Assembly: GCF_002090075.1 (NCBI RefSeq) | Contig: NZ_BBRI01000002.1 | Coordinates: forward strand, 682,001-746,000 | Reading direction: 5' to 3' | Source of the DNA: Demequina sp. NBRC 110052 | GTDB lineage: Bacteria; Actinomycetota; Actinomycetes; Actinomycetales; Demequinaceae | Length of the DNA: 64,000 nucleotides | In this document: piece after piece, positions 1 through 64,000 of the stretch | Position numbering within the stretch: the first letter of the stretch is position 1 | How the letters are laid out: every line of letters begins with the position of its first letter | Translations under genes and position numbers: made by a program | Notes under the pieces: generated by a model | Databases searched by the model: none | Told to the model about the DNA's origin: nothing | Seen by the model: the letters and a program-made list of their open reading frames with translations, nothing else

Positions 1-394
1 CATAATCCCGCAAGAACTCGTCCCTCGTCGGCTCCCCCACCACCCGACGGCCCAACGCGTAGACCCAGAAGAAATAGTGATGATCGCCATGCCCATACGG
101 CGGGAACGGCCCCACGTAGCCGAAGCCATCGTCATCGTTCAGACCCGCGCGGCCCACCTCCGGCAGGATCTCCCCGTCGATCGCCGGCAGCCCGTACAGC
201 GCCCAGTGCGTGAAGCCATGCGGCAGAGGCGCATCAGGGTCATGGCAGATGAGCGCGAGCTCGACCGCGTCGTCTGGCACACCTGCCACGATCAGCCTCG
301 GCGTCTCAGCACCCACGTGACCTGCGAAGCGATCATCGATGCGCTCGCCCGCGAGGATGTCGGGACTGGTCAACGTGAGACTCTTCAGCGGCAT
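1..394 (-). CDS. YbhB/YbcL (PEBP) family protein, 3' end missing
   Basis: The 5' part of a phosphatidylethanolamine-binding-protein homologue runs off the left edge of the window; about 131 codons are visible. The start is ATG at 394 behind GGAGGAG. Family motifs are clear: HDPDAP followed by FTHWALYGLP near residues 51-70, then GYVGPFPPYGHGDHHYFFWV near residues 92-111. No signal peptide is seen, so it is probably cytosolic. Bacterial PEBP proteins of the YbhB type have no settled biochemical role. Identification is firm, function is not. Confidence 0.85.
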   Translation of the reverse strand, partial: MPLKSLTLTSPDILAGERIDDRFAGHVGAETPRLIVAGVPDDAVELALICHDPDAPLPHGFTHWALYGLPAIDGEILPEVGRAGLNDDDGFGYVGPFPPYGHGDHHYFFWVYALGRRVVGEPTRDEFLRDY

Positions 395-518
395 GGCTCC
401 TCCGATCGCGGCACCACTTCCATCCGGCGCCCGCGACCGGCACTGTGCACGCCGAATCCCGTACCTCACAGTGCTATGTATAGTGCTCCTAGGCAAGACC
501 CGCACCTGGGAGGCAACC

Positions 519-887
519 GTGAAAGTCAGCAAGGACCTGATGGCCGCCAGCTCCGCGCCACTCGTGCTCGCAATCCTCGCCGAAGGCGAGAGCTACGGCT
601 ACGCGATCGTGCGCCGCGTCCGCGAGCTCTCCGACGGCGAGATCGAATGGACCGACGGCCTGCTCTACCCGCTCCTGCACCGGCTCGAGGACGCGGGCCA
701 CGTCGAGTCACGCTGGGGGCAGTCCGATACCGGCCGACGCCGCCGCTACTACCGCCTCACCGCAGCCGGAACCGCCGAGATCACCGAGCAACGCCGCCAG
801 TGGGCCGCCGTCGCCGCAGCGCTCGAGTCTGCGTGGGACGGGGTCCGCCAGGCCATCACACCACTCGCCCCGGGAGCGGCACCGTGA
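519..887 (+). CDS. PadR family transcriptional regulator
   Basis: A 122-aa winged-helix regulator. The GTG start at 519 follows GGGAGG, and the product begins VKVSKDLMAASSAPLVLAIL. The PadR core is evident: GESYGYAIVRRVRELS, then TDGLLYPLLHRLEDAGHVES and RRRYYRLTAAG, which form the recognition helix and wing. Its TGA overlaps the GTG of the next gene (GTGA), so the two are translationally coupled. PadR proteins paired with HAAS-domain membrane proteins usually repress their own operon. An AGTGCT direct repeat around a TATGTATA stretch at 470-487 may hold promoter and operator. The ligand is unknown. Confidence 0.9.
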   Translation: MKVSKDLMAASSAPLVLAILAEGESYGYAIVRRVRELSDGEIEWTDGLLYPLLHRLEDAGHVESRWGQSDTGRRRRYYRLTAAGTAEITEQRRQWAAVAAALESAWDGVRQAITPLAPGAAP

Positions 888-2275
888 GCCCCCGCCACAC
901 ACCCCACACGCCCGACGCCGGAGCCGCTCCCGCTGCCACGTCCAGCACCTCCGTGGAGGCCGAGATCGCACGGTGGCGCTCCTACGTCGTCGCCCGCAGC
1001 TCCGTCACGGCGGCCGACGCCGACGAGCTCGAGGACCACCTGCGCGGCCAGATCGACGACCTCACGGCAGCCGGACTCGCCCAGGACGAGGCCTTCCTGG
1101 TCGCCATCAAGCGCATGGGCAGCCAGGCCGACGTGGCACGGGAGTTCGCGCGCACCCACTCGCGACGCCTTTGGCGTCAGCTGGTGCTCGACGGCGGCGA
1201 GTCTCGGCCTCGCGGCACCGCCGGTCCGATGCTGGGGTTCGCCGTGGCGGCAGGGCTTGCCGTGAAGCTTCCGTGGCTCGCGATCGACCCTGAGCGCGCA
1301 CCATTCGACTACCTTCTGACCGCCATGCCGCTGCTGCTGACCGTGCTCGCGGCGTTCCTGTGGTGGCGGCGCAGCGACTCGGCAGCCACGCTCGCGACCG
1401 TGGGCTCGGTGGCGGCGGGACTTATCGCGCTCGGCGTCGCGTACCCCTTCGACGACTCCTCCGACACGGCCACGCTCGCCCTGCTGCACGGCGCGATCGT
1501 GATGTGGCTCGGCGTCGGCATCGCCTACGCTGCGGGCGACTGGCGCTCGCGCAACGCCCGCATGGACTTCATCCGCTTCACCGGCGAGTGGCTCATCTAC
1601 ATGTTCCTCATCGCCACCGGCGGCGGAGTGCTGATGGGAGTCTCGCTCGCCGTGTTCGAGGGGCTCGGCCTTGACCCGATCGTCGCGATCACCGAGTGGG
1701 TGCTGCCCCTCGGCGTCGGCGGCGCGACTGTCGTCGCGGCCTGGCTCGTCGAGTCCAAGCAGGAGGTGCTGGAGTCGATCGCCCCGGCACTGACCCGCAT
1801 CTTCGCTCCGGTCGCGACGCTCGCCCTGGTGGCGATGCTGGGCGGCGCGGCCGTCAGCGGCGGATTCCAGGACAGCCGCGACGTACTCATCGCCGTGGAT
1901 CTGGTGCTCGTGGTGGTGCTGGGCCTCGTGCTGTATTCGATCTCGGCGATCGAACCGTCCTCGCCCGCGGGTTGGACCGACCGGCTGCAGCTCGCTCTCG
2001 TGGTCGCCGCGCTGGCTCTGGACGTGGTGGCGCTCGTCGCGATGGCCGACCGCACGTTCGACGGCGGTCTCACTCCGAATCGCGTGGCGACGCTCGGCAT
2101 GAACCTCGTGCTGCTCGTGAACCTCACGGGGACGGCGTGGCTCTACCTGCAACGGCTGCTGCGCGGTACGGCGCTCACGGCCCTGCTGCGCTGGCAGACG
2201 GGCTACCTGCCGGTGTTCGGCGCTTGGGCGGCCGTTGTTGTCGTGGCCCTGCCACCCCTGTTCGCCTTCGCCTGA
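884..2275 (+). CDS. membrane protein with N-terminal HAAS/permease-prefix domain
   Basis: A 463-aa protein whose GTG start overlaps the padR stop codon. Residues about 24-100 form a charged helical domain (VEAEIARWRSYVVARSSVTA, ELEDHLRGQIDDLTAAGL, FLVAIKRMGSQADVAREFAR) typical of the HAAS or permease-prefix domain found beside PadR regulators. The rest contains roughly ten hydrophobic segments, including a region resembling DUF4153 (IAPALTRIFAP, then DSRDVLIAVDLVLVVVLGLV). It is an integral membrane protein probably controlled by, or signalling with, the adjacent PadR. Its 3' end overlaps the convergent small membrane gene by 73 nt. Molecular function is unknown. Confidence 0.8.
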   Translation: MSPRHTPHTPDAGAAPAATSSTSVEAEIARWRSYVVARSSVTAADADELEDHLRGQIDDLTAAGLAQDEAFLVAIKRMGSQADVAREFARTHSRRLWRQLVLDGGESRPRGTAGPMLGFAVAAGLAVKLPWLAIDPERAPFDYLLTAMPLLLTVLAAFLWWRRSDSAATLATVGSVAAGLIALGVAYPFDDSSDTATLALLHGAIVMWLGVGIAYAAGDWRSRNARMDFIRFTGEWLIYMFLIATGGGVLMGVSLAVFEGLGLDPIVAITEWVLPLGVGGATVVAAWLVESKQEVLESIAPALTRIFAPVATLALVAMLGGAAVSGGFQDSRDVLIAVDLVLVVVLGLVLYSISAIEPSSPAGWTDRLQLALVVAALALDVVALVAMADRTFDGGLTPNRVATLGMNLVLLVNLTGTAWLYLQRLLRGTALTALLRWQTGYLPVFGAWAAVVVVALPPLFAFA

Positions 2276-2499
2276 GCGCCATTGGCGCCGACAACCTCGT
2301 GGGCGCCAGCGGCGTCGCTGCCATGGTGACCGCCGTGGCCGGCCCCTCCCATGTGACCGCGCATCATGAAGAACATCATCAGCGGGCACGCGAGGAGCAG
2401 CGCGTATGGCACCGCAGTCCGCAGGTCCACGCCGGCGACGATCAGCACGACGAGCACCGCTCCGCCCGCGATGAGCATTCCTCTGACATGACTCTTCAT
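2203..2499 (-). CDS. small DUF2933-like membrane protein with His/Gly-rich tail
   Basis: A 98-aa protein with ATG at 2499 behind AAGGAG. The N-terminal half has two hydrophobic segments ending in LLLACPLMMFFMMRG, followed by HMGGAGHGGHHG, which resembles DUF2933 proteins often found in copper and heavy-metal clusters. The Met/His-rich stretch could bind metal (inference). Its start overlaps the stop of the upstream small gene (ATGA). The Ala/Thr-rich C-terminus runs 73 nt into the convergent membrane gene. A cluster of regulator half-sites at 2774-2856 sits upstream of the pair. Confidence 0.65.
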   Translation of the reverse strand: MKSHVRGMLIAGGAVLVVLIVAGVDLRTAVPYALLLACPLMMFFMMRGHMGGAGHGGHHGSDAAGAHEVVGANGAQAKANRGGRATTTTAAQAPNTGR

Positions 2500-2711
2500 G
2501 ATTCTCCTTGGTGAGGTTCGGGGTCGGCGGCGCGGTTGTGCGAGCCGGGATGCCCGGTACGTGGGGAGCGCGGCCGACCCCGGCGCGGTGGCCGGCGACC
2601 CACGGGAAAGATGCGGCACACCACCCATGCGGATGCGCCGATCACCCCGGCCCACGCCACGAGGACCCACCACAGGTCGCCCGCCGCCACGGCGCCGTCC
2701 ACGACACCCAT
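2496..2711 (-). CDS. small single-span membrane protein
   Basis: A 71-aa protein, first gene of a two-gene operon with the DUF2933-like gene (ATGA overlap). ATG at 2711 is preferred because GGAG lies 5 nt upstream; GTG at 2726 is an alternative. One hydrophobic segment (DLWWVLVAWAGVIGASAWVV) is followed by an Arg/Pro-rich tail. I recognise no family. It resembles the short membrane proteins that accompany SHOCT or DUF2933 genes in metal-response loci. Support comes from the operon arrangement and upstream regulator sites more than from homology. Confidence 0.5.
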   Translation of the reverse strand: MGVVDGAVAAGDLWWVLVAWAGVIGASAWVVCRIFPVGRRPPRRGRPRSPRTGHPGSHNRAADPEPHQGES

Positions 2712-2773
2712 CGCCACTCCTGTCACCGCAGGGACGCCCGCTGCGTCCGCTGCCCCTCAGGGTGGCGGGAGCC

Positions 2774-2856
2774 GATCAAGGTCCGGATGCCGCGCGATCA
2801 AGGTTCGCTCAAGATCGGGCGCCACCTACGGGCCTTGATCGGACCTTGATCGGACC
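2774..2856. promoter_or_regulatory. cluster of OmpR-type half-sites CTTGATC/GATCAAG
   Basis: Minus-strand GATCTTGAGCGAACCTTGATC at 2796-2816 and a further half-site at 2774-2780 face the small membrane operon. Plus-strand CTTGATCGGAC is repeated exactly at 2834-2855 and faces the Lgt-like gene. The period within each array is 11 bp, as in direct-repeat sites of OmpR/PhoB regulators. The same motif occurs at 5561-5578 beside the nearby response-regulator gene, which is the likeliest binder (inference). Confidence 0.65.
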
Positions 2857-2920
2857 TACACCGCCCCCATGGGACAGCACCGGCAGGATCGGCACGACCC
2901 ACTCGGCTGAAAGGATCCCC

Positions 2921-3703
2921 GTGCTTCCCGTCCTCTTCTCGATCGGCGGCCTCGACGTGCAGTCGTACGGCGTGAGCAAGGCTCTCGCCGCGCTCGTCGC
3001 GGCGTACCTGCTCGGCCGCGCGTTCCGCACACGAGGCCTTGAGCCCGACGACGCTCACGCCATGGTGATGTGGGCGACCATCTGGGGCTTCGTGGGCGGC
3101 AAGATCTACTTTCTGCTCGAGCACGCCGACCAGCTCTCGTGGCATCACCTGGGAGGAGCAGGCTTCACCTGGTACGGCGGGCTGATCGGTGGCGTCGCAA
3201 CGTTCCTCATCATGATCCGCCGCAGGCACCTGCCCGCCGCCACCGTGATCGATGCCGCCGCGATCCCCCTCGCTCTCGCCTACGGCATCGGCCGGCTCGG
3301 CTGCTGGCTCTCGGGCGATGGCACCTACGGCAAGCCCACTGACCTGCCCTGGGGCGAGACGTACCCCCAGGGAATGGTGCCCACCGAGGTCCCGGTGCAC
3401 CCGACGCCGCTGTACGAGTCGCTCGCTGCGCTCGTCATCGTCGCCATCCTGTGGACCGTGCGCCGGCTCCCGCTGCGCCCCCTCCAGCTCTTCGGCGCCT
3501 ACCTGATCCTCTCGGGGATCTCGCGCTTCCTCGTGGAGTTCCTGCGCATCAACGAGCCCGCGCTGCTGGGCCTCACGCAGCCCCAACTGTGGTCACTCGC
3601 GAGCGTCATCGGCGGCGCGGCGATCATCGTCGCAGCACAGCGGCGCGCGCCCGGCCCGGTGGACGCCCTGCCCGTCACGGAGCAGGCGGCAGCGTCACAG
3701 TGA
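2921..3703 (+). CDS. Lgt-like membrane protein lacking key acyltransferase residues
   Basis: A 260-aa polytopic protein; GTG at 2921 follows AAGGA. It has the overall layout of prolipoprotein diacylglyceryl transferase: the N-terminal FSIGGLDVQSYG, several membrane spans, PVHPTPLYES, and a C-terminal ISRFLVEFLR. At the two catalytic motifs it departs from true Lgt. The HGGL segment reads WYGGLIGG (no His), and GRLGNF reads GRLGCWLSGDGTYG (Asn replaced by Cys). It may be a divergent Lgt-family protein with another membrane role, perhaps linked to the thiol-redox genes downstream. Its 3' end overlaps the convergent kinase gene by 29 nt. A housekeeping lgt probably lies elsewhere (inference). 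Confidence 0.8.
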   Translation: MLPVLFSIGGLDVQSYGVSKALAALVAAYLLGRAFRTRGLEPDDAHAMVMWATIWGFVGGKIYFLLEHADQLSWHHLGGAGFTWYGGLIGGVATFLIMIRRRHLPAATVIDAAAIPLALAYGIGRLGCWLSGDGTYGKPTDLPWGETYPQGMVPTEVPVHPTPLYESLAALVIVAILWTVRRLPLRPLQLFGAYLILSGISRFLVEFLRINEPALLGLTQPQLWSLASVIGGAAIIVAAQRRAPGPVDALPVTEQAAASQ

Positions 3704-4772
3704 AGGTGGCCCCGTGCCCGACGCCGGGGCTGGCTGCCTCGACAGCGCCGCCGTGGGCCTCGACGAGGGCCTTCACGATCGCGAGCCCGACGCCGGAGCC
3801 GCCGCGCGCCCTGTCCCTCGCCTCGTCGACGCGATAGAAGCGCTCGAATACGAACGGCAGGTGCGCGGCGTCGATGCCCACACCCGTATCGGCGACGGCG
3901 ATCGCAATGCCCCGGCCCGAGCGTCGGGCATGGACCGTGACCCTGCCGCCCGCGGGCGTGTGCCGCAGCGCATTGTCGAGCAGGTTCCCCAGCACCTGCG
4001 CCAGACGCTCACCGTCGACGTCCACGCGCGGAAGTCCGGCCTCGGCGGACCCCTCCAACGCGACCTCCGCCTCCGCAAAGCGCTGCCGGGCGCGCGCGAT
4101 CGCGTCCTCGACCAGGCCCGACGCCGTGCGCGCCTCGCGCGCAAGGCTCACCGCACCGCTCTCGGCCCGGGTGACCGCGGCAAGATCGTCGCTCAGCCGA
4201 GCGAGGCGAGCACCCTCGCCGCGCAGCATCGCCACCACATCAGGCGACAGCTCCTCGACCCCGTCCTCGAGGCTCTCCAGGTACGCGTTCATCGTGGCCA
4301 CCGGCGTGCGGAGCTCATGCGCCACATCCGAGAGCAACCGCTGACGCAACTGCTCGCTCGCCTCGAGCCGCACCGCCATCTGATTGAAGGCGGCGGCGAG
4401 CTCCTCGAACTCGCCTCCCATCCGCGGGTCCGGCACGCGAGCCTCGAGAGAGCCCCCCGCGATGTCGTGCGCCGCGCGGGCCAGGTGCGCCAGCGAGGCG
4501 CCCAGCCGGCGCGCGATCAGGAAGCTCACCGCGAGCGCGGCGACCGCCCCCATGAGCATGCCGACCGCGAGCGCGCGGCCGCTGGCCTCCTCGAAGGCAA
4601 GCTCGGCGTGCGCGACTGCCTCCTCACCCGTGCGCGTGCCGCCATCCACGAGGTGATCGTGGAAGGCGCCGGGGCCGACGAGCCCTGCGACCAGCCACGT
4701 GGTGACGCCTGCAGCGACGAGCACCACAGCGATCGCGACGATCAGCCGCAGGCTGAGACCGGCTCTGCGCAT
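3675..4772 (-). CDS. sensor histidine kinase of two-component system 1
   Basis: A 365-aa kinase following its response regulator. ATG at 4772 has GGGGGAG 8 nt upstream; the GTG at 4781 would overlap the regulator stop but has poor spacing. Layout: TM1 about residues 8-30, a short extracytoplasmic loop (PGAFHDHLVDGG), TM2 about residues 65-88, HAMP, HisKA with phospho-acceptor in SDVAHELRTPVATM, N-box LLDNALRHTPAGG, and ATP-binding VADTGVGID plus GGSGVGLAIV. It is paralogous to the kinase at 9666-10772. The His residues in the loop hint at a metal or redox signal, but the signal is unknown. Confidence 0.93.
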   Translation of the reverse strand: MRRAGLSLRLIVAIAVVLVAAGVTTWLVAGLVGPGAFHDHLVDGGTRTGEEAVAHAELAFEEASGRALAVGMLMGAVAALAVSFLIARRLGASLAHLARAAHDIAGGSLEARVPDPRMGGEFEELAAAFNQMAVRLEASEQLRQRLLSDVAHELRTPVATMNAYLESLEDGVEELSPDVVAMLRGEGARLARLSDDLAAVTRAESGAVSLAREARTASGLVEDAIARARQRFAEAEVALEGSAEAGLPRVDVDGERLAQVLGNLLDNALRHTPAGGRVTVHARRSGRGIAIAVADTGVGIDAAHLPFVFERFYRVDEARDRARGGSGVGLAIVKALVEAHGGAVEAASPGVGHGATFTVTLPPAP

Positions 4773-4777
4773 GGCGC

Positions 4778-5497
<720 letters not shown>

Positions 5498-5503
5498 GCG
5501 CCC

Positions 5504-5533
5504 ATTGTCCACGCGCATGTCCCGCCGGGTCAC
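5504..5533 (-). promoter_or_regulatory. leaderless promoter of response regulator 1
   Basis: Read on the minus strand: -35 GTGACC, 18-nt spacer, -10 GACAAT, then 6 nt to the ATG at 5497. The same AATGG(G/A)CG(C/T)ATG context precedes the paralogous regulator start at 11485, which supports both starts. Confidence 0.55.
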
Positions 5534-5560
5534 GACCGTGCGGCCCTGTGCGTACGCGAT

Positions 5561-5578
5561 CTTGATCGAACCTTGATG
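5561..5578 (+). promoter_or_regulatory. response-regulator direct repeat CTTGATCGAACCTTGATG
   Basis: Two CTTGAT half-sites with 11-bp period lie between the divergent regulator gene (minus strand) and the glutaredoxin/CcdA operon (plus strand). The site is 27 nt from the regulator's -35 box and about 80 nt before the glutaredoxin start, so it could serve both. Confidence 0.6.
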
Positions 5579-5659
5579 CAACCGCAGTCGATCGTGAATG
5601 CGCCGCTCCAAGACTGGAGCCACCGATCGATCACGGGCCCCGGCCCTGAGGAGGACGCG

Positions 5660-5953
5660 TTGACCCCGTCACGACCGCGGGCCCAGGTCACCCTGGTCAC
5701 GAGCCCCGCCTGCCACTTCTGCGAGGACGCGAGCGCCGCACTGCGCGATCTCGCGCAGACCTATCCGCTCGAGATCACCACGGTGCCTCTCGGCTCGGGC
5801 GTCGGAGCCGCGCTGGTGGCCGAGCACCGTCCGGCGATGAACCCCTTGGTGCTGCTCGACGGCGAATTCTTCAGCTCAGGGCGGCTGCCGCGCAAGAAGC
5901 TGATCAAAGCGTTGGAGCGGCGCGACGCCGCAATCGTTGCGGGGGGTCGCTGA
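5660..5953 (+). CDS. glutaredoxin-like thiol-redox protein
   Basis: A 97-aa thioredoxin-fold protein with a CHFC active-site pair in TSPACHFCEDASAALRDLA. The TTG start at 5660 is chosen because GAGGAGG lies about 7 nt upstream. The C-terminal part (PAMNPLVLLDGEFFSSGRLP) matches the cis-Pro and beta-strand region of glutaredoxin-like proteins. It lacks a signal peptide, so is probably cytosolic. It is the first of three genes (glutaredoxin, CcdA, AhpC/thioredoxin-like) running head to tail. That order suggests electrons pass from cytosolic thiols through the CcdA membrane carrier to an external thiol protein (inference from families). Confidence 0.75.
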   Translation: MTPSRPRAQVTLVTSPACHFCEDASAALRDLAQTYPLEITTVPLGSGVGAALVAEHRPAMNPLVLLDGEFFSSGRLPRKKLIKALERRDAAIVAGGR

Positions 5954-5954
5954 C

Positions 5955-7010
5955 ATGGGCTCCGAGCTTCTCGCCACGGGCAGCATCCTCGCCGCGTTCT
6001 TCGCAGGCGGCGTGGCCCTGTTCGCGCCGTGCTGCATCGTGTTCCTCGCACCCAGCTATCTCGCCGGCGCCGTCAAGAACAGCCGGTGGCGCCTGCTGCC
6101 GCTGACGTTCGTCTTCGCCGCCGGCCTGGCGGTAGTGCTCGTGCCGATCACGCTGGGCGTCAGCATGCTCGCCGGCGCGATCGCTCAGTACCACTTCGAG
6201 ATCTACGTCGCCGGCGGCGTACTCATGTTCGTGCTCGCAGGCCTCGCGCTCTCGGGCCGCATGTGGGCGCTGCCCTCGTTCCTGCGCGCTCCCGACACAC
6301 GCGGGGGCGACTCAGCGAGCTTCTTCGCGCTGGGCGTGTTCTCTGGCATCGCCTCCAGCTGCTGCGCTCCCGTGCTCGCGGGCGTGATGACGCTGTCCGT
6401 GCTCTCGGGCTCCGCCATCGGCGGCCTGACCCTTGGACTCGCATACGTCTTCGGCATGGTGTTCCCGCTGTTCGTCATGGCCCTGCTGTGGGACCGCGCG
6501 AAGCTGGGCGAGAAGCGCTGGCTGCAGGCGCGCCCCGTGCGCCTGTCCGTGATGGGTCGGTCATGGGTGACCAACACCCTCAACATCGCCGTCGCGATCG
6601 CCTTCGCCGCAATGGGCGTGGGCGTCATCGCGCTCGCAGGCTCGGCGGACATGACCGGCGGCACCGCCGCACAGGCGTGGGCGTCCGACCTCCTTACCGA
6701 CATCTTCGCGCAGATCCAGCACTTCCTCAGCCCCGTGCCGGAGCCGATCCAGGCGATCGGCCTGCTCGCGGTGGCCGGCCTGTTCGTGTGGGCGACGCTC
6801 GTGGGCGCTCGCCGCTCGCGTCAGCCTGCTTCGGGCCACGGTGCACCGGTCGTCTCCCCCGACGCTTCGACGGGCTCCGACCCCACCGCTCCCGCAGACG
6901 CTCACACATGCTGCTCCACGCCGGGCGAGGACTCGCCGAGCGAACACGACAGCGACCACACCGCCATCAGGACCGTCCCGACCCAGACCGCGCCCCTCGA
7001 GAAGGAATGA
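5955..7010 (+). CDS. CcdA/DsbD-type membrane thiol transporter
   Basis: A 351-aa membrane protein starting one base after the previous stop, with GGGGGG upstream. The conserved Cys-Pro region reads FAPCCIVFLAPSYLAG in TM1. A second Cys pair, SSCCAPVLAGVM at about residues 134-145, lies in a later helix, as in the CcdA/DsbD family. About seven or eight hydrophobic segments are visible. A long C-terminal tail (residues about 300-351) is hydrophilic, with DAHTCCSTPGED containing another Cys pair. CcdA proteins move reducing equivalents across the cytoplasmic membrane. The Cys-containing tail is not typical and may be an added redox site. Confidence 0.8.
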   Translation: MGSELLATGSILAAFFAGGVALFAPCCIVFLAPSYLAGAVKNSRWRLLPLTFVFAAGLAVVLVPITLGVSMLAGAIAQYHFEIYVAGGVLMFVLAGLALSGRMWALPSFLRAPDTRGGDSASFFALGVFSGIASSCCAPVLAGVMTLSVLSGSAIGGLTLGLAYVFGMVFPLFVMALLWDRAKLGEKRWLQARPVRLSVMGRSWVTNTLNIAVAIAFAAMGVGVIALAGSADMTGGTAAQAWASDLLTDIFAQIQHFLSPVPEPIQAIGLLAVAGLFVWATLVGARRSRQPASGHGAPVVSPDASTGSDPTAPADAHTCCSTPGEDSPSEHDSDHTAIRTVPTQTAPLEKE

Positions 7011-7012
7011 CC

Positions 7013-7639
7013 ATGCCCTCAGGATCTGCCACCAGGCTCAAGCGGGAAGCCGAGCGCGCGCTCGACGCCGCCCAGCACGAGGTACGCGCCAAGCAGCGGC
7101 GCCGCTCGCTCATCGTCAACGCGATCTGGATCGTCGCGCTCGCAGGACTTGCGGTGCTCGTGACGGCCGCGCTGCTGTCCTCGCGTCCCGAGACCGGCTC
7201 AGGGATGTCACCCGCACGCGACTTCACCCTGCCCCTGAGCGACGGTTCCGAGGTCTCCCTCACCGACTATGCGGGCCAGCCGGTCCTCCTGTACTTCAAC
7301 GAGGGCGCCGGCTGCGACTCGTGCCTCATGCAGATGGCCGCGATCGAGCAGACGCCCGGCTTCGACGAGGCTGGCATCGCCGTCCTGCCGATCGTCATGA
7401 ACAGTGCCGAGCACATCAACGCCGAGCGCGACCGCCTCGGCGTCACGACCCCCTTCGCGCTCGATGACGGCACGGTGTCCGAGGCGTACGGCACCCTCGG
7501 AGCGGGCATGCACGAGGGCCTGCCCGGCCACGGCTTCGTACTGATCGACGCCTCGGGGAATCAGCTCTGGTACGGCAACTACCCGTCGATGTGGCTGGAC
7601 CCCACGGAGCTGCTGGAGATCGTGAACTCGCAGCTCTGA
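7013..7639 (+). CDS. membrane-anchored AhpC/TSA (thioredoxin-like) protein
   Basis: A 208-aa protein. ATG at 7013 has AAGGA 6 nt upstream; the ATG at 7007 overlapping the previous stop is less likely. Residues about 1-28 form a charged helix, and residues about 32-54 a membrane anchor. The outer domain begins SPARDFTLPLSDGSEVSLTD, and GAGCDSCLMQMAAIEQ supplies a CxxC pair. The fold matches peroxiredoxin/TlpA-like proteins. It is the last gene before a strong terminator. The likely role is as the extracytoplasmic thiol partner of the CcdA-like protein; peroxidase activity is possible but unproven. Confidence 0.78.
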   Translation: MPSGSATRLKREAERALDAAQHEVRAKQRRRSLIVNAIWIVALAGLAVLVTAALLSSRPETGSGMSPARDFTLPLSDGSEVSLTDYAGQPVLLYFNEGAGCDSCLMQMAAIEQTPGFDEAGIAVLPIVMNSAEHINAERDRLGVTTPFALDDGTVSEAYGTLGAGMHEGLPGHGFVLIDASGNQLWYGNYPSMWLDPTELLEIVNSQL

Positions 7640-7678
7640 CCGCGGTCGCCCCCTGCCCCCCAGCGCGCGACCGCCGAC

Positions 7679-7713
7679 GAGGGTGCCGACGCCATCTGCG
7701 CGTCGGCACCCTC
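7679..7713. terminator. strong bidirectional terminator hairpin
   Basis: Perfect 14-bp stem GAGGGTGCCGACGC / GCGTCGGCACCCTC with a 7-nt loop, followed by CTTCGCG. It separates the convergent redox operon and the amino-acid ABC transporter operon. Confidence 0.85.
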
Positions 7714-7728
7714 TTCGCGCGCGAGGCG

Positions 7729-8403
7729 TCACCCGACCCGCGCGAGGCCCCGCGAGAGCCGGCGTTCGAGCATCGCCTGGCCGGCACCGAGCACGAGGCA
7801 CACACCCCAGTAGACGAACGCCGCCTCGACGTACAGCACGAGGAACTCCTGGCTGAAAGCGGCGATCTGCTGAGCCTCGCGGAACAGTTCGGTGACGAGG
7901 ATCAGGGAGGCGAGCGAGGTGTCCTTGACGAGCGAGATGAACGTGTTCGCCAGCGGAGGCACGGCGATGCGCGCGGACTGCGGCAGCACGACCTGCGTGA
8001 GCGCCTGCGTCCGCGTCAGGCCCACTGACGACGCTGCCTCCCATTGGCCGGTGGGGACGGCAAGGATCGCCGAGCGCACCACCTCGGCGCCGTAGCCTCC
8101 CACGTTGAGCGAGAACGCGATGATCGCCGACGGCCACGGATCGATCGTGAGACCGAGCGACGGCAGCCCGTAGAACACCACGAACAGCTGCACCAGCAGG
8201 GGTGTACCGCGGATCACCGAGACGTACACGGCCGCAATCGCGGACACGACGCGCCGCCGCGAGATGCGCATAAGCGCCACACCCACCGCGATGGCAAGAC
8301 CGATGGCGAACGACGCAAGGGCGAGCGGGATCGTGCCTCGGATCGCCCCGCCCACGAGAGGGCCGAGCGATCCGAGGACGAGATCCCAGTCGATCTGCGT
8401 CAC
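7729..8403 (-). CDS. amino-acid (cystine-type) ABC transporter permease
   Basis: A 224-aa HisM-type permease. It begins with GTG overlapping the stop of the binding-protein gene (GTGA). The hallmark IRGTPLLVQLFVVFYGLP is at about residues 64-81, and the EAA-like loop is EAASSVGLTRTQALTQVVLP. About five membrane spans are visible. Partner: the lipoprotein encoded upstream. No ATPase gene follows, so the ATP-binding subunit must come from elsewhere. The substrate assignment follows the binding protein and the Cys-rich leader peptide. Confidence 0.88.
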   Translation of the reverse strand: MTQIDWDLVLGSLGPLVGGAIRGTIPLALASFAIGLAIAVGVALMRISRRRVVSAIAAVYVSVIRGTPLLVQLFVVFYGLPSLGLTIDPWPSAIIAFSLNVGGYGAEVVRSAILAVPTGQWEAASSVGLTRTQALTQVVLPQSARIAVPPLANTFISLVKDTSLASLILVTELFREAQQIAAFSQEFLVLYVEAAFVYWGVCLVLGAGQAMLERRLSRGLARVG

Positions 8404-9221
8404 GCCGTGCCCGCAGTGGAGACGTCCGCGCCGAAGTAGCGCTCAGAGATCTCCGCGAGCGTGCCGTCCTCTTCGAGCACGGCCAGTGCGTCGCTGACCG
8501 CCTCCGCCAGCTCCTCGCTGCCGTCTGCGAAGGCGAATGCGCTGCGCGAGACGTCATCGGTCTCAGCGGCGATGCGCAGGTCGTCGGCACCCGTCTGCTG
8601 GACGTAGTCGAGGTAGGTGAGGCGATCGTTGATCGTCGCATCCACACGGCCCTGACGCACCAGAGACACGGCCTGCGCCCATCCCTCGATGGGCTCGATC
8701 TGCGCACCTACCGACTCGGCGAGCGTGTACCAGTTCGACGTGAGCGACTGTGCGGCCCGCAGACCGGCGAGATCGTCGAAAGAGGCAACCTCGGAGTCGA
8801 GCGAGGTCACGACCACGCCGGTCGAGTAGGTGTACGGGCTCGAGAACACGTACGCCTCCTCACGCTCAGGCGTGATTGAGACCTGGTTCGCGATCACATC
8901 GAACCGCCCCGCGTCGAGGCCAGCGAAGATGGCGTCCCACTGGGTCTCCTCGAAGGTCACGTCGACCCCGAGTTCAGCAGCCACCGCGCGGATCACGTCC
9001 ACGTCGTAGCCCACGAGGTCGCCGGAACCGTCCTCGTGGTAGCTGAAGGGCCGGTACGTGCCCTCGGTTCCGACCACCAGCACGCCCGCCTCCTGAACGG
9101 CGGCGAGCGACTCGTCGGACTGCGGAGTGGCCGAGGCGTCGGCCTGGCTCTCCGCCGTGGAGCATGCCGCGAGAGTCAAAGCGGCCACGGCGATCAGGGG
9201 CAGTGCGAGACGGATTCTCAT
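8400..9221 (-). CDS. cystine-type ABC transporter substrate-binding lipoprotein
   Basis: A 273-aa lipoprotein with signal [20 protein letters not shown]; the lipobox is LAAC. The mature part shows the polar-amino-acid family-3 fold, closest in feel to TcyA/FliY cystine proteins: GTEGTYRPFSYHEDGSGDLV, VDVTFEETQWDAIFAGLDAG, DVIANQVSITPEREEAY and SSPYTYSTGVVV. Upstream at 9391-9480 a leader peptide ends in SCRMCTCSCRLA, which fits cysteine-dependent control and supports cystine or a related sulfur amino acid as substrate. The specificity remains an inference. Confidence 0.88.
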   Translation of the reverse strand: MRIRLALPLIAVAALTLAACSTAESQADASATPQSDESLAAVQEAGVLVVGTEGTYRPFSYHEDGSGDLVGYDVDVIRAVAAELGVDVTFEETQWDAIFAGLDAGRFDVIANQVSITPEREEAYVFSSPYTYSTGVVVTSLDSEVASFDDLAGLRAAQSLTSNWYTLAESVGAQIEPIEGWAQAVSLVRQGRVDATINDRLTYLDYVQQTGADDLRIAAETDDVSRSAFAFADGSEELAEAVSDALAVLEEDGTLAEISERYFGADVSTAGTA

Positions 9222-9390
9222 GGGGTGTTCCTTTCGTGAGCGCGCGACAGCACGGTGCTGACGCGCGGAGGTGCGCTGGGGCGCCTGTCAAGGTGCGCGC
9301 AGCGTCGGCGGCGCGCGGAAGCCGCCCTCACGGGGCGGTCGTCATGGGGGCGCGCAGTGCGCGCTGGCGGCCCTCAGCGAGCCGCTGCTG

Positions 9391-9480
9391 TCACGCGAGG
9401 CGACAGCTGCACGTGCACATTCGACAGCTCACGGACGCGGCGCGAGTGGCGGGCGTCGACGTGGCGAAAGCGGCGTGCAT
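9391..9480 (-). CDS. Cys-rich leader peptide (sulfur-responsive attenuator)
   Basis: A 29-codon reading frame, ATG at 9480 to TGA at 9391, ending SCRMCTCSCRLA with four Cys codons (TGT, TGC, TGC, TGT) among the last eleven sense codons. A -10 box TAGCGT (plus-strand 9488-9493) lies 7 nt before the ATG, so it is probably leaderless. Short Cys-rich leader frames of this kind control sulfur genes in actinobacteria by ribosome stalling. The 170 nt between its stop and the binding-protein start are GC-rich with several self-complementary runs that could form alternative hairpins. Identification rests on composition and position. Confidence 0.7.
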   Translation of the reverse strand: MHAAFATSTPATRAASVSCRMCTCSCRLA

Positions 9481-9553
9481 GGCGAAGACGCTAACACTTG
9501 GGAACCGAGCGCCGTGACCACGTCGCGTGGCCTCGTGCGTGAGACCGCGCGTT

Positions 9554-9571
9554 CTTGATCGAACGTTGATC
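9554..9571 (+). promoter_or_regulatory. response-regulator direct repeat CTTGATCGAACGTTGATC
   Basis: A CTTGATC-type repeat with 11-bp period, 74 nt upstream of the Cys-rich leader ATG (minus strand). It matches the sites at 2834 and 5561 and may place the cystine transporter under two-component system 1. The plus strand downstream carries no gene. Confidence 0.5.
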
Positions 9572-9665
9572 CGGCCGCGGACGCCCTGGGAGGCGCTGCG
9601 TGCGCGGAACGGGCGGCAGAGCACTGGCTGACTCGCAGGACACGTCGCTCAGGCTGCGGGCGGAG

Positions 9666-10772
9666 TCACAGCGCGGGAAGAGTGACAGTGAACGTCGCCC
9701 CATGCCCGACGCCCGAGCTGGCGACCTCCACCGTCCCACCGTGCGCCTGCACCAGTGCGCGCACGATCGCCAGCCCGACGCCGGACCCGCCGCTCGCTCG
9801 ATCCCGCGCCTCATCAGCCCGGTAGAAACGCTCGAACACGTACGGAAGGTGCTCCGCCGCGATCCCCGACCCCGTGTCCGCGACGCTCAACGCGACGCCC
9901 TCGCCCGAGCGTCGGGCGCTGAGAGCGACGGCGCCGCCCGCGGGCGTATGCCTCAACGCGTTGTCCACGAGGTTGCCCAGCACCTGCGCCATCCGCTCCA
10001 GATCGACTCGCACGCGCGGCAGGTCCCCCGGGGCGTCGAGCTCGAGCGCCACCTCCGCCGCTGCGGCACGTTCAACGCTCGCAGCGCGTGCGGTGGCCAG
10101 CAGCTCGGCGGGATCGTGCTCCACGAGGTCCAGCCGCACCTGTCCGGCCTCCGCACGCGACACGGCGGAGAGGTCCTCGCTGAGCCGGGTGAGCCGCGCC
10201 GCCTGTGCGCGGAGCATCGCCACGGTCTCAGGCGTCAGCTCGGCCACGCCGTCCTCGAGCCCCTCCAAGTAGCCGGCGATCGTCGCGACAGGAGTGCGCA
10301 GTTCGTGCGCCACGTCCCCGATCGCGCGCTGCCGCAACCGCTCGCTGTGCTCCAAACGCTCGGTCATGACGTTGATCGAGTCCGCGAGCTCATCGAACTC
10401 GCGACCCATGCCGGGCGACGGGACGCGCGCCCCGTATTCACCGTCGGCGACGCGATGCACCGCGCCACCCAGCGCACCCAGAGAGGCCCCCACGCGCCTC
10501 GCCACCAGCACGCTCACGAGTGCCGCTGCCGCCACCGCGACCACGAGCGCGATGGCGAGCGCCATCGCGCTCGACGACGCCGCAGCCCGCTGGGTCTCGA
10601 GCAGGTCGCTCATCATCCCGTGGCGCATCATGCCGCGCAGCCGCTGCTCAAGCACTCGCGGCGCGATCGCGCGATCCACGAACCACACCACGACGACGGT
10701 CACGACCACCACGGCACCGAACGCCATCACCAGCCGGGTCGCAAGCCCCCGCTCCTTGAGCCAGCCGTTCAC
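9666..10772 (-). CDS. sensor histidine kinase of two-component system 2 (probable copper sensor)
   Basis: A 368-aa kinase; its GTG overlaps the regulator stop (GTGA). Architecture: TM1 about residues 12-33, an extracytoplasmic loop with GMMRHGMM at about residues 47-54, TM2 about residues 65-90, HAMP, HisKA (IGDVAHELRTPVATIAGYLE), N-box LVDNALRHTPAGGAV, and VADTGSGIA plus GGSGVGLAIVRALV. The Met/His cluster is a plausible Cu(I) ligand set and fits the adjacent multicopper oxidase. The gene is a clear paralogue of the kinase at 3675-4772. The copper assignment is an inference from loop and context. Confidence 0.93.
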   Translation of the reverse strand: MNGWLKERGLATRLVMAFGAVVVVTVVVVWFVDRAIAPRVLEQRLRGMMRHGMMSDLLETQRAAASSSAMALAIALVVAVAAAALVSVLVARRVGASLGALGGAVHRVADGEYGARVPSPGMGREFDELADSINVMTERLEHSERLRQRAIGDVAHELRTPVATIAGYLEGLEDGVAELTPETVAMLRAQAARLTRLSEDLSAVSRAEAGQVRLDLVEHDPAELLATARAASVERAAAAEVALELDAPGDLPRVRVDLERMAQVLGNLVDNALRHTPAGGAVALSARRSGEGVALSVADTGSGIAAEHLPYVFERFYRADEARDRASGGSGVGLAIVRALVQAHGGTVEVASSGVGHGATFTVTLPAL

Positions 10773-11485
10773 GTGTCGGCTCCAGTCCCGATGCGATAGC
10801 CCACACCGCGCACCGTCCGCACGTACCGCTGCCGCTCCGCCGAGTCGCCGAGCTTCTGCCGCACGTGCCGCACGTGCACATCAACCAAATGCTCGTCGCC
10901 CACCCAGTCGCCACCCCACACTTCAACGAGGAGGTTCGCCCGCGTCAGGACGCGCGCGGGGTGCTCGGCGAGCACGGCGAGAATGTCGAACTCGGTGCGC
11001 GTCAGCGGCACCAGCTCTCCACCCAGACGTGCCTCACGCGCCGGCGCATCGATCTCGAGGTCGCCGACGGTGAGCGTCGGAGCTTCGGCCGATGCAGCGT
11101 CGGACGCATCCAAACGGGGCCTGCGCATCATCGCCCTGAGCCGGGCGACGAGCTCTCGCGGACTGAACGGCTTGGTCATGTAGTCGTCGGCGCCCACCGA
11201 GAGACCCACGAGAGTGTCGACCTCCTCGGCTCGCGCCGTCAGCATCACGACGTAGCAGTCGGAGAACGTCCTGAGACGCCTGCACACCTCGATGCCGTCG
11301 ATGCCCGGCAGGCCGATGTCCAGCACCACCACGTCCGGGTCCAGCGTTCGCGCTCGCTCCACCGCGTCCTCGCCGTCGTGCGCAACCTCCACCTCGTAGC
11401 CGTCCTTCACGAGGTACCCCGCCACGAGGTCCGCCAGCGCAGACTCGTCCTCCACCACGAGAGCGCGAAGCGGGACAGCGGCCAT
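10769..11485 (-). CDS. OmpR-family response regulator of two-component system 2
   Basis: A 238-aa regulator: VVEDESALADLVAGYLVKDG, acceptor Asp in DVVVLDIGLPGIDG, KPFSPRELVARLRAMMRR, and winged helix LTRTEFDILAVLAEHP with recognition helix DEHLVDVHVRHVRQKLG. Two starts are possible. ATG 11485 sits 6 nt after CAGAAT, in the same context as the paralogue at 5497. ATG 11548 overlaps the oxidase stop and has GGAGG, but would add 21 residues before the receiver. Both may be used, giving an internal leaderless transcript as well as operon readthrough. Probable target: CTTCATCGAATCTTCAT upstream of the operon. Confidence 0.92.
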   Translation of the reverse strand: MAAVPLRALVVEDESALADLVAGYLVKDGYEVEVAHDGEDAVERARTLDPDVVVLDIGLPGIDGIEVCRRLRTFSDCYVVMLTARAEEVDTLVGLSVGADDYMTKPFSPRELVARLRAMMRRPRLDASDAASAEAPTLTVGDLEIDAPAREARLGGELVPLTRTEFDILAVLAEHPARVLTRANLLVEVWGGDWVGDEHLVDVHVRHVRQKLGDSAERQRYVRTVRGVGYRIGTGADT

Positions 11486-11544
11486 ACGTCCATTCTGGTG
11501 CGGCGCTGCCGCCGCAGCGACGCCACCATGCCCCGGGAGGACCG

Positions 11545-12987
11545 TCATGACGCCTCCACGACGCCCATCATGCCCAGGTCTTCGTGGTCCAGGATGTGGC
11601 AGTGATAGACCGTGGGGCCGGCAAAGCGGTCGAACGCGACGCGCACCCGCACCCGCTGACCCGCGGGCACATCGACCACGTCGCGTACCTCCACCTCGTC
11701 AGAGTCGATCAGCTGCATCGGCCAGACGTGAAGGTGGAACGGGTGGTCCATGCCCGTCGCGTTCACCAGCGTCCAGTCCTCGACGGCGCCCAACCGCACC
11801 GACTGATCCACCCGCTCGGGATCGAACTCGCGTCCGTCGATGAGGAACGACATCCCACCCATGCCGCCCATCCCCATGGTGAACGTGATCTCGCGCTCTC
11901 GCGCCACGGTGGCATCGCGCAGGTCGACGGGTGCCGAGGCGTCTCCGGGAGTCGCGGGGGACGCGGCCGACGCGTCGGGCACCAGGGTCAGGATCGTCGC
12001 GTCCGTACCCGAATCGGGGGCGCCCATCATGCCCATGCCGGCGCCTCGTGCGTAGGCGCGGGCGACGAGCGCGGTCGAGGACGCGGGCGCATCGACCTGC
12101 AGGTCGGCGCGGCCTCCGGGGGGCACCACGAGCGAGTCCGTGGACACCGGCCGCGCGAGGCCGCCGATGTCGACGCTCCTGACCGTCAGTGACGGTCCGC
12201 CGAGGCTCAGGTAGCGGCTGGTGCAGGCATTGACGAGCAGCAGCCTCTCGGTCGTGCCGGGCGCGACCGGCAGCTGCGGCGCGCGGGCGCCATTGGTCAG
12301 CAGCGTCTCGCCGACGCGCCCCATGCGGCGCTCCATCGCGGACACGTTCGCGACGGCGCCGCCCGAGAGCGTCACATCGGACACCACGACCACGCGGGGC
12401 GCGCCGTCGGACCAGTCGTCCTCGTCCACGACAAGCGCGCCGTAGAGCCCGCCGAAGACCTGATCGGCGACGTGCCCGTGATGATGCGGGTGGTACCACG
12501 CGACACCGTGTGGATGGTCGGCGGGGATGTCGATGAGATAGTCGAACGACTCCCCCGGCTCGACGCGCCTGAACGGGTTGTCGGAGGCGCCCGTCGCGGA
12601 GACCGCGAGCCCATGCGTGTGGAGGTTCGTCACCTCGCTGAGGCCGTTCACCAGCCTCACCCTCAAGGTGTCGCCGGGGCGCACGTGCAGCGTCGGGCCG
12701 GGCACCGTGCCGTTGTAGGTGAGCATGGTCGCGGTCGCGCCCGCGATAGCGACGGTGGTCTCCGCGACGGTCAGCTCAAGGTCGAGGACGCCCTCGGACG
12801 ATTCGAGCACGGCCGGCTCTGTCCACTCCGCCGCGGTTCGTGTGCCCGAGGCGGCCCCTGTGGACGAATCACCGTCGGAGCCGCGGCTCGCCGCGACGAC
12901 GGCACCCATGCCGACCATGCCGACGCCCGCGAGGCCCATGGCGAGGGCCTCGCGGCGCGTCGGGAAGTCGCCATCGCGGCGCGTCAC
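11545..12987 (-). CDS. multicopper oxidase, exported (Tat-like signal)
   Basis: About 480 aa. GTG at 12987 is chosen for the GAGG 6 nt upstream; TTG at 13002 overlaps the SHOCT gene. The N-terminus has TRREALAMGLAGVGMVGMGA, a twin-arginine-like signal. Copper sites are complete: NLHTHGL, WYHPHHHGHVADQVFGGLYG, DHPFHLHVWPMQ and YHCHILDHEDLGMM (type 1 with axial Met). A Met/Gly-rich stretch (TFTMGMGGMGGMSF) recalls the Cu-binding Met region of CueO/CopA oxidases. The role is probably oxidation of Cu(I) outside the membrane. It lies in one transcript with a SHOCT protein and a two-component system. Confidence 0.9.
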   Translation of the reverse strand: MTRRDGDFPTRREALAMGLAGVGMVGMGAVVAASRGSDGDSSTGAASGTRTAAEWTEPAVLESSEGVLDLELTVAETTVAIAGATATMLTYNGTVPGPTLHVRPGDTLRVRLVNGLSEVTNLHTHGLAVSATGASDNPFRRVEPGESFDYLIDIPADHPHGVAWYHPHHHGHVADQVFGGLYGALVVDEDDWSDGAPRVVVVSDVTLSGGAVANVSAMERRMGRVGETLLTNGARAPQLPVAPGTTERLLLVNACTSRYLSLGGPSLTVRSVDIGGLARPVSTDSLVVPPGGRADLQVDAPASSTALVARAYARGAGMGMMGAPDSGTDATILTLVPDASAASPATPGDASAPVDLRDATVAREREITFTMGMGGMGGMSFLIDGREFDPERVDQSVRLGAVEDWTLVNATGMDHPFHLHVWPMQLIDSDEVEVRDVVDVPAGQRVRVRVAFDRFAGPTVYHCHILDHEDLGMMGVVEAS

Positions 12988-12988
12988 A

Positions 12989-13330
12989 TCAAGCCTCGTC
13001 AAGGGCCTTCACGCGGTCACGGAACTCCTCGGCGTCGATCTCGCCACGTGCGAGGCGGTCCTCGAGGATCTGACGGGCCGGCGTCGTCGCGGGCACCTCG
13101 GCCGCAGGGGTGGCTGCCGCGGGAGCGTCGGTCTTCGCCGGGCGGTTCGCGAGGCGCACCGCGAGATAGACGACGCCGCCGATCGCGAGGATGGCGAAGA
13201 TCCACCACAGCCACATGAGGCCCGCGCCGCCACCGGACATCATCCAGGTGCCGCTGCCAGCACCCCAGCCGTCGCCCCACATGTGGCCGCCCGCGCCGCT
13301 GCCCGTGCCATCGCCCCAGTTGTGCATCAT
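12989..13330 (-). CDS. SHOCT-domain membrane protein
   Basis: A 113-aa protein with two adjacent ATG codons at 13330/13327 and GGGAG 8 nt upstream. The first 40 residues are rich in Met, His, Gly and Trp (MMHNWGDG, GHMWGDGWG, TWMMSGGG), possibly metal-binding outside the membrane. One hydrophobic span follows (LMWLWWIFAILAIGGVVYLA). The C-terminus ARQILEDRLARGEIDAEEF is a classic SHOCT motif. First gene of the SHOCT/oxidase/two-component operon. Such genes commonly accompany copper-resistance oxidases; its own activity is unknown. Confidence 0.82.
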   Translation of the reverse strand: MMHNWGDGTGSGAGGHMWGDGWGAGSGTWMMSGGGAGLMWLWWIFAILAIGGVVYLAVRLANRPAKTDAPAAATPAAEVPATTPARQILEDRLARGEIDAEEFRDRVKALDEA

Positions 13331-13415
13331 GATCGTTCTCCCTTTCCGCGCGCCACGGTGACGCGCTCACACGGGAATCGTCTCCAATGCGGCTCACAGG
13401 TTCCGGGGAGTTCCT

Positions 13416-13432
13416 ATGAAGATTCGATGAAG
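13416..13432 (-). promoter_or_regulatory. response-regulator 2 direct repeat CTTCATCGAATCTTCAT
   Basis: On the minus strand two CTTCAT half-sites with 11-bp period precede the SHOCT/oxidase operon by about 86 nt. It has the same spacing and central CGAA as the CTTGAT sites of system 1 but with C in place of G at the fourth position of each half-site. Confidence 0.6.
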
Positions 13433-13447
13433 AAGTGGACACGACAA

Positions 13448-13489
13448 CGCCCGACGCGGAACCGCGGAAAGCGGCCCCGGCGTCGGGCG
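13448..13489. terminator. GCCCGACGC-type hairpin after osmC-like gene
   Basis: Stem CGCCCGACGC (13448-13457) / GCGTCGGGCG (13480-13489), with an inner GC-rich segment, directly after the OsmC stop. One of many such hairpins at gene ends in this window. Confidence 0.75.
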
Positions 13490-13499
13490 CGCGAAGTGG

Positions 13500-13949
13500 T
13501 CAGACCGCGTCGGCGACCTTCTTCACGATGGCGATGCTCACGGGCGTCTCGTGCGCGAGGTTGTCCGAGACCGGGCAGCGGTCTTCGGAGATGCGTGCGA
13601 TCTCGTCGAGCTCAGCCTGGTCGGCGTCGCCCTCCACCTCGATCGACACGGTGATCGACTTGTATCCGGCGCGGGCGTCGTAGGACTTGCCCATGAATCG
13701 GGCCGGGTCCAGCTCGCCCGACGCCGTGGCCTCGAACGAGGTCAGCGTCACGCCCCGCTCCTTCGCCACGAGGTGCACGACGACGTTGAGGCAACCGAGC
13801 AGCGCACCCAGCACGTACTCGACGGGATTGGGGCCGAGATCGCCGCCGCCCAGAGCCTGTGGCTCATCGACGAGCCACTCGAACTCCCTGGCCGACACCG
13901 TCAGCCCGGTATCCGAGGTCGATACGGCGGTTGCTTCGAACGTGAGCAT
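13500..13949 (-). CDS. OsmC/Ohr family protein
   Basis: A 149-aa protein; ATG at 13949 follows GGGAG. Family features: EVLGGGD-like PQALGGGDLGPNPVEYVLGA, LLGCLNVVVHLVAKERG with the first redox Cys, and SEDRCPVSDNLAHETPV with the second. The two Cys in these positions are those used for thiol peroxidase chemistry in OsmC proteins. It probably removes organic hydroperoxides in the cytosol. It is monocistronic, with a hairpin at its 3' end. A second member of the YhfA-like branch is possible; substrate not known. Confidence 0.88.
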   Translation of the reverse strand: MLTFEATAVSTSDTGLTVSAREFEWLVDEPQALGGGDLGPNPVEYVLGALLGCLNVVVHLVAKERGVTLTSFEATASGELDPARFMGKSYDARAGYKSITVSIEVEGDADQAELDEIARISEDRCPVSDNLAHETPVSIAIVKKVADAV

Positions 13950-14108
13950 GTCCACTCCCTTGTGGTCGATGCGGGAGCGGTGGGACTCGCGTCGTGGCGG
14001 CTCCCGCGTCGTTCGACCGAGCGGGGACTCACTCTCACCGTAGAACTGCGATACAGGTGCCCAAGGGACGAAGGTCCCCACCGCGTCGGGCGTGCGAAGC
14101 GTCGGGTG

Positions 14109-15227
14109 CTAGGCGAGGATCTCCATCCAGCCGTACGCGTCCTCCGCACGGCCGTACTGGATGTCCGTCAGCGTCTTGCGGACCTTCATCGTGACCTCGC
14201 CAGGCTGGCCATCGCCCACCTGCAGATCGAAGTCCTTGGAGCCCATGTGCGAGACCGGGGTCACGACAGCGGCAGTGCCGCACGCGAACACCTCGGCGAC
14301 CTCGCCCGACGCGACGCCCTCCTTCAGCTCGGTCAGCGTGATGTCGCGCTCCACCACCTTCAGGTCGTCATCGCTCAGCAGCTGGATGATCGACGAGCGC
14401 GTGACCCCCTCGAGCAGATTGCCCGTCAGGACCGGGGTCAGCACGGTGCCGTCCTTCAGCACGACGAACACGTTCATGCCGCCCAGCTCCTCGAGCACCT
14501 GACCCGACTTCGCGTCCAGGTACAGCACCTGCTCGTAGCCGCGCTCGCCCGCCTCGATCTGGGGGCGCAGCGACGACGCGTAGTTGCCGCCGCACTTGGC
14601 GGCGCCCGTGCCACCGGGCCCTGCGCGGTGATAGTCCTGCTCCACCCAGATGCTCACCGGCTTCACGCCGCCCGCGAAGTACGGGCCCGAGGGCGAGCCG
14701 ATCACGAGGAACTCGGCCTTCTTCGGCTGGCGCAGACCCAGGAACACGTCCGTTGCGATGAGGAACGGGCGCAGATACAGCGACGAGTACTCCGCGGTCG
14801 GCGTCCAGTGGCCGTCGATCGCGACATAGGCGCGGATCGCCGCCATGAAGTCCTCGACCGGAAGCTCGGGCAGCGCCATGCGCCACGCGCTGCGCTGGAA
14901 CCGCTTCGCATTCTCCTCGGGACGGAACGTACGGATCGTGCCGTCCTCCCAGCGGTATGCCTTGAGCCCCTCGAAGATCTCGGACGCATAGTGCAGCACC
15001 GACGACGCCGGATCCAGCTGCAGCGGCGCGTAGGGCTCGATGCGCGGGTCGTACCAGCCGCGGTCCATGTCCCAGCTCATGCGCGCCATGTGGTCGGAGA
15101 ACACGACTCCGAACTTGGGGTTGGCGATCCGCTCGGCGCGCTCGGCATCCGTCGCGGGCGACTCGTGGCGGATGACTCGGAAGGCCTCCGCGGTCGATGC
15201 GACGGGAGTCGATGAGGTCGTGGTCAT
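14109..15227 (-). CDS. ilvE: branched-chain amino-acid aminotransferase
   Basis: A 372-aa class IV PLP aminotransferase; ATG at 15227 with AAGGA upstream. Family marks: HYASEIFEGLKAYRWEDGTI, RPEENAKRFQRSAWRM, GGTGAAKCGGNYASSL around the PLP lysine region, and VFACGTAAVVTPVSHM near the C-terminus. It catalyses the last step of Leu, Ile and Val synthesis with glutamate as donor. It lies downstream of leuB but after a strong hairpin at 15426, so may have its own start site. Two GCGTCGGG copies follow just beyond the stop (14083-14106). Confidence 0.95.
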   Translation of the reverse strand: MTTTSSTPVASTAEAFRVIRHESPATDAERAERIANPKFGVVFSDHMARMSWDMDRGWYDPRIEPYAPLQLDPASSVLHYASEIFEGLKAYRWEDGTIRTFRPEENAKRFQRSAWRMALPELPVEDFMAAIRAYVAIDGHWTPTAEYSSLYLRPFLIATDVFLGLRQPKKAEFLVIGSPSGPYFAGGVKPVSIWVEQDYHRAGPGGTGAAKCGGNYASSLRPQIEAGERGYEQVLYLDAKSGQVLEELGGMNVFVVLKDGTVLTPVLTGNLLEGVTRSSIIQLLSDDDLKVVERDITLTELKEGVASGEVAEVFACGTAAVVTPVSHMGSKDFDLQVGDGQPGEVTMKVRKTLTDIQYGRAEDAYGWMEILA

Positions 15228-15321
15228 CGTGAGGGTCCTTCCTTGATCCGAGTCGCCCTGGGCGACATCTGAGAGTAGCGCCCGCGCATTGCCGGGCTGT
15301 GTCGGGCTGAGGCGGGCAGTC

Positions 15322-15405
15322 TGACCGCTAGTAGTCGATGGGCGCTGGTAGTCGATGAGCGCTGAGAACGGGCGAGTTCTCGACGCTCAGTGACTACTGG
15401 GACGC
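15322..15405. repeat. intergenic palindrome, family A copy 1
   Basis: Imperfect inverted repeat: AGTAGTCGATGAGCGCTGAGAAC-type left arm (two partial copies, from about 15328 and 15349) and right arm GTTCTCGACGCTCAGTGACT ending GACTACTGGGACGC at 15392-15405. The right arm shares CTCAGTGACT and GGACGC with the copy at 22431-22496. Confidence 0.65.
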
Positions 15406-15425
15406 GCCCACCTTCAGCTGAGGCC

Positions 15426-15454
15426 CGCGGCGGGGTCTTGTGGACCCCGCCGCG
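15426..15454. terminator. leuB terminator hairpin
   Basis: Perfect 12-bp stem CGCGGCGGGGTC / GACCCCGCCGCG with 5-nt loop, 74 nt after the leuB stop and before ilvE. Confidence 0.75.
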
Positions 15455-15527
15455 CGAACACTCAGTCACCCGTCAGTTGCAGCCAATGCTGAGCATCGAC
15501 TCTCACGGACGGGTGGAGCGGCTGGGT

Positions 15528-16610
15528 TCAGCCGCGGATGAGGGCGGCGAGCGCGTCGCCGACCTCGGAGGTGCTCCGTGATGCGGAGCCCTTGGCAGCC
15601 GCGTCGGACGCGACAGCCCCCTCGACCTTGACGGCGAGGTCGCCGTAGCCGAGGAAGTCGAGCAGCATGCCGACCGAGAGGACGGTCGCCGACGGGTCGG
15701 CGATGCCTTTCCCCGCGATGTCGGGCGCCGAGCCGTGCACGGGCTCGAACATCGACGGCGCGGTGCGGTCGGGGTTGACGTTGCCGGATGCCGCGAGACC
15801 GATGCCACCGGAGACGGCCGCCGCCTCGTCCGTGAGGATGTCGCCGAACAGGTTGTCGGTGACGATCACATCGAACGACGCGGGCTTGGTGACCATGGAG
15901 ATGGTCGCGGCATCCACGTGCAGGTAGTCCCAGGTGACGTTCGGGAACTCGGGCGCCACGGCCTCGACCGTGCGGCGCCACAGGTGGCCTGCGTGCACCA
16001 GCACGTTGTGCTTGTGCACCAGGGTCACGTGCTTGCGGTCGCGCTTCGAGGCGACGTCGAACGCGTAGCGCACCACGCGCTCCACGCCGAACGCCGTGTT
16101 GACAGACACCTCGGTCGCGATCTCGTGGGGCGTGCCGACGCGCAGCGCGCCGCCGTTGCCCACGTACGGACCCTCGGTGCCCTCGCGCACCACAACGAAG
16201 TCGATGTCGCCAGGGTTCGCCAGCGGCGAGACCTCGCCCGGGTACAGCTTCGAGGGGCGCAGGTTCACGTACTGGTCGAGCGCGAACCTGAGCGGCAGCA
16301 GCACACCGCGTTCGAGCACTCCCGAAGGCACGGTCGGGTCACCGATCGCGCCCAGGAGGATCACGTCGTGACCCTTGATGGCCTCGAGGTCGGTCTCGGT
16401 GAGGGTCTCGCCGGTGGCGTGCCACCGGGCGGCGCCCAGGTCGAACTCGGTCGCGTCGAAGGCGATGTCGGTGCCCTCGATCGCGGCGGCGAGGCACTTG
16501 AGCCCCTCCGCCACGACCTCGGGTCCGATGCCGTCGCCTGCGACGATCGCGAGCTTGTAGACGGTGCCCGCGTCGGCGGCGCCGATGCGGGGGCTGTCGA
16601 GCAGCGTCAC
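15528..16610 (-). CDS. leuB: 3-isopropylmalate dehydrogenase
   Basis: A 360-aa enzyme of leucine synthesis that oxidises and decarboxylates 3-isopropylmalate with NAD. The GTG start at 16610 has GAGGA about 5 nt upstream. Motifs: [19 protein letters not shown] at the N-terminus, [35 protein letters not shown], the metal-binding [20 protein letters not shown], and [19 protein letters not shown]. Length is normal for the family. It follows ilvC by 27 nt, so is probably cotranscribed with ilvBNC. Confidence 0.95.
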
Positions 16611-16637
16611 TGCGTTCCTCGTCTCAGTCAGCGAGGC

Positions 16638-17684
<1,047 letters not shown>

Positions 17685-17707
17685 CTAGTTGGGACTACAC
17701 ATTGCAC

Positions 17708-17827
17708 GCCCGACGCGGTGGCCGGGCCTTGTCTTCTCAGGCGCCCGACGCGTCGGGCTGGCTTGTCACATGCCCGATGCCGGGGCGGGCCTCGTCGCCG
17801 AGGCGACCCGCGTGTCGGGCAGGCTTG
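17708..17827. repeat. tandem GCCCGACGC elements after ilvN
   Basis: Holds GCCCGACGC (17708), the perfect 16-bp palindrome GCCCGACGCGTCGGGC (17743-17758), and GCCCGATGC paired with TCGGGCA. On the minus strand TGACAAGCCAGCCCGA repeats the ilvN stop region TGACAAGCCTGCCCGA at a 62-nt period. Confidence 0.7.
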
Positions 17828-18346
17828 TCAGGCGCTGACCCTCTCGAGGGCACGCTCAGTGATGGACCGGGAGCCGCGACCGATGGCCACGGTGCCGGAC
17901 TGGACGATCTCGCGCACGTCGTGCGGAGCCAGGGCCGCGAGCAGCGCCTGGAGCTTCTCGGAGGTGCCGACGGCCTCGATGACGAGCGAGTCGGTCGAGA
18001 CGTCCACGACGTGCGCGCGGAACAGGTCCACGATCTGCAGCACGTCGGCGCGCTGGCGGGCGTCCGCACGCACCTTGATGAGCAGCAGGTCGCGCTGCAC
18101 CGAGCGGTCGCGCTCGAGCTCCACGATCTTCAGCACGTGCACCAGCTTGTTCAGCTGCTTGGTGACCTGCTCGAGCGGCAGCTCATCCACGTCCACGACG
18201 ACCGTGATGCGCGAGATCTCCGGGTGCTCGGTCTGACCCACCGCGAGCGAGTGGATGTTGAAGGCGCGGCGGGAGAACAGGCCAGCGACGCGCGCGAGCA
18301 CGCCCGGCTTGTTCTCGACCAGCACCGAGAGGGTGTGGGTGGTCAT
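17828..18346 (-). CDS. ilvN: acetolactate synthase small (regulatory) subunit
   Basis: A 172-aa ACT-domain protein; its ATG overlaps the ilvB stop (ATGA). The N-terminal ACT domain reads [20 protein letters not shown] with [20 protein letters not shown], the usual valine-binding segment. The C-terminal domain includes [20 protein letters not shown] and [18 protein letters not shown]. It binds the catalytic IlvB subunit and confers valine feedback inhibition. Its stop region is duplicated downstream at 17753-17768. Confidence 0.96.
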
Positions 18347-20223
18347 GCGTTCTCCTCACGCTCCCACGCGGGGGCGACGCCTCGCGCGTACTGGATCTCG
18401 TCGTTGCTGACGCCTGCGGCCACCATCGGCCACACCATCGCGTCGCGCGACACGGTGAAGTCCACGACCACAGGCTGGTCGTTGATCTCGTTGGCGCGCT
18501 TGATCGTCGCGTCCACGTCCGCGTCGGACTCGCAGCGCAGGCCCACGCAGCCCATCGCCTCCGCCAGCTTGACGAAGTCGGGGATGCGGCGCGTGCCGTG
18601 GCCCGTGTGCAGGTCAGTGTTCGAGTAGCGGCTCTCGTAGAACAGCGTCTGCCACTGGCGCACCATGCCCAGCGACGAGTTGTTCACGACCGCCACCTTG
18701 ATGGGGATCTCGTTGATCGCGCAGGTGACCAGCTCCTGGTTGGTCATCTGGAAGCAGCCGTCGCCATCGATGGCCCACACCTGCTTATCGCGCATGCCCA
18801 CCTGGGCGCCCATCGCGGCCGGGACCGAGAAGCCCATCGTGCCGAGTCCACCCGAGTTGATCCACGTATTCGGGTGCTCGTACTTGATGAACTGGCTGGC
18901 CCACATCTGATGCTGGCCCACGCCCGAGGTGTAGATCGTCTGCTCGGGATCGTTGAGCTCGCCCAGACGCTGGATCACGTGCTGCGGGCTCGAGAGGCCG
19001 TCCTCGGTCTTCTGGAAGCCCAGCGCATACGTGGTGCGCCAGTCGTCGAGCTGCTGCCACCACGCCTCGAGGTCCGGCTTGCCGTGACGCTCGTGCTCCA
19101 CGGTCAGAGCGGGGACGAGCTCGGCGAACACGTCCTTGAGGTCGCCCACGATCGGGACGTCCACGGCACGGTTCTTGCCGATCTCCGCCGGGTCGATGTC
19201 CGCGTGCACGATGGTCGCGTGCGGGGCGAAGCTCGAGAGCTTGCCGGTGACGCGGTCGTCGAAGCGGGCGCCCAGGGCGACGATCAGGTCAGCCTTCTGC
19301 AGCGCAGCCACCGCGGCCACGGTGCCATGCATGCCGGGCATACCGAGGTTCTGCGGGTGGCTGTCGGGCAGCGCGCCGCGGGCCATCAGGGTCGTGACGA
19401 CGGCCGCGCCCGAGAGGTCGGTCAGCTTGCGCAGACCGGCGCTCGCGCCAGAGCGGATCACTCCGCCGCCCACATACAGCACCGGACGCCGGGCGGTCGC
19501 GAGGAGGCGGGCAGCCTCCTGCACCGTCTTGGCGTGCGGCTTGGCGCCCGAGTTGAAGCCTGGCAGGTCGATGCGCCCCGGCCACTGGAACGTGGTGGTC
19601 GCCTGCTGCGCGGACTTGGCGATGTCCACGAGCACGGGGCCTGGACGGCCGTGGCTCGCGATGTAGAACGCCTCGGCGATCGCACGCGGGATCTCAGCCG
19701 GGTCCGTCACCAGCACGTTGTGCTTGGTGATGGGCGCCGTGATGCCGACGATGTCGGCCTCCTGGAACGCGTCCGTGCCGATGAGCGCGCTGCCCACCTG
19801 GCCCGTGATGGCGACCATGGGGATCGAGTCCATGTTCGCGTCGGCGATGGGCGTGACGAGGTTGGTCGCGCCGGGACCCGAGGTCGCGATGCAGACGCCC
19901 ACCTTGCCCGTGGCGTGCGCGTAGCCCTGCGCAGCGTGGCCCGCGCCCTGCTCGTGGCGCACCAGGATGTGGTTGAGGCGCTGCGAGTCCATCAGCGGGT
20001 CGTACGTGGGGAGGATCGCGCCGCCGGGGAGACCGAAGACGTCCGTGGCGCCCGCCATCTCGAGCGACCGGATGATCGCCGCCGCGCCGGTCATCTCGAC
20101 GCCGTTCAGCGCCGGATCCGGCTGCGCATACGGCGTGGGCATCGCGCCGACGGCCTGCGCTGTCGCGCCGGAACCCGGGCGCGGCGAGGTGGACGGGGTG
20201 GGCTTGGCCTTCACCTGTGCCAT
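18343..20223 (-). CDS. ilvB: acetolactate synthase large (catalytic) subunit
   Basis: A 626-aa ThDP- and FAD-dependent enzyme making acetolactate or acetohydroxybutyrate. ATG at 20223 follows GGAG. Motifs: [20 protein letters not shown] and [20 protein letters not shown] (catalytic Glu), the ThDP motif [20 protein letters not shown] then [12 protein letters not shown], and [19 protein letters not shown] 30-residue Pro/Ser/Ala-rich N-terminal extension precedes the domain. Expression is very likely controlled by the leader peptide and attenuator at 20277-20381. First structural gene of ilvBNC-leuB. Confidence 0.96.
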
Positions 20224-20276
20224 CTTCTCTCCTGCTCTGCTGGTCGCGTGGCGGTTCTCGCAGTCCGCCTCGCATG

Positions 20277-20307
20277 AAAAAACCCGGCCGCCTGGGTGGC
20301 TTCCGGG
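20277..20307 (-). terminator. ilvB attenuator terminator
   Basis: On the minus strand CCCGGAAGCC / GGCGGCCGGG forms a stem with a 2x2 internal mismatch, immediately followed by TTTTTT. It lies 30 nt after the leader peptide stop and 54 nt before the ilvB ATG: the expected place for a transcription attenuator. Confidence 0.8.
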
Positions 20308-20336
20308 GGTGCGCGCGGACGATGCCTGGACGTGGA

Positions 20337-20381
20337 CTAGAGGCCCGCGCGCCTGGTAACTCGTACGAGAATCGCCTGCAT
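20337..20381 (-). CDS. ilvB leader peptide [14 protein letters not shown]
   Basis: A 14-codon frame, ATG 20381 to TAG 20337, carrying consecutive Ile-Leu-Val codons (ATT CTC GTA) plus another Val and a final Leu. It precedes a Rho-independent terminator and ilvB. When charged branched-chain tRNAs are scarce the ribosome should stall here and prevent the terminator from forming. The -10 box TATGGT is 6 nt before the ATG, so it is probably leaderless. The arrangement matches ilvB leader peptides known in corynebacteria and relatives. Confidence 0.85.
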
Positions 20382-20387
20382 GCGACC

Positions 20388-20393
20388 ACCATA
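20388..20393 (-). promoter_or_regulatory. -10 box of the ilvB leader transcript
   Basis: Minus-strand TATGGT, 6 nt before the leader-peptide ATG. No clear -35 hexamer; TGTCGA at 17-nt spacing is the best candidate. Confidence 0.55.
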
Positions 20394-20532
20394 CGCCCGG
20401 GGTCGTGCGATCGACACCATCTGAGCCAACTTTCTCACATCGTGGTTCACAGTCTTACGTTCTGAGACGCACGGCGAGTCTCCAAGCACGCTCCCTCCCC
20501 GCGTTCACTCCGCGCCAGCCTCACTCCAGCCT

Positions 20533-20626
20533 GACACTCCGCACGGATTCCTGGGCGACATCCCGGCGCGAGGCGCCGCACGGGCTCGCAGCCCGGCGTG
20601 TCGCGCCCACATCCGTGCGGAGTGTC
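20533..20626. repeat. intergenic palindrome, family B copy 1
   Basis: Perfect 16-nt arms GACACTCCGCACGGAT (20533-20548) and ATCCGTGCGGAGTGTC (20611-20626) enclose a second inverted pair (GGGCGACA / TGTCGCGCCC). It lies in the divergent ilvB-tetR region. A related copy occurs at 40169-40253. Confidence 0.75.
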
Positions 20627-20654
20627 CGGGCGGGGAGGCGGGACTTCCGGCCCA

Positions 20655-20683
20655 ATTGACAGAATGTCAATCGGGTCTAGCCT
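20655..20683 (+). promoter_or_regulatory. tetR promoter with overlapping palindromic operator
   Basis: Operator ATTGACAGAATGTCAAT (20655-20671, perfect 7-bp arms around GAA) contains the -35 TTGACA. After 16 nt comes -10 TAGCCT, and 7 nt later the tetR ATG. Binding there would block RNA polymerase, so autorepression is expected. Confidence 0.75.
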
Positions 20684-20690
20684 GAGCCGC

Positions 20691-21392
20691 ATGGAGCAAC
20701 GACGATCCGACGGCGAGCGCGAGACGGCGCACCCACGCGCCGCGCGCACCCCCCGCGTGGTCAAGGCTCCCGAGGAGCGCCGGGACGAGATCGTCGCCGC
20801 AGCGCGTCTGGTGTTCGCTCGCCAGGGAGTGCGCGCCACGACCTTCCAGCACATCGCCGACGAGGTGGGAGTCACCCGCGGTCTCGTCTATCACTACGCG
20901 GGCTCCATGGACCGCCTCATCGACCAGGTGCTCGACGCCTGCGTCGCCGATTTCGCCGCCGAACTCCGGGCGTGGGACGCGGCGCGCACGGAGGGCGACA
21001 TCGACGGCGCCGTCGCCACGTACGTCCAGCTCTTCCGTCGCAACATGCCGCACCGCATCGACGGCGAGGCGCGCACCGCGCATCCCCTCCCCCGCTTCGA
21101 CGACGCCGGACTCTACGTCCGCTACCTCGATCAGTCGGTCACGGCGCTGCTCGACGTGCTCGAGGAGACCACGATTCCTGCCTACGCTGCGCGCCACACG
21201 ATCGAGATCACCCACGTGCGAGAGACCTTCGCGATGCTGCTGCACGGCATCATCGGCCTGATCCGCACCAACCCAGCGCTCGGCGACGACGTGCTCGCCG
21301 ACCTGGTGCGCCAGACGCTTCGCCTGGCGCCCGCCCCCTCCCGGGGCCCCGACCGGGAACACACCCTGCGGACCGGACGGCCGGACCGCTGA
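20691..21392 (+). CDS. TetR/AcrR family repressor
   Basis: A 233-aa regulator; ATG at 20691 is 7 nt past a -10 box and has no ribosome site, so is leaderless. After a 25-residue charged leader comes the helix-turn-helix: RRDEIVAAARLVFARQGVRA, TTFQHIADEVGVTRGLVYHY and AGSMDRLIDQVLDACVA. The C-terminal ligand domain is unassigned. It is followed 43 nt later by a DUF5692-like membrane gene on the same strand, probably its target as well as itself. A perfect operator overlaps its -35 box. Confidence 0.9.
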   Translation: MEQRRSDGERETAHPRAARTPRVVKAPEERRDEIVAAARLVFARQGVRATTFQHIADEVGVTRGLVYHYAGSMDRLIDQVLDACVADFAAELRAWDAARTEGDIDGAVATYVQLFRRNMPHRIDGEARTAHPLPRFDDAGLYVRYLDQSVTALLDVLEETTIPAYAARHTIEITHVRETFAMLLHGIIGLIRTNPALGDDVLADLVRQTLRLAPAPSRGPDREHTLRTGRPDR

Positions 21393-21435
21393 CACCTGCC
21401 CGGCCACAGCGTCGGGCGTTCTCAAGGAGAGAGCA

Positions 21436-22422
21436 ATGTTCCTGTTCGAATCGATCACGCTGGCGCAAGGCGTCATGTGGTTCGTCGTGCTCGGAGCCCT
21501 GATCGGGCTCAACGAGCTGTCCCGCCGCGGCCCCTGGGCCGGCATGTTCTTCTTCATCGCCGTGCCGCTGGTCCTCACGATCTTCGTGTGGCCCACCACC
21601 GCCGGCGCGGATTCCTCGACCGGCACGTGGTTCCACTGGGTCAAGGTGTACTCGGCGCTCGCCGGCTGCCTGGGCTTCCTCGCGATCCGCTACATCCCTC
21701 GGCTGTCGCGCAACAAGTACGCGCTGATGTTCCCCGCCGCGATCCTCGCGATCAACATCCTCGAGGCGTGCATCCGCGACTTCCAGGTGGGCGCGATGGG
21801 CGCCGATGGCATGGTCGACGGCGTCTACATGCTGTCCGGCTCGTGGAACTACATGAACGGCATCGCCGGCCTCATCAACCTGCTCGCGATCACCGGCTGG
21901 ATGGGCATCTACATCTCCCGCGACAAGACCAAGGACATGATCTACCCGGACATGATTTGGCCGTGGATCATCGCGTACGACCTGTGGAACTTCGCGTACG
22001 TCTACAACTGCGTGGGCGACCACTCGTTCTACGCCGGCGCCGCACTGCTCATCAGCTGCACCATCCCCGCGTTCTTCCTCCGCAAGGGCGCCTGGCTCCA
22101 GCACCGCGCACACACCCTGGCGTTCTGGATGATGTGGACCATGGCCGTGCCGGCCTTCGTGGGTGAGTCACAGTTCTCGGTCGACTCGTCGCACGACCCG
22201 GTCGCGCTGTTCACGGTCTCCGCGATCGCGTTGGCCGCGAATGTCGCACTCGCCGTCTACCAGATCATGAAGATGGTCAAGGGCCGCAAGAACCCGCTCA
22301 AGGTGGAGATCTACGACGACACCGACGCGTACCGGCGCGTGGTCTCGACGATCCCGGGGGCGTCCGACGCGCAGCTCGCCGCGGCGGGCGTGGAGAGGGA
22401 GAAGGTCCCGGCGTCGGTCTAG
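21436..22422 (+). CDS. DUF5692-like polytopic membrane protein
   Basis: A 328-aa protein; ATG at 21436 behind AAGGAGAGAG. About eight or nine hydrophobic segments. Notable conserved-looking stretches are LIGLNELSRRGPWAGMFFFI, VWPTTAGADSSTGTWFHWVK, VYSALAGCLGFLAIRYIP, AAILAINILEACIRDFQVG, and IWPWIIAYDLWNFAYVYNCV. These recall a family of unknown function (DUF5692), which I recognise only from general memory. The C-terminal 45 residues are hydrophilic. It is probably controlled by the upstream TetR protein. Transport or signalling role unknown. Confidence 0.7.
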   Translation: MFLFESITLAQGVMWFVVLGALIGLNELSRRGPWAGMFFFIAVPLVLTIFVWPTTAGADSSTGTWFHWVKVYSALAGCLGFLAIRYIPRLSRNKYALMFPAAILAINILEACIRDFQVGAMGADGMVDGVYMLSGSWNYMNGIAGLINLLAITGWMGIYISRDKTKDMIYPDMIWPWIIAYDLWNFAYVYNCVGDHSFYAGAALLISCTIPAFFLRKGAWLQHRAHTLAFWMMWTMAVPAFVGESQFSVDSSHDPVALFTVSAIALAANVALAVYQIMKMVKGRKNPLKVEIYDDTDAYRRVVSTIPGASDAQLAAAGVEREKVPASV

Positions 22423-22430
22423 ACGCGCCC

Positions 22431-22496
22431 GCGTCCTGGCAGTCGTCCAGTGCTGAGAACACGGCAGAGTTCAGCACTCAGTGACTGCCAGGACGC
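22431..22496. repeat. intergenic palindrome, family A copy 2
   Basis: Perfect 14-nt arms GCGTCCTGGCAGTC (22431-22444) / GACTGCCAGGACGC (22483-22496) plus an inner pair AGTGCTGA / TCAGCACT. It sits just after the DUF5692-like gene, before a second hairpin. Confidence 0.75.
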
Positions 22497-22507
22497 AAGA
22501 GAGGCGA

Positions 22508-22542
22508 ACGCCCGACGCGGTGGTGACCACGGCGTCGGGCGT
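22508..22542. terminator. bidirectional terminator between convergent genes
   Basis: Stem ACGCCCGACGC / GCGTCGGGCGT (11 bp) continues inward through GTGGT / ACCAC. It lies 12 nt after the ilvD stop (minus strand) and after the DUF5692-like gene (plus strand). Confidence 0.8.
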
Positions 22543-22553
22543 GTGCCGCAGGG

Positions 22554-24251
22554 CTAGTTGAGGACGGCACCCTTCGAGGCCGAGCCGACCAACTTCTGGT
22601 ACTTGCCGAGCACGCCCTTGGTGAAGCGCGCGGGGATGGGCTCCCAGCCCACCTTGCGAGCCTCCATCTCCTCGTCGCTCACGTGGAGCTCGAGAGTGCC
22701 GTTGGCGACGTCGAGCGTGATCTTGTCGCCGTCCTTGACGAAGGCGATGGGACCGCCGTCCACAGCCTCGGGCGCCATGTGGCCCACGCACAGACCGGTG
22801 GTGCCTCCGGAGAAGCGGCCGTCGGTGACGAGCAGCACGTCCTTGCCCAGACCCGCGCCCTTGATGGCCGCTGTGATCGCGAGCATCTCGCGCATGCCGG
22901 GCCCGCCCTTGGGGCCCTCGTAGCGGATGACGACGCAGTCGCCTGCCTGGATGGTGCCGTCGGCGAGAGCGTCGAGGGCTGCGCGCTCGCGGTCGAACAC
23001 GCGGGCGGTGGCCTCGAACACGTCGTTGTCGAAGCCAGCGGACTTCACGACGGCACCCTCGGGGGCGAGCGAGCCCTTGAGGATCGTGATGCCGCCGGAC
23101 TTGTGGATCGGGTTGTTCAGCGCGCGCACCACGCGGCCATCGATGGCGGCGGGCTTGAGCTCGTCCATGTTCTCGGCGAGCGTCTTGCCGGTGACGGTCA
23201 TGACATCGCCGTGCATGAGGCCAGCCTTGAGCAGCGTGTTCATGACGGCAGGGACGCCGCCCACACGGTCCACGTCGTTCATCACGAACTGACCGAACGG
23301 CTTGAGGTCGCCCAGGTGCGGGACGTCCTTGGCGATGCGCGCGAAGTCGTCGAGCGTGAGGTCCACGTCGGCTTCGTTCGCGATCGCGAGCAGGTGCAGC
23401 ACGGCATTGGTGGAGCCGCCGAAGGCCATGACGACGGCGATGGCGTTCTCGAACGCCTCCTTGGTCATGATATCGCGCGCCGTGATCCCCTTGCGGAGCA
23501 TGTTGACGACGGCCTCGCCGGACTTGTGCGCGTAGTAGTCGCGGCGGCGGTCAGGGCTGGGCGGGGAGGCCGAACCGGGGACCGACATGCCGAGTGCCTC
23601 GCCCACGGACGCCATGGTGTTGGCGGTGTACATGCCGCCGCACGCGCCCTCGCCGGGGCAGATCGCCTTCTCGATCGCGAGGCGGTCCTCCTCGGACATG
23701 AGTCCGCGCTGGCACGCGCCCACAGCCTCGAACGCGTCGATGATCGTGACGTCCTTCTCGGTGCCATCCGAGAGCTTCACGTGGCCGGGCATGATCGAGC
23801 CGGCGTAGAGGAACACCGACGCGAGGTCCAGCCGGGCGGCGGCCATGAGCATGCCGGGCAGCGACTTGTCGCAGCCGGCCAGCAGGACGGAGCCGTCGAG
23901 ACGCTCGGCAAGCATCACGGTCTCGACCGAGTCGGCGATCAGGTCGCGCGATACGAGCGAGTAGTGCATGCCCTCGTGGCCCATCGAGATGCCGTCCGAG
24001 ACGGAGATGGTGCCGAATTCGAGCGGGTAGCCGCCCGCGGCGTGCACGCCTTCCTTGGAGCCCTGCGCGAGGCGCTGGAGCGAGAGGTTGCAGGGCGTGA
24101 TCTCGTTCCACGAGCTCGCGATGCCGATCTGGGGCTTCGCGAAGTCGTCGTCACCGAGTCCGACGGCACGGAGCATGCCGCGCGCCGCGGTCGCCTCGAG
24201 TCCGTCGGTGACCTGCCGTGAACGGGGCTTGATGTCGGGCGTCTCAGTCAT
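22554..24251 (-). CDS. ilvD: dihydroxy-acid dehydratase
   Basis: A 565-aa Fe-S enzyme converting dihydroxy acids to 2-oxo acids in Ile/Val synthesis. Cluster ligands appear in [14 protein letters not shown] and [20 protein letters not shown]; the C-terminal [18 protein letters not shown] is also typical. ATG at 24251 has a -10 box TAGACT (plus-strand 24259-24264) 7 nt upstream and no ribosome site, so it is probably leaderless. Transcribed apart from ilvBNC and divergent from the TipA-type regulator. Confidence 0.95.
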
Positions 24252-24308
24252 GGGGCCGAGTCTAGGACTGCGACGCGAGGCGCTCTCCCCGACACGGGAA
24301 ATCGCCGC

Positions 24309-24339
24309 TTGCGCTTGACGCTACGTCAACTTCTACGCT
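24309..24339 (+). promoter_or_regulatory. MerR-type promoter of the TipA-like gene
   Basis: -35 TTGCGC (24309-24314) and -10 TACGCT (24334-24339) are separated by 19 bp. The palindrome TTGACGCTACGTCAA (24315-24329) fills that spacer, as in MerR-activated promoters. ATG follows 6 nt after the -10 box (leaderless). Confidence 0.75.
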
Positions 24340-24345
24340 GTCCCC

Positions 24346-25107
24346 ATGACCACGACAGACGAGACCTGGGACATCGCCCAGGTGGCGCGCATGAGCGGCA
24401 TCACGAGCCGCACCCTGCGCCACTACGACGAGCGCGGCCTCCTCACGCCCTCGCACACGGGCCACGACGGGCGCCGCCACTACAGCCGCGACGAGCTGCT
24501 GCGGCTGCAGCACATTCTGGTGCTGCGCGAGCTCGGCACCGGGCTGGACCGCATCGCGCAGATCGTCGACGCCGACGACCCCGCGACGGTCACGGCGCTG
24601 CTGCGCGACCACCTCAGCGGCCTGACCGCCGAGCGCGACCGCTACGCGCGCCTCGCAGCGACGGTCGCGAGCACGATCGACTCACTCGAGAAGGGACAGC
24701 CCATGACCACCGACGAGATCTTCTACGGCTTCGACCACAAGCGCCACGAGCCCGAGGCCCGCGAGCGCTGGGGGGACGACGCCGTCGACCGCTCCAACGC
24801 GAAGTGGGAGTCGCTCGGCAAGGACGGCCAGCAGCGCCACCTGGATACGCACCGCGAGGTCGTGGAGGCGCTGGGTGCCGCGATCCGCGTGGGCTTCACC
24901 GCTGACAGCCCGGAGGTGCAGGAGATCGTCGCGCAGCACTACGCATGGGTCTCGCTGTTCTGGACGCCCAACCAGGAGACCTATACGGGACTGACGCAGA
25001 TGTATGTGGACGACGAGCGCTTCCGCCGCAACTATGACGAGGTCGCCCCCGGCGCGGCCGCACTGCTGCGCGATGGCGCGGCGATCTGGGCCGAGGCGAA
25101 CCTCTAG
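24346..25107 (+). CDS. MerR family regulator with TipAS antibiotic-binding domain
   Basis: A 253-aa protein. N-terminal MerR helix-turn-helix: DIAQVARMSGITSRTLRHYD, ERGLLTPSHTGHDGRRHYSR. A coiled coil precedes the C-terminal TipAS domain, which begins MTTDEIFYGFDHKRHEPEAR and continues YAWVSLFWTPNQETYTGLTQ. TipA proteins bind thiopeptide and other drugs and autoactivate. The 19-bp-spaced promoter with central palindrome fits autoactivation. An internal start at the TipAS domain (TipAS-like short form) is possible at the ATG near 24703, which has GAAGGGACA upstream. Confidence 0.92.
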   Translation: MTTTDETWDIAQVARMSGITSRTLRHYDERGLLTPSHTGHDGRRHYSRDELLRLQHILVLRELGTGLDRIAQIVDADDPATVTALLRDHLSGLTAERDRYARLAATVASTIDSLEKGQPMTTDEIFYGFDHKRHEPEARERWGDDAVDRSNAKWESLGKDGQQRHLDTHREVVEALGAAIRVGFTADSPEVQEIVAQHYAWVSLFWTPNQETYTGLTQMYVDDERFRRNYDEVAPGAAALLRDGAAIWAEANL

Positions 25108-25117
25108 GGCCAACCGG

Positions 25118-25159
25118 CCCCGGCGTCGGGCATGGCAGTTCGCCCGCCCGACGCTGGGG
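25118..25159. terminator. GCGTCGGGC-type terminator
   Basis: CCCCGGCGTCGGGC (25118-25131) pairs with GCCCGACGCTGGGG (25146-25159), 14 bp with one mismatch, 11 nt after the TipA-like stop. Confidence 0.75.
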
Positions 25160-25314
25160 TAGGGCGAGCGCGCGGGTTTCCTGCGTTCTTCGACACGTGG
25201 GAATGTTCCGGCCCGCGCGGACGCTGGCTGTGGTGACACACCGGACGTGGCGCGCAGCGAACTGCGACGCCGCCCCGCATGGGTCGCGCCTCAGGCGCGA
25301 GAGGGAGGGATGTC

Positions 25315-25956
25315 TTGGCCAGGTTCGGACTGATGATCGGGCCGCTGACTGAGTCGCGCACCACGCGCCGGCTCGCGACGCTGGTGCACCGCCTCATGCC
25401 TGCGGGGCACGAGCTCGTGGAGCTCATGTACGGCGACCTGCCGCACCACTCCCCCTACTCGGATGTCCCCGCGCCGTCCGATGGGCTGGCGTGGCGCAGG
25501 AGCGTCGCCGAGTTGGACGCACTCATCGTGATCACGTCGAGCCACACGCGCTCGATCCCCGGCACTCTCAAGAACGCGCTCGACTGGGCGGGAGCCGACG
25601 GCTCGTCGCGCGAGCTCGACGGCAAGCCCGTCGCGATCGCGGGCGCGGCGATCGATGAGCCCGGCGCATTCGCCTCGCTCACGCACCTGCGCACGGTCCT
25701 CAGCGACGCCGGCGCGCGACTGATGGGCCAGCCCGAGCATATGTTCACCGTGCTCGACGGCAGCCTCGACGACGACGGCACGTGCACGGATCCCGTGCTG
25801 TTCGGTGCCGCCGAGGAGTTTCTCGCGGGCGCCGTGGGCCATGCAGTCCATCAGCTGCGCGCGTCGGGCAGCCTGCCCGTGGTGTCGGCGCCGGAATCGC
25901 CCGCCGTGGGGATCCCGTTGGCCGCGGCGCCGGCCGCCGCACCCGAGCCCGCCTGA
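25315..25956 (+). CDS. NAD(P)H-dependent FMN-reductase-like flavoprotein 1
   Basis: A 213-aa protein. TTG at 25315 is chosen for the GGGAGGGA 6 nt upstream. It has the flavodoxin-like fold of NADPH-dependent FMN reductases: RFGLMIGPLTESRTTRRLAT, ALIVITSSHTRSIPGTLKNALDWAG (flavin-binding), and LDGKPVAIAGAAID. The usual GSxRxxS phosphate loop is altered to GPLTESRTTRR. It is followed by a second member of the family at 26144. The C-terminal 30 residues are Pro/Ala-rich. It may be a quinone or azo/FMN reductase; substrate unknown. Confidence 0.75.
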   Translation: MARFGLMIGPLTESRTTRRLATLVHRLMPAGHELVELMYGDLPHHSPYSDVPAPSDGLAWRRSVAELDALIVITSSHTRSIPGTLKNALDWAGADGSSRELDGKPVAIAGAAIDEPGAFASLTHLRTVLSDAGARLMGQPEHMFTVLDGSLDDDGTCTDPVLFGAAEEFLAGAVGHAVHQLRASGSLPVVSAPESPAVGIPLAAAPAAAPEPA

Positions 25957-26017
25957 GGCCGCCGGAGGCCACCTCAGGCCGCGCTACCTTGCGCTCCGGA
26001 ATCCATACCTGCGCATT

Positions 26018-26076
26018 TGTTGAATCCTCAACATCGTGGAATAGTACGAGCGACGGCAATTGTTGACGGTTCAGCA
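26018..26076 (+). promoter_or_regulatory. two TGTTGA/TCAACA operator-like palindromes
   Basis: TGTTGAATCCTCAACA (26018-26033, perfect 6-bp arms) and TGTTGACGGTTCAGCA (26061-26076, one mismatch) share the same half-site and spacing, 43 bp apart (four helical turns). They precede the flavoprotein gene at 26144, with an AATAGT -10-like box between them. Confidence 0.5.
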
Positions 26077-26143
26077 ATCCCAACCCGGGACGCCGCGCGG
26101 CGTGGACGCCGCACCCCACTCACCTGATCCAGGAGGCACTGTC

Positions 26144-26704
26144 ATGCGCATCGGCATCATCGTCGGCTCCATCGCCGCCAGCTCCATCAACCGCAAGGTC
26201 GCGAACGTCGTCGCGTCGCTACTGCCCGAGGACGCCGAGGTCTCGTTCCTCGACTTCTCCGAGCTCCCCTTCTACAACTACGAGCTCGACGGCGACTTCC
26301 CGCAGGTCGGCCGCGACTGGAAGGACTCGATCGAGGCCCAGGACGGCATCATCATCCTCACCCCGGAGTACTCGCGCTCGATCCCCGGCGTGCTCAAGAA
26401 CGCGCTCGACTGGTCGGCCCGCCCCTGGGGCCAGGGCTCCTTCAACGGCAAGGCCGTCGCCGTCATGGGCGCCTCGATCGGCGCATCGGGCACCGCGATG
26501 GCGCAGCAGCACCTGCGCAACATCCTCGCCCACTTCAACGCGAACGTCATGGGCCAGCCCGAGACGTTCTTCCACTTCAACCCCGACGCGTTCGGCGCCG
26601 ACGGCTCGCTCCAGGACGAGGTTTCGCTCGCCGTGCTGACGAACTTCGCGAACGCGTCCGCCGCGCACTTCTCCGCCCACGCGAAGGTCGCCGCGAGCGC
26701 GTAG
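26144..26704 (+). CDS. NAD(P)H-dependent FMN-reductase-like flavoprotein 2
   Basis: A 186-aa protein; ATG at 26144 behind AGGAGG. FMN phosphate loop: IGIIVGSIAASSINRKVANV. Flavin-binding LTPEYSRSIPGVLKNALDWS and GKAVAVMGASIGASGTAMAQ are complete, so this copy looks more canonical than its neighbour. It probably reduces quinones or FMN with NAD(P)H in the cytosol. It is monocistronic, with a palindrome pair upstream and a perfect terminator downstream. Confidence 0.88.
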   Translation: MRIGIIVGSIAASSINRKVANVVASLLPEDAEVSFLDFSELPFYNYELDGDFPQVGRDWKDSIEAQDGIIILTPEYSRSIPGVLKNALDWSARPWGQGSFNGKAVAVMGASIGASGTAMAQQHLRNILAHFNANVMGQPETFFHFNPDAFGADGSLQDEVSLAVLTNFANASAAHFSAHAKVAASA

Positions 26705-26782
26705 CATCCCTCCCAGAGGCATCCTCCCCCCATCGAGATGCCTCCGAGCCGACCGGCCGCCCCCCTTCGTGCCGGTAGGGCC

Positions 26783-26818
26783 CACGAGGCCCGTCGGGAA
26801 TCTCCGACGGGCCTCGTG
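26783..26818. terminator. strong terminator hairpin
   Basis: Perfect 15-bp stem CACGAGGCCCGTCGG / CCGACGGGCCTCGTG with a 6-nt loop and CCTTGTCTG tail. It ends only 13 nt before the photolyase ATG. Confidence 0.85.
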
Positions 26819-26831
26819 CCTTGTCTGGGGC

Positions 26832-28202
26832 ATGGAACTCTGGTGGGCGCGCCGTGACCTGCGGCTCCACGACAACCCCGCGTTGCTCGCGGCGCAGGCC
26901 GACGGCTCGGCGGCCGCAGTGTTCGCGTGGACGCCCGCGCTCCACTTCTGGTCGGGCAGGCGCCGCGCGCATCTCGCTCGCGTGCTGTGGAGCCTGTGTG
27001 AGGACTCCGGCGGCGCGCTCGCCGTGCGCAAGGGATCGGCGCCCGACGCGGTGGTCACCGCCGCGCGCCAGGCCGACGCGTCTGTCGTGTGGGCCTCGCA
27101 GGAGTACAGTCCCGCAGGAGTGAGCGAGCAGGACGCGGTGCGCGCCGCCCTGGAAGCCGACGGGCGAGAGCTGCGCTTCGTGGGCAGCCCCTACGCCGTC
27201 GCGCCCGGCCGTGTCACCAAGTCGGACGGCAGCGAGTACAAGGTGTTCACGCCGTACTCGCACGCGTGGCGTGACCACGGGTGGCGGGCACCCGCGCAGT
27301 GCGCCGACCCGGATCTGCTCCGCCCCCTCCCGCCCGCCGGGCCCACGGGGTCCGACGCCGCAGCATCGGACGTTTCGCTGGACCTGCAGGCCGCCCACGG
27401 CGACGCCGAGGATCCCCTCGCCATGCGCCACGAGTTCCGCGAGAGCCAGGTGCTCGAGGACCTTCGCGCGTACGTGGACGGCGACCTCGCCCGCTACGCG
27501 GTTGAACGGGACCGGCCCGACTTGGACAGCACCTCGCACCTGTCCGTCCCGCTCGCGTTCGGGCAGATCCACCCACGCACGATCCTCGCCGCGACCGGCG
27601 CGGTCCGCTCCGACGCGGCGCGCGTGCTCGAATCCGAGCTCGCCTGGCGCGAATTCCACGCCGATGTGCTGTGGCACCACCCCCGCGCGCAGCGCGAGTC
27701 CCTCACGCCCGTGATGGCGGACGGCGCATGGCTCACCGGACGCGAGGCCGACGAGGCGTTCCGTGCCTGGCGGCTCGGCGAGACCGGCTTCCCTCTCGTG
27801 GACGCAGGCATGCGGCAGCTGGCCGCCACGGGCACCATGCACAACCGGGTCCGGATGGTCGTCGCGAGCTTCCTCGTGAAGGACCTGCACCTGCCCTGGC
27901 AGCGCGGAGCCGACCACTTCCGCCGCGCGCTGCTGGATTACGACCACGCACAGAACCAGCTCAACTGGCAGTGGGTCGCGGGCACCGGGCGCGATGCCGC
28001 GCCGTTCTTCCGCATCTTCAACCCCACCGCACAGGCGGAGCGGTTCGACCCCGAGCGCCGCTACGTGCAGCGCTGGATCCCCGAACTGGACACGCCCGGC
28101 TACCCGCTGCCGATGCTCGACCACAAGGCCGAGCGGGAGGTCGCCCTCGCCGCACACCGCGCGGCACGCGGCGAGCGCAGCGGTACGCGCTCGCAGAAGT
28201 GA
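26832..28202 (+). CDS. phr: deoxyribodipyrimidine photolyase (class I)
   Basis: A 456-aa FAD blue-light DNA repair enzyme that splits cyclobutane dimers. N-terminal Rossmann part: LWWARRDLRLHDNPALLAAQ. FAD-domain motifs: LAWREFHADVLWHHP, TGFPLVDAGMRQLAATG, NRVRMVVASFLVKDLHLPW, and GRDAAPFFRIFNPTAQAERF then RRYVQRWIPEL. Length fits class I CPD photolyases. ATG at 26832 has no ribosome site and begins 13 nt after a terminator hairpin, so its promoter must overlap that hairpin or the start may differ. The stop codon lies inside a palindrome (28197-28261). Confidence 0.92.
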   Translation: MELWWARRDLRLHDNPALLAAQADGSAAAVFAWTPALHFWSGRRRAHLARVLWSLCEDSGGALAVRKGSAPDAVVTAARQADASVVWASQEYSPAGVSEQDAVRAALEADGRELRFVGSPYAVAPGRVTKSDGSEYKVFTPYSHAWRDHGWRAPAQCADPDLLRPLPPAGPTGSDAAASDVSLDLQAAHGDAEDPLAMRHEFRESQVLEDLRAYVDGDLARYAVERDRPDLDSTSHLSVPLAFGQIHPRTILAATGAVRSDAARVLESELAWREFHADVLWHHPRAQRESLTPVMADGAWLTGREADEAFRAWRLGETGFPLVDAGMRQLAATGTMHNRVRMVVASFLVKDLHLPWQRGADHFRRALLDYDHAQNQLNWQWVAGTGRDAAPFFRIFNPTAQAERFDPERRYVQRWIPELDTPGYPLPMLDHKAEREVALAAHRAARGERSGTRSQK

Positions 28203-28261
28203 CGGCTCAACTGCACACGCATGTGCTCGCCACGCAGTTCTGCGGCGCCTGACCGTCACTT
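28197..28261. repeat. palindrome at the photolyase 3' end
   Basis: Outer arms AAGTGACGG (28197-28205) / CCGTCACTT (28253-28261) and inner AACTGC / GCAGTT. It includes the photolyase stop codon and probably acts as a terminator. Confidence 0.6.
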
Positions 28262-28331
28262 GCGCGCGGGGGGCCTAGCGGCGCGCTCATCCACCCGGCG
28301 CGTCGCGGACATTTCAGGGCAATCGCCGCCG

Positions 28332-28375
28332 AAGTGTGGCGTGCGTCACACTTCCGGCGAGTTTTTCGTTACTTT
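28332..28375 (+). promoter_or_regulatory. DUF1801 promoter region with AAGTGTG palindrome
   Basis: Perfect arms AAGTGTG (28332-28338) / CACACTT (28347-28353), followed by a -10 box TACTTT (28370-28375) that is 6 nt before the ATG. The palindrome covers the expected -35 position, as an operator would. Confidence 0.5.
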
Positions 28376-28381
28376 GGTGTC

Positions 28382-28753
28382 ATGGCGACGAACGAGGTGG
28401 ATACCTGGATGGCCAGGTACGACAACCCGATGCGCGACGTCGTCCAGCGCGTGCGCCTCATCATCCTCGCGAGCGATGACCGCCTCGACGAGTGCATCAA
28501 GTGGAAGACCCCGACCTTCACGTACAAGGGCAACCTGGCGAGCTTCTTCCCCAACTCGACCGTGCACGCGACACTCATGTTCCACCACGGCGCACTCATT
28601 CCAGGCCGCTACCCGCACCTCGAAGGCTCCGGCAAGGAGGCGCGCGTGATGCGCATCGCCTCGATCGCTGAGGCCGAGCACTACCGTGACGAGCTCGGCG
28701 CCATCGTGCACAGCTGGATCACGTGGCGCGACATGATCGAGAAGACCGCCTGA
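28382..28753 (+). CDS. DUF1801 (YdhG-like) protein
   Basis: A 123-aa protein. It begins MATNEVDTWMARYDNPMRDV; the central DECIKWKTPTFTYKGNLASF matches the signature region of DUF1801 proteins, with further RVMRIASIAEAEHYRDELGA. No signal or membrane segment. The family has a YjbR/CyaY-like fold and no proven activity. ATG at 28382 is 6 nt past a -10 box (leaderless). Convergent with the dehydrogenase gene, 7 nt apart, with no room for a classic terminator between them. Confidence 0.85.
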   Translation: MATNEVDTWMARYDNPMRDVVQRVRLIILASDDRLDECIKWKTPTFTYKGNLASFFPNSTVHATLMFHHGALIPGRYPHLEGSGKEARVMRIASIAEAEHYRDELGAIVHSWITWRDMIEKTA

Positions 28754-28760
28754 GCGCTCG

Positions 28761-29717
28761 TCACGCACCCGGAGCGACGGCACCCGTCATCACGGCGTTC
28801 ACTGGCTGCTCACCTGCGCGCAGCGCCGCGATTTGCCGGTGCACCAGATCCGTGTAGCGACGATTCGTCAGCACCTCGAAGCCTGCGATGTGCGGAAGCA
28901 CGAGACAGTGCGGGGCGGACCACAGCGGGTGACCCTCAGGCAGCGGCTCGGGATCAGTCACGTCGAGCGCGGCGTGCAGGCGGCCCGACTCGAGCTCGGC
29001 CAGCAGGGCGTCCGTGTCCACGACGCGACCGCGGCCCACATTGATCAGGAGCGCACCGTCGGGCATCGCCGCAAGAAACCGTGCATCGACGAGGCGGTCG
29101 GTCGACTCGTCGTGGGGCGTGACGATGATGACCAGGTCGAATCCGGGCAGCAGCCCGAGCAAGTCGCGCGACGCGTGCACGGTCGTACCGTCGGGGGCCG
29201 TGCGCGCGGACCGTGCCACACCCTCCACGTGAACCTCGCACGCGCGCAGCCGCTGGGCGATCGCCTGCCCGATCGAGCCGTAACCCACGATCAGCGCCCG
29301 CGAGTCAGCGAGCGGCGGAGCCCACGGGTCCTTCTCCCACACGCCGCGCCGCTGCGCGTCGATGAACTGCGGCAGGCGCCGGCGCGACGCGAGAGCCATG
29401 GCAAGGGTCATCTCCGCCACGCGCGTGTCGTGCACGCCGCGCGCGTTCGCGAGGGTCACGCCTTCGGGCACCAGGTGGGCGACGTGCTCGAAGCCCGCTG
29501 AGGGGATCTGGATGACCTTGAGCGAGGAGCACTGCGCGAGCCGTCCGTACGCCTTGCGACCGCCGACCAGATGCGCGAGGCACGCCAGCTCGATGCGCTC
29601 GCGCTCCTCCTCGGGGACCTCCTCGAGCGCAGGGTCCCACAGGACCACGCGCACGTCGTCGCCCACCTCCCCCAGCGCATCCGCGACGGCCTGGTCGGGT
29701 ACGGCGACGGTGATCAT
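28761..29717 (-). CDS. D-isomer-specific 2-hydroxyacid dehydrogenase
   Basis: A 318-aa NAD-dependent enzyme. Rossmann motif: ALIVGYGSIGQAIAQRLRAC. The catalytic region has INVGRGRVVDTDALLAELES (Arg), DVTDPEPLPEGHPLWSAPHC (Glu) and LVLPHIAGFEVLTNRRY (His). Substrate could be glyoxylate, hydroxypyruvate or another 2-oxo acid; sequence does not decide. ATG at 29717 is 6 nt after CAGACT, suggesting a leaderless transcript. Monocistronic. Confidence 0.88.
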   Translation of the reverse strand: MITVAVPDQAVADALGEVGDDVRVVLWDPALEEVPEEERERIELACLAHLVGGRKAYGRLAQCSSLKVIQIPSAGFEHVAHLVPEGVTLANARGVHDTRVAEMTLAMALASRRRLPQFIDAQRRGVWEKDPWAPPLADSRALIVGYGSIGQAIAQRLRACEVHVEGVARSARTAPDGTTVHASRDLLGLLPGFDLVIIVTPHDESTDRLVDARFLAAMPDGALLINVGRGRVVDTDALLAELESGRLHAALDVTDPEPLPEGHPLWSAPHCLVLPHIAGFEVLTNRRYTDLVHRQIAALRAGEQPVNAVMTGAVAPGA

Positions 29718-29789
29718 GCGGCCAGTCTGGCACGCCCTCTCCGCGGGCCGCGAGCACCGTTCTGCCAGCCGTGTGGCGCCGCCAGCGGG

Positions 29790-31046
29790 CTACGCGGCGG
29801 ACCGCAGATCGGCGATGAGCGCGCCGAACGCCGCCGGCCGGCGCAGGAGCGGTAGGAAGCACACCTCGGCCGCGCCGATGAGCTGCGCCCGGGCCCCGAG
29901 AGTGGCCCGCGCGATGCGCATGCCCTGGGTCACCTCGGCGAATGAGTCAGCCTCGACCGCCGCGTCGAGGATCTCGGGAGCGAGCGAATACAGCGAACCG
30001 AGGAAGCCCCCCAGCACCACGAGGTCGGGATTGAACACCGACGCGAGGTCGCTGATGGTCGAGGCGACAGCCGTGAGCTGCCGCCTCACCTCGGCCCGCA
30101 CGCGCGGCACCTCGGAGTGGTGATCGAGTACTCGGTCCAGGTCGGCGAGCGCGACCGAGCGCTCTCCCGTCGCCGCGACGAGCCGTGCGAGGTTCACCTC
30201 GGTCTCGAGGCAACCGATGCGACCGCAGTGGCACGCCTTCGAGGCCCCGGGCAGGCGCGTGTGCCCGAACTCGGCCGCGAACCCGTCGCGGCCCCGCAGC
30301 ATCGCACCGCCCACGACCGCGCCGCCGCCGATGCCCGACGCGTTTCCGTGCAGATACACCAGGTTGCGCTCCCCGCGCCCGACGCCGAAGACAGTCTCCG
30401 CGACAGTCGCCACGCGCGCGTCGTTGCGCACTTCGACAGGCAGATCGAGCGCCGCGTGCAGCTCGTCTCCGAGCGCGCGATTCGACCAGTCGAGGTGGGG
30501 CGCGCGCACCACGACTCCGCCCTCGGCGCGCACGAGCGCCGGCACCGCCACGCCTGCGCCCACGACGACGGTCCCGCGCGGCACCACGGTGCGCGCCTCG
30601 TCGAGCATCTCGCGCGAGAGCTCGACCGTGTCGGCGATGCTCGGGGCGCGCGACAGGTCCCGCCTCACCGACGTCTTGACGGACCCACCGAGGCCTACGA
30701 GCGCGAGCGTGATGCCATCGAGGTCGGGGTGGATCGCCGCCGCCACGATGTCGTCCTTGGGGTAGACGAGCGGGCTCGGACGGCCGCGCCCCGTGTGCTC
30801 GGACGGCAGCACCTCGTACAGCAGGCCGCTCGCCTCCAGCTCGGCCACCACGGACAGGACCGTCGAACGGTTCAGACCCGACGAGCGGGTCAGTTCCGCG
30901 CGTGACGATCCCGGCCCGTGGTGCACCGAGGTGAGGATGGTCGCGAGATTGTGCCGACGCGTCGCGTCGAGCCCGCTTCCCTTGCCTGCGGCGAGGGACT
31001 GCGACGTGGCCCTGCGCGATCCGCTCGATCGGTGCGCATCCGCCAC
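29790..31046 (-). CDS. ROK family transcriptional regulator of the sugar operon
   Basis: A 418-aa regulator; GTG at 31046. N-terminal winged helix: RRHNLATILTSVHHGPGSSR, AELTRSSGLNRSTVLSVVAE. The ROK domain has GVAVPALVRAEGGVVVRAPH, VYLHGNASGIGGGAVVGG and the zinc motif GHTRLPGASKACHCGRIGCL. It is the last gene of chvE-mmsAB, 22 nt after mmsB. ROK repressors of this layout commonly respond to xylose or glucose; here the neighbours suggest xylose. Likely operators are the palindromes in 35249-35430. Confidence 0.9.
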   Translation of the reverse strand: MADAHRSSGSRRATSQSLAAGKGSGLDATRRHNLATILTSVHHGPGSSRAELTRSSGLNRSTVLSVVAELEASGLLYEVLPSEHTGRGRPSPLVYPKDDIVAAAIHPDLDGITLALVGLGGSVKTSVRRDLSRAPSIADTVELSREMLDEARTVVPRGTVVVGAGVAVPALVRAEGGVVVRAPHLDWSNRALGDELHAALDLPVEVRNDARVATVAETVFGVGRGERNLVYLHGNASGIGGGAVVGGAMLRGRDGFAAEFGHTRLPGASKACHCGRIGCLETEVNLARLVAATGERSVALADLDRVLDHHSEVPRVRAEVRRQLTAVASTISDLASVFNPDLVVLGGFLGSLYSLAPEILDAAVEADSFAEVTQGMRIARATLGARAQLIGAAEVCFLPLLRRPAAFGALIADLRSAA

Positions 31047-31068
31047 GTCGATCAGCCCCTTCCTGCCA

Positions 31069-32268
31069 TCAGCGAGAACCGGCCCGCTGACGGTTGATGA
31101 TGTCGAAGGCTACCGCTGCGAGCAGCACCAGACCCTTCAGCACCTGCTGCCACGCCGAGTCGACGCTCATGATCGACAGACCCTGGTTCAGGACGCCCAT
31201 GATGAGCGCACCGATGACGGTGCCGGAGATCCGCCCGACGCCTCCCTGGACGGCCGCACCGCCGATGAACACGGCGGCGATCGCGTCGAGCTCATAGAAG
31301 TTGCCTGCGGACGAGACTGCAGAGCCGGCACGCGACGTCGTCACGATCGCCGCGATCGACGCGAGCACGCCGATGTTGACGAAGATGAAGAAGTCGACCC
31401 ACCGGGTCTTCACGCCGGACATCATGGCCGCGAAGCGGTTGCCGCCCATGGCGTACACGTGGCGACCGAAGACCGTACGGTTGAGCACGAACGAGAACAC
31501 CAGCACGAGCACGCCCAGGAGCAGCAGCACGTAGGGCGTGCCGTTGTACGAGGCGAGCAGGTACGCGAAGTAGAGCATCGCCGCGACCACGGCGACGGAC
31601 TTGCCGATGAAGACGGCGCGGGGCTCGCGCGTGAGGCCGCGCGCCTTGCGCTTCGCACGCGCACGCGTCTGGGACAGCACGAAGCCGACTCCGGCCAGCA
31701 CGCCGAGCAGCATCGTGAGGATGTCGACGCTGCCCATGGAGCCCAGGAACCCGGGCACCCAGCGCGAGCCGATGGCCACGAACGACGAGGGCAGACCGCC
31801 GATGGTGCCACCGGTCAGCAGGATGATCGCCAGGCCGCGGAAGATGAGCATTCCCGCCAGCGTGACGATGAACGCCGGCACTTTGACGAATGCCACCCAG
31901 AAGCCCTGCCACGCCCCCACGAGGGCTCCGACGAGGAGCGCGATGAGGATCGCAGCCCATACGGGCATGCCCCATTGGTCCATCGCGAGCGCGACGATCG
32001 CACCGATCATTGCTACCAGCGAGCCGACCGACAGGTCGATGTGCCCGGCGATGATGACCATCACCATGCCGATCGCGAGGATCACCACGTACGCGTTCTG
32101 GCTGATGAGGTTGTTCGGGTTGCCACCGGACAGCAGTCGGCCGCCCGTGAGCACCTGGAAGATCAACACGATGGCGATGAACGCTCCCAGCAGTCCATAG
32201 TCACGCGCGTTGATGTTGAGACCGCGCATGCGGTCCTTGAGCGACTTCGTCGCCACGTCGGCAGCCAT
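31069..32268 (-). CDS. mmsB: multiple-monosaccharide ABC transporter permease
   Basis: A 399-aa permease with about ten membrane spans. ATG at 32268 overlaps the last base of the mmsA stop codon (TGATG). Family hallmarks: MVMVIIAGHIDLSVGSLVAM, FVKVPAFIVTLAGMLIFRGL, NRTVFGRHVYAMGGNRFAAM, and the C-terminal GRISGTVIGALIMGVLNQGL. The length of about 400 and the mid-protein insertion (residues about 196-225) fit MmsB/GguB rather than shorter XylH/RbsC permeases. Partners: ChvE and MmsA. Confidence 0.92.
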   Translation of the reverse strand: MAADVATKSLKDRMRGLNINARDYGLLGAFIAIVLIFQVLTGGRLLSGGNPNNLISQNAYVVILAIGMVMVIIAGHIDLSVGSLVAMIGAIVALAMDQWGMPVWAAILIALLVGALVGAWQGFWVAFVKVPAFIVTLAGMLIFRGLAIILLTGGTIGGLPSSFVAIGSRWVPGFLGSMGSVDILTMLLGVLAGVGFVLSQTRARAKRKARGLTREPRAVFIGKSVAVVAAMLYFAYLLASYNGTPYVLLLLGVLVLVFSFVLNRTVFGRHVYAMGGNRFAAMMSGVKTRWVDFFIFVNIGVLASIAAIVTTSRAGSAVSSAGNFYELDAIAAVFIGGAAVQGGVGRISGTVIGALIMGVLNQGLSIMSVDSAWQQVLKGLVLLAAVAFDIINRQRAGSR

Positions 32269-33797
32269 CAGTTCTCTCCCACAGTCATGAGTTGCATCAG
32301 TCGTTCCTGAGTCGCGTCCTCGCGGAGCACATCGCCGGTGATGCGCCCCTCCGCGATGGTGTAGATGCGATCGCACATCCCGAGCAGCTCAGGCAGCTCG
32401 GAGGAGATCATCACGACGGCCTTGCCCTGGGCGGCGAGGTCGTTGATGATCCCGTAGATCTCGTACTTGGCGCCCACATCGACGCCACGGGTCGGCTCAT
32501 CGAGGATGAGCACGTCGGGCGAGGTGTGGAGCCACTTCGAGAGGACCACCTTCTGCTGGTTGCCTCCCGAGAGGGTGCCGACCACGCGCGACACGGTGTC
32601 CGTCTTGATGTTGAGCGCGGTACGGAAGCGCTCGGCCACGTCGTTCTCGTCATGAAGGTCGATGACCCCGTACTTGGATACGGCGTGCAGGTTCGCGCCG
32701 GTGATGTTCGCCGCCACCGACGCGATGAGGTTGAGGCCGTAGCGCTTGCGGTCCTCGGTCACGTAGGCGATGCCGTTCCCGATCGCCTCCTCGACGGTGC
32801 GCGTGGACACGGGCTTGCCGTGATGGAACACCGACCCGGAGATGTGCTTGCCGTACTGGCGCCCGAAGAGGCTCATGGCGAGCTCGGTGCGACCGGCTCC
32901 CATGAGCCCGGCGAAGCCCACGATCTCGCCCGCGCGCACGGTGAAGGAGGCGCCGTCGACGACCTTGCGGCTCGTATCGACCGGGTGATACGCGGTCCAG
33001 TCCTCGACTCGGAAGACCTCGTCCCCGATGTGCGGCTCGCGCGGCGGGTAGAGGTTGTCGAGCGGGCGCCCCACCATGGAGCGGATCATCCGCTGCTCGG
33101 TGTTGTCCTTGTCCGTCATGCGGAAGTCGTCGACCGTCTCGCCGTCACGGATGACCGTGATGGAGTCCGAGATCGAGCGGATCTCGGACAGCTTGTGGGA
33201 GATGATGATGCTCGTGATGCCGTGCTCGCGCAGGCCGCGCAGCAGGTCGAGCAGGTGCGCCGAGTCGTCGTCGTTGAGCGCGGCGGTCGGCTCGTCGAGG
33301 ATGAGCAGCTTCACATCCTTGGAGAGTGCCTTGGCGATCTCGACGAGCTGCTGCTTGCCGACGCCCAGATGCATGATGGGGGTGTCGGCGTCGTCCTTGA
33401 GTCCCACGCGGTCGAGCAGTGCCTGGGCCTGCTCGTGGGTGTCGTGCCAGTCGATCACGCCGCGGCTGGCGCGCTCGTTGCCGAGGAAGATGTTCTCCGC
33501 GATCGACAGGTAGGGCGAGAGCGCCAGCTCCTGGTGGATGATCACGATGCCCGCGTCCTCGGAGTCGTTGATGGAGCGGAACTCCACCGGCGACCCGTCG
33601 AACTCGATGCTGCCCTCGAAGGTGCCGTGGGGGTAGACGCCCGAGAGAACCTTCATCAGGGTGGACTTGCCTGCGCCGTTCTCGCCGCAGATCCCGTGCA
33701 CCTCGCCGCGCCGGACCTCGAGCGAGACGCCGTCCAGCGCCCTGACCCCGGAGAACTCCTTCACGATGTCGCGCATCGTGAGGATCACGTCCGTCAT
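32268..33797 (-). CDS. mmsA: multiple-monosaccharide ABC transporter ATPase
   Basis: A 509-aa tandem ATPase; ATG at 33797 behind AAAGGA. First cassette: Walker A ICGENGAGKSTLMKVL, then SGVYPHGTFEGSIEFDG, IVIIHQELALSPYLSIAENI and Walker B LLILDEPTAALN. Second cassette: VGTLSGGNQQKVVLSKWL and VLILDEPTRGVDVGAKYEIY; the second Walker A is degenerate (GLMGAGRTE), as is usual for sugar ABC ATPases. The SGVYPHG and FLGNERA stretches are characteristic of MmsA/GguA. Confidence 0.93.
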   Translation of the reverse strand: MTDVILTMRDIVKEFSGVRALDGVSLEVRRGEVHGICGENGAGKSTLMKVLSGVYPHGTFEGSIEFDGSPVEFRSINDSEDAGIVIIHQELALSPYLSIAENIFLGNERASRGVIDWHDTHEQAQALLDRVGLKDDADTPIMHLGVGKQQLVEIAKALSKDVKLLILDEPTAALNDDDSAHLLDLLRGLREHGITSIIISHKLSEIRSISDSITVIRDGETVDDFRMTDKDNTEQRMIRSMVGRPLDNLYPPREPHIGDEVFRVEDWTAYHPVDTSRKVVDGASFTVRAGEIVGFAGLMGAGRTELAMSLFGRQYGKHISGSVFHHGKPVSTRTVEEAIGNGIAYVTEDRKRYGLNLIASVAANITGANLHAVSKYGVIDLHDENDVAERFRTALNIKTDTVSRVVGTLSGGNQQKVVLSKWLHTSPDVLILDEPTRGVDVGAKYEIYGIINDLAAQGKAVVMISSELPELLGMCDRIYTIAEGRITGDVLREDATQERLMQLMTVGEN

Positions 33798-33845
33798 CGC
33801 ATTCCTTTCTCGAATGAGTGGAGGATCCGCACGACCGTGCCGTGG

Positions 33846-33885
33846 CGCTGCGGTGGTGACCGCGAGGGCGGTCACCACCGCAGCG
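33846..33885. terminator. perfect 18-bp hairpin between chvE and mmsA
   Basis: CGCTGCGGTGGTGACCGC / GCGGTCACCACCGCAGCG with loop GAGG, in the 114-nt gap. No U-tract follows, so it may act as a partial terminator or as a 3' stabiliser giving more binding protein than ATPase and permease. Confidence 0.7.
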
Positions 33886-33911
33886 GTGATCAGCGGATCA
33901 GTCGGATGTGC

Positions 33912-35045
33912 TTAGAGACCGACGTCCTCGGGCTTGAGGAAGCCGGAGTCGATCAGCTTCGACTGGACGGTGTCAGCGGTGACGACCTCCGGGGTGATGA
34001 GGTACGACGGCACGACCTTCACGCCGTTGTCGTAGGTCTCCGTGTCGTTGACCTCGGGCTCGTCGCCGGCGATGATCGACTGGATCATCATCTGGACGCG
34101 CTCACCCAGCAGGCGGGTGTCCTTCCAGACCGTCATGGACTGCTCGCCCGCAAGGATCTGCGAGACCGCGGCCTTGTCGCCGTCCTGGCCCGTGAGGACC
34201 GGGAAGTCGTCGGCGGTGTAGCCGGTGGTGCGCAGCGCCTGGGCGATGCCGACCGCGAGCGAGTCGTTCGGCGACAGCACCACATCGACCTTCTCGCCGC
34301 CCGTGTAGAACGAGCTGAGGCGGTTTTCCATCTCGGCCTGGGCGTCGTCCGAGCCCCAGCCGAGGATGCCGATGGACTGCCAGTCGTCGACCGAGGCCGG
34401 AGCCTTGCCCGACGGCGTGACGAGCTGACCCGAGTCGACGTACTGGCTCAGCACGTCCCACGCGCCCGCGAAGAAGAACTTCGCGTTGTTGTCGTCGGGG
34501 CTGCCGGCGAAGGGCTCGAAGTTGTACGGGCCCTCGCCGTCGGCGAGACCGAGCTGGTCCTCGATGAACTCGCCCTGCAGGGTGCCGACCGAGTAGTTGT
34601 CGAAGGTCGCGTAGTAGTCGACGTTCGGCGAGCCGTTGATGAGGCGGTCGTACGCGATGACGGTGGCGTCGGCGGCCGCGGCCTCCTCGAGCACCGGACC
34701 CAGCGTCGTGCCATCGATCGAGGCGATGACCAGGATGTTGGCGCCGTTGGCGACCATGTTCTGGATCTGCGAGATCTGCTGGTCGGTCTCGTTGTCGGCG
34801 TACTGCAGGTCGACGGTGCAGCCGTCGCCCTCGAGCAGCGCCTTGAGGCCCTCGCCGTCGTTGATCCAACGCTCGAGGCTGCGGGTCGGCATCGCGATGC
34901 CGACGTTGCAGTCGGCGCTGGCCGCTGGCGTGTCACCGGTCGGGGTGGCGCTGCCGTCGTCGGCCGGATCGCTCGAGCAGGCGGCGAGCGAGACGGTCAG
35001 GGCGCTGATGCCCACCGTCGCCGCGAGAAGGTGTCGCATGTTCAT
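33912..35045 (-). CDS. chvE: multiple-monosaccharide-binding lipoprotein ChvE-like
   Basis: A 377-aa lipoprotein; ATG at 35045 with AAGGA about 10 nt upstream (a second ATG is at 35039). Signal MRHLLAATVGISALTVSLAAC ends in lipobox SLAAC. The mature domain is ChvE-like: VGIAMPTRSLERWINDGEGL, LQYADNETDQQISQIQNMVA, VIASIDGTTLGPVLEEAAAA, and AYDRLINGSPNVDYYATFDN. ChvE proteins bind several aldoses including xylose, arabinose, glucose and galactose. First gene of the operon chvE-mmsA-mmsB-ROK, divergent from xylA. Confidence 0.93.
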   Translation of the reverse strand: MNMRHLLAATVGISALTVSLAACSSDPADDGSATPTGDTPAASADCNVGIAMPTRSLERWINDGEGLKALLEGDGCTVDLQYADNETDQQISQIQNMVANGANILVIASIDGTTLGPVLEEAAAADATVIAYDRLINGSPNVDYYATFDNYSVGTLQGEFIEDQLGLADGEGPYNFEPFAGSPDDNNAKFFFAGAWDVLSQYVDSGQLVTPSGKAPASVDDWQSIGILGWGSDDAQAEMENRLSSFYTGGEKVDVVLSPNDSLAVGIAQALRTTGYTADDFPVLTGQDGDKAAVSQILAGEQSMTVWKDTRLLGERVQMMIQSIIAGDEPEVNDTETYDNGVKVVPSYLITPEVVTADTVQSKLIDSGFLKPEDVGL

Positions 35046-35231
35046 GCGGGTGGTGTCCTTTCCTTGCGTGCCCTCAGGCACTTCACTCGGTTGCGCGACC
35101 CCCGGGCGCGGCGGGTTCTCCTGTGAACCCGGCGTGGCGTGAGCCGCCGTGTGTGAAGTCGGACCTGTTGGTGGAGGTTGTGCAGGCCGGGCGCCGCTGC
35201 GTTGCGACGCCGTACCCCCTGGCCTCACCTC

Positions 35232-35284
35232 ATTGTCAGGCTTCTGTTGTTCCCACCGTCAACAACTAAGTTGACATTGGGAAC
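35232..35284 (-). promoter_or_regulatory. chvE promoter with 36-bp palindrome
   Basis: Inverted repeat GTTCCCA-N2-GTCAAC ... GTTGAC-N2-TGGGAAC at 35249-35284, all arms perfect. The minus-strand -35 TTGACG lies inside it; GACAAT (minus strand, 35232-35237) 19 nt away is a candidate -10. Probable operator for the ROK or another sugar repressor. The rest of the 407-nt gap holds a GGGTTC/GAACCC hairpin (35113-35130) in the chvE leader. Confidence 0.65.
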
Positions 35285-35382
35285 TTATCGCCAGTGCGTT
35301 GAGCCTGCACAAGGCCTTCGGCCCATCGTTACCCAATCGTGACACCGGTTTCTAAGCACGCGACAAGCAGTTGCCTCTCCGT

Positions 35383-35430
35383 TTGACACGCGTGCATCGC
35401 ATGCTTAAGTTTGCGCTATCAACTATTGAT
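35383..35430 (+). promoter_or_regulatory. xylA promoter and ATCAA/TTGAT operator
   Basis: -35 TTGACA (35383-35388), 17 nt, -10 TAAGTT (35406-35411). Just downstream is the perfect palindrome ATCAACTATTGAT (35418-35430), well placed for repression by the ROK protein. Confidence 0.65.
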
Positions 35431-35452
35431 CAAAGAGGATCGGAGCATCACC

Positions 35453-36646
35453 ATGAGCGTCACCCCCACTCGTGAGGACCACTTCACCTTCGGGCTGTGG
35501 ACCATCGGCTGGAACGCGCAGGACCCCTTCGGAAGCGCCACCCGCGGCCCGCTCGACGCCGTCGAGGCGATCCACAAGCTGAGCGAGCTCGGCGCGTACG
35601 GCATGACCTTCCACGACGACGACCTGTTCCCGTTCGGCTCGTCCGACGCGGACCGCCGCGCCGCGATCGACGCGCTCAAGAAGGCGTGCGACGAGACGGG
35701 CATGGTGATCCCGATGATCACCACGAACACCTTCTCGCACCCCGTCTTCAAGGACGGCGGCGTCACCTCGAACGACCGCGCGGTGCGCCGCTTCACCATG
35801 CGCAAGATCCTTCGCAACATCGACCTCGCCGCTGAGCTCGGCGCGAAGACCTTCGTCATGTGGGGCGGCCGCGAGGGCGCGGAGTACGACTTCAGCAAGG
35901 ACATCCGCGTCGCGCTCGAGCGCTACCGCGAGGCCGCGAACGTGTTCGGCCAGTACGTGATCGACAAGGGCTACGACATCAAGTTCGCTATCGAGCCGAA
36001 GCCGAACGAGCCCCGCGGCGACATCCTGCTGCCCACGGTCGGACACGCGATGGCCTTCATCAACACGCTCGACCACCCCGAGCTCGTGGGCCTCAACCCA
36101 GAGGTGGGCCACGAGCAGATGGCCGGCCTGAACTTCACCGCCGGCATCGCGCAGGCGCTGGACCACGGCAAGCTGTTCCACATCGACCTCAACGGCCAGC
36201 GCGGCATCAAGTACGACCAGGACCTCGTGTTCGGCCACGGCGACCTGTACAACGCGTTCTCGCTGGTCGACCTGCTCGAGAACGGCGGCGCGAACGGGAC
36301 CCCCGCCTACACGGGCCCCCGTCACTTCGACTACAAGCCCTCGCGCACCGAGGACTTCGACGGCGTCTGGGAGTCGGCCAAGGCCAACATGCGCATGTAC
36401 CTGCTGCTCAAGGAGCGCGCCGCGGCCTTCCGCGCCGACCCCGAGGTGCAGGAGGCCATCGCCGCGACCAAGCAGGGCGAGCTCGCGCAGACCACCCTCG
36501 GCGAGGGCGAGACGGTCGACGCTCTCCTCGCGGACACCTCGGCGTACGAGGACTTCGCGCCTGATGCCTACTTCAACGGCAACGGCTTCGGGTTCGTCCG
36601 TCTCCAGCAGCTGGCAGCCGAGCACCTGATGGGCGCTCGCGGCTAG
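35453..36646 (+). CDS. xylA: xylose isomerase
   Basis: A 397-aa TIM-barrel enzyme converting D-xylose to D-xylulose. ATG at 35453 with GGAG 8 nt upstream. Catalytic and metal motifs: [12 protein letters not shown] (His/Asp), [44 protein letters not shown], and [17 protein letters not shown]. Size and motif spacing fit actinobacterial xylose isomerases. The product is phosphorylated by the XylB encoded next. Confidence 0.97.
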
Positions 36647-36695
36647 TCAGCCTCCTCGCGGGGCGCGCGTCCTCCTTCTAGGCGCGCTCCGTGAC

Positions 36696-36734
36696 GGGTC
36701 CGGCCCCGACTCCTCTCCAGTCGGGGCCGGACCC
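36696..36734. terminator. perfect hairpin between xylA and xylB
   Basis: 16-bp stem GGGTCCGGCCCCGACT / AGTCGGGGCCGGACCC with 7-nt loop, 49 nt after the xylA stop. No separate xylB promoter is obvious, so xylB may depend on readthrough. Confidence 0.8.
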
Positions 36735-36858
36735 ACACCCTCGTCCGGGTCTCCCACCCGAGACCCCCGGGCAACCAGGGCGCCCACGCCTCTGGCACCG
36801 CACCATCAGCCCACATCCAGGGCGCTCACGCTTCCTCCCCCGTCCGAAAGGATTCGCG

Positions 36859-38319
36859 ATGACCCTCGTCGCCGGAGTCGATTCCTCCACTCAGAGCTGC
36901 AAGGTGGTCGTCCGCGACCTCGAGACCGGCGAGATCGTCCGCACGGGCAGGGCCTCCCACCCGGACGGCACCTCCGTGGACCCTGCCGCATGGTGGGACG
37001 CCCTCGTCTCCGCGATCGCAGACGCGGGAGGCCTCGCGGACGTGGCCGCGATCTCGATCGGCGGCCAGCAGCACGGCATGGTCGCGCTCGACGCCGAGGG
37101 CCGCGTGGTCCGCGACGCTCTCCTGTGGAACGACACGCGCTCGGCGGGCGCCGCTGCGGACCTGATCGCCGAGTTCGGCGCGCAGACGCTCACCGAGCGC
37201 ACCGGCCTGGTGCCCGTCGCATCGTTCACGTCTACCAAGCTGCGCTGGCTGCGCGACGCCGAGCCGGAGAACGCCGCACGCGTCGCCGCCGTCGCGCTCC
37301 CCCACGACTGGCTGACCTGGCGCCTGCGCGGCTACGGCCCCCAGGACGCCTCGCCCCTGGGCCCCGTGCTGGACGAGCTCACCACCGACCGCTCCGATGT
37401 CTCGGGCACCGGCTACTGGAACCCGGCGACCGGCGAGTACGACCGCGACCTACTCGTAGCCGCCCTCGGCCACGACGCCGTCCTTCCGCGCGTACTCGGT
37501 CCGGGCGAGCGCGCCGGCACGGGCGTCGTCGACACCTCGAGCCTGCCCGACGCTCCAGCCTCCTCCGCTTCGCTCCTGCCCGACGTGGTGGTCGGCCCTG
37601 GCGCGGGCGACAACGCCGCCGCGGGGCTCGGCCTGGGCGCGGAGGCGGGAGACGTGGTCGTCTCGCTCGGCACCTCGGGAACCGTGTTCGCCGTCACCGA
37701 GGCCACGAGCGCCGACCCGACGGGCATCGTCGCCGGCTTCGCCTCCGCGTCGGGCGACTACCTGCCCCTCGTGTGCACCCTCAACGCCTCGCGCGTGCTG
37801 GACGCCTTCGCCCGCGTGCTCGGCTGCTCGTACGACGAGCTCGGCGCGCTGGCGCTCGAGGCAGAGCCCGGCGCGGGCGGCCTCACGCTCGTGCCGTACT
37901 TCGAGGGCGAGCGCACCCCGAACCTGCCCGACGCGACCGCGACCCTCTCGGGGATGACCCTCGCCAACATGACCCGCGCCAACGTCGCGCGTGCGGCGAT
38001 CGAGGGCATGCTGGCCGCGCAGGCGGTGGGCATGGACGCGATCCTCTCGGCGGGAGTGGGCGCAAAGCGGGCTCTGCTCGTCGGAGGCTCGGCCCAGAAC
38101 ACCGCGGTGCAGGCCATCGCGGCGCAGGTCTTCGACGTCCCCGTCGAGGTTCCCGAGCCTGGCGAGTACGTCGCCGCGGGCGCGGCCGTGCAGGCCGCAT
38201 GGGCGCTCACGGGCGAGCGACCCGCGTGGTCGATCGCCGTCGTGGCCTCGCCCGCGAAGGACACCCGTCCGCAGATCATGGAGGCGTACGCGGCCGCCGC
38301 TGCGAGCTACCTGGACTGA
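36859..38319 (+). CDS. xylB: xylulokinase
   Basis: A 486-aa FGGY kinase; ATG at 36859 with AAAGGA upstream. N-terminal ATPase signature: [20 protein letters not shown]. Substrate region: [20 protein letters not shown] and [15 protein letters not shown] site: [17 protein letters not shown] and [30 protein letters not shown] is typical of FGGY kinases. It phosphorylates D-xylulose and feeds the pentose phosphate pathway. Confidence 0.95.
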
Positions 38320-38445
38320 ACCCGTCAGGGTCGACCCTCAGGGAAACCCCGCACACGGGGGATCGCAGAACGGTCCTCGCGGGGGATGCGCACGCACACG
38401 CGCTCGCGGGAGGCTCTTCTCATCATCAGTGAGAAGGGGGCAGCC

Positions 38446-38721
38446 ATGGCGCACAGGACGCTCATCGAGCAGCATGTGACCGTCGCAGAAGACGCCTGGA
38501 CGTCGTCGGTGGCACCAGCCGTCGAGCTCGACCGCATCGGCCCGGCCCTGGGGATCGGCGACCCCGACGAGCCAGCGTCGGGCATGCGAGGCGCGCTGCG
38601 CCGCACGGGCCGAGCGCTCGTGTTCACTCTCCGCGCGATCGGGGCCATCCTCGGAATCCTCGTCGCCGGCCTCATGGTCGCGATCCTCGCCGCTGCCCAG
38701 CGTCTGCTGCACCTCGGGTAG
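38446..38721 (+). CDS. small hypothetical membrane protein
   Basis: A 91-aa protein; ATG at 38446 behind AAGGGGG. The N-terminal 50 residues are polar and acidic (IEQHVTVAEDAWTSSVAPAV), and a single membrane segment follows (VFTLRAIGAILGILVAGLMV) before a short basic C-terminus. No family recognised. It lies between xylB and a peptidase gene on the same strand, without a clear link to either. The good ribosome site and the typical membrane segment make a real gene likely. Confidence 0.5.
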   Translation: MAHRTLIEQHVTVAEDAWTSSVAPAVELDRIGPALGIGDPDEPASGMRGALRRTGRALVFTLRAIGAILGILVAGLMVAILAAAQRLLHLG

Positions 38722-38805
38722 CCGCGCCCCCGGCGTCGGTGGCGGTAGGTTCGGTCATCGGCGCGTTCGTCTGAGCGCGCGCACCTGACGAAAGGCAGCA
38801 TCACC

Positions 38806-40149
38806 ATGACCTCGTCCGACGTCGCGGCGACCGTCCGCTCGCTCATGCCGCAGGTGATCGCGGACCTCGAGGAGCTCATCGCCATCCCTTCGGTGGCGTT
38901 CCCTGGCTACCCCGAGGAGCCGGTGCACCGCATGGCCGAGCGCACGCTCGCGCTGTTCCGGGAGGCCGGCTTCGCCGAGGCGCGACTCATGGACGTCCCG
39001 ACGGGATATCCGCCGATCTACGGCGAGATCCCCGGCCCTCCCGGCGCCCCCACCGTGGTGCTATACGCCCACTACGACGTGCAGCCGGCGCCCGAGTCGC
39101 AGGGCTGGACGAGCGACCCGTGGACGCCGACGCGCAAGGCCGACGGCCGTATCTACGGTCGCGGCGCGGCCGACGACAAGAGCGGCCTCGCCACGCATCT
39201 GGGCATGCTGCGCGCGTTCGACGGCAAGCCGCCCGTGACGCTACGCCTCATTCTCGAGGGCATGGAGGAGACCGAGAGCAACCTCGAAGCGTTCGTCGAG
39301 GCGAACCCGGACCTGTTCCAGTGCGATCTGTTCGTCATCTGCGACATGGGCAACGTGCGCGTCGGCGAGCCCGTGCTCACGACCGCGCTCCGGGGAGACG
39401 TCTCATGCACCGTGACGGTGCGCACGCTCGAGCACCCGCTCCATTCCGGTGTGTTCGGCGGGGCCGCGCCCGACGCGATGATGGCCCTCGCGCGCCTCCT
39501 CACCTCCCTGCATGACGACAACGGCGACGTGGCCGTCGACGGCGTCACCCAGGGCGCCTGGGAGGGGGCCGACCTCAGCGAGGACGACTTCCGCTCCATG
39601 GCGGACACGCTCCCCGGCATCTCGCTGCCGGGCACGGGGTCCGTGACCGACAGGCTGTGGGCCAAGCCCTCCGTCAACGCGATCGGCATCGACACGACAA
39701 GCATCGCCGAGTCGTCCAACGTGATCCACCCCGTCGCGAGCGCGAAGATCTCGATGCGCATCGTGCCGGGCTCGGACCCCGAGCAGGAGCTCGCGGCCTT
39801 GGTGCGGCACCTCGAGACGCACGCCCCGTGGGGCGCGCAGGTGGAGGTCACGCCGGTGAAGGCCGCTCCCCCGTACCGCGTGCGCACCGATGGTCCGGGC
39901 TATGCGGCCGCACGCGAGGCGATGGCGGAGGCGTTCGGGGCTCCCGTGGGCGAGGCCGCTTCGGGCGGGTCCATCCCGCTCCTGCAGACTCTTGAGGACG
40001 CTTCGCCCGGCACAGAGTTCGTGCTGTGGGGGCCCGAGGACATGGCCCAGACGCGCATCCACGCCTCGGACGAGTCCGTCGATCCGGACGAGATCGAGCG
40101 CATGATCGTCGCGCAGGTGCTGTTGCTTCAGCGTCTCGCGGCAAGCTGA
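38806..40149 (+). CDS. M20 family dipeptidase/peptidase
   Basis: A 447-aa zinc peptidase. Metal and catalytic motifs: VVLYAHYDVQPAPESQGW (His, Asp), YGRGAADDKSGLATHLGML (bridging Asp), ILEGMEETESNLEAFVEANP (Glu pair), and CDMGNVRVGEPVLTTALRG. The C-terminal SGGSIPLLQTLEDASP is in place. The N-terminal LEELIAIPSVAFPGYPEEP is also typical. No signal peptide, so cytosolic. The start ATG 38806 has AAAGG about 10 nt upstream. Probably cleaves dipeptides; substrate not resolved. Confidence 0.92.
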   Translation: MTSSDVAATVRSLMPQVIADLEELIAIPSVAFPGYPEEPVHRMAERTLALFREAGFAEARLMDVPTGYPPIYGEIPGPPGAPTVVLYAHYDVQPAPESQGWTSDPWTPTRKADGRIYGRGAADDKSGLATHLGMLRAFDGKPPVTLRLILEGMEETESNLEAFVEANPDLFQCDLFVICDMGNVRVGEPVLTTALRGDVSCTVTVRTLEHPLHSGVFGGAAPDAMMALARLLTSLHDDNGDVAVDGVTQGAWEGADLSEDDFRSMADTLPGISLPGTGSVTDRLWAKPSVNAIGIDTTSIAESSNVIHPVASAKISMRIVPGSDPEQELAALVRHLETHAPWGAQVEVTPVKAAPPYRVRTDGPGYAAAREAMAEAFGAPVGEAASGGSIPLLQTLEDASPGTEFVLWGPEDMAQTRIHASDESVDPDEIERMIVAQVLLLQRLAAS

Positions 40150-40168
40150 CCCCCGGAGACCTCGACAG

Positions 40169-40253
40169 TCCGCACGGAATCTGCGGCGACACACCGGGGC
40201 GACGGCCTTCGCCGGGCACGGTGCCCAGGGTGTCTGATCAGATTCCGTGCGGA
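40169..40253. repeat. intergenic palindrome, family B copy 2
   Basis: Perfect 15-nt arms TCCGCACGGAATCTG (40169-40183) / CAGATTCCGTGCGGA (40239-40253). The interior GGCGACACACCGGGGCGA resembles GGCGACATCCCGGCGCGA of the copy at 20533-20626. It occupies the gap between convergent genes. Confidence 0.75.
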
Positions 40254-40267
40254 GTGACGGGGACGGG

Positions 40268-42346
40268 TCAAGCGGCGACGTCGTCGGGGGCGAGGTTCAC
40301 GCGACGGAGCAGCTGGGCGTTGGCGGCCACGATGATGGTGGACAGACTCATGGCGATCGCTGCTGCGGCCGGCGGCATAACGATGCCGATCGGCGCGAGC
40401 GCACCTGCAGCGAGCGGGATCGCGACCACGTTGTAGCCGGTCGCCCACGCGAGGTTCTGCCGCATCTTGCGATACGACGCGCGCGAGAGCCTGATCGCGC
40501 TCAGCACACCGCGCGGATCCGACGAGGCGAGCACGATGCCCGCCGCCTCCATCGCCACGTCCGTGCCTGCGCCGATCGCGATGCCCACATCCGCCCTCGC
40601 GAGAGCCGGCGCGTCGTTCACTCCGTCACCCACCATCGCGACCTTCCGGCCCTTGCTCTGCAGGTCTGCGACCGCCTCGTCCTTGTCGTCCGGGAGCACC
40701 TCGGCGTAGACCTCGTCGATCCCCAGCTCGCGCGCCACCGCGTCGGCCACGGCCTGCGAGTCCCCCGTGATGAGGGCCACGGACACTCCCTGATCATGGA
40801 GCGCGGTCACCGTAGCGCGGGATTCCTCGCGCACGGGGTCGGCCGTGGTGAACGCGCCGACCACCTCGCCGTCGACGACGACGTGCAGCACCGCGCCGCC
40901 ACGCTCCCGCCACTCCTGGGCGGACCCGGCAATGGCGTCGGGCATGTCGACGCCGAGCTCGTCGAGGAGCGCCGGACCGCCGACGGCGACGTCCTTGCCG
41001 TCGACCGTGGCCCGCACGCCGCGCCCCGGCAGGGTCTCGACGCTCTCCCCGGCAGGTATCGAGACCTCGGCCTCCTCCGCGGCCATCACCACGGCCCGTC
41101 CGATGGGGTGCTCCGAATCGCGCTCGACCGCCGCCGCGACGGCGAGCAGCTTCTCGTCGTCCCAGCCCTCGATCGCGGTGGTGTCGGTGACGCGGTGCTC
41201 ACCGCGGGTCAGGGTGCCGGTCTTGTCGAACAGGACCGCGTCCACCGTCCGCATCTGCTCGAGCGCGGACGCGTCCTTGATGAGGATGCCGCGCCTGGCC
41301 GAGGATGAGGTGGAGATCGCGATGACCAGCGGGATCGCGAGGCCGAGCGCATGCGGGCAGGCGACGACGAGCACCGAGATCGCACGCACCATGCCGGTGC
41401 CCGGCTCACCGAGCGCGAGGTGCACCAGGAACGTCGCCGCCGCGGCTGCGAGAGCGATGTAGAACAGCCAGGCCGCCGCACGGTCCGCGAGGCGCCTCGT
41501 CCCGGAGCGCGACTCCTGTGCCTGCGTCACCATGCGCTGGATTCCCGCAAGTGCAGTGTCGTCCCCGATCGCGGTGACGGTGACGCGCAGCGAGCCGTCG
41601 GTCGCGACGGTGCCTGCGACGACGTGCTCGCCCTCCGTGCGTCGGACAGGTGCCGACTCCCCCGTGATCATCGACTCATCCATGCTCGCCTCGCCCGAGG
41701 CGATGTCGCCATCCGCGGGAACGCGCCCTCCCGGGCGCACCACCACGGTGTCGCCAGTCACGAGGTCGGCGATGCTCACATGCTCCGTGCCGTCGTCGGT
41801 CACGCGCTCGGCGTCGTCAGGCAACAGCTCCGCGAGCGCCTGCAACGCACCGCGGGCCTGACCGACCGCCTTCATCTCCTGCCAATGGCCCAGCAGCATG
41901 ATGACGATGAGGCCCGCGAGCTCCCACCAGAAGTCGAGATCGCCGAAGCCGAGCGTGGACGCCAGCGACGCGCCGAACGCGACGGTGATGGCGAGCGAGA
42001 TGAGCGTCATCATGCCGGGCGCGCGGTCCTGGATCTCGTCGCGCCAGGCCATGCTCAGGAACGGCCAGCCTCCCCACGCGAAGATCACCGTGCCGAGGAT
42101 CGGCGGGATCCAGCCGCTCAGGGGCAAGTCGTACCCGAACCAGCCCTCGACCATCTCGGAGAACGCGAGCACCGGGATCGCGAGGAGCAGATTCCACCAG
42201 AACAGCCTGCGGAACATCTCCGCGTGGCCGCTGTGGTCCGTATGGCCGCCGTGGTCGCTGTTGCCGCCGTGTCCAGCGTGCCCCGCGTGCACGTCGTGGT
42301 GCGGCGGCTGCGCCTTGTGCTCTGCATGCTCCGTCTGGTGCGACAT
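40268..42346 (-). CDS. copB: CopB-type copper-translocating P-type ATPase
   Basis: A 692-aa P1B ATPase; ATG at 42346 behind GGGAGG. The N-terminus is a His-rich metal region (HHDVHAGHAGHGGN, HGGHTDHSGHAE) in place of a CxxC domain. The transmembrane metal site is CPH (VVACPHALGLAIPLV), defining the CopB/P1B-3 type that exports copper or silver. Other motifs: SMITGESAPV, the phosphorylation site FDKTGTLTRGEHR, HPIGRAVVMA, and GDGVNDAPALARADVGIA. The promoter carries a MerR-type palindrome. Probably part of the same copper response as the oxidase near 12 kb, though with different control. Confidence 0.94.
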   Translation of the reverse strand: MSHQTEHAEHKAQPPHHDVHAGHAGHGGNSDHGGHTDHSGHAEMFRRLFWWNLLLAIPVLAFSEMVEGWFGYDLPLSGWIPPILGTVIFAWGGWPFLSMAWRDEIQDRAPGMMTLISLAITVAFGASLASTLGFGDLDFWWELAGLIVIMLLGHWQEMKAVGQARGALQALAELLPDDAERVTDDGTEHVSIADLVTGDTVVVRPGGRVPADGDIASGEASMDESMITGESAPVRRTEGEHVVAGTVATDGSLRVTVTAIGDDTALAGIQRMVTQAQESRSGTRRLADRAAAWLFYIALAAAAATFLVHLALGEPGTGMVRAISVLVVACPHALGLAIPLVIAISTSSSARRGILIKDASALEQMRTVDAVLFDKTGTLTRGEHRVTDTTAIEGWDDEKLLAVAAAVERDSEHPIGRAVVMAAEEAEVSIPAGESVETLPGRGVRATVDGKDVAVGGPALLDELGVDMPDAIAGSAQEWRERGGAVLHVVVDGEVVGAFTTADPVREESRATVTALHDQGVSVALITGDSQAVADAVARELGIDEVYAEVLPDDKDEAVADLQSKGRKVAMVGDGVNDAPALARADVGIAIGAGTDVAMEAAGIVLASSDPRGVLSAIRLSRASYRKMRQNLAWATGYNVVAIPLAAGALAPIGIVMPPAAAAIAMSLSTIIVAANAQLLRRVNLAPDDVAA

Positions 42347-42384
42347 GAAGACCTCCCGCTTCGTCCAACGCCACCAGGATGCAC

Positions 42385-42407
42385 ATTCCATCCCGCTGGA
42401 AGGTCAA
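42385..42407 (-). promoter_or_regulatory. MerR/CueR-like promoter of copB
   Basis: Minus strand: TTGACC (-35) followed at once by TTCCAGCGGGATGGAA, with perfect TTCCA/TGGAA arms in the spacer. A -10 at 19-nt spacing would be GCATCC (weak). The layout resembles copA promoters activated by CueR. Confidence 0.6.
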
Positions 42408-42454
42408 GTCCGTCTCGCGCAAGGTCACGAGAACGACACGGGTGTCGAAACGGT

Positions 42455-42483
42455 TTGACCGCCCCAGGCGTCCGTCCGAGACT
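42455..42483 (+). promoter_or_regulatory. candidate xylanase promoter
   Basis: -35 TTGACC (42455-42460), 17-nt spacer, GAGACT -10-like box (42478-42483). The overlapping AAACGGTTT may be part of a LacI-type operator, but symmetry is modest. Confidence 0.4.
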
Positions 42484-42523
42484 CAGGGTGGCCCTCACGT
42501 CGACGACGACCGGAAGGACAGCC

Positions 42524-43825
42524 GTGACGCACGACTCCTCGTCCCACCCCCAGCAGACCGCGCCGCGCCCCGGCGACGCGCTCGCACACCGCCGAGGCAG
42601 CGCCTCGATCCTCATCCAAGGACGCGACGGCGCACCGCTCGCGCACTCCGAGGTCACCGTCGCGCAGCGCCGCCACGCATTCGGATTCGGCAACATCGGA
42701 TTCGACCTCATCGGGCTGGCCAACGGCGACCACGAGGACCGAGGCGCCGTATACGGGGGCGCGAGCCTCGACTCCGCCCGCCGCCTCGCCGATCTCTACC
42801 TCGACCTGTACAACGCCACGACGCTGCCGTTCTACTGGCGCGGATACGAGCCCGAGCGAGGCCACCCCCAGACGGATCGCATGCTGGCCGCCGCGCGGTG
42901 GTTCGTCGACAGGGGCGTCGAGGTCAAGGGACACCCACTCCTGTGGCACACGCTCGCACCCGAGTGGCTGCTCGACCTCCCGCTCGACGAGGCCGAGCAG
43001 GCGATGCGCACCCGCGCGGCGCGCGAGACCAGAGACTTCGCAGGAGTCATCGACCTGTGGGACGCCATCAACGAGGCCGTGATCCTCCCCGTGTTCACCG
43101 CGGAGGACAACGCCGTCACTCGCCTCGCGCAGATCAAGGGCCGCGTCGAGATGGTGCGGCTCGCAGTCGAGAGCGCGCGCGAGGGCAACCCCGCGGCCCG
43201 GCTCGTGCTCAACGACTTCGACCTCTCGGTCGACTACGAACACCTCATCGAGGAGTGCCTCGCGGCAGGCATCGAGCTGGACGCGATCGGCGTCCAGACA
43301 CACATGCATCAGGGCTTCCGCGGCGAGGACGAGATCTACGGCATCCTCGAGCGCTTCGGCAGGTTCGGCCTGCCGGTGCAGATGACGGAGACGACACTCG
43401 TCTCGGGTCACCTCATGCCGCCTGAGATCGTGGACCTCAACGACTACCAGATCGAGTCATGGCCCTCCACGCCCGAGGGCGAGGAACGCCAGGCGGACGA
43501 GATCGTGCGGCACTACCGCACGGTCGTGTCGCATCCTGCCGTCGAGTCCCTCACGTACTGGGGGCTCACGGACGAGGGCTCCTGGCTGGGCGCCCCCGCC
43601 GGGCTCGTGCGCGCGGACGGGACGCCGAAGCCCTCCTACGACGCCCTGCACGCGCTCCTCAAGGACGAGTGGTGGATGTCGCCCACCCCGATGCGGACCG
43701 ACGATGAGGGACGCGTCCTGGTCGAGGGCTTCGCCGGCGAGTACGAGGTCACCGTCGACGACGCCTCGGCGACGGTCGAGGTCGCGCGCGGCGAACACAC
43801 GGAATCGGCGGTCGATCCCGCCTGA
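42524..43825 (+). CDS. GH10 endo-1,4-beta-xylanase without signal peptide
   Basis: A 433-aa glycoside hydrolase family 10 protein. GTG at 42524 with AAGGA 6 nt upstream. Motifs: VEVKGHPLLWHTLAPEWL, acid/base Glu in LWDAINEAV, NDFDLSVDYEHLIEE, and nucleophile Glu in VQMTETTLVSG, with YWGLTDEGSWLGAP near the end. The first about 60 residues form a small beta domain (SILIQGRDGAPLAHSEVTVA). There is no signal peptide, so it probably acts on imported xylo-oligosaccharides. The neighbourhood of xylAB and a sugar ABC transporter agrees with this. Confidence 0.88.
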   Translation: MTHDSSSHPQQTAPRPGDALAHRRGSASILIQGRDGAPLAHSEVTVAQRRHAFGFGNIGFDLIGLANGDHEDRGAVYGGASLDSARRLADLYLDLYNATTLPFYWRGYEPERGHPQTDRMLAAARWFVDRGVEVKGHPLLWHTLAPEWLLDLPLDEAEQAMRTRAARETRDFAGVIDLWDAINEAVILPVFTAEDNAVTRLAQIKGRVEMVRLAVESAREGNPAARLVLNDFDLSVDYEHLIEECLAAGIELDAIGVQTHMHQGFRGEDEIYGILERFGRFGLPVQMTETTLVSGHLMPPEIVDLNDYQIESWPSTPEGEERQADEIVRHYRTVVSHPAVESLTYWGLTDEGSWLGAPAGLVRADGTPKPSYDALHALLKDEWWMSPTPMRTDDEGRVLVEGFAGEYEVTVDDASATVEVARGEHTESAVDPA

Positions 43826-43862
43826 ACGGCTGGCGCTCCTCTGCGGACTGCCTTTGGTCCCG

Positions 43863-44483
43863 TCAGCGCGCGCCGCGCGGGAGTGTGAAGCTCCACCCCT
43901 CGGCGAGCCTCTCGTCGACCACGCGTAGCAGCGCCTCGACCGTTCCCGCGCGCGACCCGCCGCCGTCGTGCACCAGCACCAGCTCGCCCGGCCGGATGGC
44001 CTCGCGCAGTCGCACGGCGAGCACCTCGACGTCCTGGGTCACCCAGTCCTCGATCGCGTTGACGACCGCGAGCGGCTGCATGCCCAGCTCCACGGCGACC
44101 TCAGCCGTGACGCCCCACGAGCCGTTCGGCGCGCGCCAGTACGGTACCGACGCGTCGGGGTCGCCCAGGGCTTCTCGGATGATCGCGAGGTTGGCGACCA
44201 TGTCGGCACGGACTTCCTCGCGCGACCACTCCCCCATGTCAGCGAAGGACGTCGAGTGATTGCACAGCACATGCCCCTCGGCCACGATCCGCCGCAACAG
44301 CACGGCCCCTCCCGGGGCGAGGATCTGCTCGCCGATGACCGCGAACACCGCGCGGATGCCCCGCGCGGCGAGCGCGTCGAGCAGCGCCTCGGTGTCGGCG
44401 CCGTTCGGCCCGTCGTCCACGGTGAGGGCGCAGACGAACCCCTCGCCTTCGGCGAAGGCGAGGGGCTCGGCCGTGAGCGTCAT
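43863..44483 (-). CDS. polysaccharide deacetylase (NodB domain)
   Basis: A 206-aa carbohydrate esterase family 4-like protein. Motif 1 is ALTVDDGPNG, motif 2 LCNHSTSFADMG (metal His), motif 3 YWRAPNGSWG, and motif 5 ELVLVHDGGGSRAGTVEAL. The second metal His of the usual HTxxH motif is replaced (NHSTSF has Phe), so the metal site may differ. No signal peptide. Convergent with the xylanase gene 37 nt away, so it could act on acetylated xylan fragments, though peptidoglycan or chitin-like targets are equally possible. Start ATG 44483 lacks a good ribosome site. Confidence 0.82.
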   Translation of the reverse strand: MTLTAEPLAFAEGEGFVCALTVDDGPNGADTEALLDALAARGIRAVFAVIGEQILAPGGAVLLRRIVAEGHVLCNHSTSFADMGEWSREEVRADMVANLAIIREALGDPDASVPYWRAPNGSWGVTAEVAVELGMQPLAVVNAIEDWVTQDVEVLAVRLREAIRPGELVLVHDGGGSRAGTVEALLRVVDERLAEGWSFTLPRGAR

Positions 44484-44493
44484 CAGGGTCGGA

Positions 44494-46017
44494 TCAGCCC
44501 TCGACCCCAGCGCGCCGGAGGATGATCTCCCGCACGCGACCCGCGTCGGCCTGGCCGCGCGTGGCCTTCATGACCGCGCCGACGATCGCGCCGGCCGCCT
44601 GCACCTTGCCGTCCTGGATCTTGGCGAGCACGTCGGGCTGCGCGGCGAGCGCGTCGTCGACGGCCTTCTCGAGCGCCGAGTCGTCGGAGACGATCTCGAG
44701 CCCGCGCGCCTCGACGACGGCGGTCGGCGAGCCCTCGCCCGCAAGGACGCCCGCGAGCGCCTGGCGCGCGAGCTTGTCGTTGAGGCGTCCCGAGTCGACG
44801 AGACCCTGAAGCTCAGCGACGTCCACCGGGGTCACCGCGAGCGAGTCGAGCGCGACTCCCTGCTCGTTGGCCGTGCGGGCGAGCTCACCCATCCACCACT
44901 TGCGCGCCGACTGCGGCGAGGCGCCTGCCCCGACGGTCGCGACCAGCAGCGGCACGGCGTCGGCGGCGACGACGTCGCGCATCTCGAGGTCGGAGAATCC
45001 CCACTCGTCCTTGAGGCGCGCGCGCATCTTGGCCGGGTGCTCGGGGATGGTGGCGCGCAGCTCCTCGACCCACTCGCGGGAGGGCTCGACGGGCAGCAGG
45101 TCGGGCTCGGGGAAGTACCTGTAGTCCTCGGCCTCCTCCTTGGAGCGGCCGGGGGTCGTCTCCTCGGTGTCCTCGTGCCAGTGGCGGGTCTCCTGCACCA
45201 CGGGCTGGCCCGCGGACAGCAGCGCGGCCTGGCGGCCGGCTTCGAAGTGGATCGCCTTCTCGATGGCGCGCAGCGAGTTGACGTTCTTGGTCTCGGAGCG
45301 CTTGCCGAACGGCACCGCGTCCTGATCCTCGCCCGCCGGAGCCTTGGGGCGCAGCGACAGGTTCACGTCGGCGCGCACGGAGCCCTGGTCCATGCGGCCG
45401 TCGGAGATGCCGAGCCCGCGCACGATATCGCGGATCGTGGCCACGTACGCGCGCGCCACCTCAGCCGTCCGCGCTCCCATGCCGGTGATGGGCTTGGTGA
45501 CGATCTCCACGAGCGGCACGCCGCCGCGGTTGTAGTCCACGAGCGAGTGCGAGGCGCCCTGGATGCCGCCGGAGCCGCCGACGTGGGTGTTCTTGCCCGC
45601 GTCCTCCTCCATGTGCGCACGCTCGATGCCCACCTCGACGACGGTCCCGTCGTCCAGCACGACCTCGAGAGACCCTTCGTAGCAGGTCGGCTCGTCGTAC
45701 TGCGAGATCTGGTAGTCCTTCGCGAGGTCCGGGTAGAAGTAGTTCTTGCGTGCGAAGCGCGAGGACTCGCGGATCGAGCAGCCGAGCGCCAGTCCCAGCC
45801 GGATGGCCGACTCGACGGCCTTCTCGTTCGTCACCGGCATCGATCCGGGAAGCCCCAGGCACACGGGGCAGACCTGCGTGTTCGGCTCGGCGCCGAACTC
45901 GTTCGCGCAGCCGCAGAACATCTTGGTCTTCGTGTTGAGCTCCACGTGGACCTCGATGCCGAACACCGGGTCGAAGTCCTGCATGGCCTCGTCATAGCTG
46001 ACGCGCGTCGCGGTCAC
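44494..46017 (-). CDS. gatB: aspartyl/glutamyl-tRNA amidotransferase subunit B
   Basis: A 507-aa subunit of GatCAB, which converts Glu-tRNA(Gln) and Asp-tRNA(Asn) to the amides. GTG at 46017 overlaps the gatA stop (GTGA), with GGAGG 7 nt upstream. Motifs: [33 protein letters not shown] (zinc and substrate region), [19 protein letters not shown], and [12 protein letters not shown]. The C-terminal YqeY-like tail is present. Third gene of gatCAB. Confidence 0.96.
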
Positions 46018-47552
46018 TTGGCCACCTCCGCGGTGTTGATGGGCAGAGTGGGGGCCTGCGCGGTCAACGCGCCACCCCACTCCTCGGTCAGCGAAGCCTC
46101 GAGGGCGGCGCCGACGCGGTACAGGCGGGCGTCCTCGTGCGCGGGCGCGAGGATCTGGAAGCCCGCGGGAAGACCGTCCTCGGGCGCGACGCCTGACGGC
46201 AGCGACATGCCGGGGATCCCCGCGAGGTTCGCCGGGATCGTGGCGACGTCGTTAAGGTACATCGCCAGCGGATCGTCGATGCGCTCGCCGAGCTTGAACG
46301 GCGTGGTGGGCGTCGTGGGCGAGACGAGCACGTCGGCCTTCTCGAAGGCTGCGGCGAAATCGCGCTGGATGAGCGTGCGCACCTTCTGCGCCGAGCCGTA
46401 GTAGGCGTCGTAGTAGCCGGCCGAGAGGGCGTAGGTGCCGAGGATGATGCGGCGCTTCACCTCGTCGCCGAAGCCTTCGGCGCGCGTCGCGAGCATGGTC
46501 TTCTCGACCGTGTCCTTCTCGACTCGCATCCCGAATCGCACCGAGTCGAACTTCGCGAGGTTCGACGACGCCTCGGACGGGAGGATCAGGTAGTACGCCG
46601 CGAGCGCGTACTCGAACGACGGGCACGAGACCTCGACGATCTCCGCACCCATCGCCTTGAGACGCTCGAGCGACTCCTCGAACCGCTGCTCGACGCCGGG
46701 CTGGTAGCCCTCCCCCGAGAGTTCCTTGATGACGCCGACGCGCACGCCGGTGAGGTCCTTCGTCGCGCCCTGCATCGCGGCCTCGACGCACGCGGGAACG
46801 GGCTCGTCGAGGCTGGTCGCGTCCTTGGGGTCATGGCCGCCCATGACCTCGTGCAGCATCGCGGTGTCGAGCACGGTGCGCCCGCAGGGGCCCAGCTGGT
46901 CGAGCGACGAGGCGAGCGCGATCGCGCCGTAGCGGGACACGCCGCCGTACGTGGGCTTGACGCCGACGGTGCCGGTGACGGACGCGGGCTGGCGGATCGA
47001 GCCACCCGTGTCCGAGCCGATCGCGAGCGGGGCCTCGAAGGCCGCGAGCGCCGCGGCCGAGCCGCCGCCCGAGCCACCGGGGATGCGCTCGAGGTCCCAC
47101 GGGTTGTGCGTGGGACCGTAGCCCGAGTGCTCCGTGGAGGATCCCATGGCGAACTCGTCCATGTTGGTCTTGCCGAGGATCGGCATGCGCGAGGCCTTGA
47201 GCTTGGCTGAGACGGTCGAGTCGTACGGCGGCACCCAGCCCTCGAGAATGCGCGAGCCGGCCGTGGTGGGCAGGCCCTCGGTCACGAGGACGTCCTTGAC
47301 AGCGACGGGCACGCCTGCGAGCACGGGGAGCTCGACGCCTGCGGCGCGATCCTCGTCCACCTTGCGGGCGGTCTCGAGCGCGCCCTCTGGGTCGAGGTGC
47401 AGGAACGCATGGACGGGTCCGTCCACTGCGGCGATCCGGTCCAGGTGCGCCTGCGTCAGCTCGACGCTCGTGACCTCGCCGGCGTTGAGCGCGGCGGCCA
47501 TCTCGGCAGCGGTCTTCCGGGTCCAGTCGGTGCTCGGCTCCACGGCGGTCAT
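46014..47552 (-). CDS. gatA: aspartyl/glutamyl-tRNA amidotransferase subunit A
   Basis: A 512-aa amidase that frees ammonia from glutamine. The Ser-Ser-Lys triad is visible: Lys in [12 protein letters not shown], Ser residues in [15 protein letters not shown] and [18 protein letters not shown]. Other family marks are [20 protein letters not shown] and [23 protein letters not shown] at 47552 overlaps the gatC stop (ATGA). Confidence 0.96.
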
Positions 47553-47848
47553 GCTTCCTCCCCCAGGATCTGGGGCACGCGGAAGCGCCCGTCCTCCGCC
47601 TCGGGCGCACCGGAGAGCGCCCGCTCCTGCGGGAGCGACGGCAGCACCTCGTCGGCGCGGTGCACGTTGGACATCGGGATCGGGTGGGAGGTCGCGGGCA
47701 CGTCGGAGCCGGCCACCTCGGCGACCTTGGCCACGGCGTCGACGATGGCGGAGAGCTGGCCCGAGAGTCGGTCCAGGTCCTCGTCCGTCATGTCGATGCG
47801 CGCGAGCGCGGCCAGGCGCGCCACGTCGGAGCGATCGAGGGAAGACAT
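47549..47848 (-). CDS. gatC: aspartyl/glutamyl-tRNA amidotransferase subunit C
   Basis: A 99-aa subunit that stabilises GatA. It reads [20 protein letters not shown] and ends in the conserved [12 protein letters not shown] at 47848 lies 7 nt after a -10 box TAGACT (plus-strand 47856-47861) with no ribosome site, so the gatCAB mRNA is probably leaderless. First gene of the operon. Confidence 0.93.
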
Positions 47849-47901
47849 GGCCGCAAGTCTAGTGCGGGCGGGAGACGCCGGTCACGGGCCCGACGCGCGG
47901 G

Positions 47902-48489
47902 TCACGGCTCCCAGGAGTAGCCGAGCAGTCGTACGGCTGGCAGGGGGCGGGACGGGTCGTCGGCCATGCGCTCTGCCTGCTCGGGCGTGATGCGGGAGAC
48001 GGTGCCGTCCTCGTTGTCGGCGACGAGCCAGTCGAGGTCGGGCCTGCGCGTGAAGCCGAGGCTCTCGTACAGGCGGTGCGCGGCATGCATGGTGTCCATG
48101 GTCGACAGGACGATGCGCTCGGCGCCCCTCTCGACCGCGAGGTCCATGGCCTGGCGAGTGAGCTCACGCCCGATGCCGCGGCCGCGCTCGAGCGGCGACA
48201 CCGCCAGCATGCGCAGCTCATACTCGTCGCCGGTCGCGAGCTCGATGAACGGACTGCCGGGCGGCACGACCGTGATGGTGCCGACTGCGGCGCCTTCGCC
48301 GTTCTCGCCGTCGCTGAGCATGAGCAGGATGGCCTGCTCGGCGCGCGCCTGCGCATCCCGCAGCTGGGGGACGTAGGGGTGCGACTGGTCGACCAGGCCG
48401 TCGGAGAGGTACGCGAGCGCGGTGAGCGCTCCGATCTCTGCGAGCCGGGACGCCTCGTCGGGCTGAACGGGACGGACGGACGACGTCAT
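47902..48489 (-). CDS. GNAT family N-acetyltransferase
   Basis: A 195-aa acetyltransferase; ATG at 48489 with AGAGGA upstream. The acetyl-CoA motif A is LRMLAVSPLERGRGIGRELT, and motif B includes IVLSTMDTMHAAHRLYESLG followed by FTRRPDLDW. The fold is complete. The substrate cannot be told from sequence. It is 53 nt upstream of gatC on the same strand and may share its transcript. A GCCCGACGC copy lies just past its stop (47889). Confidence 0.88.
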   Translation of the reverse strand: MTSSVRPVQPDEASRLAEIGALTALAYLSDGLVDQSHPYVPQLRDAQARAEQAILLMLSDGENGEGAAVGTITVVPPGSPFIELATGDEYELRMLAVSPLERGRGIGRELTRQAMDLAVERGAERIVLSTMDTMHAAHRLYESLGFTRRPDLDWLVADNEDGTVSRITPEQAERMADDPSRPLPAVRLLGYSWEP

Positions 48490-48610
48490 CGGTTCCTCTC
48501 CTTCGGTCCGCCTGCGCTGGCGGCCGGCTCGTGCGATGTGCTGCGTGCCCCTCGTGAGGGCTCCCTCGGCCAGGGCACGATGCCCTGCGGTCAGTGTACG
48601 GACCCCGCCG

Positions 48611-49357
48611 TCAGGAGTCTCGACGGCGAGGCTTCCTGCGCTTCGCAGGAGCCGTCGGGGCTGCGGTGTCGGCACCGTCCGCAGGCGTCTCGGCCTCGAC
48701 TGAGCTCCCCGTCGGGGCCTCGGGGGCAGGCTCAGGCTCGGTCGCCTGCGTCGTCTTCAGTTGGCTGCGCCCGCCGGGCACGCGCAGCGGCTCGACGACG
48801 GGCATGAACGTCTGATGCGTGTCGACATGCTGCTCCGGAGGCGCCTCGCCGAGCGGCCGATGCTCCTCGGCAGCCTCCTCGACCTGCGCTGGGTCCTCTG
48901 CCTGCACGACGCGGGTGACGCCATGCGAGTCGGTCAGCTGACCCTGCGAGAGCTGGGCGAGCGCGTGGAACGCTGCGGCATCCTTCTCGAGCAGCTCGCG
49001 CTCCTCCTCAGAGAGGTCGGCCCCGCGCAACGCGACCACGGCAGCCTCGGGCGTCTTGGGCTCGACGCCCTCGTCCTCCGTCGCGGGGTCGTTCGGCTGC
49101 GCCTCGTCGTCGGGCTCGCCCGCGCCGTCCACTCCGGGGTCGTCGTCTTCGGCGTCGTCAGCGGTCTCGGCGTCGGCTCTCTCGGCCTCCGCGATCTCCT
49201 CCTCCGCCTGCTGCGCGAGCGACGCGTCGGGGTCGGGCGCCCCAGCATCGGGCGTGTCCTCAGCGACGGTGTACCGGCGCAGGAAGTAGCCGATGACCAC
49301 GCCGAGCACGAAGGCGAGCAGCAGCCACAGCCAGGCCTCACGCAGTGCAGGTCCCAT
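48611..49357 (-). CDS. membrane-anchored acidic protein of unknown function
   Basis: A 248-aa protein; ATG at 49357 behind GGAGGG. One N-terminal membrane segment (WLWLLLAFVLGVVIGYFLRR) is followed by a long Asp/Glu-rich, low-complexity region (residues about 30-100), a short helical part (AVVALRGADLSEEERELLEK), and a basic end KRRKPRRRDS. No family recognised. It begins 3 nt after the OmpA-domain gene stops, so the two are surely cotranscribed. It may be an accessory envelope or scaffold protein; function not inferred. Confidence 0.65.
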   Translation of the reverse strand: MGPALREAWLWLLLAFVLGVVIGYFLRRYTVAEDTPDAGAPDPDASLAQQAEEEIAEAERADAETADDAEDDDPGVDGAGEPDDEAQPNDPATEDEGVEPKTPEAAVVALRGADLSEEERELLEKDAAAFHALAQLSQGQLTDSHGVTRVVQAEDPAQVEEAAEEHRPLGEAPPEQHVDTHQTFMPVVEPLRVPGGRSQLKTTQATEPEPAPEAPTGSSVEAETPADGADTAAPTAPAKRRKPRRRDS

Positions 49358-49360
49358 GGG

Positions 49361-50134
49361 TCATCCCTCCGTGATCGTGATCTCGACGCGACGGTTGGCC
49401 TCGCGGCCCGACGCGGTGGCGTTGCTGGCGCGCGGATCCTCCTCGCCGCGGCCCGAGGGTTCGAGGATGGACCTCGGAATCCCTTGCTGCACGAGGTAGT
49501 CGGCGACGTTGCGTGCGCGCGCCTCGCTGAGCGCGAGGTTGGCCTCGGCGGTGCCGATCGAGTCGGTGTAGCCGATGATCGTGACCGTGATCGCTCCATG
49601 CGTCTCGAGCGTGTCGAGGAGCACGCCGGCCACCTCGTCGAGCTCGGCGCGAGCGGCGGGCGTCAGATCGGGCGACGTCGTGTCGAAGATGATGGGGTCG
49701 ATCGTGGGCAGCGGCCCCGCGTCGGTCTCCGAGGGTGATGGCGTCGGCGTGGGCTCGGCGGTCGCTGTGGGCTCCGCGGTCGCGCTGGGCGACGTGGTCG
49801 GCTCGGGCTGCGGCTCCTCGCCGAAGCCGTCGTACAGGGCGGAGGTGATGAGAGCGTCTCCTGCGACGGCTGCGAGAGCGGCATCCTCGTCACCGACCGG
49901 ACCCACGAGGGTCACCTCGCGATAGTCGGCGCTGCCCACCCACACGTCGGTCAGCCCGGCGCCCTCGATCGCAGCACGCGCATGCTCTTCGACGGCGTCT
50001 TCGACGGTCTCCGCGAAGCCCCACACGAGCGCGGTCAAGGTGAGTGCCGCGCCCAGTGGCAGGAGCCACCACCGGAGCTTGCCCGGCCGGTACCGGGTGG
50101 AGGCGCGAGTCGCCCCGCCGACGCCCTCAGCCAT
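49361..50134 (-). CDS. OmpA-family cell-envelope protein
   Basis: A 257-aa protein; ATG at 50134 behind AGGAGGG. Membrane anchor about residues 22-42 (WWLLPLGAALTLTALVWGFA), then a BON-like segment (HARAAIEGAGLTDVWVGSAD), a Thr/Pro/Ser-rich linker, and a C-terminal OmpA peptidoglycan-binding domain: TVTIIGYTDSIGTAEANLAL, SEARARNVADYLVQQGIP, SGREANRRVEITI. It should tether to the wall outside the membrane. Similar BON-OmpA proteins (ArfA-like) occur in mycobacteria. Cotranscribed with the acidic membrane protein. Confidence 0.85.
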   Translation of the reverse strand: MAEGVGGATRASTRYRPGKLRWWLLPLGAALTLTALVWGFAETVEDAVEEHARAAIEGAGLTDVWVGSADYREVTLVGPVGDEDAALAAVAGDALITSALYDGFGEEPQPEPTTSPSATAEPTATAEPTPTPSPSETDAGPLPTIDPIIFDTTSPDLTPAARAELDEVAGVLLDTLETHGAITVTIIGYTDSIGTAEANLALSEARARNVADYLVQQGIPRSILEPSGRGEEDPRASNATASGREANRRVEITITEG

Positions 50135-50183
50135 CGACCCTCCTGACTCCCCAGTCGTGCGCGCGGCCATCGTGGCCCGTGAG

Positions 50184-52463
<2,280 letters not shown>

Positions 52464-52910
52464 TCAGCAGCGCTCCCTGACCTCCGAGTCCAGCGCGAGC
52501 GCGTCCTCCTGGATCGACGCGGGGAAGTTCTTGAAGTCCTGCGAGTCGGGGTCCGCGGGGCTCACGGCGGTGTCGTAGTGCGCCTCGAGCGACGCGATGA
52601 CGTCCTCGAGCTCCTCGGGGGCCACCTCGGCGAGTGCCGTGAACTGCACCACATGCTCGTCCGAGCCGATGAACTCCCGCTCGACCGGCACCAGCATGGG
52701 CGCGGCGGCCTCGCAGAACGCCGCGAGGTCGAACTCGTCTCCCGGCGCCTCGGGGGCGTCGGAGGCCTCGACGGGAGCCGATACCGGGGCGACGGGCGTG
52801 GCGTCCCGCGTCCCCTCGGCGGGGGCGTCGGCTGGCGAGCACGCGGCGAGCAGCAGAGCCGACGCCAGGGCGAGCACGGGCAGGGCGGAGCGTGAGGACT
52901 TGGGGATCAT
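52464..52910 (-). CDS. hypothetical lipoprotein
   Basis: A 148-aa protein with signal ALPVLALASALLLAACSPAD; the lipobox is LAAC. The mature domain is acidic with two further Cys (AAFCEAAAPMLVP and the C-terminal VRERC), which could form a disulfide. No family recognised. The ATG at 52910 follows a -10 box TAGGGT by 8 nt, consistent with a leaderless transcript. Divergent from the deaminase gene; 45 nt downstream of ligA's start in genome order, on the same strand as ligA. Confidence 0.7.
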   Translation of the reverse strand: MIPKSSRSALPVLALASALLLAACSPADAPAEGTRDATPVAPVSAPVEASDAPEAPGDEFDLAAFCEAAAPMLVPVEREFIGSDEHVVQFTALAEVAPEELEDVIASLEAHYDTAVSPADPDSQDFKNFPASIQEDALALDSEVRERC

Positions 52911-53020
52911 GCCGCACGACCCTAGCGACCGGCCGCAGGACCGCAGAGGCCCTCGTCCGGCGCGTCGGGCGCGAGTAGGCTTGACCGACGGCCAGGGCGG
53001 CCGTGGGAGGGAGGCCGCTC

Positions 53021-54382
53021 ATGGCCGGATTGACGCTCATCGAGGGCGGCCACGTCGTCACCATGGACGCTGCGGGCGCCGAGCTCGCACGCGGCCACGT
53101 CGCGATCCGCGGCGGACGCATCGTGGCCGTCGGGCCAGGGCCCGCCCCCTCGGACATGCGCGACGCCGCCGCCCGCCGCTACGACGCGACCGGCACTCTC
53201 GTGACCCCCGGCCTCATCAACACTCACCACCACCTGTATCAGTGGCTCACGCGCGGCTGGGCGCAGGACTCGATCCTGTTCGACTGGCTCGTTGCCCTCT
53301 ATCCCACATGGTCGCGCATCACCGCAGACACGGTGGGCGCGGGCGCTGCGGGCGCGATGGCGACGCTCGCACGCTCGGGCTGCACCACCGTGGGCGACCA
53401 CCATTACATCTTCCCCGCGGGCTCGGGCGACATCCTCGGCTCGATCGTCCACGAGGCGGGCGAGCTGGGCCTGCGCCTCCACGCGACGCGCGGATCGATG
53501 GACCTGGGCGCCAGCCAGGGCGGGCTCCCCCCGGACTTCGCGGTCGAGACCACGGCCGACGCACTGCAGGCCTCCGAGGACGCCGTACGCGCGTTCCACG
53601 ACCCGTCGTTCGACGCGATGGTGCGCGTCGCCATAGCCCCGTGCTCACCGTTCTCGGTCACCACAGATCTGCTGCGCGAGTCCGCACCTCTCGCGCGCGA
53701 GCTCGGCGTGCGCCTGCACACGCACGGCTCAGAGACGGTCGAGGAGGCCGCATTCTGCGCCGAGCGCTTCGGGATGGGCCCCACCGAGTACCTCGAGTCC
53801 GTCGGTTGGCTCGGCGACGACGTGTGGATGGCGCACTGCGTGCACCTCTCCGATGCTGACATCGCCAAGTTCGCGGCCACCGGCACGGGCGTCGCGCACT
53901 GCCCGTCGTCGAATGCGCGCCTCGCCGCCGGCATCGCTCCGCTGCGCCCGATGCTCGACGCAGGGGTACCCGTCGGCCTCGGCGTGGACGGCGCCGCCTC
54001 CAACGAGGACGGCACGCTCGGCTCGGAGATCCGCCAGGCGGCTCTGATGTCGCGCCTGAGGGACGGCGCCACCGCGATGCCCGTGCGCGACGCGCTGCGC
54101 GTCGCCACCATGGGCGGCGCGAAGGTGCTGGGCCGTGAGGACGAGATCGGGTCGCTCGAGGCGGGCAAGCTCGCGGACCTGGTCCTGTGGGACCTCACCG
54201 CAGTGGAGCACGCGGGCATCGCGGACCCCGTCGCAGCCCTGGGTCTCGGCTCGCTGCCGACCGTGAAGCTCATGCTGGTGCAGGGCGAGGAGGTCGTCAC
54301 CGACGGGCGGCTCGCGCGCGCGGACGAGCAAGTCATCGCTGGTCGGGTGGGGGACGCGGCTGCACGTCTCGCGGAGGCGTGA
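53021..54382 (+). CDS. amidohydrolase, 8-oxoguanine deaminase type
   Basis: A 453-aa metal-dependent hydrolase; ATG at 53021 behind GGGAGGGAGG. Metal and substrate motifs: LVTPGLINTHHHLYQWLTRG, GCTTVGDHHYIFPAG, LHTHGSETVEEAAFCAERFG, WMAHCVHLSDADIAKFA and LGVDGAASNEDGTLGSEIRQ. The HHHLYQ and VGDHHY segments match 8-oxoguanine deaminase and hydroxydechloroatrazine ethylaminohydrolase (AtzB) relatives. Because xanthine-dehydrogenase and allantoinase genes lie close by, purine deamination is the likelier role. The gene's 3' end including its stop is partly duplicated downstream. Confidence 0.85.
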   Translation: MAGLTLIEGGHVVTMDAAGAELARGHVAIRGGRIVAVGPGPAPSDMRDAAARRYDATGTLVTPGLINTHHHLYQWLTRGWAQDSILFDWLVALYPTWSRITADTVGAGAAGAMATLARSGCTTVGDHHYIFPAGSGDILGSIVHEAGELGLRLHATRGSMDLGASQGGLPPDFAVETTADALQASEDAVRAFHDPSFDAMVRVAIAPCSPFSVTTDLLRESAPLARELGVRLHTHGSETVEEAAFCAERFGMGPTEYLESVGWLGDDVWMAHCVHLSDADIAKFAATGTGVAHCPSSNARLAAGIAPLRPMLDAGVPVGLGVDGAASNEDGTLGSEIRQAALMSRLRDGATAMPVRDALRVATMGGAKVLGREDEIGSLEAGKLADLVLWDLTAVEHAGIADPVAALGLGSLPTVKLMLVQGEEVVTDGRLARADEQVIAGRVGDAAARLAEA

Positions 54383-54432
54383 ATCGCCTGGTTGCGCGCG
54401 TGGCGCCGGCGTGGGAGGCGTGAGTCGCCTGG
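54374..54432. repeat. direct repeat spanning a stop codon
   Basis: GAGGCGTGAATCGCCTGG (54374-54391, containing the deaminase TGA) recurs as GAGGCGTGAGTCGCCTGG (54415-54432) with one change at a 41-nt period. Each copy folds as AGGCG/CGCCT. Confidence 0.6.
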
Positions 54433-54442
54433 CTGGGAGCCC

Positions 54443-54492
54443 GCCCGACGCTCGGGGCGGGCATGCCTGCGCAGGCCGCCCCCGCGTCGGGC
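54443..54492. terminator. bidirectional terminator between deaminase and regulator genes
   Basis: GCCCGACGC (54443-54451) / GCGTCGGGC (54484-54492) with an inner GGGGCGG / CCGCCCC pair, between convergent genes. Confidence 0.75.
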
Positions 54493-54495
54493 TTG

Positions 54496-55089
54496 CTACC
54501 GACCCGCCTGCTGCTTGACCGCGAGGAGCCTGACCGGACCGCCGGCGCACCACCAGCGATGCAGCACGCCCCCGGAGTAGTAGGTCGAGTCACCCGGCCC
54601 CAGGAGCGTCTCGACGCCGTCGAGCTCCAGACGAAGCGAGCCGTCGAGGACCATGATCCACTCGTCCTCGGCGTGGGTGAAGGTCTCCCCCGGCTCGGTG
54701 CGGCTGCACTCGATCGTCATGGGCAGGAACGGCCGCGAGCCGTGGGCGAGCGGCAGGGCGGGGTCCTGCGCGAAGTCGGACATGGGCTCAGCTGAGTCGC
54801 CCGCGTGGTACGTCTCGACGCGCGGCGGCGGGGCGGTCCCGTCGGCTGCCTCGGCTGCGGCGATCAGCTCCACGGGACTGGTCTCAAGCGCCACCGCGAT
54901 CCTGCGCAGCGACGGCAGCGAGAAGTTGGCAAGCCCGCGCTCCACCTGGGACAGGAACGGGTGCGACAGTCCAGTCGCGCTCGCGAGCTGCACGAGAGTC
55001 AGCCCGCGAGCGCGCCTCAGCGCCCTCACATGCGCGCCCAGTCGGGCGCCCGAGGGGTCGTTGTCCTGCAGGGGACTGACGGCGGTCAT
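54496..55089 (-). CDS. XRE-family regulator with C-terminal cupin domain
   Basis: A 197-aa protein; ATG at 55089. Helix-turn-helix: LGAHVRALRRARGLTLVQLA, SATGLSHPFLSQVERGLANF, SLPSLRRIAVALETSPVEL. The cupin domain includes GETFTHAEDEWIMVLDGSLR and LGPGDSTYYSGGVLHRWWCA, with His positions typical of ligand or metal binding. It is the last gene of the ABC transporter operon, 8 nt after the permease stop, and probably regulates the purine genes in response to a cytosolic ligand. Confidence 0.9.
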   Translation of the reverse strand: MTAVSPLQDNDPSGARLGAHVRALRRARGLTLVQLASATGLSHPFLSQVERGLANFSLPSLRRIAVALETSPVELIAAAEAADGTAPPPRVETYHAGDSAEPMSDFAQDPALPLAHGSRPFLPMTIECSRTEPGETFTHAEDEWIMVLDGSLRLELDGVETLLGPGDSTYYSGGVLHRWWCAGGPVRLLAVKQQAGR

Positions 55090-55097
55090 CGCTGCTC

Positions 55098-55967
55098 TCA
55101 GAGACGCTTGGTGGGGTGCATCCCCATGCGGGCGAGCACCGTGTTCTCCAGGATAGCGACGAGGTTGTAGAGCACGAGGGAGGTGAGCGTGACGAGCACG
55201 ACGGACGCCCACAGCTCATCGAACTTGGCGGACGTGGCGTAGCCGTTGATGACGCCGCCGATGCCCGAACCGGTGGCGAGCCACTCCGCGAGCAGCGCAC
55301 CGGTGATCGCACCGGGAACTGACACGCGCACGGCGGCGAAGAACGCCGGGAGGGACGCAGGCAGGGCCACCTTGGTGAGCTGCTTGATGGGCCCTCCGCC
55401 GTAGACCTGCACCACCTCGAGCGTCTGCTGCGACGACTGCTGCAGACCGAACGCGATGTTCACGAGCGCCGGGAACAGCACCACGATGCCTCCCATGACT
55501 GCCACGGTCAGGAACTCGCGGCCGAAGATCATGATGATGATCGGCGCGAACGCCACCAGCGGCACCGAGCGCAGCAGCAGCGCGATGGGCATCATCGCCT
55601 GCTCGAAGCCGCGCGACAGGCGGAAGCCGATCGCGCCCAGGAGCGCGAGCAGCAATCCCGCGGCGAAGCCGATGACGGCGTCTCCGAGCGTGACGGCGAG
55701 GTTGCCCGCGATCTCGGCGCGGTTGGCGGCAGCCTCCTCCTCGACGAAGAAGAAGTTCCAGACGTCGACGGGGCCCTTGGCCACGTACGGCGAGAGGTCC
55801 GAGAACCACAGGGCGAGCTGCCACAGGACCGTCACGCCCACGAGCGTGAGCAGGAACGTGAGCAGCGAGGCGCCGAGCGCCTTGCGGGTCGCGGCGCGCG
55901 CCTGCTTGCGGACGAGCGCGGCGGGATCGGCGATCGGCGGGTTGGCGGCGGTGGCGGTGGCGGTCAT
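55098..55967 (-). CDS. NitT/TauT-type ABC transporter permease 2
   Basis: A 289-aa permease; its ATG overlaps the stop of the preceding permease gene (ATGA). About six spans; the cytosolic coupling loop reads VYGGGPIKQLTKVALPASLP and the C-terminus ALLAEWLATGSGIGGVINGY. The 45-residue N-terminal cytosolic tail is longer than usual. Both permeases differ enough to suggest a heterodimeric channel. Substrate probably a purine-related compound (context only). Confidence 0.88.
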   Translation of the reverse strand: MTATATAANPPIADPAALVRKQARAATRKALGASLLTFLLTLVGVTVLWQLALWFSDLSPYVAKGPVDVWNFFFVEEEAAANRAEIAGNLAVTLGDAVIGFAAGLLLALLGAIGFRLSRGFEQAMMPIALLLRSVPLVAFAPIIIMIFGREFLTVAVMGGIVVLFPALVNIAFGLQQSSQQTLEVVQVYGGGPIKQLTKVALPASLPAFFAAVRVSVPGAITGALLAEWLATGSGIGGVINGYATSAKFDELWASVVLVTLTSLVLYNLVAILENTVLARMGMHPTKRL

Positions 55968-56758
55968 GAGGCCGCTCCCTTCGACCAGGGCGTGGCGAGG
56001 CGGGTGAGCACGCCCACGCCGAGGTAGAGCACGAGGGCGATGAGGCCGGAGACGAGCGCGATGCCCCACACGCGCGGCGAGTTCAACGCCTGCTGCGCGA
56101 TGACCATCGCGACGCCGATGCCGGTCTCGACCTTGCCGAAGTACTCGCCGAGCACGGCGCCGAGGAACGCGGCAGGCACCGCGATCTGGAGCGCGGTCAG
56201 CACGGCGGGCAGCGCGGCCACGACGCGCACCTTGCGCAGCTGGGTCCACGAGTTGCCGCCATAGACGGAGACGAGATCGAGGCTCGCCTTATCGGCCGCG
56301 TGCAGGCCCAGCAGCGAACCCACGACAGTCGTGAAGAACACGCTCAGGCCCGCCATGAACACGGCAGTGCCGGACGGCTCGCCCTTGGACGGCACCTCGA
56401 AGATGAGCACGAGCAGCGGGCCGATCGCGACGATCGGGATGCAGTACGTGATGACGGCCAGCTGCGACACGACGCCCTCGAGCCGAGGCACGACCATCAC
56501 GAGCGCGGCGAGCGCGAGCGCGAGTCCGTTGCCCCACAGGTAGCCGAGCGCAGCCTCGTGGAGCGTGACGGAGAAGTGCGTCCAGTAGAAGTGAAAGCCG
56601 ATCTCGCCGAAGTCCTGGATCACCTGCACCGGCGTCGGAATCGCCTTCGTGTTGCCCGAGCCGACGTTGGCGAAGACCGTGACAGACGTGATCCACCACG
56701 CGGCGATGAGGCCGACGGCGCTCATCACGGCCGTCGCCCAGGACGGAAGCCTGCGCAT
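55964..56758 (-). CDS. NitT/TauT-type ABC transporter permease 1
   Basis: A 264-aa permease; its ATG overlaps the ATPase stop (TGATG). Spans about residues 8-26, 70-90, 98-120, 133-153, 186-208 and 228-250. The coupling loop is VYGGNSWTQLRKVRVVAALP, followed by VPAAFLGAVLGEYFGKVETG. It works with permease 2, the ATPase and the binding lipoprotein. Family members import nitrate, sulfonates, thiamine precursors or nucleobase-like compounds. Confidence 0.88.
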   Translation of the reverse strand: MRRLPSWATAVMSAVGLIAAWWITSVTVFANVGSGNTKAIPTPVQVIQDFGEIGFHFYWTHFSVTLHEAALGYLWGNGLALALAALVMVVPRLEGVVSQLAVITYCIPIVAIGPLLVLIFEVPSKGEPSGTAVFMAGLSVFFTTVVGSLLGLHAADKASLDLVSVYGGNSWTQLRKVRVVAALPAVLTALQIAVPAAFLGAVLGEYFGKVETGIGVAMVIAQQALNSPRVWGIALVSGLIALVLYLGVGVLTRLATPWSKGAAS

Positions 56759-57582
56759 CAGTCGTCCTCGGTCGCTGCGCCGCCCTCGCCGAACAGCAGG
56801 TCCGATGCGCGGTCCACGTAGGCGTGGAACTCGGGGCTGCGCTGGATGTCCGGGGTGCGGGGACGCGGCAGGTTGATCTCCATGACCTCCTTGACCCGGC
56901 CGGGGCGCGGGCTCATGACCGCTACCTGGTCGGCGAGGAAGATCGCTTCGGTGATGCCGTGGGTGACGAGCAGGGTCGTGGCCGGCTTGGCCGCGAGGAT
57001 GCGCATGAGCTCCAGGTTGAGGCGCTGGCGCGTCATGTCGTCGAGCGCGCCGAACGGCTCGTCGAGCAGCAGCACCGAGGGCTTGAGCACGAGCGCGCGC
57101 GCGATGGACACGCGCTGACGCATGCCGCCGGAGAGGTGCGCGGGCTTGGCCTTCTCGAAGCCCTTCAGACCGACGAGCTCGATGAGCTCCTCGATGTAGT
57201 CGTGGTCCACGCTCTTGCCTGCGACCTCGAACGGCAGCTTGATGTTGCCGTACACCGAGCGCCATGGGAGCAGCGCGGAGTCCTGGAAGGCGATGCCGAG
57301 CTCGTTGTAGGCGCGCAGGTCGGCGGGCGTGCGCCCGTCCACGCGGGTGGAGCCACTCGTGGGCTCCTCGAGTCCGGCGAGGATGCGCAGGATGGTCGAC
57401 TTTCCGCAGCCGGACGGCCCGAGCAGGGCGAGGAACGAGCCCTGGTCGGTGTGCAGCGTGGCGTCCTGCAGCGCGGTCGTGGTCTTGCCACGCGAGTGGA
57501 AGACCTTGGTCAGGTCGGAGATCTGCAGTCCGGTGCCCGGGGCGGTCTCGCCCCGGGCACCGGACTGGGTCACGTCAGTCAC
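56758..57582 (-). CDS. NitT/TauT-type ABC transporter ATPase
   Basis: A 274-aa ATPase; GTG at 57582 with GAGGGA 7 nt upstream. Walker [21 protein letters not shown]-loop [15 protein letters not shown], signature [16 protein letters not shown], Walker [18 protein letters not shown] and H-loop [15 protein letters not shown] are all intact. The sequence is typical of SsuB/TauB/ThiZ-like ATPases. Operon order: binding protein, ATPase, permease 1, permease 2, regulator. Confidence 0.93.
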
Positions 57583-57602
57583 GTGAGAATCCCTCGTGAG
57601 AC

Positions 57603-58688
57603 TCAGCCTGCGTAGGCGATGAGCTCGGGGTACTCCTCGTAGACCTCGGCGAGGAGGCTCATGTCGAAGAGGTCCTCGGCGGTCACCTCGATGCCGGCGC
57701 CGGCGAGCGAGGCGATGGTCTCCTCCATCAGGGTGTCCGAGATGGTGAAGAGGCCGTTGGCGACGGTCTCGTCGGAGACGACAAGGTCCTCGGCCTGGAC
57801 GATCGCACCCTGAGCCGACACCTCGGCGTTCAGGCCGAGGTCAGCGCCGTAGACCTCGACTGCGAGGCGCGAGCCCTCCTCGGGGTCGTTGACCGCGTCG
57901 GTCCAGCCCTTGATCTCGGCGACCAGGAAGGCCTTGAGCATCTCGCGGTTGGAGTCGATCGTCTCCTGCGTGGTGGTGATCGTCTCGGCGACGAACGGCA
58001 GACCGTTGTCCGCGAAGGGCAGGTTCACGGTGTCGTAGCCCTCGTGCGCGAGGATCAGCGACTCGTTGGTGAGGTAGGCGATGAAGCCGTCGACCTCGCC
58101 GTTCGTCAGCGGCGCGGGGTCGTACTGGACGGGCACGATCTCGAGCTCGTCCTCGGAGATGCCGTTGGCGGCGAGCAGCGCGAGGAACAGCGACGTGTTG
58201 GAGTCCTGGACGCCGATCTTCTTGCCGATCATGTCCTGGGGCGTGGCGATGTTGCCACCGTCGGCCAGCGACAGCACCGTGAAGGGGTTCTTCTGGTACG
58301 TCGTGCCGATGATCTTCAGCGGTGCACCCTCGGACGCGACTGCTGAACCGATCGAGACCGCGTCGGACAGCGCCACGTCCGCGGTGCCCGACAGGAGCTC
58401 TGCCGCGCCGGTCGACGGGCCGGGCACCATGTCGACGGAGCTGAAGCCCACCTCGGTGTAGTAACCGTTCGAGTCCGCGAAGAACTCGCCCGCGAACTCC
58501 TCGTTCTTGATCCACGAGAGCTGGAGCGTGATGTCGCCGTAGTCGGCGGCCTCCATCGGCTCCTCGGTGCCGTCTCCGGTCGCGGTGTCGGTGGGCTCGG
58601 CGTCTCCGCCGGACGAGCAGGCCGCGAGCGTGAGCGCGGCGACGGCGACCGTCGCTGCGACGGCGGTGCGCTTGATGCTGAATGACAT
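57603..58688 (-). CDS. NMT1/THI5-like ABC transporter substrate-binding lipoprotein
   Basis: A 361-aa lipoprotein; ATG at 58688 with GAGAGAGA upstream. Signal [22 protein letters not shown]; the lipobox is TLAAC. The mature domain reads [60 protein letters not shown] and [20 protein letters not shown], matching NMT1/THI5-like binding proteins of the ThiY type. Such proteins bind pyrimidine or related heterocycles. In this purine gene cluster a nucleobase or ureide ligand is reasonable. Not decided by sequence. Confidence 0.9.
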
Positions 58689-58827
58689 GAGGTCTCTCTC
58701 CCTGTGTTCGAGTGCCACCGTGGGGACGCCGTCGGGGACGGTCGGTGGAGCGCTCCGCGCCCCCATCCAGCCGGGCGCAAGAGCACCCCGAACGAGGCAC
58801 ACTCGCAACGTAGGGACTGTAGATTTC

Positions 58828-58915
58828 ATCAACATGACCACTTGTGTTTCGGGGTCGTAAATTCCGGCCGCCGTGACACAAACGTGACATCCGCGCATGT
58901 TTGACTGATCAACAT
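58828..58915. promoter_or_regulatory. divergent control region of the purine genes
   Basis: The 314-nt gap between binding protein and xdh holds ATCAACAT at 58828 and 58908, the latter inside ATGTTTGACTGATCAACAT (58897-58915, imperfect palindrome). The direct repeat GTGAC-N6-GTGAC (58873-58888), whose 11-bp spacing is that of actinobacterial GlnR boxes, lies between them. Candidate sites for the XRE-cupin protein and a nitrogen regulator. The remainder is GC-rich, with GCCCGACGC-like copies at 58919-58963. Confidence 0.45.
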
Positions 58916-59002
58916 TCCCGACGCCGCGGCTGGCTTCCCGACGCCCTCGCCCCCGCGTCGGGCATCGTCACCGATGCACCGAAGCCCCTGGAAGGAGGCG
59001 AG

Positions 59003-59803
59003 ATGGACCTCACCGCCGTCGCCGCCTACCGTCGCGCGACCACACGCCAAGACCTTGCCCTCTCCCCCGGCGAGCGCTTCCTGGCGGGCGGCACGTGGCT
59101 GTTCTCAGAACCCAACCGCGACATCACGGGGCTCGTGGACCTCAGCACGATGCCGTGGGCGCCGCTCGAGGTGAGCCAGGACGGACTGCGCATCGGCGCG
59201 ACCTGCACGATCGCCCAACTGCTCGAGCTCCCCGCGCACCTCGGCTGGCGCGCGCAGCCGCTGTTCGAGGACGCCGCGAACGCGCTCCTCGCGAGCTTCA
59301 AGATCTGGAACGAGGCCACGGTCGTGGGCAACGTGTGCCGCGCGTACGCGGCCGCCGCGATGCTCGCCGCGTGCGCGACGCTCGACGGCGTCGCCGAGAT
59401 CTGGGAGCCCGGCGGCGGCACGCGCCACGAGCCCGTCGCCTCGCTCCCCACGGGCAATGGCACCACGTCGCTCGCCCACGGCGAGGCGGTACGCGCGATC
59501 GACATCCCCTCCCGCGCACTCGAGGGTCGAACCGCGCTGCGCAAGATCGCCCTGGCCGAGCTCGGCCGCTCTGGAGCCGTCGTCACGGGCCGGGCCGACG
59601 CCGACGGCTCGTTCACGATCGTCGTCACCGCCGCCACGCTCAAGCCGACGGTGCTGCGGTACCCGATCCCACCCTCGCCCGCGCGCGTCGCCGACGACGT
59701 GCGTGCTTCGGACGGCTTCTACACCGACGCGCTGGGCTCCGAGGACTGGCGCCGCCACGTCGCCGGAGTGCTCGCCGCCGAGATCGTCGAGGAGCTCTCA
59801 TGA
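59003..59803 (+). CDS. xanthine dehydrogenase FAD-binding subunit
   Basis: A 266-aa subunit; ATG at 59003 behind GAAGGAGG. The FAD motif region is FLAGGTWLFSEPNRDITGLV and a second stretch is LASFKIWNEATVVGNVCRAY, corresponding to the usual TxGGN segment. The C-terminal CO-dehydrogenase-flavoprotein domain includes ALRKIALAELGRSGAVVTGR. It passes electrons from the Fe-S clusters to NAD. Coupled to the next gene by an ATGA overlap. Confidence 0.88.
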   Translation: MDLTAVAAYRRATTRQDLALSPGERFLAGGTWLFSEPNRDITGLVDLSTMPWAPLEVSQDGLRIGATCTIAQLLELPAHLGWRAQPLFEDAANALLASFKIWNEATVVGNVCRAYAAAAMLAACATLDGVAEIWEPGGGTRHEPVASLPTGNGTTSLAHGEAVRAIDIPSRALEGRTALRKIALAELGRSGAVVTGRADADGSFTIVVTAATLKPTVLRYPIPPSPARVADDVRASDGFYTDALGSEDWRRHVAGVLAAEIVEELS

Positions 59804-62502
59804 CCTTCGACCTCAACGGCTCCCCCGTCGCCGCCGAGCCGGCGCCCGGCCAGTGCCTGCGCACGTTCCTGCGCGAACACGGCGCCACGGACGTGAAGAA
59901 GGGCTGCGACGCCGGGGACTGCGGCGCCTGCGCCGTGCTCGTGGACGGCGAGCCCGTGCACTCGTGCCTCTACCCCGCCGTCCGCGCCTCCGGCAAGGCG
60001 GTGACCACTGCGTCGGGCCTCGCCCCAGGCGACGACCTCGCGCCCGTCCAGGAGGAGTTCGCTGACCGCTTCGCGTTCCAGTGCGGCTTCTGCACGCCCG
60101 GCATGGTCGTGACGGCCTCCACGCTCACCGAAGACGACCTGCCCGACCTGGACCGACGGCTCAAGGGCTCGCTGTGCCGCTGCACGGGCTACCGGCCCAT
60201 CCGCGAGGCCGTCGAGCACGCGGTGCGCGGAGGCTGCGGCGGCACGTGCGAGGGGATCTGCGGCACGCCCGACGCTGCGGCCGGGTCCGGCGCCGTCGGA
60301 GCCTCCGCGCGACCGCCGGCTGCCACGCGCGTGGTGCAGGGCCGCGAGCCGTACACGTTCGACGAGCTGCCCGAGGGCACGCTGCACCTCAAGGTGCTCG
60401 GCTCGCCCCACGCCCATGCTCGCATCGTGTCGATCGACGCAAGCGCGGCACTCGCGATGGACGGCGTCCACGCGGTGCTCACGCACGAGGATGCTCCGGC
60501 CACCCGCTTCTCCACGGCGCGGCACGAGAACAGGCTCGACGACCCGCGCGACACCCGCATCCTCGATGAGGTGGTGCGCTTCAAGGGCCAGCGGGTCGCG
60601 GCCGTGATCGCGGACACCCCGGCCATCGCCGACGCGGCTCGCGAGGCCATCGTCGTCGCCTACGACCTGCTGCCCGCGGTCTTCGACCCTGAGGAGGCGC
60701 GCTCCGGCTCGGCCCCCGTGATCCATCCGGACCGCACGCCCGACGACGGCGTGCTGGACGCCGCCCGCAACACCGTCGCCTCCTGGAAGGGCGGCTACGG
60801 GGACGTCGACGGCGGGCTGGCCGCAGCGTCGGCCGTGGCCACCGGCACCTGGAGCACCGGGCGCGTGAGCCACGCGCAGCTCGAGACGCACGGCTCGATC
60901 GGCTGGATCGACGACTTGGGACGTCTCACCGTGCGCACCAGCTCGCAGGTGCCGTTCCTGGTGCGCGACGAGCTCGCGCTGATCCTGGATCGCGCGCCGG
61001 AGTCAGTGCGCGTCTTCACAGCGCGCGTGGGCGGAGGATTCGGCGGCAAGCAGGAGATCTTCACCGAGGACCTCGTCGCACTCGCGGTCCTCAAGACCGG
61101 CCGTCCCGTGGCGTACGAGATGACGCGTGAAGAGGAGTTCATCCGCACCGCGACGCGCCACCCGTTCCGCGTCAAGGCGACGCTCGGCGCATCCGCCGAG
61201 GGGCTGCTCACCGCCATGGACATCGAGGTGCTCAGCAATACCGGCGCATACGGCAACCACGCGATCGGTGTGATGTTCCACGGCTGCGCCGAGTCGCTCG
61301 AGGCGTACCGCTCCCCCGCCAAGCGCCTCGACGCCGAGGTGGTCTACACGAATCAGACTCCCGCAGGAGCGTTCCGCGGCTACGGGCTGGGACAGGTGAT
61401 CTTCGCGGTCGAGTCCGCGATGGACGACCTCGCGCTCCAGCTCGGGATCGATCCCTATGAGATGCGGCGCCTCAACGCAGTCAAGGAGGGCGACCCGCTC
61501 GGCGTCACCGAGCGCAAGCACCAGGACGGCCTCATCTTCGGCTCGTACGGTCTCGATCAGTGCCTCGACCTCGCTGAGGCCGCCATACGACGCGGCAACG
61601 GTGTGGCGGCCCCCGAGGGCTGGTCCGTCGGCGAGGGCATGGCGCTCAGCATGATCGCGACGATCCCGCCGCGCGGGCACCGTGCGACCGCGTCCGTGAC
61701 GGCCCTGCCCGATGGCACGTTCGTGATCGCCGCCGGCACCGCCGAGTTCGGCAACGGCACCCACACCGTGCTCACACAGATCGCCGCGGAAGCGCTGGGG
61801 GTCTTGCCAGGCGCGGTCGCGCTGCGCGCCTCAGACACCGACGCGACTACCTACGACACGGGCGCGTTCGGCTCGACCGGCATCACCGTCGCAGGCAAGG
61901 CCGTGCACGCGGCCGCCGTCGCCCTGCGCGCGCGCCTCAACGCGGGCGAGTCGATCCCGGCCGAGGGGCTCACCGGCGAAGGCTCGACCGACGGCATGAT
62001 CCGCTCGCTCGCGTTCAACGTGCAGGGCTTCCGGGTCGCAGTGAACCCCTCCACGGGGTCCGTGAAGATCCTCCAGAGCGTGCAGGCTGCCGACGCCGGC
62101 GTGGTCCTCAACCCCGCGCAGTGCCGCGGCCAGGTCGAGGGCGGCGTCGCTCAGGGCATCGGCTCGGCGCTGTACGAAGAGGTGCTCATCGGCGACGAGG
62201 GCGCTCCCACGAACCCTGCGTTCCGCGTCTACCGCGTGCCGCAGATCGCGGACGTGCCCGTCACCGAGGTCTACTTCGCCGAGACTTCCGACGCGCTGGG
62301 TCCGTTCGGCGCCAAGTCCATGTCCGAGTCGCCGTACAACCCCGTCGCACCCGCGCTCGCCAATGCGATCCGGCGTGCGATCGGAGCGCGACCCTACGAA
62401 CTGCCGATGACGCGCGACCGCGTCTGGCGCCTCGCTCAGTCCACCTCCCCCGCGGTCCCGACTTCACCCCACCACCGAGACTCTCAGCCAGGCGCCTCAT
62501 GA
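59800..62502 (+). CDS. xanthine dehydrogenase, fused Fe-S and molybdopterin subunits
   Basis: A 900-aa fusion. Residues 1-160 hold two [2Fe-2S] domains: KKGCDAGDCGACAVLVDGE and FQCGFCTPGMVV with LKGSLCRCTGYRPI. An extra Cys-rich linker follows (GGCGGTCEGICGTPDA). The molybdenum domain starts near residue 180: LHLKVLGSPHAHARIVSIDA, VGGGFGGKQEIFTEDL, GAFRGYGLGQVIF, GTAEFGNGTHTVLTQ, and the catalytic Glu in GAKSMSESPYNPVAPA. It oxidises hypoxanthine or xanthine to urate. Partners: the FAD subunit upstream and XdhC for cofactor insertion. Confidence 0.9.
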   Translation: MTFDLNGSPVAAEPAPGQCLRTFLREHGATDVKKGCDAGDCGACAVLVDGEPVHSCLYPAVRASGKAVTTASGLAPGDDLAPVQEEFADRFAFQCGFCTPGMVVTASTLTEDDLPDLDRRLKGSLCRCTGYRPIREAVEHAVRGGCGGTCEGICGTPDAAAGSGAVGASARPPAATRVVQGREPYTFDELPEGTLHLKVLGSPHAHARIVSIDASAALAMDGVHAVLTHEDAPATRFSTARHENRLDDPRDTRILDEVVRFKGQRVAAVIADTPAIADAAREAIVVAYDLLPAVFDPEEARSGSAPVIHPDRTPDDGVLDAARNTVASWKGGYGDVDGGLAAASAVATGTWSTGRVSHAQLETHGSIGWIDDLGRLTVRTSSQVPFLVRDELALILDRAPESVRVFTARVGGGFGGKQEIFTEDLVALAVLKTGRPVAYEMTREEEFIRTATRHPFRVKATLGASAEGLLTAMDIEVLSNTGAYGNHAIGVMFHGCAESLEAYRSPAKRLDAEVVYTNQTPAGAFRGYGLGQVIFAVESAMDDLALQLGIDPYEMRRLNAVKEGDPLGVTERKHQDGLIFGSYGLDQCLDLAEAAIRRGNGVAAPEGWSVGEGMALSMIATIPPRGHRATASVTALPDGTFVIAAGTAEFGNGTHTVLTQIAAEALGVLPGAVALRASDTDATTYDTGAFGSTGITVAGKAVHAAAVALRARLNAGESIPAEGLTGEGSTDGMIRSLAFNVQGFRVAVNPSTGSVKILQSVQAADAGVVLNPAQCRGQVEGGVAQGIGSALYEEVLIGDEGAPTNPAFRVYRVPQIADVPVTEVYFAETSDALGPFGAKSMSESPYNPVAPALANAIRRAIGARPYELPMTRDRVWRLAQSTSPAVPTSPHHRDSQPGAS

Positions 62503-62537
62503 CTCCCGTCAGCGCGTCAGACGCTCACCCAGGGCCC

Positions 62538-63488
62538 TCACGCCTCCCGCGCGCGGTGAATCGGCCCGCGCCGCTCGCTCAGCCGCGCGCCACTCGCCCC
62601 CGAGCGCTCCACGAGGATCTCCGCGACGATGGCGACTGCGGTCTCCGCGGGCGTCGATCCGCCAAGGTCCAGACCGATCGGCGACCTCATCCTCGCGAGC
62701 TCGCTCTCGCTGAGCCCCGCCTCGCGCAGCAGCCCGATGCGACGCTCGTGCGTACGCCGCGAACCCATCGCGCCGACGTAGCCGGCCTCCGAACGCAGGG
62801 CGAGCGCGAGCGTCGGGATGTCGAAGCGTTCCTCGTGCGTGAGCACACACACCACGTCGTTCGCGCTCAGCGTCTGCGAGCGGAGGTACCGATCGGGCCA
62901 CATGGCGACCACCTCGTCGGCCTGCGGGAAGCGTGCCTCGGTCGCGAAGACCGGCCGCGCATCCACGACGGTAACGCGGTAGCCGAGCGCCTTCGCGGCG
63001 CTCGCGAGCGCGCCCGAGAAGTCGACGGCACCCACGATGATCATGCGCGGCGCCGCAGCACGCCTCAACGTGAAGACGCCCGACGCTCTGGCCGGGTCGC
63101 GCGGCACGTCCAGTTTGACATCGGCGCTGGTATCAAGGCTGTCGCGCAGCGCCTTGATGACCTCGGAGTCGCCCAGCTCGACACGCATCGCGACCACGCC
63201 GAGCGACCCTCCGCAGGCCAGCCCGGCGGCGTAGAGGTCGCCCTCGCCGCCCAGATCCACATCGATCAGACCGTCTTCGACGAGCACACGCTGGGCGAGG
63301 TCGTAGGCCTCGCCCTCGACGCAGCCGCCGCTGATGGACCCGATCGCACGCCCGTCGCGCGTGACCGCCATCGCGGAGCCCACTGCGCGCGGCGCCGAAC
63401 CGTGCACGGCCGTCACGACGACCACGCCCAGCGCATCGCCGGCATCCAGCTCGGCCAGCATCTCGCGGGCGATCTCGAACACGTGCAT
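62538..63488 (-). CDS. XdhC family molybdenum-cofactor insertion protein
   Basis: A 316-aa protein. N-terminal XdhC/CoxI domain: GVVVVTAVHGSAPRAVGSAM, then GSISGGCVEGEAYDLAQRV with the conserved Cys. C-terminal Rossmann part: RMIIVGAVDFSGALASAAKA and VVCVLTHEERFDIPTLALAL, ending with SPIGLDLGGSTPAETAVAIV. It binds and sulfurates the cofactor for xanthine dehydrogenase. The ATG at 63488 directly abuts GAGGAGGG; the GTG at 63482 has better spacing, so the protein may start two codons later. Confidence 0.9.
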   Translation of the reverse strand: MHVFEIAREMLAELDAGDALGVVVVTAVHGSAPRAVGSAMAVTRDGRAIGSISGGCVEGEAYDLAQRVLVEDGLIDVDLGGEGDLYAAGLACGGSLGVVAMRVELGDSEVIKALRDSLDTSADVKLDVPRDPARASGVFTLRRAAAPRMIIVGAVDFSGALASAAKALGYRVTVVDARPVFATEARFPQADEVVAMWPDRYLRSQTLSANDVVCVLTHEERFDIPTLALALRSEAGYVGAMGSRRTHERRIGLLREAGLSESELARMRSPIGLDLGGSTPAETAVAIVAEILVERSGASGARLSERRGPIHRAREA

Positions 63489-63600
63489 CCCTCCTCAGTC
63501 GCCGCCAGTGTAGGCGCGGCGGCGCACCCGCCCAGCCCCAGCGTCGGGCATGCCCCGCCGCGTGCGACCCCGAGACCGTCCCCGCTCCGGAGGCCCATTC

Positions 63601-64000
63601 ATGACTAATATCGACCTGGTGATCCGCGCCCCGCGCGCGGTCGTCGACGGCGCGGAGACTGCGGCCTCGGTCGCGATCTCGGGCGGCACGATCGTGGGGC
63701 TGGGCCCCGTGGACGCGCCGTGGCATGCCGCCGCCGAGCGCGTCCTGGCCGACGACGAGGTGCTGATCCCCGGCATCGTGGACACGCACGTGCACGTCAA
63801 CGAGCCCGGGCGCACCGAGTGGGAGGGCTTCGCGTCCGCGACCGCCGCTGCCGCCGCCGGAGGCGTCACGACGATCATCGACATGCCGCTGAACTCGATC
63901 CCGCCCACGACCACGCTCGACGCGCTCGAACTCAAGCGCTCGGTGGCTGCTCCCAAGGCGCGCGTCGATGTGGGCTTCTGGGGCGGCGCCATCCCGTCGT
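63601..64000 (+). CDS. allB: allantoinase, 3' end missing
   Basis: The first 133 codons of a dihydroorotase-type hydrolase run off the right edge. ATG at 63601 follows GGAGG. It reads IDLVIRAPRAVVDGAETAAS, then the metal motif LIPGIVDTHVHVNEPGRTEW, EGFASATAAAAAGGVTTIID and MPLNSIPPTT. DTHVHVNEPGR with MPLNSxP is characteristic of allantoinase, which opens allantoin to allantoate. It continues the pathway from urate. Divergent from xdhC. Confidence 0.92.
   Translation, partial: MTNIDLVIRAPRAVVDGAETAASVAISGGTIVGLGPVDAPWHAAAERVLADDEVLIPGIVDTHVHVNEPGRTEWEGFASATAAAAAGGVTTIIDMPLNSIPPTTTLDALELKRSVAAPKARVDVGFWGGAIPS

What the first reader, a model, noticed from the sequence alone, without database searches (positions are those of the whole stretch)
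9391..9480. Cys-rich leaderless leader peptide before the cystine-type ABC transporter
A 29-codon frame ends SCRMCTCSCRLA, begins 7 nt after a TAGCGT -10 box, and is followed by about 170 nt of structured leader. This is the pattern of cysteine-sensing leader frames, and it supports cystine or a related sulfur compound as substrate of the transporter.
Basis: partly seen in the sequence, partly recalled or inferred. Interest (0 to 1): 0.65.

Follow-up and report, generated by a model that had tools for sequence, protein, structure and literature searches.

The report
Cysteine-sensing leader peptide before cystine transporter
A tiny gene ending in a cluster of cysteine codons sits in front of a cystine-uptake operon in a Demequina bacterium and very probably lets the ribosome sense cysteine shortage; the idea is known from mycobacteria, and here the same device also precedes two other cysteine operons of the genus.

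Summary
On the minus strand, 9480-9391 encodes MHAAFATSTPATRAASVSCRMCTCSCRLA. Its ATG lies 7 nt after a weak extended -10 (TGT-TAGCGT), has no Shine-Dalgarno site, and is followed after 169 nt by a cystine-type binding-protein gene. Relatives show what it is. Short Cys-tail ORFs lie upstream of 24 of 95 homologous binding-protein genes (shuffles: mean 2.3, maximum 8), 23 of them in Demequina and Cellulomonadaceae. In Demequina they also precede cysK (30 of 30 loci examined) and the sulfite-reductase operon (29 of 30), but not ilvE (0 of 29). The window's own genome has all three leaders. So this is a cysteine-sensing leader ORF in a three-operon set. It works like the polycysteine leaderless ORFs of Mycobacterium smegmatis. 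The 169-nt region is only slightly more folded than shuffles and shares no structure with relatives. How stalling changes expression is unresolved: no U-tract terminator, little sign that the downstream ribosome site is buried, and a C-rich spacer that would suit Rho. It is a new member of a known kind. Side findings: the rare Cys codon UGU is enriched in the leaders, and this operon lacks its ATPase gene.

The parts
9488..9496 (-). Extended -10 element TGT-TAGCGT, 7 nt before the leader ATG (3 of 6 letters of TATAAT)
   Evidence: a -10-like element at similar distance in relatives; consensus scan negative
9391..9480 (-). Leader ORF, 29 codons, MHAAFATSTPATRAASVSCRMCTCSCRLA, inferred leaderless
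   Evidence: no Pfam family
9403..9426 (-). Cys codon cluster: TGT 9426-9424, TGC 9417-9415, TGC 9411-9409, TGT 9405-9403
   Evidence: UGU enriched in leaders
9387..9407 (-). Possible hairpin over the last Cys codon and the stop codon: GCTGTC 9407-9402 with GACAGC 9392-9387; a third copy GCTGTC at 9251-9246 could compete. Read by eye, not tested in relatives
   Evidence: sequence; not part of the predicted minimum-energy fold
9222..9390 (-). 169-nt C-rich spacer; predicted hairpins 9338-9322 (CCGCCC/GGGCGG, no U-tract after it) and 9267-9241 (just before the SD)
   Evidence: no shared structure with relatives
9230..9235 (-). Shine-Dalgarno site GAAAGG of the binding-protein gene
8400..9221 (-). 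Cystine-type solute-binding lipoprotein (SBP_bac_3; best NCBIfam TcyJ, best PDB 2YLN)
7729..8403 (-). Permease (BPD_transp_1; best NCBIfam TcyL), overlapping the binding-protein gene; no ATPase gene follows

Best explanation
The cystine-uptake operon is transcribed from a start at the A of the leader ATG (inferred). A ribosome begins on this leaderless 5' end and translates 29 codons that end in a cluster of four Cys codons, two of them the rare UGU (the ORF is shown, its translation inferred). With ample Cys-tRNA it runs to the stop and the operon stays low. When Cys-tRNA is short it stalls on the Cys codons, and this raises expression of binding protein and permease (inferred from the mycobacterial precedent). 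Cys leaders before the sulfite-reductase operon and before cysK of the same genome would answer the same signal, so that uptake, sulfate reduction and cysteine synthesis rise together without a common repressor. How the stall changes expression at this operon is open. My lead is premature transcription termination without a U-tract, possibly by Rho on the C-rich spacer (about 0.45); next is RNA structure that limits translation of the binding protein (about 0.35).
For: 24 of 95 binding-protein loci have a Cys-tail ORF upstream on the sense strand, 1 of 95 on the antisense strand; shuffles 2.26 on average, at most 8 in 50 rounds. By group: 15 of 17 Demequina rows, 8 of 17 rows of Cellulomonadaceae with Flavimobilis, 1 of 61 others. 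cysK 30 of 30, sulfite reductase 29 of 30, ilvE 0 of 29 (best 30 loci of each search). The window's own genome has all three. SD-like 4-mer before 2 of 26 transporter leaders against 30 of 30 cysK leaders. C at -1 in 26 of 26 transporter leaders. UGU 68 of 99 Cys codons in transporter leaders against 1 of 95 in the binding-protein genes. Cystine-type transporter.
Against: No expression data. The -10 is weak and no -35 was found. The Cys of this leader are spread (C..C.C.C), not in a run. Most relatives outside Demequina and Cellulomonadaceae have the transporter without such a leader (1 of 61 rows). No conserved structure. The C-rich spacer is only a weak sign: the ilvE upstream control also has C above G in 25 of 29.
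Confidence: 0.85

Rival explanations
1. Output by translation: leader and spacer RNA hide the SD or start codon of the binding-protein gene, and a ribosome stalled on the Cys codons opens them, as reported for M. smegmatis. This is a rival about the output stage only.
For: Described for M. smegmatis by citing papers (passages). In the window's leader the mean unpaired probability of the SD rises from 0.51 (free RNA) to 0.58-0.64 with a ribosome on the Cys codons, 0.56 at the stop, and its tail-to-SD-region pairing is the strongest of 14 Demequina leaders at -34.6 kcal/mol.
Against: Over 26 leaders the SD mean stays at 0.42-0.44 whatever the ribosome position. Tail-to-SD pairing equals cross-locus pairs in Demequina (-27.40 and -27.41, shuffles -25.83) and is no stronger than shuffles in the other three sets. 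No conserved structure.
Confidence: 0.35
2. Classical attenuator: stalling chooses between an antiterminator and an intrinsic terminator hairpin with a U-tract.
For: Competing complementary stretches can be drawn by eye around the stop codon (GCTGTC/GACAGC).
Against: No terminator-like site on this strand and no run of four T in any of 26 spacers.
Confidence: 0.1
3. The ORF makes a functional small peptide, for example a metal- or redox-binding Cys peptide or a modified peptide, rather than a sensor.
For: Weak NCBIfam hit to a Cys-rich RiPP precursor (15.7 bits, cut-off 45).
Against: Sequence outside the Cys tail differs widely between relatives while the tail and the position before cysteine operons stay. 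Pfam gives no family.
Confidence: 0.05
4. Chance ORF in GC-rich intergenic DNA.
For: Nine short Cys-tail ORFs occur in the window by the loose criterion.
Against: Only this one has a -10-like site at leaderless distance; conserved position and Cys tail in Demequina, and the same before two other cysteine operons.
Confidence: 0.03

Closest known systems
Polycysteine leaderless short ORFs of Mycobacterium smegmatis (Canestrari et al. 2020, doi 10.1111/mmi.14498; paper not held, known from passages of citing papers and from recall)
   Same: Leaderless short ORF with Cys codons near its end before cysteine operons; several operons of one genome
   Different: Another order (Micrococcales); a cystine importer is among the targets; Cys of this leader are spread; SD burying not supported here; the cysK leaders are SD-led
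Cys leader peptides predicted in Mycobacterium, P. acnes and B. longum (Seliverstov et al. 2005, PMC1262725, passages)
   Same: Cys codons near the stop, no conserved terminator, Rho proposed
   Different: There before cys operons and cbs; here before a cystine transporter, cysK and the sulfite-reductase operon of Demequina
Leaderless Cys-rich uORF before cysA2 of mycobacteria (Shell et al. 2015, PMC4633059, passages)
   Same: Conserved leaderless ORF with a Cys cluster at its C-terminus; ribosome occupancy shown there
   Different: Other genes and genus; no ribosome data here
Classical transcription attenuators (trp type)
   Same: Leader peptide rich in the regulating amino acid
   Different: No U-tract terminator and no conserved competing hairpins in this leader class

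Membership tests
Cys-responsive leaderless leader ORF (Canestrari type) | Short ORF with clustered Cys codons near its end | tested here: met
   4 Cys in the last 11 residues, none adjacent; conserved in Demequina relatives
Cys-responsive leaderless leader ORF (Canestrari type) | Leaderless start | tested here: inconclusive
   -10-like site 7 nt before the ATG and no SD; SD-like 4-mer before 2 of 26 relatives. Transcription start not mapped
Cys-responsive leaderless leader ORF (Canestrari type) | Located before cysteine-metabolism operons | tested here: met
   Cystine-type transporter, and cysK and sulfite-reductase operons in the same genome
Cys-responsive leaderless leader ORF (Canestrari type) | Expression rises when cysteine is short, through the Cys codons | not testable with these tools
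   needs an experiment
Cys-responsive leaderless leader ORF (Canestrari type) | Structure that buries the ribosome site of the next gene and is opened by the stalled ribosome | tested here: inconclusive
   Slight effect in the window's leader, none over 26 leaders; no conserved structure
Classical attenuator with intrinsic terminator | GC-rich hairpin followed by a U-tract in the leader | tested here: not met
   none on this strand; no TTTT in 26 of 26 spacers
Rho-dependent leader | C-rich, G-poor stretch after the leader ORF | tested here: inconclusive
   C above G in 26 of 26 spacers, but also in 25 of 29 ilvE upstream controls
Rho-dependent leader | Termination in the leader that depends on Rho | not testable with these tools
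   needs an experiment
Known Rfam cis-regulatory RNA | Match over the gathering score of a family | tested here: not met
   0 matches in the window
Tcy-type cystine ABC importer | Best family match for binding protein and permease | tested here: inconclusive
   TcyJ 177 bits (cut-off 312), TcyL 237.8 bits (cut-off 300): best hits but below the cut-offs; best PDB match 2YLN
Tcy-type cystine ABC importer | ATPase encoded in the operon | tested here: not met
   Absent here; present in 91 of 93 loci with 2 kb or more of downstream sequence; best match elsewhere in this genome 48% identity

The most novel reading that the evidence does not exclude
Demequina runs a genus-wide cysteine 'ribulon' (term recalled from Canestrari et al.): three unlinked operons for cystine uptake, sulfate reduction and cysteine synthesis, each read out by ribosomes on its own Cys leader, with different start modes (leaderless or SD-led) and different expression platforms. 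The sensors favour the otherwise near-absent Cys codon UGU, so that the signal may be the decoding speed of a rare Cys codon. In cysK leaders a helix whose 5' arm follows the stop codon directly (all 8 pairs kept in 27 of 30 sequences) is a platform not described for such leaders in the passages I read.
Probability: 0.45. Interest if true: 0.55.

Novelty: new member of a known kind. Interest (0 to 1): 0.42.

Why it matters
It extends ribosome-read cysteine control, reported in mycobacteria, to another order of Actinomycetes and to a cystine importer. It gives three natural leaders in one genus in which leaderless and SD-led versions of the same sensor can be compared. The leader also supports cystine as the substrate of an importer that sequence comparison alone places only below the curated cut-offs.

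Tried and rejected
Intrinsic terminator in the spacer: none. Rfam RNA: none in the window. Burying of the SD, tested with modelled ribosome positions and by tail-to-SD pairing: no support over the set, a slight effect in the window's own leader. A structure shared by transporter leaders: none. A named family for the peptide: none in Pfam, one sub-threshold RiPP hit in NCBIfam; the cysK and reductase leaders of this genome have none at E 0.01. ATPase elsewhere in the genome: best match 48% identity, beside a paralogous binding protein on contig 4, so no clear orthologue. My first scan read loci of minus-strand matches in the wrong orientation and a later one used too strict a Walker motif; both were replaced. 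One alignment of two sequences used a wrong stretch of L016 and was not used.

Rows dropped or chosen by hand. The 26 transporter leaders (14 Demequina, 12 from Cellulomonadaceae and Flavimobilis) were chosen because they have a Cys tail. Five of them (L009, L030, L034, L045, L049) were found by a search that asked for a -10-like site near the start, so their promoter spacing is not independent; L003 was read by eye. L015 was left out because its leaderless ATG and its Cys tail lie in different frames, in a genome listed as 50% complete. L169-L171 have no certain start of the reductase gene: they count as hits and were left out. Reductase-leader starts were picked with a preference for a -10-like site. 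L175 was left out of the ilvE control (short upstream). One search examined only the 30 best loci of each search; searches list 46, 45 and more than 80 matches. L032 and L043 repeat L005 and L004 from another collection and are counted in the 95.

Full report
What is there. On the minus strand, 9480-9391 is a 29-codon frame, MHAAFATSTPATRAASVSCRMCTCSCRLA, with four Cys in its last 11 residues. TAGCGT at 9493-9488 lies 7 nt before the ATG and is preceded by TGT, an extended -10, though it matches only 3 of 6 letters of TATAAT. The consensus scan finds no promoter in 9150-9700. No SD-like site precedes the ATG. The next gene starts at 9221 after 169 nt and has a normal SD, GAAAGG at 9235-9230. 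The histidine-kinase gene upstream ends at 9666. On both strands of the window there are 9 distinct short ORFs with three or more Cys in the last 14 residues, and only this one has a -10-like site at leaderless distance.

Where it is. The genome (2.6 Mb, 5 contigs) is in the same genus as G023, whose single contig has the length of Demequina sediminis NZ_AP027736.1. I take it as Demequina (Micrococcales); the species is not known to me. Of 47 genomes of the family, 14 have a close homologue of the binding protein (E up to 1e-60), so the transporter itself is patchy.

What it stands before. The gene at 9221-8400 is a family-3 solute-binding lipoprotein (SBP_bac_3). Its best NCBIfam match is TcyJ of the E. 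coli cystine system (177 bits, cut-off 312); that of the permease is TcyL (237.8 bits, cut-off 300). The best PDB match is 2YLN (213 bits), named as the cystine-binding protein of N. gonorrhoeae in PMC7170509 (passages). That paper calls Glu-48 of FliY pivotal for cystine and conserved. The window protein has VGTEGTYRPFSYH, and I place its E at that residue from recall of the FliY sequence, without an alignment. In D. sediminis the operon continues with an ATPase whose best match is TcyN (312 bits, cut-off 406). All scores are below the curated cut-offs, so 'cystine' is likely, not proven.

Is it conserved? I took the binding-protein homologues of two searches, oriented them and scanned 560 nt upstream for ORFs of 14-45 codons with three or more Cys in the last 14 residues. 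24 of 95 loci have one on the sense strand and 1 of 95 on the antisense strand; dinucleotide shuffles give 2.26 on average and at most 8 in 50 rounds. L032 and L043 repeat L005 and L004. By group the 24 are 15 of 17 Demequina rows, 8 of 17 rows of Cellulomonadaceae with Flavimobilis, and 1 of 61 others; that one (L029) ends 465 nt away and is probably chance. The two Demequina misses carry leaders with two Cys (L003, L009), as do some Cellulomonadaceae. In L015 tail and ATG are in different frames, in a genome listed as 50% complete. So the leader goes with this transporter in Demequina and part of Cellulomonadaceae; Cryobacterium, Arthrobacter, Agromyces and other relatives in the set have the transporter without it.

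Does the genome use the same device elsewhere? Yes. I located cysK and the sulfate-assimilation genes in the window's genome, took four stretches and found a Cys-tail ORF before each of the two. Before cysK it is MSIESRVITTPAPALAMCAAPCMPCMRAACCCL, with a normal SD. Before a NirA-type reductase gene that is followed by cysH- and cysD-type genes (PF01507) it is MTTTAPLSLRSMRAMCCVMCPSA, leaderless by sequence. NCBIfam scores that reductase best as nitrite reductase, below the cut-off; I call it sulfite reductase from its neighbours. In Demequina genomes 30 of 30 cysK loci and 29 of 30 reductase loci have such an ORF, antisense 0 and 0, shuffle means 1.2 and 0.57. The aminotransferase gene ilvE, taken as a control, has 0 of 29 (the best 30 loci of each search). 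This is the strongest evidence that the leader in the window senses cysteine.

Start mode. An SD-like 4-mer lies before 2 of 26 transporter leaders and 1 of 29 reductase leaders, but before 30 of 30 cysK leaders and 26 of 26 binding-protein genes. The base before the start is C in 26 of 26 transporter leaders, 25 of 29 reductase leaders and 5 of 30 cysK leaders. A -10-like element 6-7 nt before the start can be read in the transporter leaders; five of the 26 were found by asking for one. Sequence therefore argues for leaderless starts at two operons and an SD-led start at the third.

Codon choice. Cys codons are UGU in 68 of 99 cases in transporter leaders, 53 of 125 in reductase leaders and 41 of 176 in cysK leaders (the last two counted over the last 14 codons). 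They are UGU in 1 of 95 cases in the binding-protein genes and 0 of 15 in nine window genes. The window's leader has two UGU of four. At some places UGU is fixed: codon -4 of the reductase leaders (22 of 22 distinct) and codon -2 of the cysK leaders (24 of 24 distinct). This could be selection for slow decoding or for an RNA sequence; my data do not separate the two.

How the stall is read out. There is no terminator-like site on this strand and no run of four T in any of 26 spacers. If burying of the SD were the switch, the SD should open when the ribosome covers the leader; over 26 leaders its mean unpaired probability stays at 0.42-0.44, although in the window's own leader it goes from 0.51 to 0.58-0.64 on the Cys codons and 0.56 at the stop. 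Pairing of Cys tail and SD region is slightly above shuffles only in the Demequina transporter set and equals cross-locus pairs there; the window's leader has the strongest value of the 14. The transporter leaders share no structure. By contrast the cysK leaders share a helix whose 5' arm follows the stop codon directly: 8 pairs, four unchanged in 30 of 30, all eight kept in 27 of 30, two pairs with a double change in one sequence each. The reductase leaders share strong helices without any double change, so covariation cannot speak for them. Spacers have C above G in 26 of 26, 30 of 30 and 29 of 29, but so have 25 of 29 ilvE upstream controls. Rho-dependent termination, which Seliverstov et al. 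proposed for mycobacterial cys leaders (PMC1262725, passages), fits but is not shown.

Comparison with what is known. Seliverstov et al. 2005 predicted Cys leaders without terminators in Mycobacterium, P. acnes and B. longum. Shell et al. 2015 reported conserved leaderless Cys-rich ORFs before cysA2 and other genes (PMC4633059, passages). Canestrari et al. 2020 showed cysteine-responsive attenuation in M. smegmatis; I could not read that paper and rely on passages of papers that cite it and on recall. Searches of the held library listed no paper that I recognised, from titles and abstract openings, as treating such leaders in Demequina or before a cystine importer; the key paper is not in that library.

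Verdict. Observation confirmed. Interpretation supported, except for the conserved structured region. It is a new member of a known kind, in a three-operon setting in Demequina that I did not find described.

Noticed in passing
window 7640-7728: The transporter operon has binding protein and permease but no ATPase gene: the next gene (redoxin, + strand, ending 7639) is convergent. In relatives the ATPase follows in 91 of 93 loci with 2 kb or more of downstream sequence; the best match elsewhere in this genome is 48% identical and sits beside a paralogous binding protein. The importer may borrow an ATPase or be decaying.
   Followed up: partly
L018 (Cellulomonas sp. APG4) 2977-3831: A binding-protein gene with a Cys leader but with neither permease nor ATPase after it.
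   Followed up: no
cysK leaders, L113-L142: A conserved helix starts directly after the leader stop codon (GAGCGCUG...CAGCGCUC), all 8 pairs kept in 27 of 30 sequences; the leaders are SD-led.
   Followed up: partly
reductase leaders, L143-L168: The peptide tail MC[LP].A before the stop and the sequence GGGCGCTCGGC after it are almost invariant; the second stretch could pair either with the leader end or with a following GAGCGC, as competing arms.
   Followed up: partly
PMC8079986 (passages), S. lividans metL before metNIQ: The published leader MSTTSDRTPATEATTTPGARCMCRRMCAF was read as a Met/Thr leader; its Cys-rich end resembles the leaders here and may be worth a second look as a Cys sensor.
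   Followed up: no
window 3675-5623 and 9666-11548, minus strand: Two similar response-regulator/histidine-kinase gene pairs flank the redoxin and transporter genes; a multicopper oxidase gene follows at 11545-13002 and an OsmC-like gene near 13500-13955 (the 3675-5623 pair judged from its translation).
   Followed up: no
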